DNA of 34,214 nt, taken from NCBI GenBank assembly GCA_944368155.1, contig CALVWW010000013.1:1-34214 (forward strand). Direction: 5' to 3'. Positions 1 to 34,214 of this stretch are shown here, in pieces (positions within the stretch are counted from its first letter, which is position 1; each line of letters begins with the position of its first letter). A model generated the notes under the pieces. It did no database searches. It was given only the letters and a program-made list of their open reading frames with translations, and was not told the origin of the DNA. The DNA comes from an uncultured Clostridia bacterium. Its GTDB lineage: Bacteria; Bacillota; Clostridia; Christensenellales; Borkfalkiaceae. Position numbers and translations under genes: made by a program.

Positions 1-480
1 GCATACCGCGGCTTTGAAGGATTGCCGCAGGCGGGCGAAAAACTGATATGCACGCTCAACAACTGGGAACAGTTCATCGACGAAGAGATGCGCTACAACA
101 TGGTAAACGGCATAATAGGCTTTGTGCGCGAAGTTAAATACGAGGGTGAAAGCATGGGCTTTATGACCTTCCGCGCCGATTTTTTAAGCGAGGACTGCCC
201 TGAGACAGTGCCGTTTGATACGGGCATATTCGAAAACGGAATGTACCGCTACCGCCACGGCGACTATTTCGAGCGGTTCGACGAAGAGGGCAACGCCACC
301 GGGGCGTTCACGCTGAACAGGTTTGAGTTCGGCTACTGCATATCCTGTCACAAGGCGCAGGGTTCGGAGTTCGACAGCGCTATAGTCTTTGACGAAAGCT
401 ACGCCTTTAAAGAGGATGCAAACCGCTGGCTCTACACCGCAATCACCCGTGCGAAGAACAAACTGATAATTTTACGGTAA
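1..480 (+). CDS. RecD/Dda-like superfamily 1 helicase, C-terminal fragment
   Basis: The reading frame is open from the first base, so the gene starts outside the window and only about 159 C-terminal residues are visible. The end carries the UvrD_C_2-type signature of RecD and Dda helicases: CISCHKAQGSEFDSAIVF (motif V region) followed by WLYTAITRAKNKLIIL (motif VI, with the Arg that contacts ATP in the family). The middle part looks like the insertion that precedes motif V in RecD-like proteins. Such proteins unwind DNA 5' to 3' in repair or replication restart, but the N-terminal Walker A and any extra domains cannot be seen, so the exact type (RecD2, Dda-like or a phage-derived helicase) is open. 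A bidirectional terminator follows directly. Confidence 0.8.
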   Translation, partial: AYRGFEGLPQAGEKLICTLNNWEQFIDEEMRYNMVNGIIGFVREVKYEGESMGFMTFRADFLSEDCPETVPFDTGIFENGMYRYRHGDYFERFDEEGNATGAFTLNRFEFGYCISCHKAQGSEFDSAIVFDESYAFKEDANRWLYTAITRAKNKLIILR

Positions 481-485
481 TTTGC

Positions 486-524
486 AAAATAAGCGGGACG
501 GATTAAATCCGTCCCGCTTATTTT
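486..524. terminator. bidirectional intrinsic terminator
   Basis: A perfect inverted repeat with 19-nt arms (486-504 and 506-524) has a GC core AGCGGGACGGAT bounded by AAAAT and ATTTT. It sits between two convergent genes, so it can stop transcription from both sides. Confidence 0.85.
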
Positions 525-546
525 GCGTCATTGCTTCATGCTTTAA

Positions 547-846
547 TCAGACTATGCCTACTATAACGAGCACGATTGCCGCCACGAATACGAGAACGAA
601 AATCGCCGTCAGCACTTTGAAAAAGCCGCCGTGCCTGCCGGCAAACGCAAACGCGCCGAACGCAAGGCCTATGAGTGAAACAATTTTGCAGACGAGGTCG
701 AGAATGTTCATAACATCTCCGCCCACCGCTATGTCTGTGCTGATGAGGGGCAGCAGATACGTTATAAACGTAATTACCGCCGCAACTCCCAGTGCAACAA
801 AGCAACACAGCAAAGCGAATCCGCCGTTACCTTTTTTATCGCCCAT
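547..846 (-). CDS. small three-helix membrane protein, function unknown
   Basis: The product has 99 residues. I chose the ATG at 846 because AGGAGG lies 8 nt upstream (855-860); the longer frame up to 933 would run through the promoter. The sequence starts MGDKKGNGG and then shows three hydrophobic spans, roughly residues 10-33, 46-68 and 75-99, with short polar loops and a C-terminal end inside the last helix. No catalytic motif or known family is recognisable. The gene is monocistronic, with its own promoter at 882-910 and the 486-524 terminator downstream. It may be a small inner-membrane accessory protein, but that is only inferred from topology. Confidence 0.65.
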   Translation of the reverse strand: MGDKKGNGGFALLCCFVALGVAAVITFITYLLPLISTDIAVGGDVMNILDLVCKIVSLIGLAFGAFAFAGRHGGFFKVLTAIFVLVFVAAIVLVIVGIV

Positions 847-881
847 AATAATATCCTCCTTATCAGAATTTCTTTTTAAAA

Positions 882-910
882 AATTTACACCCAAAAGGCA
901 GGTTTTGCAA
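882..910 (-). promoter_or_regulatory. promoter of the small membrane protein gene
   Basis: On the minus strand TTGCAA (905-910), a 17-nt spacer and TAAATT (882-887) form a sigma-A-like promoter, about 35 nt ahead of the ATG at 846. The -10 is preceded by TG, close to an extended form. Confidence 0.55.
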
Positions 911-1060
911 GTATATGTCCGTTGAAAAATCAAACGTTCACAATAATTTCACATGCCGCCATGCGGCCGCAAAACTGCGGCACGTTCGGCAAACGCCCAA
1001 AAAATGCATATAACACTATTTTATTATGCTCAAAAAGCGCGCCGTTAAGCCTTACGGCAC

Positions 1061-1103
1061 AAACAAAAAGCGCGCGACTGAATTTTTAAATTCAGCCACG
1101 CGC
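1061..1103 (-). terminator. terminator of the LOG-phosphatase operon
   Basis: Inner stem 1078-1085 with 1088-1095 (CTGAATTT/AAATTCAG), outer stem 1072-1076 with 1099-1103 (GCGCG/CGCGC). On the minus strand the stem is followed by CTTTTTGTTT. It lies just past the stop codon of the phosphatase gene. Confidence 0.75.
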
Positions 1104-1140
1104 CCCGAAGTAATTTAATAATACCCGATTTATGTCTCGG

Positions 1141-1626
1141 TCAATAGCGGCTGTCGTAGCCGAGCATTTCGCCGTGCTCCGAGAGAACATAATTCAAAAA
1201 CCCTGCGCACCCGTCAGAAATGTCCGAAAACGCCCTCTCGAAATCGCGCGTGTACCACGGGTCGGCCACATCGCGCGGGCGTGAGGTAAACGAGCACAGT
1301 TTGAACACCTTGTCGGAACAGGCGCCGCCGGTCAGGCGGAGCACGTCGAAGAGATTTCCCGAATCCATCACGAGCACATAGTCGGCGTTTATCACCTCGC
1401 GCTTTGTGAGCTGGCGGGAAATGTGCCCGCCCTCTATGCCGTGCGCGCGCAATATCTTCATTGCCGGCGGATAAACGGAGTTCCCCTCCTCCTCGTCGGA
1501 AGTTGCGCGCGAGGAGATACTGAACGAAAGCTCCAGCCCCCGCTCCTTAACCATCTGCTTAAAGACAAGTTCCGCCATGGGCGAGCGGCAAATATTGCCC
1601 AGGCAGACAAAAATCACAGAAATCAC
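1141..1626 (-). CDS. low-molecular-weight protein-tyrosine phosphatase
   Basis: The product has 161 residues, the usual size for the family. The P-loop CLGNICRS begins at Cys8, the nucleophile, with Arg14 binding phosphate, and the acid/base motif DPWY is at residues 122-125. Enzymes of this family (YfkJ, Wzb, PtpA) remove phosphate from tyrosine or arginine side chains in the cytoplasm. No tyrosine kinase or capsule gene is adjacent, so the substrate cannot be read from context. It starts 10 bp after the LOG-family gene, with which it should be co-transcribed from the promoter at 2308-2336, and is followed by a terminator. Confidence 0.92.
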   Translation of the reverse strand: MISVIFVCLGNICRSPMAELVFKQMVKERGLELSFSISSRATSDEEEGNSVYPPAMKILRAHGIEGGHISRQLTKREVINADYVLVMDSGNLFDVLRLTGGACSDKVFKLCSFTSRPRDVADPWYTRDFERAFSDISDGCAGFLNYVLSEHGEMLGYDSRY

Positions 1627-1636
1627 CGCCCTGTCC

Positions 1637-2221
1637 TCAATCGATGCTTTTAAGCTCTCTCCAAGATTCAGACGGGGGGCAATAATTTTCGAGATAATCT
1701 AAAAGCTCATCGGCGTCGGTAAAATATTTATACATATGAAGGCATCCCTCTGCAAGGAACTTCTTTTGCGCCATCTCGCGCATAAAGGTTTCAAGCGTGT
1801 CGAAATAGCCCTCAATATTGAACATCGCAATGGCCTTTTTGTGCCTGCCGAGCTGCTTGAGGGTTATAACTTCAAAAAACTCTTCAAAAGTACCTATGCC
1901 GCCCGGCGCTATTATAAACGCGTCGCAGTCGTCCTCCATCAGCGTTTTACGCTCGGCCATAGATTTTGTATATGTGAGCTTATCGCATTCAGTGTATATT
2001 TTTTCCACCCTCTCTTCGCGGAAAAATTCAGGAATTACGCCGTGGATATAGCCGCCGCCGGCCTTTGTGCCGCGCGCCGCCGCGCCCATAACGCCCGTAG
2101 CGCCCGCACCGAACACCAGCGAATGTCCGCGGAGCGCCATCTTTTCGGCAAGCGCCTCCACCTCCCTTATATATATTTCGTCAATATAGGCGCTCGAAGC
2201 GCCGAATATGCATATCTTCAT
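1637..2221 (-). CDS. LOG family protein (TIGR00730)
   Basis: The product has 194 residues, starting MKICIFGASS. The ATG at 2221 is preferred over the upstream in-frame ATG at 2281, because the mature family begins with this Rossmann strand. The hallmark PGGIGTFEE is at residues 106-114, and the Arg-Lys pair at 91-92 belongs to the nucleotide site. Proteins with this motif cleave nucleoside 5'-monophosphates to base and ribose phosphate (the plant LOG reaction). In bacteria the natural substrate is often AMP or another purine monophosphate and is unclear here. A strong promoter lies 80 nt upstream; the phosphatase gene follows 10 bp downstream. Confidence 0.88.
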   Translation of the reverse strand: MKICIFGASSAYIDEIYIREVEALAEKMALRGHSLVFGAGATGVMGAAARGTKAGGGYIHGVIPEFFREERVEKIYTECDKLTYTKSMAERKTLMEDDCDAFIIAPGGIGTFEEFFEVITLKQLGRHKKAIAMFNIEGYFDTLETFMREMAQKKFLAEGCLHMYKYFTDADELLDYLENYCPPSESWRELKSID

Positions 2222-2307
2222 ATCTGTACCTGCCTGCATATACTGCATGGACGGCATAAGCCGCAATTGAACGCGCAGCACATTAATTATTTTGCCGCCG
2301 CTCTTTT

Positions 2308-2336
2308 ATTATACGGAAATGAAAAAAAATTGTCAA
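2308..2336 (-). promoter_or_regulatory. consensus sigma-A promoter for the LOG-phosphatase operon
   Basis: On the minus strand TTGACA (2331-2336), exactly 17 nt, then TATAAT (2308-2313): full consensus. The predicted start near 2301 leaves an 80-nt leader. It separates this pair from the upstream radC-to-SDR unit. Confidence 0.88.
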
Positions 2337-2389
2337 CCCGCGGCATTGCCCTTACTCTGTATGCGGTGAGGTTCAGGCGCCGGCGGCGT

Positions 2390-3187
2390 TCAGCCGTAAA
2401 GCCGGCCTACTATGTAATTTACCAGCCGCCAGGGCAGAATTTTTTTCAGAAAAAGGAAAATTTTGTACTTGGTTCCACCCGCCGCGGCTACGGGAGGGTT
2501 TTTCCTTGAGGCAAGACGCACAATGCACTTTGCTATCTTCTCAGGCGGCATGCCGTTTTCTTCGTCGCGCTCCATCGCCGCGACAGCACGGGCGATTCTT
2601 TCGCCGTAGGCCGGGCTGTTTGCGGCATTTTTTTTGCGTGCCGAAGTAAAGTCCGTCTTAACATCTCCCGGGAGCACGCAAGCCACCTTTATGTTGAAAG
2701 GCGCGACCTCGTTGCGAAGCGCGTACGAAAGCGAGGAGAGCGCCGCCTTCGTCGCCGAATAAAAGGACTGAAAGGGAATGGCAAGCTCTGCCGCCACGGA
2801 GCTTACATTGATAATTGTACCCCCGCCGCCTTGCCGCATTGCGGGCACCGCGGCCTTTATCACATTGAGCGCGCCGAAAAAATTCACGTCGAATATTGCT
2901 TTTGCGTCCGGGAGCGAGGTATCTTCCACCGCCCCGGATATGCCCATGCCCGCGTTGTTGACGAGAACATCTATCCTGCCGTGCCCCCTCATTATCTTTT
3001 CCACAGCGGAAAATACGGCCTCTTCGTCGGTAACGTCGGTCGGAATGCACTCAAAGTCATTCACTGCCCGTCGGGCAAGGCAGACAACCTCGGCGCCTTC
3101 AGCCTTGAAAAGCCTGGCCGCCGCCATACCTATGCCGCTGCTCGCTCCGGTCACGACAACTGTTTTTCCCTTAAATCTGTTACCCAT
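2390..3187 (-). CDS. short-chain dehydrogenase/reductase (classical SDR)
   Basis: The product has 265 residues from the ATG at 3187, which has a GGCGG-type ribosome binding site. A Rossmann fold with TGASSGIG (residues 13-20) binds NAD(P); NNAG is at 77-80, and the catalytic set is Asn102, Ser130, Tyr143 and Lys147 (YSATK). After the core comes a basic, hydrophobic C-terminus (FLFLKKILPWRLVNYIVG), as in membrane-associated SDRs acting on lipids or steroids. The substrate cannot be named. It lies 61 bp behind the response regulator gene with no promoter or terminator that I can see between them, so it may be the last gene of the radC-kinase-regulator unit. Confidence 0.88.
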   Translation of the reverse strand: MGNRFKGKTVVVTGASSGIGMAAARLFKAEGAEVVCLARRAVNDFECIPTDVTDEEAVFSAVEKIMRGHGRIDVLVNNAGMGISGAVEDTSLPDAKAIFDVNFFGALNVIKAAVPAMRQGGGGTIINVSSVAAELAIPFQSFYSATKAALSSLSYALRNEVAPFNIKVACVLPGDVKTDFTSARKKNAANSPAYGERIARAVAAMERDEENGMPPEKIAKCIVRLASRKNPPVAAAGGTKYKIFLFLKKILPWRLVNYIVGRLYG

Positions 3188-3248
3188 AAAAAACCGCCGC
3201 CTTTTTAATTTGCCCCGCACTATGCCCTATTCAAAGCAAAATTATTGT

Positions 3249-3887
3249 TCAGGTTATTTCTTTTATTTTATTTATTGCGCTTATCCTGCTGTCTACGCCG
3301 AGCTTCAGATATATAGAGCTTATGTAGTTGCGCGCTGTGCCGTCGGAGAGCTTTATGGCCGAAGCAATCTGCCTGTTGGTAAACCCGTCTGCAAGCATGA
3401 GAGCGATATCGACCTCCCTGTCGGACAGGCCGAAGGCCTTTTTAAGCTTTAACTGCTTGTCCGAAGAGACGAGCATTGCGGCGTCGGTTATTTTTTTTGC
3501 TATCTTCGAAGGCAGAATAGTATCGCCCGCATATGCGTTCTTGATGGCGTCTATGAGCGCCGCCGAGCCGATATCCTTCAAAAGATAACCGCTTGCGCCG
3601 TTGTTTATTCCGCTTAAAATATAGTCGCTGTCGTCAAATGTCGTCAGAATAATTATCTTGGTATCGGGGCAGATTTCTTTTATTCTCTTGGTTGCGGCTA
3701 CGCCGTTCATTTCCGGCATGCGCACATCCATGAGTATTACGTCCGGATTTAAAGCGCGGGCCATCTCGACGGCCTGCACTCCGTCGTAAGCAATTCCGCA
3801 CACAGAAATATCGGGGCATGTTTCCAGAACGCTCTTTATGCCCTCGGAGAGAATTTTCTGGTCGTCTGCAAGCATTACTTTAATCAT
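3249..3887 (-). CDS. NarL/LuxR-type response regulator
   Basis: The product has 212 residues from the ATG at 3887. A GTG start at 3902 would add five residues but would consume the GTGAGG ribosome binding site. The receiver domain (residues 1-118) has the acidic pair Asp8-Asp9, the phospho-acceptor Asp54 in ILMDVRMPE, Thr82/83 and Lys104. A LuxR-type helix-turn-helix fills residues about 152-212 (LSDREVDIALMLADGFTNRQ). It is the obvious partner of the HisKA_3 kinase encoded just upstream, as in DesKR, LiaSR or YxjML pairs. No ABC or membrane-stress target gene is adjacent, so the stimulus is unknown. Confidence 0.93.
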   Translation of the reverse strand: MIKVMLADDQKILSEGIKSVLETCPDISVCGIAYDGVQAVEMARALNPDVILMDVRMPEMNGVAATKRIKEICPDTKIIILTTFDDSDYILSGINNGASGYLLKDIGSAALIDAIKNAYAGDTILPSKIAKKITDAAMLVSSDKQLKLKKAFGLSDREVDIALMLADGFTNRQIASAIKLSDGTARNYISSIYLKLGVDSRISAINKIKEIT

Positions 3888-3897
3888 AATAAAATAC

Positions 3898-3953
3898 CTC
3901 ACAAAATTTTCGCTGCGCCGTTATTTGTTTTTATACTCTCACAAAATTTTCGC
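3898..3953 (-). repeat. 16-bp direct repeat between kinase and regulator genes
   Basis: The 16-mer CTCACAAAATTTTCGC occurs at 3898-3913 and again at 3938-3953, 40 bp apart. The first copy contains the ribosome binding site of the regulator gene (GTGAGG on the minus strand). It fits a local duplication or paired protein-binding sites. Confidence 0.7.
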
Positions 3954-3978
3954 GCGGGGTATGCGCGCCATCATTTAA

Positions 3979-5217
3979 CTAAACCTTTATCGTCACTTCA
4001 ACTTCGCAACCCTCGTCCGGCTCGCCTGAAAGCCGTATACCTCCGCCGAATTCAGCAGCCTTTTCGCGCATGCTTTTAAGTCCGTACCCCTCTACCGCTC
4101 CGGCCGCTATGCCGCTGCCGTTGTCAGATACGAGCAACGTGACTTCGTCGTTTCTCTTCCTTGCTTCGATATAAAATGCAGTGGCGCCGCCGTGGCGTAT
4201 GCCGTTGGAAATACATTCCTTTACGCTGTTGCACAGGAAGCGCGTGCGCTCCTCCTCCAGCGAAATATCTTCAACGTCGCACCTTATTTTCAAATCTGTA
4301 GAATCGACAGTCTGCGCAACAATCTCCTCGACGCCGTCCTTTAACGAAGTCGCGGCAGGACGCCCTGCCAGCAGGTGGACGCTGGAACGCATTTGCTCAA
4401 GCGCGTTCTTGGCCTGAATATTGGCCGAGATTATTTTACTTTTTGCCGCCTCCGGGTCGCTGTCTATGAGCAGTTTGGCCGCCTCTGTCTGCATTATGAC
4501 GGTAGTTATAGAGTGCCCGGCATTATCGTGTATGTCTTTGGCTATTCTGTTGCGCTCTTCAAATACTGCCGTCTGCGAGAGCTTTTCATAGGCCGACTTG
4601 AGTTCCGCCTTGTTCTCGTCCGCCTCGGAAAGAGCTGCGGAAAGCTGCCTGCTCATGCGGTAGAAACGCATTACCGCCACGACAATGATGAAGTGTATGC
4701 ATAGAACGATGAGGCCGAAGAGACAGCCGCCGAGAATTTCGGTTATGGACATAGGGAGCGAAGCTCCGCTGTATACTCGTACCCAGCCGAGTACAAATGA
4801 CGCAACGAATACCGCGGCGCTTACGCCGAAAAGTATTATATTTGTCCTGAACCTGTCGCAGCTCATATAAAGCTCGGTTGCCGCAAGGCAATAGAGTATG
4901 ACGGTAAAATCGTTGCCAGTTATAATGGAAACAATAAGCAAAAAAAACAGGTCGGCGCCGTACATCCCGATTTTTACGTTGAGCGGTTTTACAACATAAA
5001 AACCGAGCGCGACAGAAACGCTTAAAAACACACAGCAGACGACGAGCATTACGTACATCCACCACTGTCCGTTATCGCCCCTGTCGCCAGCCAGATACTG
5101 GGCTCCATACTGCGCGCAGATAACCAGCTCCATAATTATAACAGACACGACTATCGCCGCGCCAAGCCATTTGCGGACGTCTTCGTAATTCAGTTTGAAT
5201 CTGTGTTTATTTTCCAT
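3979..5217 (-). CDS. sensor histidine kinase, HisKA_3 type
   Basis: The product has 412 residues. The N-terminal half is a membrane domain with about five or six hydrophobic spans between residues 18 and 184, without a large extracellular loop, so it probably senses a signal in or near the membrane. A short coiled-coil (190-220) leads to the HisKA_3 box ERNRIAKDIHDNAGHS with phospho-acceptor His230. The ATPase domain has the N box (SVKECISNGIRHGG, 331-344), G1 DNGSG (365-369) and G2 GYGL (377-380). It overlaps the end of radC by 11 bp and has no clear ribosome binding site of its own, so translational coupling is likely. The cognate regulator lies downstream. Confidence 0.92.
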   Translation of the reverse strand: MENKHRFKLNYEDVRKWLGAAIVVSVIIMELVICAQYGAQYLAGDRGDNGQWWMYVMLVVCCVFLSVSVALGFYVVKPLNVKIGMYGADLFFLLIVSIITGNDFTVILYCLAATELYMSCDRFRTNIILFGVSAAVFVASFVLGWVRVYSGASLPMSITEILGGCLFGLIVLCIHFIIVVAVMRFYRMSRQLSAALSEADENKAELKSAYEKLSQTAVFEERNRIAKDIHDNAGHSITTVIMQTEAAKLLIDSDPEAAKSKIISANIQAKNALEQMRSSVHLLAGRPAATSLKDGVEEIVAQTVDSTDLKIRCDVEDISLEEERTRFLCNSVKECISNGIRHGGATAFYIEARKRNDEVTLLVSDNGSGIAAGAVEGYGLKSMREKAAEFGGGIRLSGEPDEGCEVEVTIKV

Positions 5218-5914
5218 GCTTAATCAGGTTGCGGATTGAGTATTCGCGCTCGATTTCATCCAGCCTGCCCGCGTCGAAGTAGCTGAAAATATCGCTGTCG
5301 GAGGAGTAAATGACGTGGTCGTAAAGGCGGACGTTGTTCATGCTGCATATTATCTGGCACTGCTTTGTAAAATCATCGTCCATCTGCGAAGGACGCGAGC
5401 CTCCGCCGGTATGGTTATGCGCGATAATCATGCCGTACGGGTGCGAAACGGAAATCAGCTTTATGACTTCTTCCGGCTGAACGACCACTTTGTCGCTGTC
5501 GCCAGAAGAAAAGCGGCATATTCTCATAAGTTTGCCATTCTTATCGAGAAAGTACAGCTCAAGTTTTTCCACGGAAAGGCCGCGCATTCTAAGCTTAACA
5601 AAGTCGTAAATGTCGCCCCTGTTTGCGAGCACGGTAAATGAAGTCGCATTGTTGCCCTTTTCAACGCACTGCCCCACGCACATAAGATAGAGCGCCACCT
5701 GTTCGCCCACGCCCGGCACAGAGATAAGCTCTTCAAAGTCAGCCGAAAGCACCTCTGCAATACTCGGAAAGCGGTTGAGCAGTTCATGCGCTATAGGGTT
5801 TGTGTTCTTTCGGGGATAGGCGTTGAAGAGCAGAATTTCGAGCAATTCGTGCTCATAAAGGTTTCCGCCGTTTTTAAGTTTTTCATACAGCCTGCGCCTG
5901 TGACCTTCGTGCAC
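5207..5914 (-). CDS. radC: RadC-like JAB/MPN domain protein
   Basis: The product has 235 residues from a GTG start at 5914 with GGAG 9 nt upstream. An N-terminal helix-hairpin-helix (SVPGVGEQ, residues 65-72) precedes the JAB metalloprotease-like domain. The metal motif is intact: His166 and His168 (HNH), then Ser176 and Asp179, that is HxH-x7-SxxD. RadC was named for repair, but its enzymatic role is still unclear; relatives in mobile elements and competence loci suggest action on DNA-associated substrates. The proline after HNH seen in many family members is replaced by Thr169. It is the first gene of a unit with the two-component pair, which is unusual since radC often sits with maf and mreB. 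Confidence 0.85.
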   Translation of the reverse strand: MHEGHRRRLYEKLKNGGNLYEHELLEILLFNAYPRKNTNPIAHELLNRFPSIAEVLSADFEELISVPGVGEQVALYLMCVGQCVEKGNNATSFTVLANRGDIYDFVKLRMRGLSVEKLELYFLDKNGKLMRICRFSSGDSDKVVVQPEEVIKLISVSHPYGMIIAHNHTGGGSRPSQMDDDFTKQCQIICSMNNVRLYDHVIYSSDSDIFSYFDAGRLDEIEREYSIRNLIKHGK

Positions 5915-5956
5915 TTTGCTTTTCTCCGATAAAAAAGTAAAATTGTTCTTAAAATC

Positions 5957-5987
5957 ATTTTAACATAAAATTAAAAAAGTGTATAAT
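5957..5987. promoter_or_regulatory. overlapping divergent promoters of radC and the dipeptidase gene
   Basis: On the plus strand TTAACA (5960-5965), 16 nt, TATAAT (5982-5987) points to the dipeptidase gene. On the minus strand TATACA (5980-5985), 17 nt, TAAAAT (5957-5962), with an upstream TG, points to radC. The two promoters use the same 31 bp, so polymerase could occupy only one at a time. Confidence 0.6.
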
Positions 5988-5995
5988 ATTTTTAA

Positions 5996-6057
5996 GCCGC
6001 GCGCAAAAAATTTGGCGGGCGGAAACTACATTTTATAAGCGCGCGGCATTCCGCGCG
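5996..6057 (+). promoter_or_regulatory. structured 5' leader with two exclusive hairpins
   Basis: In the roughly 80-nt leader of the dipeptidase mRNA, GCCGCGCGC (5996-6004) can pair with GCGCGCGGC (6039-6047). The latter can instead pair with CCGCGCG (6051-6057) in a tight hairpin with a CATT loop. The second hairpin ends just before the AAGGAC ribosome binding site at 6061. The two folds exclude each other, as in a switch. Confidence 0.4.
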
Positions 6058-6076
6058 TTCAAGGACGGTTTTTTAT

Positions 6077-7333
6077 ATGTCAGTTTACACCGACGAAATC
6101 AAAAAGAAAATTTCGCAGATAGTGCGTTTCCCTTCCTACCAACAGCCTGCGGAGCACGGGATGCCCTTCGGCGCGCCCGCGGCCGAGGCTCTCACCTACT
6201 TTTTAAGCCTTGCTAAAAATATGGGTTTCGAAACGCACAACTACGACAACTATGCCGGCGAAGTTATCTTCGGCGAAGGCGAGGAATTTGCCGTGCTCGC
6301 CCACCTCGACGTGGTGCCCGCCGGCAGCGGCTGGGAGCATGAACCTTTCGGCGGCGAGATAGACAATGAAAACGGCCGCATCTGGGGCAGGGGCACCATG
6401 GACGACAAGGGTCCCGCAATAATTATGCTCTATTGCCTAAAGGCGCTCAAAGACGAGGGGTTTACCCCTTCGCGCAAGATAAAACTGATTGTCGGTTGCA
6501 ACGAAGAGACGGGCTGGGCGTGCATTGAGCACTACAACAAGGTTGCGCACATGCCCGAAGAGGGAATTTCTCCCGACGCCGACTTCCCCGTTATCTACGC
6601 CGAAAAGGGCATACTGCACATAAAGTTCACCTATACCGTAAAGGGAGCACGCTTTGCCGAACTCAAGGGCGGCGAACGCGCGAACATGGTGTGCGATTTA
6701 TGTTCCGCATCGGCAGATTCCTCATACGGCGACCCCTCTGCATACGGGCTGAGCCTTGAAAACGGCAAAGTCGTATCGCACGGAAAGTCGGCGCACGGCT
6801 CAACGCCGGGAGAGGGCGTTAACGCAATAGAACCAATGCTGCGCTACTTAAAGCTCGACGGCATGGCAGATATGCTTTTCAAAGAGCAGTTCTCTTTGAA
6901 AGGACTTAAGGACGAGACCGGCGAACTCACCTTTTCGCCCGACATGATAAAGAGCAGCGGCGAGGAGATTGCCGTCACCTGCGACATACGCTATCCCGCC
7001 ACGATGACCGAAAGCCAGATATTATCGAGAATAAACGGATACGGCATACCCTATAAAATCATGCACTCACAGGCACCTTTATACGGTGAAAAAGACGGAT
7101 TCCTGATAAAAACGCTGTGCGACGTATACAACGAGGTGTGCGGAACGGACGTTCAGCCCATCGCAATAGGCGGCGGCACATATGCAAGAGCACTTAAGCG
7201 CGGCGCCGCTTTCGGGCCCGAGGAAGCCGGCGAAGAGAGCACAATTCATCAGGCGAACGAATATATAACGTTTGAAAAGATTGAAAAATGCTTTAAGATT
7301 TATAAACTCGCCCTGGAGAGGCTGACAAGGTAA
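6077..7333 (+). CDS. Sapep/PepV-like M20 metallodipeptidase
   Basis: The product has 418 residues, somewhat shorter than typical PepV (about 470). The di-zinc (or manganese) site of M20 enzymes is visible: His76 and Asp78 in AHLDVVPAG, the bridging Asp in GRGTMDDKGP (104-113), catalytic Glu143 and metal ligand Glu144 in CNEETG, Asp168 in PDADFP, and a late His in STIHQANEY. A lid domain lies between about residues 180 and 300. Such enzymes cleave Xaa dipeptides in the cytoplasm for amino acid supply. It is monocistronic, reads from the promoter at 5982, and has an unusual structured leader. Peptide specificity cannot be told from sequence. Confidence 0.9.
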   Translation: MSVYTDEIKKKISQIVRFPSYQQPAEHGMPFGAPAAEALTYFLSLAKNMGFETHNYDNYAGEVIFGEGEEFAVLAHLDVVPAGSGWEHEPFGGEIDNENGRIWGRGTMDDKGPAIIMLYCLKALKDEGFTPSRKIKLIVGCNEETGWACIEHYNKVAHMPEEGISPDADFPVIYAEKGILHIKFTYTVKGARFAELKGGERANMVCDLCSASADSSYGDPSAYGLSLENGKVVSHGKSAHGSTPGEGVNAIEPMLRYLKLDGMADMLFKEQFSLKGLKDETGELTFSPDMIKSSGEEIAVTCDIRYPATMTESQILSRINGYGIPYKIMHSQAPLYGEKDGFLIKTLCDVYNEVCGTDVQPIAIGGGTYARALKRGAAFGPEEAGEESTIHQANEYITFEKIEKCFKIYKLALERLTR

Positions 7334-7350
7334 TTTAACGCGCAGAATTG

Positions 7351-7384
7351 TGCCGCCGCGCGCAAAATTTTGTGCGCGGCGGCA
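7351..7384. terminator. GC-rich hairpin after the dipeptidase gene
   Basis: Arms 7351-7367 and 7368-7384 pair with one G-T wobble. The expected run of T on the plus strand is missing (TTAAAAAAAG follows), so termination strength is uncertain. Confidence 0.5.
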
Positions 7385-7443
7385 TTAAAAAAAGCCCGAC
7401 ATAAAATTTGCATTACTTTTTGCAAAACCTTTTGATAAAAGTT

Positions 7444-7472
7444 TTGACAAAACGGCAAAAATGTGATATATT
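7444..7472 (+). promoter_or_regulatory. promoter of the tRNA-Ser gene
   Basis: TTGACA (7444-7449), 17 nt, TATATT (7467-7472). The predicted start near 7479 leaves a leader of about 65 nt before the mature tRNA. Confidence 0.8.
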
Positions 7473-7545
7473 GTGTAAGTCTTTACGGCGCAGGCCAAAA
7501 GACGCGTGCCGACAAGAGCTATCTGCACGCAAAACATTTGCATAT

Positions 7546-7636
7546 GCAGATGTACCCAAGTGGCTCAAGGGGCTCCCCTGCTAAGGGAGTAGTGCGGGAA
7601 ACTGCAGCGTGAGTTCAAATCTCACCATCTGCGCCA
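7546..7636 (+). tRNA. tRNA-Ser (anticodon GCU)
   Basis: A 91-nt class II tRNA with CCA encoded. The acceptor stem is GCAGATG (7546-7552) with CATCTGC (7626-7632), the discriminator is G7633 and CCA is 7634-7636. The anticodon stem is CTCCC (7573-7577) with GGGAG (7585-7589), and the loop CTGCTAA carries anticodon GCT at 7580-7582, which reads AGC and AGU. A long variable arm, the mark of serine tRNAs, follows. The T arm is GTGAG-TTCAAAT-CTCAC. It has its own promoter and a strong terminator. Confidence 0.97.
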
Positions 7637-7671
7637 AAAAAGCGGAGAGGAAAATTCCTCTCCGCTTTTTT
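7636..7671 (+). terminator. terminator of the tRNA-Ser gene
   Basis: The stem AGCGGAGAGGAA/TTCCTCTCCGCT is extended by an A run and followed by TTTTTT. It begins at the CCA end of the tRNA. Confidence 0.92.
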
Positions 7672-7688
7672 GGTTGTAATTTTGTGTT

Positions 7689-7889
7689 ATGGTGAGATTT
7701 GAGGGCGGGAGGCGCGAGCGAGAGCGAGCGGTTTGCGTACGAATTAAGCAACAGCGGCTTACAATACGCAAACTGAAAGGTGGACACCCACCTTTCACCG
7801 GGGCGCGTCCGCTAAAGGCGCAAATCTCACCATCTGCGCCAACCTATTCACAAAAATGCCGAGCAAGCCGTGCTCGGCATTTTTCGTGA
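7689..7889 (+). repeat. tRNA-derived structured module 1
   Basis: In order: a reverse copy of the tRNA 3' segment (7689-7702); an inverted repeat GTTTGCGTA/TACGCAAAC (7731-7739, 7765-7773) with a small inner stem; a 10-bp hairpin (7774-7783, 7788-7797, loop ACAC); a 42-bp core (7801-7842) containing 22 bp identical to the tRNA-Ser 3' end including CCA; and a terminator-like hairpin (7848-7865, 7871-7889). The reverse copy can pair over 13 bp with the forward copy at 7821-7833 and enclose the whole body. No promoter of its own is clear. There is no protein-coding sequence in it that I trust. Confidence 0.75.
7848..7889 (+). terminator. terminator-like hairpin ending module 1
   Basis: AAAAATGCCGAGCA pairs with TGCTCGGCATTTTT around a 5-nt loop, flanked by TCAC and GTGA. 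The T run is part of the 3' arm. Confidence 0.75.
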
Positions 7890-7890
7890 G

Positions 7891-8127
7891 CTTTAGGGGC
7901 CAGCCCCTCTTTGCGCAATTTTAAGAGCCCGCGAAGTGTATAATTGCGCAAATTCACCCTGCTGAGGCGCAGGTATACGCAAATTGAGTCCTGCTGCGGC
8001 GGGAAACCCGCCTTGCGACATAAGTCATTTTAAAAGCAGGGCGCGTCCGCTCAAGGCGCAAATCTCACCATCTGCGCCAAATGGTTCACAAACATGCCGC
8101 GCACTGCAGTGCGCGGCATGTTTGTGA
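7891..8127 (+). repeat. tRNA-derived structured module 2
   Basis: It has the same order of parts as module 1 with different stem sequences: hairpin AGGGGC/GCCCCT (7895-7908); inverted repeat TTTGCGCAATT/AATTGCGCAAA (7910-7920, 7942-7952); GGCGGG/CCCGCC hairpin (7998-8012) inside CCTGCT/AGCAGG (7990-7995, 8035-8040); a 42-bp core (8039-8080) that differs from the module 1 core at one base; and a perfect 42-bp palindrome (8086-8127). As with module 1, each core itself can close GGCGCA with TGCGCC. It looks like a second, diverged copy of the same element. Confidence 0.75.
8086..8127. terminator. perfect 42-bp palindrome ending module 2
   Basis: Every base from 8086 to 8106 pairs with 8107 to 8127, centred on CTGCAG. 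It takes the place of the terminator of module 1 and shares its outer TCACAAA and ATGCCG. Confidence 0.75.
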
Positions 8128-8169
8128 GACTTGAAATTAATAATTACCTGTAATTTACACTGAACCGTA

Positions 8170-8198
8170 TTGCTTTTTAATTTATTTAATGTTATACT
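8170..8198 (+). promoter_or_regulatory. promoter of the YwaF-like gene
   Basis: TTGCTT (8170-8175), 17 nt, TATACT (8193-8198). The leader would be about 90 nt. Confidence 0.6.
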
Positions 8199-8297
8199 CT
8201 TTATGTCGCTATGAGAGATGCGTTTTCAGGTAATTCTTTCATTAGGTCGCACTTCTAGTATTTTGCAATATTCTTCAATGCGGGTTGGTGAATCATT

Positions 8298-9086
8298 ATG
8301 AAATTTGAAATGTGGTCTGTCTGGCATTATTTGCTGATGCTTGCACCTGTAATAATAATGACAGTGATATACCTGTTGCTTCGCAAAAGAAGCTACAAAG
8401 TAAGATATATCGTCGGCGTCGTTATAGGCACGATTTCTTTGGGCATCTTGTTGCTCAGGAATATAGATATCTATGTAAGAACGGGATTCTGCCCCGACAT
8501 TATCCCCCTGCAGGTATGCCACTTCGGCAATATCATGGTGTTTGTTGCACTGATATTCAGAAGCAAAACTGCAACTTCCGTCGTATGGTGCCTCAACCTC
8601 ATTGCCGCATTCGGCTCGCTGATATTTGCAGAAGCCCTTGAAGGATATTCTACAATTCTGGCAATAAGGCCGCAGACTTATATTTGGGGTCACATATTTA
8701 TTGTGTTGGGCGCGCTGTATGCCGTAATCATGAAAATCGTCAGAATAGACCTGAAGTCATTCTTCTGCGGCATAATCGTTCTTCTCATTCTGCTCATTCC
8801 GTCAATCATTCTCAACTCTTACTTTAACGACGTACTCGGAATGGCATGCAATTACTTCTATATATATAATCCCGACGGAGTGCCGTTCGGGTTCCTGTAC
8901 ATCGGCGAACGGGCGCAATACGGCTGGTTCACGATTAACTGGATATACACAGTTCTGGTAGTTGCGCTTGCGCTTGTTGTCATGTTTGCAATATACAACA
9001 TTCAGAAGCTCCTGTACCTCAAAGAAAAAGAGTATAAAACTTACAATATTTTTACGGCTGCAAAAATGCGCAAATGTGCAAAATAG
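8298..9086 (+). CDS. YwaF/TIGR02206 family membrane protein
   Basis: The product has 262 residues with about seven hydrophobic spans. The family signature PLQVCHFGNIMVFVAL (residues about 71-86) and a later HIFIVLGALY give the conserved Cys-His and His that are the likely active-site residues. The family (B. subtilis YwaF, related to the TMEM164-like fold) has no agreed bacterial function; acyl transfer in the membrane is a possible role by fold only. The ribosome binding site is weak (GGTTGGTGA). It is monocistronic with its own promoter and a terminator at 9096. A+T content is slightly higher than in neighbours. Confidence 0.8.
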   Translation: MKFEMWSVWHYLLMLAPVIIMTVIYLLLRKRSYKVRYIVGVVIGTISLGILLLRNIDIYVRTGFCPDIIPLQVCHFGNIMVFVALIFRSKTATSVVWCLNLIAAFGSLIFAEALEGYSTILAIRPQTYIWGHIFIVLGALYAVIMKIVRIDLKSFFCGIIVLLILLIPSIILNSYFNDVLGMACNYFYIYNPDGVPFGFLYIGERAQYGWFTINWIYTVLVVALALVVMFAIYNIQKLLYLKEKEYKTYNIFTAAKMRKCAK

Positions 9087-9095
9087 CAATAAACT

Positions 9096-9118
9096 AACCC
9101 CGTCCCTGACGGGGTTTT
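9096..9118 (+). terminator. terminator of the YwaF-like gene
   Basis: AACCCCGTC/GACGGGGTT with a 3-nt loop and a short TTTT, 10 nt after the stop codon. Confidence 0.85.
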
Positions 9119-9243
9119 ACTTTGCCCGAAAAAAATTCCGCCTATAAACGAGGCCTTATTTAATCATTAAATTATTCAGACATATTATATAAAGCGGACA
9201 TTTATCCCGACATAAAATATTCAACACTTTTTTTATGCGGGGC

Positions 9244-9273
9244 TTGATTTTTACTATGGCAATATGCTAAAAT
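9244..9273 (+). promoter_or_regulatory. promoter of the SGNH hydrolase gene
   Basis: TTGATT (9244-9249), 18 nt, TAAAAT (9268-9273) preceded by TGC, an extended -10. It lies about 30 nt before the start codon. Confidence 0.65.
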
Positions 9274-9304
9274 GTATGGGTAGAAAGAATATGCGAGGGG
9301 AACT

Positions 9305-9913
9305 ATGAAAATTGTTTTTATCGGCGACTCCATAACCGACTGTGAACGCGACAGAACGGACGAAAATTCGTTGGGAAACGGATACGTCAAAATACTTGCC
9401 GACAAACTCCGCCCTATTTATCCCGACATGGACATTCAGCTTATCAATAAGGGCATTAGCGGCAATGAGGTCTGCGACATTTTAGCGCGCGTCAATGCCG
9501 ACGTTATAGACTTAAAGCCCGACGCCGCTGTGCTCATGATAGGCATAAACAATGTCATTCATCAGTTCAAATACGGCAAGCAGCTCGACCTGAAACAATT
9601 TGAGCGCGACTACCGCGAACTGCTGTTAAAGATTAAAGAAGCGGGCATAGTGCTCATTGTTCTGGAACCTTTCCTGATGCCTGCTCCCGACAAAAAACGT
9701 ATGCGCCCGCTGTTCAACAAAGAGCTTGAGATAATCCACAGCATAGCCGTGGAAATTGCCGACGAATTTGTAGCTTACGATGAAATGTTCAACGGACTTT
9801 CGGAGTCTATCCGCTACACCGAATATTCGGCCGACGGCGTACACCCCACCCACCGCGGTTCACGCCTGATTGCCGACACGGCCATAAAGGCCATACGCAA
9901 ACATTTAATGTAA
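9305..9913 (+). CDS. SGNH/GDSL hydrolase family protein
   Basis: The product has 202 residues with all four SGNH blocks: GDSIT with Ser9, NKGISGNE with Gly53, GINN with Asn82, and DGVHPTHRG with Asp177 and His180. There is no signal peptide, so it acts in the cytoplasm. Enzymes of this small group hydrolyse ester bonds (acetyl groups on sugars, lysophospholipids, short acyl esters); the substrate is not evident. The start has GAGGGGA 4-5 nt upstream, and it is monocistronic. A nearby gene for an exported polysaccharide or acyltransferase that might hint at a substrate is absent. Confidence 0.9.
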   Translation: MKIVFIGDSITDCERDRTDENSLGNGYVKILADKLRPIYPDMDIQLINKGISGNEVCDILARVNADVIDLKPDAAVLMIGINNVIHQFKYGKQLDLKQFERDYRELLLKIKEAGIVLIVLEPFLMPAPDKKRMRPLFNKELEIIHSIAVEIADEFVAYDEMFNGLSESIRYTEYSADGVHPTHRGSRLIADTAIKAIRKHLM

Positions 9914-9922
9914 AACAATATT

Positions 9923-9963
9923 TCGCCGCAAATCTTTTTGCTTTGCAAAAATCTTTGCGGCGA
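9923..9963 (+). terminator. hairpin after the SGNH gene
   Basis: TCGCCGCAAA pairs with TTTGCGGCGA, with TTTTTGC/GCAAAAA inside. The following T tract is short (GAGAGTTTTC), so it is a moderate terminator. Confidence 0.6.
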
Positions 9964-10096
9964 GAGTTTTCGGTAAGTTGTGAAAAAGAGGTATCAGCAA
10001 AATAAATTCGGGCGTTTATCAGTTTTTCGGCGATTTACTTAATTAATAATTATTTTTCCGCCGCAATAAATTCATTTTTTTATTAAATATAAATTT

Positions 10097-10127
10097 AAAG
10101 CCGCTTCGTTTTTGCGAAGCGGCTTTT
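10097..10127. terminator. terminator between convergent SGNH and malic enzyme genes
   Basis: AAAGCCGCTTCG/CGAAGCGGCTTT with a T-rich loop; TTTT follows on the plus strand. On the minus strand it lies 30 bp beyond the malic enzyme stop. The A+T-rich stretch 9964-10096 holds nothing else recognisable. Confidence 0.8.
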
Positions 10128-10158
10128 CAACTGCACTGTTTTAACAAGTTGTAACTAA

Positions 10159-11328
10159 TTATATGCGTGCGGCGCCGCTCCTTATGGCGGCCTCCGCCAC
10201 CGCCTTTGCGACTGCCTCGTGCGCAGACTTGTCATAGGCGTACGGCAGAATAAAGTCGGGCGAAAGTCTGTCGCCCACGCATTCGGCTATCCCGCGCGAT
10301 GCTGCGAGCATCATGTCAAAATTAATATCCTTTGCGCGTACGTCGAGAGCCCCGCGGAAGAGGCCGGGGAACACGAGCACGTTGTTTATCTGGTTAGGCT
10401 TTTCGGACGAACCTGTGCCGACTACGGCCGCCCCTGCGTCCAAAGCGTCCTCGCGCGAAATTTCGGAAACGGGGTTTGCACAGCTGAAAACTATAGCTCT
10501 CTCCGCCATACTGCGCACCATATCCTTTGAAACAACATTAGGGGCCGAAACGCCGATAAACACATCCGCTCCGCGCATTGCGTCGGCAAGAGAGCCGCTA
10601 AGACCGCGTATATTTGTAATTTCGGCCATTTCCGCCTGCGCCGCGTTCATGCCTGCGGCGCCCCTGCAGATTACACCGAATCTGTCGCACATGACAATGT
10701 CTTCCACACCCAGCTTTAACAGATACTTTGCTATGGCAATTCCTGCGGCGCCCGCTCCGTTTATTACAAGGTTTAAGGAGTGAACATCCTTGTTTACCAC
10801 CTTAGCGGCGTTTATAAGCGCGGCCGCCATCACTATTGCCGTGCCGTGCTGGTCGTCGTGGAACACGGGAATATCCAGCTCGTTTTTGAGCCTCGTCTCT
10901 ATCTCAAAGCATCTCGGTGCGGAAATATCCTCCAGATTTATGCCGCCGAACGACCCTGAAATTAATTTAATTGTGTTGACTATTTCGTCAACATCTTTGG
11001 ATTTTATGCATATGGGGAAGGCGTCCACTCCGCCGTACGCCTTGAAAAGCGCGCACTTGCCCTCCATAACAGGCATGCCCGCCTCGGGACCGATATCGCC
11101 GAGTCCGAGGACGGCGGTACCGTCGGTTATCACCGGAACGGTATTCCACCTGCGTGTGAGTTCAAAACTCTTTTCCGGCTCGCGCTGTATTGCAAGACAA
11201 GGCTCGGCAACACCGGGGGTATATGCGAGAGAGAGCGCCTCGCGGCTGTCCACGGGAACGCGCACCTTTGTTTCAATCTTGCCGCGCCATTCGGCATGTC
11301 TTTTCAATGATTCCTGCCTGTAATTCAT
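10159..11328 (-). CDS. NAD(P)-dependent malic enzyme (short form)
   Basis: The product has 389 residues, the size of the short bacterial type (YtsJ/MaeA-like core). It converts malate to pyruvate and CO2 with reduction of NAD(P). Catalytic Tyr36 is in SLAYTPGVA, Lys91 in MEGKCALF, and the divalent metal is held by Glu133-Asp134 and by Asp158-159 in FHDDQHGTA. The nucleotide fold has GAGAAG (191-196). The phosphotransacetylase-like C-terminal domain of the long form is absent. The start has AGAGGAAG upstream and a promoter at 11381. It stands alone, so the use (pyruvate supply or NADPH) is not told by neighbours. Confidence 0.95.
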   Translation of the reverse strand: MNYRQESLKRHAEWRGKIETKVRVPVDSREALSLAYTPGVAEPCLAIQREPEKSFELTRRWNTVPVITDGTAVLGLGDIGPEAGMPVMEGKCALFKAYGGVDAFPICIKSKDVDEIVNTIKLISGSFGGINLEDISAPRCFEIETRLKNELDIPVFHDDQHGTAIVMAAALINAAKVVNKDVHSLNLVINGAGAAGIAIAKYLLKLGVEDIVMCDRFGVICRGAAGMNAAQAEMAEITNIRGLSGSLADAMRGADVFIGVSAPNVVSKDMVRSMAERAIVFSCANPVSEISREDALDAGAAVVGTGSSEKPNQINNVLVFPGLFRGALDVRAKDINFDMMLAASRGIAECVGDRLSPDFILPYAYDKSAHEAVAKAVAEAAIRSGAARI

Positions 11329-11380
11329 CTTATCTTCCTCTTTAAACGGGCGGCCGCGCCGCCTTTAGTATTTCCAGAAT

Positions 11381-11409
11381 ATTTTACCACCAAAACGGCA
11401 AGTTGTAAA
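11381..11409 (-). promoter_or_regulatory. promoter of the malic enzyme gene
   Basis: On the minus strand TTTACA (11404-11409), 17 nt, TAAAAT (11381-11386), about 50 nt before the start codon. Confidence 0.7.
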
Positions 11410-11463
11410 ACAATATTCGGTCCCGGCAAAAGAAAAATACATTACGGCCGCTAAAGAGAATGA

Positions 11464-11491
11464 GGCGCGCCGCAAACAAATGCGGCGCGCC
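11464..11491 (-). terminator. GC hairpin after the P-type ATPase gene
   Basis: GGCGCGCCGCA (11464-11474) pairs with TGCGGCGCGCC (11481-11491). On the minus strand a pyrimidine-rich but not pure T tract follows. It lies 14 bp beyond the ATPase stop. Confidence 0.6.
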
Positions 11492-11505
11492 CGTGGAACA
11501 TTAAT

Positions 11506-14169
11506 TTATGACTGTCTGATTTTACGCCTGACGGCAGTATGCACCGGCAGCGCGGAGCGCCCCTTTTTCCTGTCGAGAAATCTTAGCACAGCCTTATAAA
11601 TTTCGCCGATTAGCACAACGGAAAGCGAAAGAGCGGCGACTATGCCCCATTGAGCGGGCGTAAGCATCACAAGACCGAACGCCGCCGAAAGTGGCGGAAC
11701 TGCGCACAGGAGTATGTTTACGCCAAGGCCGATAAGTACGGTCGCAATGAGAATTTTATTCGTGAAAAGTCCAGCAAACGCCGAAGCCCTCTCCGAACGT
11801 GTATTGAAGGAATGAAAAAGTTCGAGGAAGGATATCGTGAGAAAAGTCATAGTACTGGCGACGGCATTGCCCCACAATGCAAGCGCCGCAATGAATACGC
11901 CGAGGGTAACCAAGGTCATATAAAGTCCGAAAAAGAGCACCGAACCCATAGCCCCGCGCGAAAACAGCGCCTTTTCGGCGCGCTCGGGCGGGCGCTGCAT
12001 GGCGTAGTCGTCTGCCCGTTCGCAGCCGAGGGCGAGCACGGGAAAACTATCGGTGATTAGATTTATCCAAAGCAGCTGCGTAGAGCGGAGAAATTCAAAG
12101 TTGAAAAATACTAAAGAGGCAAACAGCACGGCGAGCACTTCGGCAAGGTTTGTAGCTAAGAAGAAGCAAATTGTCTTTTTTATATTTGAAAATATGCGCC
12201 TTCCCTCGCGCACGGCGGCAACAATCGTGGTGAAGTTGTCGTCCGTTATAACCATATCGGAGGCGTTTTTTGTAACGTCGGTGCCGCTCTTGCCCATGGC
12301 TATGCCGATATCTGCGGTCTTTATCGACGGAGCGTCGTTCACCCCGTCGCCCGTCATGGCTACGACGTTGCCGTTCTCTTTGAGGTAGCCTACGATGGCA
12401 TTTTTGTGGCGCGGAGTGACCCTCGCAAATACCGTGCACATCTTTACAGTCTCACGCCACTGCAAAGGCGTCATTTTATCGAGTTCCTCGCCTGAAACGA
12501 CCTGCCGCTCTTCAGAGGCTATGCCCGCCTTTTTTGCTATGGCAAACGCCGTGCGCTTATGGTCCCCCGTTATCATAACGGTCGTTATCCCTGCGCGCAC
12601 ACATTCGGCAACGGCCTGCGGCACACCCTCTTTTATAGGGTCGGTCATGCCGCACAGGCCGAGATATGTAAGTCCGCTTTCCCTCGCCTCACCCTCGCGG
12701 AAGGCAAAGGCCAGCACCCGCAGCGCGCGTCCGCTCATATCGTCGTTTAAATACAGGATGCGCTTTCTGTCCTCCTCCGTTATCGGCCGCACGCCGCCGT
12801 CGGAGTAAATTTTCGTGCAGGAGCGCAAAATAACATCGGGGGCACCCTTTGAAAAAGAAAATTGGCCGCTGTATATGCCGTAAGCATTGCCCCGGTCCGC
12901 CTGCCCGGGCGAAAGATTTACCCCCACCGTCATCATTTTTCTCTCAGAAGAAAACGGAATTTCAGCCACACGCAAAATTTCAGGTTCCCGCATGAATGCG
13001 AGCGCATAATCTTTTACCGCGACTTCGGTGGGGTCGCCGATATATGCGCCCGGCGCTCCCTTCACGTTGACGCAGGCGTGCATACATAACAGAAACAACC
13101 CCCGCCCGGCGGAGCTTCCCTCGGCCTCGGCTACGCGCATTTTGTTCTCGGTAAGAGTGCCCGTCTTGTCTGTACACACAAAGTTGCAGCCGCCCAGCGT
13201 TTCCACCGACTTTAATTTGCGTATGACCACATTTTTTTTGCTCATGCGCTGGACGCCCATCGCCATTATTATTGTAACGACGGCGGGCAACCCCTCGGGT
13301 ATGGCGGCGACGGCTATGGCGACCGCCGTCATAAAATTGCCGGCTATGTTGTCGTGCCGCACAATGAGGGACAGAATAAATATCACAGCAGTGACGGCGA
13401 GCACGAAGCCCGTTATGAATTTGCCGAGCTTATTCAAACTGTTTTCAAGGGGAGTAGGGCTCTCTTTCGCGCCCGAAAGCATGGCGGCAATTCTTCCTAT
13501 TTCGGTATTCATGCCGGTTGCAAACACTACGGCAGTTGCCGTGCCGCTCAATACATACGATGATGAAAACAGAATATTTTTCTGCGCTGAAACAGATATG
13601 TTATCGCCCTTTACGGGGGCTGCCGACTTCATCTCGCCCACGCTCTCGCCTGTAAGGGCGCTTTCGTCGCACTTGAGAGCCGCGCAGCTTAGAACGCGGC
13701 AGTCCGCAGGCACCATGTCGCCCTCGGAAAGCGAAATCACATCGCCGGGAACAAGCTCTTCGCTGCTAATCTCCATATCTTTCCCGCCGCGCACACACTT
13801 CACCTTGCATACGGAAAGTTTTTTCAGCCCCTCTATCGCCTTATCGGCACGGTATTGCTGGATGGTGCCCACCAGCGCATTGAGAATAATGATAAATATT
13901 ATGATAAAAGTATCGGTCAAATCTGACTTATCGCCCGAAATAGCGGCTATTACGGCTGTTACCGCCGCGGCCGCCATCAGAAGAATTGTCATCACATCTT
14001 TGAACTGTGAAATGAACAATTTGAAAAAGCCTGCTTTTTTGCCGCTCTCAAGGGCGTTTGCGCCATATTTTTTTAATCGGGCCTCGGCCTCGCCCGCGGT
14101 AATGCCGATAGGGGACGAGTTGAGACTTTTAAGCGTCTCTTCCGCCCCCAAACGGTAATAATTCAACAT
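11506..14169 (-). CDS. SERCA/PMR1-like P-type calcium-transporting ATPase
   Basis: The product has 887 residues, full length for P2A pumps. It has an N-terminal cation ATPase domain, the actuator motif TGES (173-176), PEGL in M4 (291-294), the phosphorylated Asp334 in CTDKTGT, KGAPD in the nucleotide domain (441-445) and the hinge TGDGVND (606-612). Ion-site residues of SERCA are present: Glu292 in M4, Asn674 and Glu677 in M5, and Asn703, Thr706 and Asp707 in M6 (WINLITDS). This supports calcium (possibly manganese) export across the cytoplasmic membrane. There are about ten hydrophobic spans, ending in a basic tail. The ATG has TGAGGTGA upstream. It is monocistronic; I could not place its promoter with confidence. 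Confidence 0.93.
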   Translation of the reverse strand: MLNYYRLGAEETLKSLNSSPIGITAGEAEARLKKYGANALESGKKAGFFKLFISQFKDVMTILLMAAAAVTAVIAAISGDKSDLTDTFIIIFIIILNALVGTIQQYRADKAIEGLKKLSVCKVKCVRGGKDMEISSEELVPGDVISLSEGDMVPADCRVLSCAALKCDESALTGESVGEMKSAAPVKGDNISVSAQKNILFSSSYVLSGTATAVVFATGMNTEIGRIAAMLSGAKESPTPLENSLNKLGKFITGFVLAVTAVIFILSLIVRHDNIAGNFMTAVAIAVAAIPEGLPAVVTIIMAMGVQRMSKKNVVIRKLKSVETLGGCNFVCTDKTGTLTENKMRVAEAEGSSAGRGLFLLCMHACVNVKGAPGAYIGDPTEVAVKDYALAFMREPEILRVAEIPFSSERKMMTVGVNLSPGQADRGNAYGIYSGQFSFSKGAPDVILRSCTKIYSDGGVRPITEEDRKRILYLNDDMSGRALRVLAFAFREGEARESGLTYLGLCGMTDPIKEGVPQAVAECVRAGITTVMITGDHKRTAFAIAKKAGIASEERQVVSGEELDKMTPLQWRETVKMCTVFARVTPRHKNAIVGYLKENGNVVAMTGDGVNDAPSIKTADIGIAMGKSGTDVTKNASDMVITDDNFTTIVAAVREGRRIFSNIKKTICFFLATNLAEVLAVLFASLVFFNFEFLRSTQLLWINLITDSFPVLALGCERADDYAMQRPPERAEKALFSRGAMGSVLFFGLYMTLVTLGVFIAALALWGNAVASTMTFLTISFLELFHSFNTRSERASAFAGLFTNKILIATVLIGLGVNILLCAVPPLSAAFGLVMLTPAQWGIVAALSLSVVLIGEIYKAVLRFLDRKKGRSALPVHTAVRRKIRQS

Positions 14170-14231
14170 CGGTCACCTCAGAGATTGTTAAAATATAGAT
14201 ATTCAACCTCGTCCCGTCGTATGACTTAAAA

Positions 14232-14380
14232 GCCGCGGCGCTTATACAAAAGCGCCGCGGCAAAACCCATGAAGTAAAAATGCCGCGGCATATATTGCCG
14301 CGGCGTTTACAATGATTGCACAACAAATTATTTTCGCCGGAAAAGTGCATGGTTGAATGTTTCAACCGCCGTGCACTTTT
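14232..14380. repeat. three hairpins in the gene-free stretch 14170-14638
   Basis: Hairpin 1 is GCCGCGGCGCTT/AAGCGCCGCGGC (14232-14243, 14250-14261). Hairpin 2 is TGCCGCGGCA/TGCCGCGGCG (14281-14305, one mismatch). Hairpin 3 is AAAAGTGCA/TGCACTTTT (14341-14349, 14372-14380) around GGTTGAA/TTCAACC. They lie upstream of the ATPase gene (minus) and upstream of the YhhN-like gene (plus), where no terminator is needed. The rest of 14381-14638 holds an A+T-rich stretch with a 7-bp inverted repeat CAGGTAA/TTACCTG (from 14538) and the promoter at 14604. Confidence 0.65.
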
Positions 14381-14603
14381 TCGACTTTTCCCCCGTCCGC
14401 CGCGCGGCTCATTCCGCCGACGTAAAACGCTGTGCTTTACCGCACATGCATCTTAAAGGAATTTTGGCAGATTTTCCTCTGCTACAGCTATATTATATTG
14501 CATACAAGTAAAAAAATGCGCACAGAATTGTAAAAATCAGGTAAAATTTTATATATTTTAAATTAATATTACCTGTGTCCGCCCCGCCGCGCGTAAAAGT
14601 CGC

Positions 14604-14632
14604 TTGCCTTTTTTAGACGATTGTTTTAAACT
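14604..14632 (+). promoter_or_regulatory. promoter placed for a leaderless YhhN-like mRNA
   Basis: TTGCCT (14604-14609), 17 nt, TAAACT (14627-14632). The A of the ATG at 14639 is the seventh base after the -10, the usual start site, and there is no ribosome binding site. A second, weaker candidate (TTGTAA 14528, 18 nt, TATATT 14552) would give an 80-nt leader. Confidence 0.5.
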
Positions 14633-14638
14633 GTATGC

Positions 14639-15385
14639 ATGAAGAGAAGGCACACGGCCGCCGCGGCGGCATATATTCTTTTGACAGCGGCGCTTGCAGG
14701 TATACTGATAGCCACTACCGCACTCAATGTTTTAAAGAAATATGAAGAGGTACGGACGGTAGAATTTTTTATTGCGCCGACGGCTGCCGTTATTGCGGCG
14801 GTTGCATTGCTTGAAAACGGGAAAGACAGACTAAAAGAGAATATAACGGTTTTGGCGGCGCTTATTTTTACAACCTGCGCCGACTATGTGATGGTAATAC
14901 TCAACACAAACTATCCCCTTTCCCTTGCATTCTTTTCGGCGGCGCAGCTTTGCTACTATGCCCGCATACTCTGCATACGTGCAGACAAAAAATATTTTGC
15001 GGTGAGCGGCCCCGTGCGCACGGGCATCTGCACGGCAGGCGTCATTGCGGCCGCATTAGTAGTGCCTGACGGAACGCTTACTGCGGCTCTTGCCGTATTT
15101 TACTTTTTAAATCTGTTATTGAATTTTGCCGAGGCCGCCTGCCTGTGCAAAAGGGCCGGCAGATATATTGTGTTTGCAACCGGCCTGCTGTTATTTATAG
15201 GGTGCGACGTATGCGTAGGCCTGAACGCCGCCGATATAGTCGGTATACGCATCCCGTCAGACTGGCGCTTTGCCATTAACATTATAATCTGGCTGTTCTA
15301 TGTTCCGTCACAGGCGCTCATCGCCCTTTCTGCCGCTATGCGCGACAGAACGCCGTGCGAAAAAGGGCACTCAACCTGCGGTTGA
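14639..15385 (+). CDS. YhhN/TMEM86-like integral membrane protein
   Basis: The product has 248 residues and about eight hydrophobic spans. The layout resembles the YhhN (lysoplasmalogenase-like) family: an acidic residue in the span FTTCADYVMVI, FFSAAQLCYYARIL, an Asp in LLFIGCDVCVGL and a final WLFYVPSQALIAL. The two membrane aspartates are the likely catalytic residues in that family, which cleaves vinyl-ether lysolipids in animals; clostridia make plasmalogens, which would fit. Similarity is distant, so the family call is moderate. There is no ribosome binding site at the ATG, and the promoter at 14604 would start the mRNA at the ATG. The stop codon lies inside the terminator stem. Confidence 0.6.
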   Translation: MKRRHTAAAAAYILLTAALAGILIATTALNVLKKYEEVRTVEFFIAPTAAVIAAVALLENGKDRLKENITVLAALIFTTCADYVMVILNTNYPLSLAFFSAAQLCYYARILCIRADKKYFAVSGPVRTGICTAGVIAAALVVPDGTLTAALAVFYFLNLLLNFAEAACLCKRAGRYIVFATGLLLFIGCDVCVGLNAADIVGIRIPSDWRFAINIIIWLFYVPSQALIALSAAMRDRTPCEKGHSTCG

Positions 15386-15393
15386 GATTTTTT
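15370..15393 (+). terminator. terminator of the YhhN-like gene
   Basis: CTCAACC/GGTTGAG with loop TGC, then ATTTTTT. The TGA stop (15383-15385) is part of the 3' arm. Confidence 0.8.
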
Positions 15394-15428
15394 CAACCTG
15401 CAGTATAGCGCACTCAACTTTCAGCAAG

Positions 15429-15457
15429 TTGAAAACTCTTGCTTTGAGTGATATAAT
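15429..15457 (+). promoter_or_regulatory. promoter of the transglutaminase-like / DUF1461 operon
   Basis: TTGAAA (15429-15434), 17 nt, TATAAT (15452-15457), about 23 nt before a GGAGG and 30 nt before the ATG. Confidence 0.8.
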
Positions 15458-15486
15458 ATTCCCGACAAAAGCAAACGGAGGACGTT

Positions 15487-16401
15487 ATGAATAAACAAGA
15501 AAGCAAGCAGGTTCAGCAGCTATTGTGGGACATATATAGCGGTATTTTATTCAACACAAAAAACTTTGCCGCCGGACGGAACATTGATATTACTTACAAA
15601 TTCAACTGCCCTGAATATGCACAGTTGCTTTTGCGCTACCCAATAGAAAAAGCTGCCGGCAAAGGCGGAGATTTTGAACGGGCGCTCCGCCTGTGCCGCT
15701 GGCTGCATCCGAGACTGAAACATGAGAGCTATTACGATAATCATGTGCCGTGCAATTCGCTTGCATTGATGGAATACAGCTTCGAGAAGCCCGAACACGG
15801 CATAAACTGCCTTAATAAGGCCAAAATACTTACCGAATGCTGCCTTGCTTTGGGAATATATGCGCGCAGGGTATATATGTATCCCTTTTCGCCGTATGAT
15901 TTGGACAACCACGTCGTCACTGAAATTTACGATAGAAAGAGGCGCACTTGGATAATGCTCGACCCTTCCATGGGTACATATCTTGCAGACGGAGAGGGTA
16001 CTCCGCTCTCCCTTTCAGAGGCGAGAAAGAATACGGGCAACGGAGAGAACGTAACGGCGGTGGCCTCAAGACAGTCAACAAGGGATATGTCTGCGCTGTT
16101 TGAGCATAACATCGCCGAGGGATATAACGCATACTATGCCAAAAATATGGCATATTTTGCCGTCGATATTAAAAACGGGTTCGGAGACGGCACAGAACAG
16201 GCCTACCTGCTTCCCGAAAATTTCAATCTTAAGGGAAAACGGTTACAGACGGCAAAATACCGCATACGCATCATAAAAGAGATGGGTAAGGACGAACTTC
16301 TTTCCATGCTCGAAGAGGCATACAACAACATTTTAAAGGAGAGCGAAGGAACCGTCATATCGGAAAAGGCCTTTTCTTCCGCTCCTGAGAGCCGAAAATA
16401 A
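15487..16401 (+). CDS. transglutaminase-like superfamily protein
   Basis: The product has 304 residues, cytoplasmic (no signal peptide or membrane span). A papain-like transglutaminase core is suggested by Cys108 in GINCLNKAKIL, followed by LALGIYARRVYMYP, His142 in DLDNHVVTEIYD and Asp159 in WIMLDPSMG. That is the Cys-His-Asp triad in its usual spacing, although the context of the Cys (NCLNK rather than GVCxD) is unusual. The first 100 residues and the last 130 are not recognised. Family members are proteases, cross-linkers or inactive scaffolds. It is the first gene of an operon with the DUF1461 protein 12 bp downstream, which may link it to cell-envelope work, but this is a guess. Confidence 0.75.
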   Translation: MNKQESKQVQQLLWDIYSGILFNTKNFAAGRNIDITYKFNCPEYAQLLLRYPIEKAAGKGGDFERALRLCRWLHPRLKHESYYDNHVPCNSLALMEYSFEKPEHGINCLNKAKILTECCLALGIYARRVYMYPFSPYDLDNHVVTEIYDRKRRTWIMLDPSMGTYLADGEGTPLSLSEARKNTGNGENVTAVASRQSTRDMSALFEHNIAEGYNAYYAKNMAYFAVDIKNGFGDGTEQAYLLPENFNLKGKRLQTAKYRIRIIKEMGKDELLSMLEEAYNNILKESEGTVISEKAFSSAPESRK

Positions 16402-16413
16402 AAGGAGGAATGT

Positions 16414-17157
16414 ATGAGGAAAATAAAGGCGGGAAAAACTGTAAACGGAATAATTACGGCGGTGTTTGCCGTTGCGCTGTTCGTATTCCTCATTTCCTTT
16501 TCAATAAGCCTGCCGATTTTAAACCGCTGGTTTTATTATATTCAGATAAACACACTCAATCTCGAAGAGGCTAGCGGGCATACATATGCCGAAATAAAGG
16601 AGGCTTACGACCTTATACTCGACTATCTGCTGCTGCCGGGGAGAGAGTTCAGCGCTGGCGTGTTTGAAATGACCGAAAGCGGGATTTCGCACTTTGCCGA
16701 CTGCAAACCGCTGTTTATACTCGACGTCGCACTGGCAGGCTCTGCGGCCGGCATACTCATAATAATTCTTGCGCTGCACTTTGCTAAAGTTGTAAAGCTC
16801 GGCTCTGCCAAGGGACATTCGGCTGCGTTCTGGACGGCGGTAGCGGCCATAGCCGTGCCAATGATTTTAGGCTGCCTCGTCGCAATCGACTTCGACCGCG
16901 CATTTGAAATTTTTCATTCAATATTTTTTCCCGGAAAGGACAACTGGATTTTCAACCCGCGCTACGACCAGATAATTACCGTAATGCCCCAGCAGTTTTT
17001 TATGAACTGCGCAATATTCATAGGCGTAGGGCTTATTGTTTTTTCAGGCGCGATAATTGCCGCCGACTGCATAATAGCGCGCAGAAGAACTTTAAAGGCG
17101 CGCCGCGCCGAACTTGCAGACGGACTGGACGACGAATATATTGAAAACGATAATTGA
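16414..17157 (+). CDS. TIGR01906/DUF1461 membrane protein (Lit-like)
   Basis: The product has 247 residues with four main membrane spans (about 12-35, 101-122, 139-160, 195-222). Family hallmarks are present: FSISLPILNRWFYYIQI near the N-terminus, HFADCKPLF, and the highly conserved FHSIFFPGKDNWIFNP region followed by DQIITVMPQQFFMNCAI. This is the Pfam DUF1461 family, which includes Lit, the lipoprotein intramolecular transacylase that makes lyso-form lipoproteins in some Bacillota. Whether this copy has that activity is inference. A strong AAAGGAGGA precedes the ATG. It is the second gene of the operon with the transglutaminase-like protein, and a 19-bp bidirectional terminator follows. Confidence 0.88.
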   Translation: MRKIKAGKTVNGIITAVFAVALFVFLISFSISLPILNRWFYYIQINTLNLEEASGHTYAEIKEAYDLILDYLLLPGREFSAGVFEMTESGISHFADCKPLFILDVALAGSAAGILIIILALHFAKVVKLGSAKGHSAAFWTAVAAIAVPMILGCLVAIDFDRAFEIFHSIFFPGKDNWIFNPRYDQIITVMPQQFFMNCAIFIGVGLIVFSGAIIAADCIIARRRTLKARRAELADGLDDEYIENDN

Positions 17158-17186
17158 GCCGGCAATATGGCCGAACTAACGATTAT

Positions 17187-17228
17187 AAAATGCGGCGCGC
17201 CCGAAAAAATTCGGGCGCGCCGCATTTT
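17187..17228. terminator. bidirectional terminator between DUF1461 and metH genes
   Basis: A perfect 19-bp stem (17187-17205 with 17210-17228) has a GC core GCGGCGCGCCCG, A/T ends and an AAAA loop. It serves two convergent genes. Confidence 0.88.
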
Positions 17229-17240
17229 ATATTTTTTAAC

Positions 17241-19643
17241 TTACTTATCTTCCCCGTACAGTTCGCGCTCCACCTCTTCGCAATAGCGCACCGATTCCAT
17301 GGCGTCTTTTGCATACTTTGCAGCGCCTATCATCTGGGCATACTCTCTGTTGAGCACCGCTCCGCCGACAAGCGTGCGGGCCGAGGGATATTCCTCCTTC
17401 AAAAGCGCGATAGTATCCCTCATCGAAGCGACAGTAGTAGTCATCAGAGCCGAAAGGCCCACTATCTCCGCACCCACTTCCTTCGCCTTATCGACGATTG
17501 CGCGGGCGGGCACGTCGCGCCCCAAGTCATACACCTTAAAACCGTAATTTTCGAGCAATGTTTTTACGATATTTTTGCCTATATCGTGAATGTCGCCCTT
17601 TACCGTAGCAATGACGATTTTTACCTTCTTGGAATTGCCGTCGCCCGAAAAGGCGCCCTTTATAACTTCAAACGCACCCGAAGCTGCCTCGGCGCTCATC
17701 AAAAGCTGTGGCAGATAGAGCGTTTTGTTTTCAAATTCCCTTCCCACTTCGTCGAGTGCGGGAATTATCTGTCCGTTTATAACTTCCATTGGAGAAAGCG
17801 ACTTTAACAGAACGGCGGCCGCCTCTTCCGCCTCCCTTTTAAGCCCCTTTTCAACGCAATATTTAAGCGTTTTTTCTCCTTCTGTTTTTTGTGCAGACTG
17901 AGATTGGGCGGCAATTATGCCCGATTGAACTGTTTTTGCAAAATCAATGTAATCTAAACAGCCGTCATCAAAACCGCTCAGCGCGCAAAAACTTTTGTAC
18001 GTTTTAATCATCTCTGCGGAATTGGGGTTTATGATTGCCGCCGAAAGCCCGTTTGCAAGCGCCATTGAAAAGAATGTGCCGTTAATAAGGTCGCGGCAGG
18101 GAAGCCCGAATGAGATATTCGATACCCCGAGAGAGGTATTTACCCCCATACTATGCCTTATGTAATGCAACGCGCCTATCGCGGCATCTGCCGCGCCTTT
18201 GTCGGCAGAGACGGCCATGGCAAGCGTATCGAAGATGATATCCTTCTTCGATATGCCGTATTTTTCCGCCTCGCGCAGGATATTTTTTGCAATCGCTATT
18301 CTGCCCTCCGCAGTACCGGGAATACCGTCCTCGTCGAGAGTGAGGGCGATGACGGCGCCTCCGTATTTTTTAACGAGCGGGAAAACCTCCTCCATTACCT
18401 CTCTCTTTCCGTTAACGGAATTCACAAGAGGTTTGCCGTTGTAGCGGCGCATAGCGCGCTCCATGGCGGCAACATTTGAGGTATCTATCTGAAGTGGAAG
18501 GTCGGTAACCGTCTGAATTTCGCACACGGTGCGCTCCAGAACGGCAGGTTCGTCAATTTCAGGCAAGCCAACATTGACGTCGAGGACGTGCGCTCCCTTC
18601 TCGGTCTGGGATACCGCTTCGCCGAGGATATAGGCATAGTCGCCCTCTTTGAGCGCCTGTTTCAATCGCTTTTTGCCTGTGGGATTAATTCTTTCGCCGA
18701 TGAGCACAGGCGCGCCGCCGAAATACACGGCATGCGTATACGAAGATATCACCGTTAAATTTTTATCGGTTATTTTTTGCGGCTCTAAGCCTGTCGCCAT
18801 GCGCGATAGTTCGGCTATATATGCGGGTGTAGTACCGCAGCAGCCGCCGATAACGCGCGCTCCGAGCGAAAGTATTTTTTGCATCTCCTGCGCAAACTCA
18901 CGTGCGCCGACGTTGTATACCGTGCGGCCGTCCCGCTCTTCGGGCAGGCCTGCGTTGGGTTTTACAACTACGGGTATTGAAGCGCAACGCAACATGCGCC
19001 CTGCAACTAAGCCCATCTCCTTAGGACCGAGCGAGCAGTTGACGCCAAGCGCGTCCACTCCCAGCCCCTCCAAAAGCGCGACTGCCGCCTCGGGTTCGGC
19101 GCCCGTCATCATCTTGCAGTCGGAGCCGAACACCCCCGTGGCGATTACGGGCAGACCGCCGCCGCATTCCTTTGCTGCGAGAACCGCGGCCTTCAGTTCA
19201 TACAAATCGTTCATCGTCTCTACCGCGATGAGGTCGGCTCCGGCCGCAACGCCAGCAGAAATTGTGCGGCCGAATATCTTTACCGCGTCCTCAAAATCGA
19301 GGTCGCCCAGCGGCTTTAAAAGTTTGCCCGTGGGGCCGACATCGAGCGCGACGAATTTCCCGCTTTTTTCTCCGCGGGCACGCAGTGCGCACTTAAGGCC
19401 GGCCGCAACAATCTCTTCGGTGCGGTCGCCGAACTTTAAACAGTTGGCGCCGAAAGTATTTGCGTATACCACGTTGGCTCCCGCCTCAAAATATGCGCGG
19501 TGAATACCCTCCACGACTTCGGGCCGGGATATGTTCCACTCTTCGGGGAGCATGCCGAGAGGCAGACCTGCGTTCTGCAATTCTGTGCCCATGGCGCCGT
19601 CGAGCAACACAATATTATTTTTTAAAAATGTTCTGAAATTCAT
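17241..19643 (-). CDS. metH: B12-dependent methionine synthase without reactivation domain
   Basis: The product has 800 residues, against about 1,200 in E. coli. The homocysteine-binding barrel (residues 1-290) has the zinc ligands Cys203 (VNCSLGP) and Cys268-Cys269 (GGCCGTTP). The pterin-binding barrel (about 310-560) starts IGERINPTGKK. The cobalamin cap (about 590-665) has YLPQLLMSAEAA. The B12-binding domain (about 670-800) has DIHDIGKN, where His686 ligates cobalt. The fourth, SAM-binding reactivation domain is missing and is encoded as a separate gene 54 bp upstream. The enzyme transfers methyl from methyl-tetrahydrofolate to homocysteine. It is the last gene of the metF operon. Confidence 0.97.
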   Translation of the reverse strand: MNFRTFLKNNIVLLDGAMGTELQNAGLPLGMLPEEWNISRPEVVEGIHRAYFEAGANVVYANTFGANCLKFGDRTEEIVAAGLKCALRARGEKSGKFVALDVGPTGKLLKPLGDLDFEDAVKIFGRTISAGVAAGADLIAVETMNDLYELKAAVLAAKECGGGLPVIATGVFGSDCKMMTGAEPEAAVALLEGLGVDALGVNCSLGPKEMGLVAGRMLRCASIPVVVKPNAGLPEERDGRTVYNVGAREFAQEMQKILSLGARVIGGCCGTTPAYIAELSRMATGLEPQKITDKNLTVISSYTHAVYFGGAPVLIGERINPTGKKRLKQALKEGDYAYILGEAVSQTEKGAHVLDVNVGLPEIDEPAVLERTVCEIQTVTDLPLQIDTSNVAAMERAMRRYNGKPLVNSVNGKREVMEEVFPLVKKYGGAVIALTLDEDGIPGTAEGRIAIAKNILREAEKYGISKKDIIFDTLAMAVSADKGAADAAIGALHYIRHSMGVNTSLGVSNISFGLPCRDLINGTFFSMALANGLSAAIINPNSAEMIKTYKSFCALSGFDDGCLDYIDFAKTVQSGIIAAQSQSAQKTEGEKTLKYCVEKGLKREAEEAAAVLLKSLSPMEVINGQIIPALDEVGREFENKTLYLPQLLMSAEAASGAFEVIKGAFSGDGNSKKVKIVIATVKGDIHDIGKNIVKTLLENYGFKVYDLGRDVPARAIVDKAKEVGAEIVGLSALMTTTVASMRDTIALLKEEYPSARTLVGGAVLNREYAQMIGAAKYAKDAMESVRYCEEVERELYGEDK

Positions 19644-19697
19644 AATAAATCAAACAATAAACAGTACAAACGGGCGCCGCAGTCTCCGATAGAAACC

Positions 19698-20291
19698 TCA
19701 GCGGCTCTGTATCCCGACTATTGCCGTAACGCTCTTGGAGGGCATCATCAAATCGCCTTCGGTCAGGGTTACGCCTATGTGTTTTGTGACTGAGAGCGCA
19801 GAAAATATATCGCGCTGAAGAGCGAGCGGAAGGTCGCCGTATCCGCAGGAAAAACGCGGGCGCGTCACACCGTATTTTGCGCGGATGGCTGCGTTAACCT
19901 CGTCGCACCACTGCTCTACAGCGGCCGCACCCATAGCCTGCAAAACTAACGCGCGTGCCGGCGAAAGTTTACTGTACTTTAATATCAGCCTGTCGACCTC
20001 CGCCCCGACTGTGGCGGCGAACAGCACTATGCGCGTGCTGTCCTTAAGATTTACCGATAGGGAATGACTGTGCACCTTTGCAAAGCCGAGGTCGAGTTCA
20101 TCGTTCTCCCCGCACTTTAAGGGGAATGTATCATACACTGCCCGCGGAGCAAGCGCAGGCAGCAGCATTTTTTCGCATTCCGACATAACGTCGTCCATAC
20201 CCTCGGCGCTGCGCACCCCGGCATAACCGAGATAGCGCAGGGTCTCTCTTATATCCAACCGTTCGACCGAGCCGTTTAAAAGCGTTATCAT
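19698..20291 (-). CDS. stand-alone methionine synthase reactivation domain
   Basis: The product has 197 residues and matches the C-terminal activation domain of MetH. The signature RPRFSCGYGDLPLALQ (residues about 143-158) corresponds to the RxxxGYPxxPD segment that binds SAM, and IGVTLTEGDLMMPSKSV to the LTES-M-P-SV segment near the end. In the one-chain enzyme this domain, with an electron donor, re-methylates cob(II)alamin; here it must act in trans on the short MetH. It overlaps metF by 4 bp (ATGA), so the two are translationally coupled. The flavodoxin at 26721 could be the electron donor, but this is inference. Confidence 0.9.
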   Translation of the reverse strand: MITLLNGSVERLDIRETLRYLGYAGVRSAEGMDDVMSECEKMLLPALAPRAVYDTFPLKCGENDELDLGFAKVHSHSLSVNLKDSTRIVLFAATVGAEVDRLILKYSKLSPARALVLQAMGAAAVEQWCDEVNAAIRAKYGVTRPRFSCGYGDLPLALQRDIFSALSVTKHIGVTLTEGDLMMPSKSVTAIVGIQSR

Positions 20292-21145
20292 GAAATTATT
20301 TCCGAAAGATTACCCCTTATCGCACGGGCAACTTCAGGCTTGTTCATGGAATATATATGTACCGCCTTTATGCCGTTGGCGTAGAGGTCTATGACCTGCT
20401 CTGTGGCGTAGGCCACGCCTGCCTGCTGCATCGCAGCAGGGTTATCGCCGAACCTGTCGACAATTCTTCTGAATTTTGCAGGCAGGGGCGAACCCGAAAG
20501 GTTTAAAGTGCGCTTTATCTGGCTTGCGCGCGTTATGGGCATTATGCCGGGAATTACCGGCACGGTTATGCCTGCCGAATAGGCCTTTGCGAGAAAGGAG
20601 TAAAACAGGTCGTTATCGAAGAACATCTGCGTGGTGAGGTAATCGCAGCCTGCGTCAACCTTGCGCTTTAAGTGCTCTATGTCCGAAAAGAGCGTGTCCG
20701 ACTCGGGGTGCCCCTCGGGATAACATGCGCCGCCTATGCAGAATCCGCCGAACGACTTTATCTCCGCGACAAGCTCGCTGGCGTATTTATAGTCGAGGTT
20801 GCCGTCGAAGCCGTCGGGAATATCGCCGCGCAGGGCGAGGATATTTTCAATGCCTGCCTCTTTAAGTTGTACAAGCTTTTGCTTTACGTCGGCCTTGGTC
20901 GAGGAAATACAGGAAAGGTGCGCGACAGAATTTACGCCGAGCGCCTTTATCCCCTGGGAAATTTTTACCGTATAGGCTGAAGTGCCGCCGCCTGCGCCGT
21001 ATGTAACGCTCATAAAGTCGGGTCTGAGAGCGGCTATCTCCTCCACCGCGCGCCATACGCCGTCAAATTTATCGCCCGTCTTGGGCGGAAACACCTCGAA
21101 CGAGAGCACAGCGCTCTTCGACTGTAGAATATCGGTTATCTTCAT
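20288..21145 (-). CDS. metF: 5,10-methylenetetrahydrofolate reductase
   Basis: The product has 285 residues, the normal bacterial size. It forms a single FAD-binding TIM barrel with the N-terminal FEVFPPK (catalytic Glu17), VTYGAGG, ILALRGDIP, GGACYPEGHPE and QMFFDND, all typical of MetF. It reduces methylene-THF to methyl-THF, the substrate of MetH. It is the first gene of the metF-reactivation-metH unit. The promoter at 21179 leaves a leader of only about 27 nt, so there is no room for a SAM riboswitch or T-box. The zinc or iron-sulfur partner MetV, found next to short MetF in acetogens, is not visible nearby. Confidence 0.96.
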   Translation of the reverse strand: MKITDILQSKSAVLSFEVFPPKTGDKFDGVWRAVEEIAALRPDFMSVTYGAGGGTSAYTVKISQGIKALGVNSVAHLSCISSTKADVKQKLVQLKEAGIENILALRGDIPDGFDGNLDYKYASELVAEIKSFGGFCIGGACYPEGHPESDTLFSDIEHLKRKVDAGCDYLTTQMFFDNDLFYSFLAKAYSAGITVPVIPGIMPITRASQIKRTLNLSGSPLPAKFRRIVDRFGDNPAAMQQAGVAYATEQVIDLYANGIKAVHIYSMNKPEVARAIRGNLSEIIS

Positions 21146-21178
21146 AACTCTTTACCGTATATAAAATGAATTTTGTTA

Positions 21179-21207
21179 ATTATAGCATATTTTGCCGCGG
21201 CAGGCAA
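21179..21207 (-). promoter_or_regulatory. promoter of the metF-metH operon
   Basis: On the minus strand TTGCCT (21202-21207), 17 nt, TATAAT (21179-21184) with an upstream TGC (extended -10). Confidence 0.8.
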
Positions 21208-21221
21208 CCGCCGCGGCAAAA
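21190..21221. repeat. 12-bp inverted repeat across the metF promoter
   Basis: TTTTGCCGCGGC (21190-21201) pairs with GCCGCGGCAAAA (21210-21221); the 8-nt loop holds the -35 box. It is either the terminator of cysK, which ends at 21327 (though no T run follows), or an operator for the metF operon. Confidence 0.6.
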
Positions 21222-21326
21222 TTAAAATTCACAAATTAAAATTGCGCACATACACAGTTGCACGCCCGTGAAATCACGGAATACTGTTCCGCAGATTGCG
21301 GCGCGCAGAGCGCAATTTTTTACCGG

Positions 21327-22247
21327 TCAGCTATACAGCGCCGTAGACAGATACCTGTCGCCGCTGTCAGGCAGAAGGACCACAATTCGCTTACCTGCAT
21401 TTTCAGCGCGCTCTGCAATGACCCTTGCGGCAAAGAGCGCCGCACCCGAAGATATGCCCGTTAAAAACGCCTCTGTCCTGGCGAGTAGCCTGCCCTCGGC
21501 GAGCGCGTCCCCGTCGGAGACGGCAATCACCTCGTCATAAACCTTTGTATCGAGCGTCCGGGGGACAAAGCCGGCGCCTATGCCCTGAATTCCGTGCTTC
21601 CCTGCAACGCCCTTAGAGAGCACGGGCGAACCAGCGGGCTCCGCGGCAATTATTCTGACATCGGGGCAGACCTCTTTAAGAACGCTGCCGACTCCGGTTA
21701 TAGTTCCGCCGGTGCCCACCCCCGCAACAAAGAAATCTATCCTGCCCGCTTCCCGCACAATCTCCTGCGCGGTCGTCCTCCTGTGGGCCTCGGGATTGGC
21801 GGGATTTTCGAACTGACCCGCAATAATGCTTCCTTCAACGGCTTCGCGAAGCTCTTCCGCCCGTTCTATCGCGCCCGTCATGCCCTTGGCGCCGTCCGTC
21901 AGAACTATCTCCGCGCCGTAAGCGGCAATCAGCCTTCTGCGCTCTTCGCTCATGGTTTCCGGCATAGTCAGGATGAGCTTATAGCCGCGCGCGGCACACA
22001 CCATGGCAAGGCCTATTCCCGTATTGCCAGAAGTTGGCTCTATTATCGTGCCGCCCGGCTTTAAAAGGCCGCGCGCCTCAGCGTCGAGCACCATATTGAG
22101 CGCCACTCTGTCTTTAACCGAGCCGGCGGGATTGAGATACTCGAGCTTTGCTATTATCTGGGCATTGAGGCCGCGCACCTCTTCGTACTTATGCAGCCGC
22201 AGCAGCGGCGTGTTTCCGATGAGTTCAGTTATGTTGTTGTATATCAT
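21327..22247 (-). CDS. cysK: cysteine synthase A (O-acetylserine sulfhydrylase)
   Basis: The product has 306 residues. The PLP lysine Lys45 is in NPAGSVKDR, the phosphate/substrate loop TSGNTG is at 72-77, the phosphate cup is GTGGT in VGTGGTITG, and the C-terminal [10 protein letters not shown] is characteristic of CysK over CysM. It makes cysteine from O-acetylserine and sulfide. It has its own promoter and an AGGTGA ribosome binding site. There is no cysE next to it and no AATTCC-type box in its promoter. Cysteine feeds both methionine synthesis and the NifS protein encoded nearby. Confidence 0.96.
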
Positions 22248-22299
22248 ATTTCACCTGTAATCTTATTCTGTCTGTTTTAAAGCCGATAAATACAGATAT

Positions 22300-22328
22300 A
22301 TTATATACCCGTTTACATAAATTTGCAA
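22300..22328 (-). promoter_or_regulatory. promoter of cysK
   Basis: On the minus strand TTGCAA (22323-22328), 17 nt, TATAAT (22300-22305), about 45 nt before the leader ends at the ATG. Confidence 0.75.
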
Positions 22329-22351
22329 CAGCGCCCGCAAAATTGTTGCAG

Positions 22352-22389
22352 ATATAAAAACGGCGCCCGCGCAAACCGCGCGGGCGCCG
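22352..22389 (-). terminator. terminator of the 63-residue protein gene
   Basis: CGGCGCCCGCGC (22361-22372) pairs with GCGCGGGCGCCG (22378-22389). On the minus strand TTTTTATATC follows, so it works in that direction. Confidence 0.88.
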
Positions 22390-22401
22390 CCTCTGCATCA
22401 G

Positions 22402-22593
22402 TTAAAACTTTTCGGCAAGTTTTGCCTGAAGCTCGTTCACGTCAGCGGCCGTTGACTTGGGAACGCTTATCACTACTTCCATGTTGTCCATGTCGTAAGT
22501 GAGCTTCCAGCTCGTCTTGAGTTCTTTAACAGTATAAACCCAACCGCCAATCTGGATTTTTCCGCTTTCGAGTACAGTTACGGGATAAGACAT
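22402..22593 (-). CDS. 63-residue protein of unknown function
   Basis: The ATG at 22593 has AAGGAG 8 nt upstream and the gene ends in a good terminator, so a real small gene is likely. The product starts MSYPVTVLESGKIQIGGWVY, is soluble, and alternates short hydrophobic and charged stretches, as in a small beta-sheet domain followed by a C-terminal helix (AADVNELQAKLAEKF). I recognise no family. A TATAAT-like box close to the ribosome binding site may be its promoter, but no good -35 is visible; it could also be read through from the TtcA-like gene 110 bp upstream. Confidence 0.7.
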   Translation of the reverse strand: MSYPVTVLESGKIQIGGWVYTVKELKTSWKLTYDMDNMEVVISVPKSTAADVNELQAKLAEKF

Positions 22594-22676
22594 GATTATT
22601 TTCTCCTTAAAATTATATTTTCACGCACGTTATAATTAATTAAAAATTAATTTTTGCGCAAATTTCTGCCTTAGTT

Positions 22677-22692
22677 CCGCCATATATGGCGG
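22677..22692. repeat. 16-bp perfect palindrome with ATAT core
   Basis: CCGCCATATATGGCGG lies 11 bp after the TtcA-like stop. It resembles the palindrome at 25083-25098 in design. Confidence 0.6.
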
Positions 22693-22703
22693 TCAATCAA
22701 AAT

Positions 22704-23543
22704 TTAATCTTCAAATTTTTCTAAAAATGAATGTTTTTCGCCGCCCGATTTATAGCCGGGGAGAGTGTCAAGCTGTACGTTGTGTATACTCTTGAAAATA
22801 CTTTTTTCAACGTCGGGATTACGCTTTTTCAGTTCTTTGACGAGCTCCTTCATCTCCTGCCTTACCGACCGGCCCTGCCCGTTTTCGGCAAGCTTTGCAG
22901 TAAAACTGCATGCGCAGGCAATAAATTCGAGTCCGTTATAATCGCGCCAATGCTCTATATCCTCCTCTGATATGCAGTACATTGGACGGATGAGCTCCAT
23001 GCCCTCGAAGTTTGCGCTCTTAATTCTGGGCATCATGCCCTGTATCTGCCCGCCGTAAAACATTCCCATCAGAGTAGTTTCAATGACGTCGCTTCGGTGA
23101 TGGCCGAGCGCTATTTTATTGCAGCCGAGCTCCTGCGCCCTCGCATAGAGATACCCGCGCCTCATCCGCGCGCACATATAGCACGGTGAATCGCCGCCGA
23201 CTATATTTGCCGCCTCGAATACGTCCGACTTAAAAAATCTCACAGGCACACCCAAAAGAGCGGCGTTAAGCTCGATTTTTTTTGCATTTTCTTCGTTATA
23301 TCCGGGATTCATGCAGATGTACTCTACATCAAAATGCATTTCACTGTGCCGCTTCAGCTCCTGAAAGAGCTTGGCAAGCAGCATGGAGTCTTTCCCTCCC
23401 GAAATGCAGACGGCTATTTTGTCGCCCTCGGATAAAAGCTCATACGCGCGGAGCGCTTCCAGAAAGGGCGCCCATATCGTTTTGCGGAATTTGGTTATGA
23501 TTGAGCGCTCCACCCACGCCCTTTTATCGCCGGGTGCAATCAT
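22704..23543 (-). CDS. TtcA-like tRNA thiolation protein
   Basis: The product has 279 residues. The PP-loop SGGKDS (48-53) activates the target base by adenylation; GHHRSDVIETT is the second family motif. Cys121 and Cys124 (CYMC) with Cys210 or Cys212 (CACSF) match the ligands of the 4Fe-4S cluster in TtcA, which makes 2-thiocytidine at tRNA position 32. The cluster would be supplied by NifS/IscU encoded nearby. It overlaps TcdA by 4 bp, so two tRNA-modification genes are coupled. As several TtcA-like paralogues exist in clostridia, the exact target base is not certain. Confidence 0.85.
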   Translation of the reverse strand: MIAPGDKRAWVERSIITKFRKTIWAPFLEALRAYELLSEGDKIAVCISGGKDSMLLAKLFQELKRHSEMHFDVEYICMNPGYNEENAKKIELNAALLGVPVRFFKSDVFEAANIVGGDSPCYMCARMRRGYLYARAQELGCNKIALGHHRSDVIETTLMGMFYGGQIQGMMPRIKSANFEGMELIRPMYCISEEDIEHWRDYNGLEFIACACSFTAKLAENGQGRSVRQEMKELVKELKKRNPDVEKSIFKSIHNVQLDTLPGYKSGGEKHSFLEKFED

Positions 23544-24256
23544 TCGACCAACCCCGCCGATACTAATTTAAGCACTGCCTCGCGCGCAAGCGCAAGTCCC
23601 GCCGCTGCAGGAGCAAATGCATTTGAGGCAGGAATATGCCGCGACGAACTCTCTTCAACTATGATATTTTTAGGCTGTTCTGTAGAAAACACTGCGGTTA
23701 CTCCGCTTGCAATTCCGCGCTTTTTTAGCGCGGTGCGCACAGCGCGCGCAAGAGGACACACGCTCGTTTTGGAAATATCTGCAGCCCTGAACGCCGAAAT
23801 ATCGAGCTTGTTTCCCGTTCCCATGCAGGAGATAACGGGAACGCCCGCCCTTACCGAGCGTTCAATTATAATCACCTTCGAAGTGACTGTATCTATGGCG
23901 TCGAGCACGACGTCGTAGGAGGCAAAATCTATACTGCCGATGTTCCCCTCATCGATAAAAATATTGAAAGGCCGAACATCAATTTGCGGAAAAATATCGC
24001 GCATGCGCGCAGCCATGACTTCGGCCTTTGGCATGCCGACGGTGGAATGGAGAGCAACAACCTGCCTGTTTATATTTGAGAGTGAAACAGTATCTCCGTC
24101 AAAAATATCGACGTGTCCGACGCCGCTTCTCGCGAGCGCCTCGGCGCACCAGCCGCCTACTCCGCCCACCCCGAACAGAACAATTTTCGAACTATAAAGT
24201 TTTTGCATCGCCTCGCGCCCGAAAAAGGCCTCGGAACGCGCAAATTCTTCATACAT
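23540..24256 (-). CDS. tcdA: tRNA threonylcarbamoyladenosine dehydratase (TcdA/CsdL)
   Basis: The product has 238 residues and belongs to the ThiF/E1-like family. The ATP site GVGGVGG is at 29-35, with Asp53 (FDGD) and NINRQ (61-65). The TcdA-specific CMGTGNK, VCPLARAVR and the terminal FAPAAAGL are present. The enzyme cyclises t6A to ct6A at tRNA position 37 in an ATP-dependent step; in E. coli it works with the sulfur acceptor CsdE and desulfurase CsdA, and here a NifS gene lies 2 kb away. There is no ribosome binding site before the ATG, and the promoter at 24263 would start the mRNA at the ATG itself. Confidence 0.9.
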   Translation of the reverse strand: MYEEFARSEAFFGREAMQKLYSSKIVLFGVGGVGGWCAEALARSGVGHVDIFDGDTVSLSNINRQVVALHSTVGMPKAEVMAARMRDIFPQIDVRPFNIFIDEGNIGSIDFASYDVVLDAIDTVTSKVIIIERSVRAGVPVISCMGTGNKLDISAFRAADISKTSVCPLARAVRTALKKRGIASGVTAVFSTEQPKNIIVEESSSRHIPASNAFAPAAAGLALAREAVLKLVSAGLVE

Positions 24257-24262
24257 ATGTTT

Positions 24263-24291
24263 ATTTTATAAAATTTTGCGCCGCCTGTCAA
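24263..24291 (-). promoter_or_regulatory. promoter of tcdA-ttcA-like, placed for a leaderless mRNA
   Basis: On the minus strand TTGACA (24286-24291), 17 nt, TAAAAT (24263-24268). The A of the ATG (24256) is the seventh base past the -10. Confidence 0.75.
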
Positions 24292-24441
24292 CAAATGTGA
24301 GCAAACTGCACCCCGAGCCGTATTATGTGCCGAATTTTCAATCTCCGCACAAAAACAGAAAATATTAAACAAAAAACAGCCTGAATCAGGCCTGTAATTA
24401 AAAAAATTTACAATATTTTCCAGATATAAGGAGAACAAGTT

Positions 24442-24510
24442 ATGAATAATTATAAATTGCTTTGCAATCCGATTATAATTTTTCTGTGCAAAATTGCGGT
24501 AACCGTGTAA
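24442..24510 (+). CDS. possible 22-residue micro-ORF
   Basis: An ATG at 24442 with a textbook AAGGAG (24428-24433, 8-nt spacing) opens a frame of 22 codons ending TAA at 24510. The peptide starts MNNYKLLCNP and continues as a hydrophobic stretch IIIFLC then KIAVTV, enough for a short membrane helix. It is the only frame in the 337-bp gap 24257-24593 with a good ribosome binding site. An 18-bp hairpin follows 2 nt after the stop. I found no clear promoter: TACAAT at 24409 lacks a -35. It may be a short membrane peptide, a leader or chance; I give no function. Confidence 0.35.
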   Translation: MNNYKLLCNPIIIFLCKIAVTV

Positions 24511-24512
24511 AG

Positions 24513-24553
24513 ATTGCGCCGCGGCGGCTCTTAATGAGCCGCCGCGGCGCAAT
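24513..24553. terminator. 18-bp GC hairpin after iscU
   Basis: Arms 24513-24530 and 24536-24553 pair perfectly (core GCGCCGCGGCGGCTC). It lies 40 bp beyond the iscU stop on the minus strand and right after the micro-ORF on the plus strand. T runs are weak on both sides. Confidence 0.7.
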
Positions 24554-24593
24554 TAAATAAAAACTTATTAAAAATAAACAATAAAAAAGACGG

Positions 24594-25025
24594 TTATTCG
24601 TGAATTTCCTCGTCCTCGTCATGTTCGGGGAACTGCGATTTATCGTATTCTATGCCGTTCTTGTCATAATAATCTTTTATCGCCGCGCGGATTGCCTCCT
24701 CTGCAAGCACCGAACAGTGCATTTTGTGCGCGGGAAGGCCGTCGAGCGCCTCGGCAACGGCCTTGTTCGTCAGCTCGAGAGCCTGAGACAGAGGCTTGCC
24801 CTTTATCAGCTCGGTAGCCATTGAACTTGAAGCTATAGCGCTGCCGCAACCGAACGTATTGAACTTCACGTCAACAATAACGTCGTTTTCAATCTTTAAA
24901 TAAATCTTCATTATATCGCCGCAGCGCGCATTGCCGACTTCGCCTATTCCGTCGGCGTCAGGAATTTCGCCCACGTTGCGGGGATTTCTGAAATGGTCCA
25001 TAACCTTTTCGCTGTATAAAGCCAT
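24594..25025 (-). CDS. iscU: IscU/NifU-N-type Fe-S scaffold protein
   Basis: The product has 143 residues. The three cluster cysteines are Cys35 (GNARCGD, with Asp37), Cys60 (FGCGSAIASSS) and Cys104 (HCSVLAEEAI). This is the single-domain scaffold that receives sulfur from NifS and assembles a 2Fe-2S or 4Fe-4S cluster. The acidic, His-containing tail (EHDEDEEIHE) is an unusual extension. It follows iscS by 97 bp, with a 16-bp palindrome between, and should be co-transcribed. No hscA, hscB, fdx or nfu is adjacent, as is common in clostridia with a reduced Isc system. Confidence 0.95.
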   Translation of the reverse strand: MALYSEKVMDHFRNPRNVGEIPDADGIGEVGNARCGDIMKIYLKIENDVIVDVKFNTFGCGSAIASSSMATELIKGKPLSQALELTNKAVAEALDGLPAHKMHCSVLAEEAIRAAIKDYYDKNGIEYDKSQFPEHDEDEEIHE

Positions 25026-25082
25026 ATATCAACCTCGTAGCGGCGCATTTGTGCGCCTTAAAATTATTTTCCCTTGGTAATT

Positions 25083-25098
25083 GCGGCATATATGCCGC
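25083..25098. repeat. 16-bp perfect palindrome between iscS and iscU
   Basis: GCGGCATATATGCCGC lies in the 97-bp spacer. It may be an RNA processing or attenuation site that sets the IscS to IscU ratio, or a protein site. Confidence 0.6.
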
Positions 25099-25122
25099 TC
25101 AATTCAATGAATTATCCGTCTT

Positions 25123-26325
25123 TCAGATTATATGGGGCAACTCTCCGCGCTCCATTTCCTTCCATACCGGCGACATGTTTCTGAGGTATTCAACCACCTC
25201 GGGCACAGCCTTTATTATTCTGTCGGCGTCCTCCTCGGTGTTATATTCGCAAAGGCTCAGACGGAGCGACCCGTGCGCCACTTCATGCGGCAGTCCTATC
25301 GCCAGCAACACGTGCGAGGGGTCGAGCGAGCCCGACGTGCAGGCCGAGCCCGACGAAGCGCAGATGCCTTTATCGTCAAGGTGAAGCAACAGCCCTTCGC
25401 CTTCGATGCCCTCAAAACACATATTTATCGTGCCGGGAAGATGACGGGTCATATCGCCGTTCACCTTTGAGTGCGGTATTTTCGATAACTCCGCTACTAT
25501 CCTGTCGCGCATTTTGACAAGTCTGGCCGAATTTTCAGCCATATTTGCGCACGCCTCTTTGAGTGCCGCCGCCATCGCGACGATTTCAGCGATGTTTTCA
25601 GTGCCGGCGCGCTTATTTCTCTCCTGCGCTCCGCCGTCGATAAACGGCAACAGGCGTATGCCCTTGCGGCAGTACAGCGCGCCTATTCCCTTTGGCCCGT
25701 GAAACTTGTGTGCCGAAAGCGAGAGCATATCTATATTATCTTCAACGACGTTTACCGGTATATGGCCGACTGCCTGAACGGCGTCGGTGTGAAACGTGAC
25801 CTTAGCCTCGCGGCATACGGCGCCTATCTCCCTTATCGGCTGAACGGTACCTATTTCATTGTTTGCATACATTATAGTGACGAGGCACGTATCGGGACGG
25901 ATGGCCGCCTTCACCTCTTCCGCCTTAACCACGCCGTTTGAATGTACATCGAGATAAGTTATCTCAAAGCCCTCCTCCTTTTTAAGCCGCTCGAGCGTAT
26001 GAAGTACGGCATGGTGCTCAAAAGCGGTGGAGATTATATGTTTTTTGCCCTTTAAAGCGCCGGTGTGAGCCGCAGAGCGGATAGCCTGGTTATCGCTTTC
26101 GCTGCCGCAGGAGGTAAAATAAATTTCATTCGGCTGTGCGCCGAGGCAGGCTGCGACATCTGCGCGCGCGGCCTCAAGCGCCTCTTTTGCGGCCTGCCCC
26201 GCCGAATGCAGCGACGAAGGATTGCCGTAAACCTTGTCCAGATAGGGCAACATGGCGTCTATCGCCGTTTTGCTCATCGCAGTTGTTGCGGCGTTATCCG
26301 CATAAACCGTTCTTTTAGTTTCCAC
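25123..26325 (-). CDS. iscS: cysteine desulfurase (NifS/IscS type)
   Basis: The product has 400 residues from a GTG start at 26325 (GAGGAAG upstream). PLP is held by Lys207 in [10 protein letters not shown] and stacked by a His in AFEHHAV (104-105). The catalytic loop [19 protein letters not shown] contains Cys329, which takes the persulfide; the long loop marks a group I enzyme. It supplies sulfur for the IscU scaffold and for tRNA thiolation. It is the first gene of the iscS-iscU unit. The Rrf2-type regulator that often precedes such operons is absent here, but an IscR-like gene lies at 29089, and the promoter carries palindromes that fit such control. Confidence 0.96.
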
Positions 26326-26382
26326 TTTGCTCTTCCTCTGATTTTATCTTCGGCTACACAATCAAACTTGTAACCGCGGTTT

Positions 26383-26444
26383 AATTCCTACTTATTTAGT
26401 ATGATATTATTATAGGCAGTAATTCCTATTTTGTCAATAGGATT
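26383..26444 (-). promoter_or_regulatory. iscS promoter with operator-like palindromes
   Basis: On the minus strand TTGACA (26432-26437), 17 nt, TATAAT (26409-26414): full consensus. Seen on the plus strand, ATTCCTAT (26422-26429) and ATAGGATT (26437-26444) form an inverted repeat over the spacer and -35. A second AATTCCTA (26383-26390), followed by TACT-TATTT-AGTA, lies near the start of transcription. The arrangement suggests repression by an Rrf2-family protein. Confidence 0.75.
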
Positions 26445-26555
26445 TAACACACTTTTACAAAAAATTATAGGCAATTTCTCATAAAATATTTAGGCTGGGA
26501 TAAACAGCGCGAACCATGTTTCTGAAAAACCGCCAAAAAGCATGCGGCGGTAAAG

Positions 26556-26602
26556 AGCAATAAAGCCGAGCGGAACAAAATGTTTCGCGCGGCTTTATTG
26601 CT
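26556..26602. terminator. strong hairpin in the gene-free stretch 26326-26720
   Basis: AGCAATAAAGCCG (26556-26568) pairs with CGGCTTTATTGCT (26590-26602), with GCG/CGC and AAC/GTT inside. It may end transcription of the flavodoxin unit, although 118 bp past the stop; a smaller CGAACCGC/GCGGGTCG hairpin lies nearer at about 26679-26698. Apart from these and the iscS promoter I see nothing in this gap. Confidence 0.55.
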
Positions 26603-26720
26603 AAACGTAAGGTTTTAATGAAAAAGCAAATGCGTACCGTTATCTTATAGGCGAAATTCTCCTTGTGATTTTATTTATTCGAACCGCTTTTGCGGGTCGC
26701 AGACAAAATAATTTTAAAAT

Positions 26721-27143
26721 TTAACATGCCGCTGCAGCAGCTTTCCCGAGCTCGCGGCACTTTTCCAGCCCCTCGTCATCGGGGGTGGAATAAACGGCAA
26801 GTCCGTCGGCGATAAGGTTTGCTCCGTCGCCCTCGGCGCGCGCCTGCCATGTGCGCATCCATTCTCCCTCGGCCCATTCGTAGGAGCCGAAGAGACCTAT
26901 TTTCTTGCCGGAAAGCCTGCCCTCCAGAGAGGAAAAGAAGGGTTCGAATTCGCTGTCCTCCAGTTCCTCGTTGCCCATCGCGGGGCAGCCGAAGAGCACC
27001 ACTTCGGAATTTAAAACACTTTCGGTCGCCTCTGCGACGGGTATGACTTCAACCTCCGCGCCGGCGCTTCTGACGCCTTCGGCTACAGCGTTTGCCATTG
27101 CCTCGGTGTTTCCTGTTCCCGACCAGTAAACTATGCTTACCAT
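26721..27143 (-). CDS. flavodoxin
   Basis: The product has 140 residues, a short-chain flavodoxin. The FMN phosphate loop SGTGNT is at residues 8-13; LFGCPAMGNEELEDSEFEPF is the 50s-60s loop and LFGSYEWAEGEWM the 90s loop around the flavin. It carries one or two electrons at low potential and can replace ferredoxin under iron limitation. It lies 85 bp behind the DUF3793 gene in the same direction and is likely co-transcribed, with AAGGAG 12 nt before the ATG. A small ATGCGC/GCGCAT hairpin lies in the spacer. A possible partner is the cobalamin reactivation protein encoded at 19698. Confidence 0.94.
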   Translation of the reverse strand: MVSIVYWSGTGNTEAMANAVAEGVRSAGAEVEVIPVAEATESVLNSEVVLFGCPAMGNEELEDSEFEPFFSSLEGRLSGKKIGLFGSYEWAEGEWMRTWQARAEGDGANLIADGLAVYSTPDDEGLEKCRELGKAAAAAC

Positions 27144-27227
27144 AAATAAATATACTCCTTATATTTTTGTTGTATATAATGCGCTGTTGCGCATATTCTG
27201 ACATTATTGTTTATACATATGTGCCGC

Positions 27228-27776
27228 TCAATTGAGTTTAAAAATATTTTCGAGCGACTGCCCGCACTGCATTTTTCCGCATATACAGCGGGCACAGCGT
27301 TCATATTGTCTGAAGAGTTTTTCGCGCTCGGCAACTTCGCCGTACACCTTCCAGTAACCGCAACTTATAAACGTGCCGCCGCATTTATCCTCGATGAAGC
27401 CGCGCACGTCTTCCAGCGGATAGCCGAGGAACAGACCGACTTCATGCGGGAAATCTTCCTCTCCCTCCATGCGGCGCTTGAGTTCCCTCAGGGCTTCGCC
27501 CGCTGTTGAATAGACATATCCGCGCTCACGCAAAAAAGCGTAATTCTGACTGTCGGACAGAATTTGCTCCAGCTTGCCGCGGTGGAACACATAAAACAGC
27601 TTGCGCCCCGCCGCGCTCTTAACGGTCATAAACCGAAAATCTTTTTTTGCAAACACCCTGCGGTAATATGCCAAATCTTTATCATGCCCGTCCTTCAGCC
27701 AGAAAAGGCTAGCAGGCTTTATTCCCGCAAATGTTATTCCGCAGTTCAGCCCGAGGCGGTATCCTGTTTCGCTCAA
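27228..27776 (-). CDS. DUF3793 family protein
   Basis: The product has 182 residues from a TTG start at 27776 with AGGAGG 6 nt upstream; no ATG fits better. Hallmarks of DUF3793 are GIKPASLF (18-25), FPHEVGLFLGYPLEDV (109-124) and GYWKVYG (140-146). The family has no established function. It is common next to flavodoxins and iron-related genes in clostridia, and this pairing is repeated here. The C-terminus has an added cluster of cysteines (161, 164, 166, 171) that could bind a metal or a cluster; this is inference. It is the first gene of the unit, behind a strong promoter with several inverted repeats. Confidence 0.88.
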   Translation of the reverse strand: MSETGYRLGLNCGITFAGIKPASLFWLKDGHDKDLAYYRRVFAKKDFRFMTVKSAAGRKLFYVFHRGKLEQILSDSQNYAFLRERGYVYSTAGEALRELKRRMEGEEDFPHEVGLFLGYPLEDVRGFIEDKCGGTFISCGYWKVYGEVAEREKLFRQYERCARCICGKMQCGQSLENIFKLN

Positions 27777-27829
27777 ACAGCTCCTCCTTTAACCTTGCGC
27801 CGCTTCAGCTTGCGCCGCAAAATAAATAC

Positions 27830-27901
27830 ACTTTGGTTAATTCCTATAAATATTATATGGATTAACGGCGTGTCTGTCAACTAAATATTAACCAAAGTTA
27901 A
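27830..27901 (-). promoter_or_regulatory. DUF3793-flavodoxin promoter with dense inverted repeats
   Basis: On the minus strand TTGACA (27875-27880), 17 nt, TATAAT (27852-27857). Seen on the plus strand, ACTTTGGTTAAT (27830-27841) and ATTAACCAAAGT (27887-27898) are exact 12-bp inverted copies on both sides of the promoter. GTTAATTCC (27836) and GGATTAAC (27859-27866) form an inner pair around the -10. AATTCCTAT (27839-27847) repeats the motif of the iscS promoter. At least one regulator very likely binds here. Confidence 0.75.
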
Positions 27902-28051
27902 TTTTTATTTTGTCGTACATGCATTTTTGGGCAGATTGCATAATTTTTTGAGCAAATATTCACGCATTTTTGCTGCGCGTGGCGGGGGCAAATAATAAAA
28001 CAGCGAAAAAAAACTTGCGAACCGAGGAATTATTTTACATATTCAATAACC

Positions 28052-28080
28052 TTGACCGCAAATTTATGTTGTGGTATAAT
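28052..28080 (+). promoter_or_regulatory. promoter of nadA-rrf2
   Basis: TTGACC (28052-28057), 17 nt, TATAAT (28075-28080). The leader of about 80 nt contains CTTATAGGAGTTAA (28090-28103) and a perfect palindrome GCCGCACGTGCGGC (28139-28152). Confidence 0.8.
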
Positions 28081-28167
28081 CATAGTACACTTATAGGAGT
28101 TAAATATATTGCGCGCTTTCGGCGCATGAATACTGATTGCCGCACGTGCGGCCTTACGGAGTTAAAG

Positions 28168-29082
28168 ATGTTGAAAGATTTACAGCAGGAGATACTGCGT
28201 TTAAAAAAGGAGCGCGACGTATGCATACTCGCGCACAGTTATATGAGCGAAGATATCTGCGAAGTCGCCGACTTCACAGGTGACAGCTACGCCCTTTCTG
28301 TTAAGGCAAAAACTGCGCCCCAGTCGACCGTCGTTATGTGCGGCGTACGCTTTATGGCGGAAACTGTAAAGATGCTTTCCCCGCAGAAGAAAGTAATACT
28401 TGCCAACCCCGACGCCGGCTGCCCCATGGCCGAACAGATGGACAAAGAGCTGATATTGCAACTTAAAGAGAGCCTGCCTGGCTATACGGTCGTGGCCTAT
28501 GTCAATACCACTGCCGAATTAAAAACAGCGTGCGACGTGTGCGTGACCAGCTCGAGCGCAGTAAAGATTTGCAAGGCTCTCCCCACCGACAAGATAATCT
28601 TTATTCCCGATATCAACCTCGGCACCTACGTTAAAAAGCAGATACCGGAAAAGGATTTCCAGCTTGTTTCAGGCGGCTGCCCCACGCACGCGCGCATGAC
28701 GAAAGAGGACGTTTTAAAGGCCAAAGCCGCTCATCCGAACGCACTGTTTTTAGTGCATCCCGAATGCCGGCCGCAGGTCACCGAGCTTGCCGATTACGTG
28801 GGTTCCACTACGGGTATTATGGACTTTGCCGAAAAATCTGACGCTAAGGAGTTCATCATCGGCACCGAGAACGCGATAGTGGAGCATTTGCAATACAGAT
28901 GCCCCGGCAAGAAGTTCTATCCCCTCTCCAAAGACCTTGTATGTCACAATATGAAAATAACTACGCTTATGGACGTATACAACGCCGTGAGCGGCGAGGG
29001 CGGCGAAGAGATGGTTATGGATGAAAAGACAAGACTGGCGGCAGTAAAATGCATAGAAAAAATGATTGAATACGGCGGTTGA
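28168..29082 (+). CDS. nadA: quinolinate synthase A
   Basis: The product has 304 residues. I place the start at ATG 28168 (GGAG 6 nt upstream) because the promoter lies at 28052-28080 and known NadA proteins begin near here; a frame open from 27970 is ruled out by that promoter. The three ligands of the 4Fe-4S cluster are Cys85 (GCPMAEQ), Cys171 (GGCPTH) and Cys259 (VCHNMK). His23 and Tyr25 in AHSYM replace the usual AHNYQ with His and Tyr kept. HPEC and YVGSTTG are present. It condenses iminoaspartate with dihydroxyacetone phosphate. nadB and nadC are not next to it; instead an Rrf2 regulator follows after 6 bp. Confidence 0.95.
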   Translation: MLKDLQQEILRLKKERDVCILAHSYMSEDICEVADFTGDSYALSVKAKTAPQSTVVMCGVRFMAETVKMLSPQKKVILANPDAGCPMAEQMDKELILQLKESLPGYTVVAYVNTTAELKTACDVCVTSSSAVKICKALPTDKIIFIPDINLGTYVKKQIPEKDFQLVSGGCPTHARMTKEDVLKAKAAHPNALFLVHPECRPQVTELADYVGSTTGIMDFAEKSDAKEFIIGTENAIVEHLQYRCPGKKFYPLSKDLVCHNMKITTLMDVYNAVSGEGGEEMVMDEKTRLAAVKCIEKMIEYGG

Positions 29083-29088
29083 TTTGTT

Positions 29089-29487
29089 ATGATGATAACA
29101 ACTAAAGGGCGCAACGCGTTAAAGGTAATGATAGACCTCGCCCAGCACAACGACGGCAACAATATATCGCTCACAGATATAGCCGAGCGCCAGCACGAGA
29201 GCGTTAAATATCTTGAAGCTGTTATGGGACCGCTTTCCCAGGCGGGGCTGGTGGTATCTTTCCGCGGAAAATCGGGCGGATACCGACTTGCAAAACCCGC
29301 CGAAGAGTGTTCCGTCGGCGAGATAATAGTGGCTGCCGAAGGTCCTCTTGCGCCTGTCTCCTGCCTGTATTCCGACGTCCCGTGCGAAAACGCGGCAAAC
29401 TGCCTCTCTCTCCCCCTCTGGAAGGAGCTTGACGAGGTGATAATGAATTTTTTAAATTCCAAAAAACTTTCTGATTTGATAAAATAA
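29089..29487 (+). CDS. Rrf2/IscR-like transcription regulator
   Basis: The product has 132 residues. The N-terminal winged helix (residues 1-65) has the family core GRNALKVMIDLA, SLTDIAERQ and SFRGKSGGYRLAK. Three cysteines, 92, 99 and 105, in SCLYSDVPCENAANC have nearly the spacing of E. coli IscR (92, 98, 104), which binds a 2Fe-2S cluster; CymR-type sulfur regulators lack these. So it probably senses Fe-S or redox state. Two ATG codons stand at the start; either may be used, and no strong ribosome binding site precedes them, consistent with coupling to nadA 6 bp upstream. Likely targets are the iscS and flavodoxin promoters. Confidence 0.9.
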   Translation: MMITTKGRNALKVMIDLAQHNDGNNISLTDIAERQHESVKYLEAVMGPLSQAGLVVSFRGKSGGYRLAKPAEECSVGEIIVAAEGPLAPVSCLYSDVPCENAANCLSLPLWKELDEVIMNFLNSKKLSDLIK

Positions 29488-29522
29488 ATTTTAATTTTTA
29501 ATTTAAACTTTTTAATAAGTCA

Positions 29523-29566
29523 AAGCCGCCCGCCGCGCAGTTTCTGCGCGGCGGGCGGCTTGTTTG
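29523..29566 (+). terminator. terminator of nadA-rrf2
   Basis: A perfect 18-bp stem (29523-29540 with 29544-29561), core GCCGCCCGCCGCGC, loop TTT, followed by GTTTGGG. From 29567 to 29746 I see only a small GCCGTTAAACGCGGC hairpin and no gene. Confidence 0.82.
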
Positions 29567-29746
29567 GGTATTCATATGGCGAATAAACAAAGCAGTATTT
29601 GCTATTGCCGTTAAACGCGGCATAAATTTCGCACCCATGCGGCTGAGCATGGTGAACGGGGGCTATTTACTAAACAAGCGGCGCAATTTATTAAATAACA
29701 GAGGCCGGCTGAACAGCCGACGGAGGAGATACCCCTCAGATTGATA

Positions 29747-29780
29747 AAAAATGCCGGGCACGGCCGTGCCCGGCATTTTT
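29747..29780 (-). terminator. terminator of the ABC exporter operon
   Basis: A perfect 34-bp palindrome, AAAAATGCCGGGCACGG and its complement. On the minus strand the T run is extended to TTTTTT. It lies 7 bp beyond the stop. Confidence 0.9.
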
Positions 29781-29786
29781 GCGAAC

Positions 29787-31688
29787 TCACTCTAATTCAA
29801 ACGCCCCGGTATAAAGCTGGTAATACTGTCCCTTCTGTTCGAGGAGTTGCTCGTGCGTGCCGCGCTCTATGATGCGGCCGTGGTCGAGCACTATTATTAC
29901 GTCTGAGTTTTTTACCGTTGAAAGCCTGTGCGCTATCACAAACACCGTGCGGCCCTTCATAAGAGCGTCCATTCCGCGCTGAACTATCGCCTCGGTTCGC
30001 GTATCTATCGAAGAAGTAGCTTCGTCCAGAATCATTACGGGAGGGTCGGCAACAGCGGCACGGGCGATAGATAACAGCTGCCTTTGCCCCTGCGAAAGGT
30101 TGGCGCCGTTGCCCGTTATAAATGTGTTGTACCCGTCGGGCAACCTCGTTATAAAGTCGTCGGCGCCGGCAAGTTTCGCCGCGGCTATGCATTCTTCGTC
30201 GCTGGCGTCGAGCTTGCCGTAGCGGATATTTTCCATAACTGTTCCGGTGAACAGATTCGTATCCTGAAGCACCATGCCCAGAGACCTGCGCAGGTCGGCC
30301 TTCTTTATTTTATTTATATTTATTCCGTCGTAACGTATCTTGCCGTCGGCAATGTCGTAGAACCTGTTCAACAGGTTGGTTATCGTCGTCTTCCCCGCGC
30401 CCGTTGCGCCGACGAAGGCGACTTTCTGACCGGGTTTCGCATAGAGCGATATGCCCCTCAGCACGGGTTTGCCCTCTTCATACTCAAAATCCACGTCGAA
30501 CATGCGCACGTCGCCGCAGAGCTTTGTGTAAGTTACCGAGCCGTCTGCATGATGAGGGTGCTTCCACGCCCACACGCCTGTGCGCTCCTCACACTCGACT
30601 ATCCTGCCTTTCTCCTCTCTGGCGCGGACAAGCGTCACATAGCCGTCGTCAACCTCAGGCGGGCGGTCAACAAGTTCGAACACGCGCCTTGTGCCGGCTA
30701 CGCCCATAACGACGGAGTTGACCTGCTGTGAAACCTGATTTATATTGCCCGTGAACTGCTTGGCCATGTTAAGGAAGGGAACGACCACGCTTATGGATAT
30801 GGCCATGCCTGAAATGCTGACATTTGGCACATTGAGCCGGGGAATGAGGAATACGCCGCCGACAACCGCAAGAATTACATACAGAACGTTGCCTATGTTG
30901 AACAGCGCGGGAGCAAGCATATTTGCATATCTGTTGGCGCGGCGGCTGGCCTCATAGAGTTTTCCGTTCACCTCGTCAAAACCCTGTTCGGCCTCCCTTT
31001 CGTGGCAGAAAGTTTTGATTACCTTCTGGCCTGTGAGCATTTCTTCGATATACCCCTCCTCTTCTCCTATCGCCTGCTGCTGCTTTACAAAGTAGCGCGC
31101 GCTTCCGCCGCCTATCTTCTTTGTTACGACGAGCATAACAGCTGTGCCGGTGAGCACGACGAGCGTAAGCCACAGACAATAGTAAAGCATTATCACAAGC
31201 ACGGAAAGGACGGTTATGCCCGAGACGAGTATCTGCGGAGCCGACTGTGAAATCAGCTGACGCAACGTATCGATATCGTTGGTGTAATAGCTCATAATAT
31301 CGCCGTGCCCCGTGGTGTCGAAAAACTTTACGGGCAACTTCTGCATGCCGTTGAACATTTTATCGCGCAGCTTTTCGAGCGTGCCCTGAGTGATTATCGT
31401 CATCAGCTGGCCGAATACGGTGCCCGTGACTATAGAGGTCACATACAGCGCGATGAGTATATACACGTCGTTCAGTATCGCCGGGCCGGCCTCCGCCCAC
31501 GGCGTCTGATTGTCAAAGGCCGCGCTTATGCCGCCAATCACCCTCTGCATGAAAATTGCAGGCACGGCGCCCACTACCGCGGTTACGGAAATGCAGGCGA
31601 TTGCCACGGGAAGAAGCACGGGATAGAAGGAATAAACCGTTTTGAACAGGCGGATAAGCACGCCCTTGTTTCTCTTTTCAGTCTTCAA
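29787..31688 (-). CDS. ABC exporter half-transporter with canonical ATP site
   Basis: The product has 633 residues from a TTG start at 31688, chosen because AAGGAGG lies 9 nt upstream; an ATG at 31739 in the same frame would overlap the upstream gene by 62 bp without a ribosome binding site. A six-helix membrane domain is followed by an insert of about 40 residues (near 352-392, with WAWKHPHHADG) and the ATPase domain: Walker A GATGAGKT (427-434), signature LSQGQ (531-535), Walker B MILDEAT with catalytic Glu556 and switch His587. With the partner encoded upstream (11-bp overlap) it forms a heterodimeric exporter like TM287/288, BmrCD or EfrCD. Drugs or lipids are possible cargo. Confidence 0.92.
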   Translation of the reverse strand: MKTEKRNKGVLIRLFKTVYSFYPVLLPVAIACISVTAVVGAVPAIFMQRVIGGISAAFDNQTPWAEAGPAILNDVYILIALYVTSIVTGTVFGQLMTIITQGTLEKLRDKMFNGMQKLPVKFFDTTGHGDIMSYYTNDIDTLRQLISQSAPQILVSGITVLSVLVIMLYYCLWLTLVVLTGTAVMLVVTKKIGGGSARYFVKQQQAIGEEEGYIEEMLTGQKVIKTFCHEREAEQGFDEVNGKLYEASRRANRYANMLAPALFNIGNVLYVILAVVGGVFLIPRLNVPNVSISGMAISISVVVPFLNMAKQFTGNINQVSQQVNSVVMGVAGTRRVFELVDRPPEVDDGYVTLVRAREEKGRIVECEERTGVWAWKHPHHADGSVTYTKLCGDVRMFDVDFEYEEGKPVLRGISLYAKPGQKVAFVGATGAGKTTITNLLNRFYDIADGKIRYDGININKIKKADLRRSLGMVLQDTNLFTGTVMENIRYGKLDASDEECIAAAKLAGADDFITRLPDGYNTFITGNGANLSQGQRQLLSIARAAVADPPVMILDEATSSIDTRTEAIVQRGMDALMKGRTVFVIAHRLSTVKNSDVIIVLDHGRIIERGTHEQLLEQKGQYYQLYTGAFELE

Positions 31689-33423
31689 GGTCGTGACCCT
31701 CCTTGTTCTGAGACGTATATACTTCGCGGTAGATGGCATTGCGCTTTAAAAGCTCTTCGTGCGTGCCTATATCGTTTATACTGCCGCCGTCCATTACGAT
31801 TATTCTGTCGGCGTCCTCTACAGAGGCGGTGCGTTGCGCGATTATCAGCTTGGTGGTTTCGGGGATGTATTCGCGCATAGCCTTCCTTATCTTGGCGTCG
31901 GTATGCGTATCGACCGCAGAAGTCGAATCGTCCAGAATGAGTATCTTAGGTTTTTTCAAAAGGGCGCGGGCTATACACAGCCTCTGCTTCTGCCCGCCCG
32001 AAACATTGGCGCCGCCCTGTTCTATGTATGTATCGTACTTATCGGGGAAGCGCTCGATAAATTCGTCGGCACAGGCAAGATGCGCTGCCTCCCTGATTTC
32101 ATCGTCGGTGGCGTCTTTATTTCCCCAACGCAGATTTTCGGCAATGGTCCCCGAAAACAGTACATTCTTCTGCAATACCATGGCAACGCCGTTCCTCAGC
32201 GCATCCATATCATACTGCCTCACGTCCACGCCGCCCACTTTTACACAGCCTTCGCTTACGTCGTATAAACGGGATATGAGCTGAACCAGAGTCGATTTGG
32301 AAGAACCTGTACCGCCTATTATTCCTATCGTTTCGCCCGAAGCAATGTGAAGATTTATGCCGGAGAGCGCTTGTCTTTCGGCATTCTCCGAGTATTTAAA
32401 GCTGACGTCCTCGAAATCTATGCTGCCGTCGGCAATATCAAATACAGGCTCGGCGGGATTTTTGAGCGTACTTTCCTCCGTGAGCACCTCCACGATTCGT
32501 TTGCCCGATTCGCCGGCCATAGCTATCATTGTGAAAGCCATTGAGAGCATCATCAGGCTGTTGAGCATCATAAAGCCGTAAGTGAGTATGGACGAGAGCT
32601 CACCGACGTTGAGATTGAGCCCCATGCTGTCTATGACCAGATATGAGCCGAACGAAAGCACCGCGCACATGACGACATAGAGGCAAAACTGCATTATCGG
32701 CTGGTTGAATGCGAGTATACGCTCGGCCTTTTGGAAATCTTTCCTCAAATCGTGCGAGGCGGCGCCGAATTTATTCTGCTCGTAATCTTCGCGCACATAC
32801 GACTTTACCTCGCGCGCGGCCTTTACGTTTTCCTGTATGGAGTTGTTCAGTTTATCATATTTTCTGAACGCCCTGTGAAAGAGCGGAACGGTTTTTATAA
32901 CGATGACTGCGAGGCCTATGCCGAGTATGGGCACCACCGCCACAAATACCCACGCGAGGCTACCGCCCATTACGAACGCCATAATAAAGCTGAATATAAG
33001 CATTAACGGCGAACGCACGACGAGGCGGATAAGCAGCATGTAAGCCGTCTGCACATTGGTTACGTCGGTCGTCATTCGCGTTATCAGCGACGACACATTG
33101 AACTTATCGATATTTTGGAAGGAATAGGACTGTATTTTATAGAACATATCCTTCCTCAGATTTTTTGCAAGCCCGCTCGATGCCGAGGCGCACGTAATTC
33201 CCGAACTTACGCCGAAGACGAGCGACGCCGCCGCCATGGCAACGAGTATGGCGCCGTACGTCAATATAACGTCCAGCCCGCATCCGTCCTGAATTTCGTT
33301 CACAAGCAGCGCTATGACATAGGGAATGAGGCATTCGAGCAAAACTTCGAACGTAACGAGCACGGGGGTAGCGACGGATACGCGCTTGTACTCTCTCAGG
33401 CTGTGCGCAATTTCCTTTACCAT
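31678..33423 (-). CDS. ABC exporter half-transporter with degenerate ATP site
   Basis: The product has 581 residues with six membrane helices (to about residue 310) and one ATPase domain. Walker A is GGTGSSKST (370-378) and the signature VSGGQ (474-478). The catalytic Glu after Walker B is replaced by Asp499 (ILILDDSTS), and the switch His by Gln530 (IIAQRTAS). These changes mark the non-hydrolysing site of heterodimeric exporters; the partner has the intact residues but a non-standard signature (LSQGQ), which completes the same degenerate site. The ATG has AAGGAGG 5 nt upstream. It is the first gene of the pair, behind a leader with an attenuator-like hairpin. Confidence 0.93.
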   Translation of the reverse strand: MVKEIAHSLREYKRVSVATPVLVTFEVLLECLIPYVIALLVNEIQDGCGLDVILTYGAILVAMAAASLVFGVSSGITCASASSGLAKNLRKDMFYKIQSYSFQNIDKFNVSSLITRMTTDVTNVQTAYMLLIRLVVRSPLMLIFSFIMAFVMGGSLAWVFVAVVPILGIGLAVIVIKTVPLFHRAFRKYDKLNNSIQENVKAAREVKSYVREDYEQNKFGAASHDLRKDFQKAERILAFNQPIMQFCLYVVMCAVLSFGSYLVIDSMGLNLNVGELSSILTYGFMMLNSLMMLSMAFTMIAMAGESGKRIVEVLTEESTLKNPAEPVFDIADGSIDFEDVSFKYSENAERQALSGINLHIASGETIGIIGGTGSSKSTLVQLISRLYDVSEGCVKVGGVDVRQYDMDALRNGVAMVLQKNVLFSGTIAENLRWGNKDATDDEIREAAHLACADEFIERFPDKYDTYIEQGGANVSGGQKQRLCIARALLKKPKILILDDSTSAVDTHTDAKIRKAMREYIPETTKLIIAQRTASVEDADRIIVMDGGSINDIGTHEELLKRNAIYREVYTSQNKEGHDLED

Positions 33424-33447
33424 AAAACCTCCTTAAAATTTCAGCTC

Positions 33448-33500
33448 TGCGCATATGCGCAAAATAAACCACGGCAGAAAACCTTTTCGCCCTGCCGTGG
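33448..33500 (-). promoter_or_regulatory. attenuator-like hairpin in the ABC exporter leader
   Basis: On the minus strand, CCACGGCAG pairs with CTGCCGTGG (33492-33500 with 33469-33477, loop 14 nt) and TTTATTTT follows, as in an intrinsic terminator. Next comes a 14-bp palindrome TGCGCATATGCGCA (33448-33461) before the ribosome binding site. Both lie between the promoter at 33518 and the start codon at 33423. Confidence 0.5.
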
Positions 33501-33517
33501 AGTGTTATTTCAGCCGC

Positions 33518-33547
33518 ATTTTAACAAAAACTGCGAGCGCCTGTCAA
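33518..33547 (-). promoter_or_regulatory. promoter of the ABC exporter operon
   Basis: On the minus strand TTGACA (33542-33547), 18 nt, TAAAAT (33518-33523) with TGT before it (extended -10). The leader is about 88 nt. Confidence 0.75.
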
Positions 33548-33639
33548 ACAATAATAACTAATGGCAGCACGCAAAAATTAATTAACATATTTGCCGAGGA
33601 ATTTTGTTAAAAACTGGCAAAAAAATTTTATGCCCGCCG

Positions 33640-33668
33640 TTGGATTTGGACTGACAATATGTTATAAT
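33640..33668 (+). promoter_or_regulatory. promoter of the TIGR04076 gene
   Basis: TTGGAT (33640-33645), 17 nt, TATAAT (33663-33668), about 15 nt before the ribosome binding site region. Confidence 0.75.
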
Positions 33669-33689
33669 ATCTGCAAGCGAGGCACAAAA

Positions 33690-34004
33690 ATGAAAAAATG
33701 CAGAATTACAGCCGTGCGTACTGCCGTTTACGGCGACCTTATAGAAAAATACGAAAATCCGATAGAGCATGCATGCGATATCAAAGAAGGCGATACATTC
33801 ATAGCCAACGGCTGGAAGCGCCCTGAGGGGCTGTGCGTGAGCGCATGGGAAAGCATGTCGCCATTCGTGCTGGCGCTCGCCTGCGGAGGAGAGAACATCT
33901 ACGACGGCTGGATGAAAAATAAAAAATCGGCCATGATATCGTGCAACGACGGCTTCCGCCCCGTAAGTTTTTACATTGAGGCGCTCGAAGAAGACGCCGA
34001 CTGA
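33690..34004 (+). CDS. TIGR04076 family protein
   Basis: The product has 104 residues from the ATG at 33690, which has GAGG 7 nt upstream and lies just behind the promoter; the frame is open further upstream but that part would overlap the promoter. The pattern fits the TIGR04076 family: an N-terminal Cys (Cys4), EGDTFIANGWKRPEGLCVSA, a middle segment with FVLALACGG, and a late Cys-containing SCNDGFRPVSFYIEAL. Cys4, Cys29, Cys49 and Cys85 might bind a metal, but no function of the family is established. It is monocistronic, and no clear terminator lies between it and the tmRNA promoter. Confidence 0.82.
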   Translation: MKKCRITAVRTAVYGDLIEKYENPIEHACDIKEGDTFIANGWKRPEGLCVSAWESMSPFVLALACGGENIYDGWMKNKKSAMISCNDGFRPVSFYIEALEEDAD

Positions 34005-34063
34005 TAAAGGAAATTCTTCACAGAAAAGCCAAATAAACTCTTGGGAAAATACTTGTTTTTAGG

Positions 34064-34092
34064 TTGATTTTTTTGTGAAGTACGGGTATAAT
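34064..34092 (+). promoter_or_regulatory. promoter of the tmRNA gene
   Basis: TTGATT (34064-34069), 17 nt, TATAAT (34087-34092). The predicted start is near 34099, about 28 nt before the mature 5' end. Confidence 0.85.
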
Positions 34093-34126
34093 AAATCAGC
34101 CGCAAAAATTTTTGCGCACAGTTTTC

Positions 34127-34214
34127 GGGCCTGACATAGTTTCGATTGCGGGCAGAGGACGGAGTAAGCATACCGAAGGTCCGGCTTCGTAAAAACGGAA
34201 TTTAAATTTAAACG
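34127..34214 (+). ncRNA. ssrA: tmRNA, 5' part (cut by window end)
   Basis: The tRNA-like 5' end GGGCCTGACATAGTTTCGAT is typical of tmRNA, with the conserved TTTCGAT of the T-arm-like region. Next come the segments GGACGGAGTAAGCATACCGA and GGCTTCGTAAAAACGG, which match helix 2 and the run into the first pseudoknot of firmicute tmRNAs. The tag reading frame and the 3' acceptor half lie past the window. tmRNA with SmpB rescues stalled ribosomes. The gene has its own consensus promoter. Confidence 0.87.

Follow-up and report, generated by a model that had tools for sequence, protein, structure and literature searches.

Few landing sites of bacterial mobile DNA are better known than transfer RNA genes. 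In integron cassette arrays, the tandem cassettes are bounded by inverted arms able to fold, with variable hairpins enclosed; the rtT repeat of the E. coli tyrT operon, which gives an RNA and belongs to one tRNA family, starts with a tRNA 3' end; and REP/BIME and MITE-like repeats are short, palindromic, non-coding and present in many copies. The Islander definition requires of an island in a tRNA or tmRNA gene an integrase and a length of at least 2 kb (PMC4383910), and small RNAs are reported to form structured segments behind stable-RNA genes, between the double terminators of E. coli rrn operons (PMC8144298). The locus analysed here contains a module (positions 7689-7841) that belongs to an undescribed family of small, hairpin-rich modules located behind many tRNA genes of a group of gut bacteria; in the open-licence literature, judged by titles and the beginnings of abstracts, we recognised no description of such an element. 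The plan of these modules is constant: a tRNA gene, its terminator, a spacer of about 15 nt, an inverted arm copied from the tRNA 3' end in sequence, a structured body of about 80-120 bp, and a direct arm that repeats the tRNA from C56 to its CCA end.

The modules resemble tRNA and tmRNA islands in the intact tRNA or tmRNA gene, the displaced direct 3' fragment, the target genes used and the possible tandem arrays; they differ in that about 130-240 bp rather than at least 2 kb lie between the direct copies, which leaves no room for an integrase gene, and none is present (PMC4383910). They also have an inverted arm, and whereas the attachment core of an island is tied to one target gene, the same module body occurs with different arms at tRNAs with different 3' ends. 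Like integron attC arrays, the modules are tandem cassettes bounded by a foldable inverted-repeat site; unlike them, they have no open reading frame, their boundary lies at the inner end of the stem, their arms vary with the tRNA, they lack the conserved R and L boxes of attC, and no integron integrase exceeds the cut-off in the genome to which the locus belongs (TIGR02249 against its six tyrosine recombinases; best score 60.1 of 265 bits, far below the cut-off). The rtT repeat, which the first-pass annotation of this DNA had named as the closest parallel, is similar in size and in having a tRNA 3' end at its start, but the likeness is otherwise loose, as the modules are not bound to one tRNA and rtT has no known inverted arm. 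REP/BIME and MITE-like repeats differ in that the modules are strictly linked to tRNA or tmRNA genes and carry target-specific arms, and the small RNAs between rrn terminators have no known copied arms or spread over tRNA genes (PMC8144298).

The window, by which we mean the whole 34,214-nucleotide stretch of DNA that was analysed, carries this arrangement at a tRNA-Ser(GCU) gene with an M20 peptidase gene before it and genes for a TMEM164-family protein and a GDSL-type hydrolase after it (Table 1). The first-pass annotation had found the tRNA-Ser 3' end in triplicate, and copies of 22-23 nt are indeed present at 7616, 7821 and 8059; the 42-bp cores that hold the latter two (7801-7842 and 8039-8080) differ by one base, and each is followed, as had also been stated, by a perfect terminator-like hairpin, with arms within 7852-7884 and 8086-8127. 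The inverted copy of the 3' end at 7689-7702 was absent from that description. Positions 7801-7890 and 8039-8128 are 86% identical across 90 bp, and since homologues of module 1 also occur at many other tRNAs, the repeated core is not a product of chance.

Table 1. Features of the tRNA-Ser(GCU) locus, in positions of the window.
Feature	Position	Strand	Remark
tRNA-Ser(GCU) gene (GCT)	7546-7636	+	ARAGORN, Rfam; C56-A76 part is 7616-7636
Terminator-like perfect hairpin directly 3' of CCA	7634-7673	+	
Spacer	7674-7688	+	about 15 nt
Inverted copy of tRNA 3' end, from T55/C56 towards the acceptor stem	7689-7702	+	13-14 nt
Body type 1, four hairpins	7702-7820	+	
Hairpin a of body type 1, tandem G.A, GRRA loop	7713-7730	+	
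Hairpin b of body type 1, variable loop	7731-7773	+	
Hairpin c of body type 1	7774-7797	+	
Hairpin d of body type 1	within 7803-7820	+	
Direct copy of tRNA 3' end, C56 to A76 (copy 2)	7821-7841	+	
Type B dispersed intergenic repeat, terminator-like hairpin at its start	7847-8035	+	outside the tRNA-linked family
Second copy of module 3' core (hairpin d and tRNA 3' end, copy 3)	8039-8080	+	
Perfect terminator-like hairpin	8086-8127	+	21-bp arms

The locus had been read as two tandem copies of one module. This view did not survive comparison, as the supposed second module consists of a dispersed repeat, here called type B, and a second 3' end of module 1; the stems that had been compared as a compensatory pair are likewise not homologous, TTTGCGCAATT/AATTGCGCAAA lying in the type B repeat and GTTTGCGTA/TACGCAAAC in module 1. 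At least 80 nt of 7880-8035 are matched at nine other places in the window's genome at 78-94% identity, with weaker matches besides, and the repeat has many copies in the genus. No tRNA lies near the eleven type B copies that we viewed, in loci of about 3 kb or less (L050-L058, L061 and L063, the last two in one array). The same tRNA is followed by module 1 and only one terminator in a related genome (G131), in which 7892-8038 have no counterpart. Thus, the window holds one tRNA-linked module plus an insertion carrying the type B repeat and a duplicate core. The type B repeat itself is about 190 bp long, begins with a TTCAC...GTGAG terminator-like hairpin, often lies close behind a gene, and contains a stem whose sequence varies between copies while pairing is kept; a tandem array of three is present elsewhere in the window's genome (G000:C31:16.1-16.6 kb).

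In relatives, members of the module family are found behind about 20 tRNA species and tmRNA, and the tRNA gene stays whole at these loci. Body type 1 (that of the window) or a second type with the same ends and habit follows tRNA-Ser, Leu, Arg, Pro, Thr, Ala, Gly, Val, Tyr and Lys genes, mostly 60-80 nt 3' of the tRNA end, and two tmRNA genes have modules about 53 nt downstream (L180 and L176). Among the 33 tRNA genes of the window's genome (G000), three are followed by body 1 or 2 with both arms, namely Ser(GCT), Ser(TGA) and Leu(CAG); at Gly(CCC), Trp and Ala(GGC), each tRNA's own end is copied in inverted and/or direct orientation in arrangements of other kinds. The body of the Ser(TGA) module is homologous (77% identity), but its arms are those of tRNA-Ser(TGA). 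Behind this module is a perfect long palindrome made of the tRNA 3' end and terminator without the spacer (L101), and 3' of tRNA-Trp there is a tandem duplication that begins within the tRNA 3' end, with a direct copy 141 nt downstream (L092).

Of the 93 genomes examined in the genus, 30 contain matches to body 1, not all of them complete. The body lies 62-76 nt from the tRNA end when an intact tRNA comes directly before it, and longer distances are due to arrays in the cases read; many copies without an intact tRNA come after a tRNA 3'-end fragment and its terminator, as left by prophage-like insertions. The second body type gave 65 matches in the loci examined, 54 of them with an intact tRNA on the same strand at most 1 kb upstream, figures in which some overlapping loci are counted twice. 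A genome-wide pattern for hairpin d alone is present in 22 of the 93 genomes and, among the loci examined, in 40 distinct contexts, of which 27 continue with sequence at least 20/21 identical to the upstream tRNA end; among the other 13, ten have no intact tRNA in the stretch examined. At tRNA-Ser(GCT), an arm copy is found at 9 of 28 loci, the window included. A degenerate body-1 module in the window's genome (L265; G000:C1:72.7 kb) follows a tRNA-Ser(gga) 3' fragment about 37 kb from tRNA-Ser(gga) itself (C1:35.8 kb), which looks like a large element inserted between the two. A third repeat type (L194-L196, L199, L205, L207 and part of L021 and L218) has many matches in the genus and is sometimes joined to an inverted arm behind tRNAs.

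A covariance model of body 1 matches 29 of 396 genomes of the order, 24 of them in six genera of the window's family, four in one genus of another family (f16) and one in a third (f28). The last (L263) was taken as false, as it is not at a tRNA end in the stretch read; the two f16 members that we read, located behind tRNA-Glu and tRNA-Gly, keep the plan in a sequence that has diverged. Among 391 genomes drawn from the class, the sole match outside the order was marginal (E 7.6e-4). Ten exact pattern matches were found in a collection of named records; every title reads 'uncultured Clostridia bacterium isolate Lapin-...', a hint at rabbit samples. We found no strain-level pair of empty and occupied module sites.

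The arms follow the target. We surveyed 174 distinct tRNA loci, in a sample where modules are over-represented; 89 of the loci have a direct copy (12 nt or longer) within 260 nt, beginning exactly at C56 in 60 and ending at A76 in 71 of these 89. The inverted copy starts at T55 in 65 of 85 cases; the GA at the start of the body makes a match at T55 automatic, so that only C56 can be relied on as the limit. From the CCA to the inverted copy the median distance is 53 nt (range 35-62; 65 complete modules). In the modules read by eye the inverted arm (as reverse complement) and the direct arm repeat their own upstream tRNA from T55/C56, apart from the lost direct arm at L126 and several others that are truncated or have a change. 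The bodies do not follow the target in this way. In one genome (G002), the Arg(cct), Leu(tag) and Pro(cgg) loci share bodies at 92-97% identity (97% for Arg against Leu), while every locus differs from the others in its arms, spacer and terminator, which fit the tRNA found there; two tRNA-Ser loci of another genome (G223) show the same split, with the hairpin b loop differing between them as well. That loop had been a candidate guide to the tRNA, the tRNA-to-body stretch or the upstream DNA, and was rejected, there being hardly any own-locus excess in 50 modules (longest shared words with own versus foreign loci, largest difference 5.44 versus 5.23, SE 0.14).

Modules also occur in arrays and beside duplications. 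Behind tRNA-Ser(gga) of one genome (G027) the order is X, Y, X, X, where the bodies of X and Y differ and each terminator travels with its body. In 28 of 65 modules the stretch from the CCA through the terminator is nearly duplicated on the left and right. In the right copy the inverted arm is absent in 8 (below 60% identity), ambiguous in 6 (0.6-0.7) and kept in 14. Where the arm is absent (8 loci), identity averages 64% over the 12 spacer bases that precede it and 46% over the arm itself; because the spacer value is already so low, the drop at the arm is only modest. The clearest cases, in which identity falls from spacer to arm from 0.83 to 0.31 (L149), 0.92 to 0.50 (L210) and 0.75 to 0.50 (L295), look like target duplications of about 70 bp with the arm and body between, although this is thin evidence of duplication.

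The alternatives offered by the first-pass annotation, serial att sites or a small mobile repeat, proved the better leads, and the tRNA 3' ends that it had picked out are the key. The explanation to which we give most weight, at something short of an even chance, is that module 1 is a non-autonomous, gene-less insert made at the DNA level at C56 of tRNA and tmRNA genes, with arms derived from the target. Because one body carries different arms at different tRNAs, we propose that insertion itself generates the arms from the target sequence. The body would move or be copied into the T loop, both arms would be copied from the target during the event, and duplication of the 3' end and terminator would leave the tRNA with functional versions of both; P1 (the paired inverted and direct arms) and hairpins a-d may fold as a single-strand or cruciform substrate, which a trans-acting recombinase or replication protein would then recognise. 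Taken together, the fixed T-loop junction, intact tRNA, displaced 3' fragment and arrays are those of site-specific tRNA insertion as described for genomic islands (PMC4383910). No helper enzyme was found. Among candidate enzymes, the Y1 transposase (PF01797) occurs in 28 of 93 genomes, in 14 of 30 with body 1 and 14 of 63 without (p 0.03, uncorrected for relatedness), a weak association, and it is absent from G000, G002 and G016. The most Xer-like recombinase of the window's genome (L277) is nevertheless below the Xer cut-offs. More tentatively, the modules may represent a new, minimal class of mobile element, in which a gene-less multi-hairpin body of 80-120 nt uses the T loop as its point of entry into tRNA and tmRNA genes and takes both arms, one inverted and one direct, from the target, so that one body colonises many tRNAs and forms cassette arrays while the tRNAs stay functional.

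A serious if unlikely competitor is that the module is a conserved non-coding RNA gene between two terminators, whose arms form a stem together, or with the T arm of the tRNA, their match being maintained by selection. The first-pass annotation had proposed selection on structure, and structure is conserved across 40 homologues of module 1, with the hairpins kept in relatives and compensatory changes present. In an alignment of 40 body-1 copies with arms and 38 pairs, 23 pairs change on both sides, in 212 cells against 62.5 in shuffles (none of 500 reaches 212). The signal is gone when the partner is slid by 1-3 columns, a test in which a structure derived from the same sequences favours itself, and one of five measures, the number of further pair types, is no higher than in shuffles (49 versus 49.0). 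In P1, 87.3% of cells are paired and 10 of 13 pairs change on both sides; stem c is wholly replaced between groups of species. The two G.A mismatches of hairpin a, invariant in 40 of 40 copies, its GRRA loop and the invariant unpaired purine-rich stretches of the body also speak for an RNA. So do the direct copies: among ten truncated or lost copies read by eye, nine retain at least the first 9 nt (L126 having lost the arm), for which uniform breaks would give about 0.03 by hand arithmetic, or 0.0065 for the nine alone, and the portion that forms P1 may therefore be constrained.

On the other hand, stems a-d contain 5 G.T and 6 A.C in 1030 cells, as against 38 G.T and 6 A.C in 2016 cells of tRNA terminators (Fisher 0.008 for the ratio), and P1 has 18 G.T and 17 A.C among 519 cells; the module figures are from the alignment, a separate hairpin scan in which module stems looked free of G.T having been set aside because its threshold misses short mismatched stems. 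So few G.U pairs, without the G.U/A.C asymmetry of the terminators, are unlike the usual trace of an RNA and fit folding or correction at the DNA level, though the numbers are small. No Rfam family matches the module, the only matches being far below gathering scores (miRNA-type and a few small RNAs or cis-regulators), and a known RNA family was rejected as its identity. The patchy presence and the mixed tandem arrays also count against an RNA gene, and the occurrence of one body at about 20 tRNAs with re-coded arms would be left unexplained.

The other main rival, which we likewise judge unlikely, is that these are old modules at many tRNAs that no longer move, and that gene conversion, slippage and the correction of palindromes by template switching are all that alters them now. 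The identity confined to bodies coincides with the limits of homology, tandem copies are homogenised within a locus, and near-perfect stems with few G.T pairs fit templated correction. The closest relative of a body-1 copy is, moreover, often the copy at the same tRNA in a related species, which reflects vertical inheritance. For body 1, mean identity is 0.76 within a genome (14 pairs), 0.721 at the same tRNA (52) and 0.712 otherwise (399); for body 2 (36 sequences), it is 0.72 at different tRNAs of the same genome (15 pairs) and 0.739 at the same tRNA in different genomes (28 pairs; label-shuffle p 0.08, several tRNA labels being uncertain). A simple story of recent spread is opposed by the body-2 means, in which same-genome pairs do not exceed same-tRNA pairs, and by the frequent closeness of body-1 copies at one tRNA in related species. 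Against conversion alone, body types differ at the same tRNA between species (body 1 adjoins Leu(cag) in G002 and body 2 in G000), some loci have a duplicated terminator without an inverted arm, and the initial spread still requires an insertion event.

That the modules are attL/attR relics of ordinary tRNA-integrated islands or prophages appears improbable. A regenerated tRNA with a displaced 3' fragment is the classic island signature, and real integrases and attR-like fragments exist at the same tRNAs: four of the six tyrosine recombinase genes (PF00589) of the window's genome lie close behind tRNA genes. These, behind tRNA-Ser(cga), Leu(taa), Leu(tag) and the tRNA at C1:272691-272764 (L279, L280, L281 and L282), are probably occupied attachment sites of larger elements. 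All six, however, lie away from the module locus, and an island would not account for the same 80-120-bp body at many tRNAs or for the inverted arm; the module boundary is C56, whereas in most attR-like fragments inspected by eye the sequence in common with the tRNA starts at T54 or upstream of it. The modules have no space for an integrase, neither of two exact body patterns occurs in viral contigs, and blastn of 7640-8130 gave no match in phage or plasmid records, so that the integrase-carrying element envisaged by the first-pass annotation was not found and a phage or plasmid origin was rejected. SINE-like retroposition, by target-primed reverse transcription at a nick opposite C56 with the inverted arm made by template jumping, is very improbable and disfavoured as the source of the modules: it would yield the precise 3' junction, the duplication of about 70 bp and the arm geometry, and a reverse transcriptase is present in some module-bearing genomes (G037, G104, G058 and G046 with body 1, G001 with body 2), but the RVT_1 domain is absent from six that we examined, the window's among them (G000, G002, G131, G016, G027 and G126), and the enzyme and body 1 avoid each other, with 4 of 30 body-1 genomes having it against 26 of 63 others (p 0.009, opposite to expectation).

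The object observed is more unusual than the one first described. The architecture of the modules is new; their mechanism, and even their mobility, we infer with caution. An island search by the Islander criteria, which call for an integrase and no less than 2 kb, would overlook a gene-less module as small as this (PMC4383910). If the arms are copied from the target, the choice of target would not be encoded in the element, and we know of no recombinase system in which this is so. Should the module prove to be an RNA, it would found a new family of conserved RNAs in which the outer stem is a copy of the adjacent tRNA. In both cases the object is concrete and open to testing, with one junction (T55/C56), one spacing (about 53 nt after the CCA) and many natural variants.
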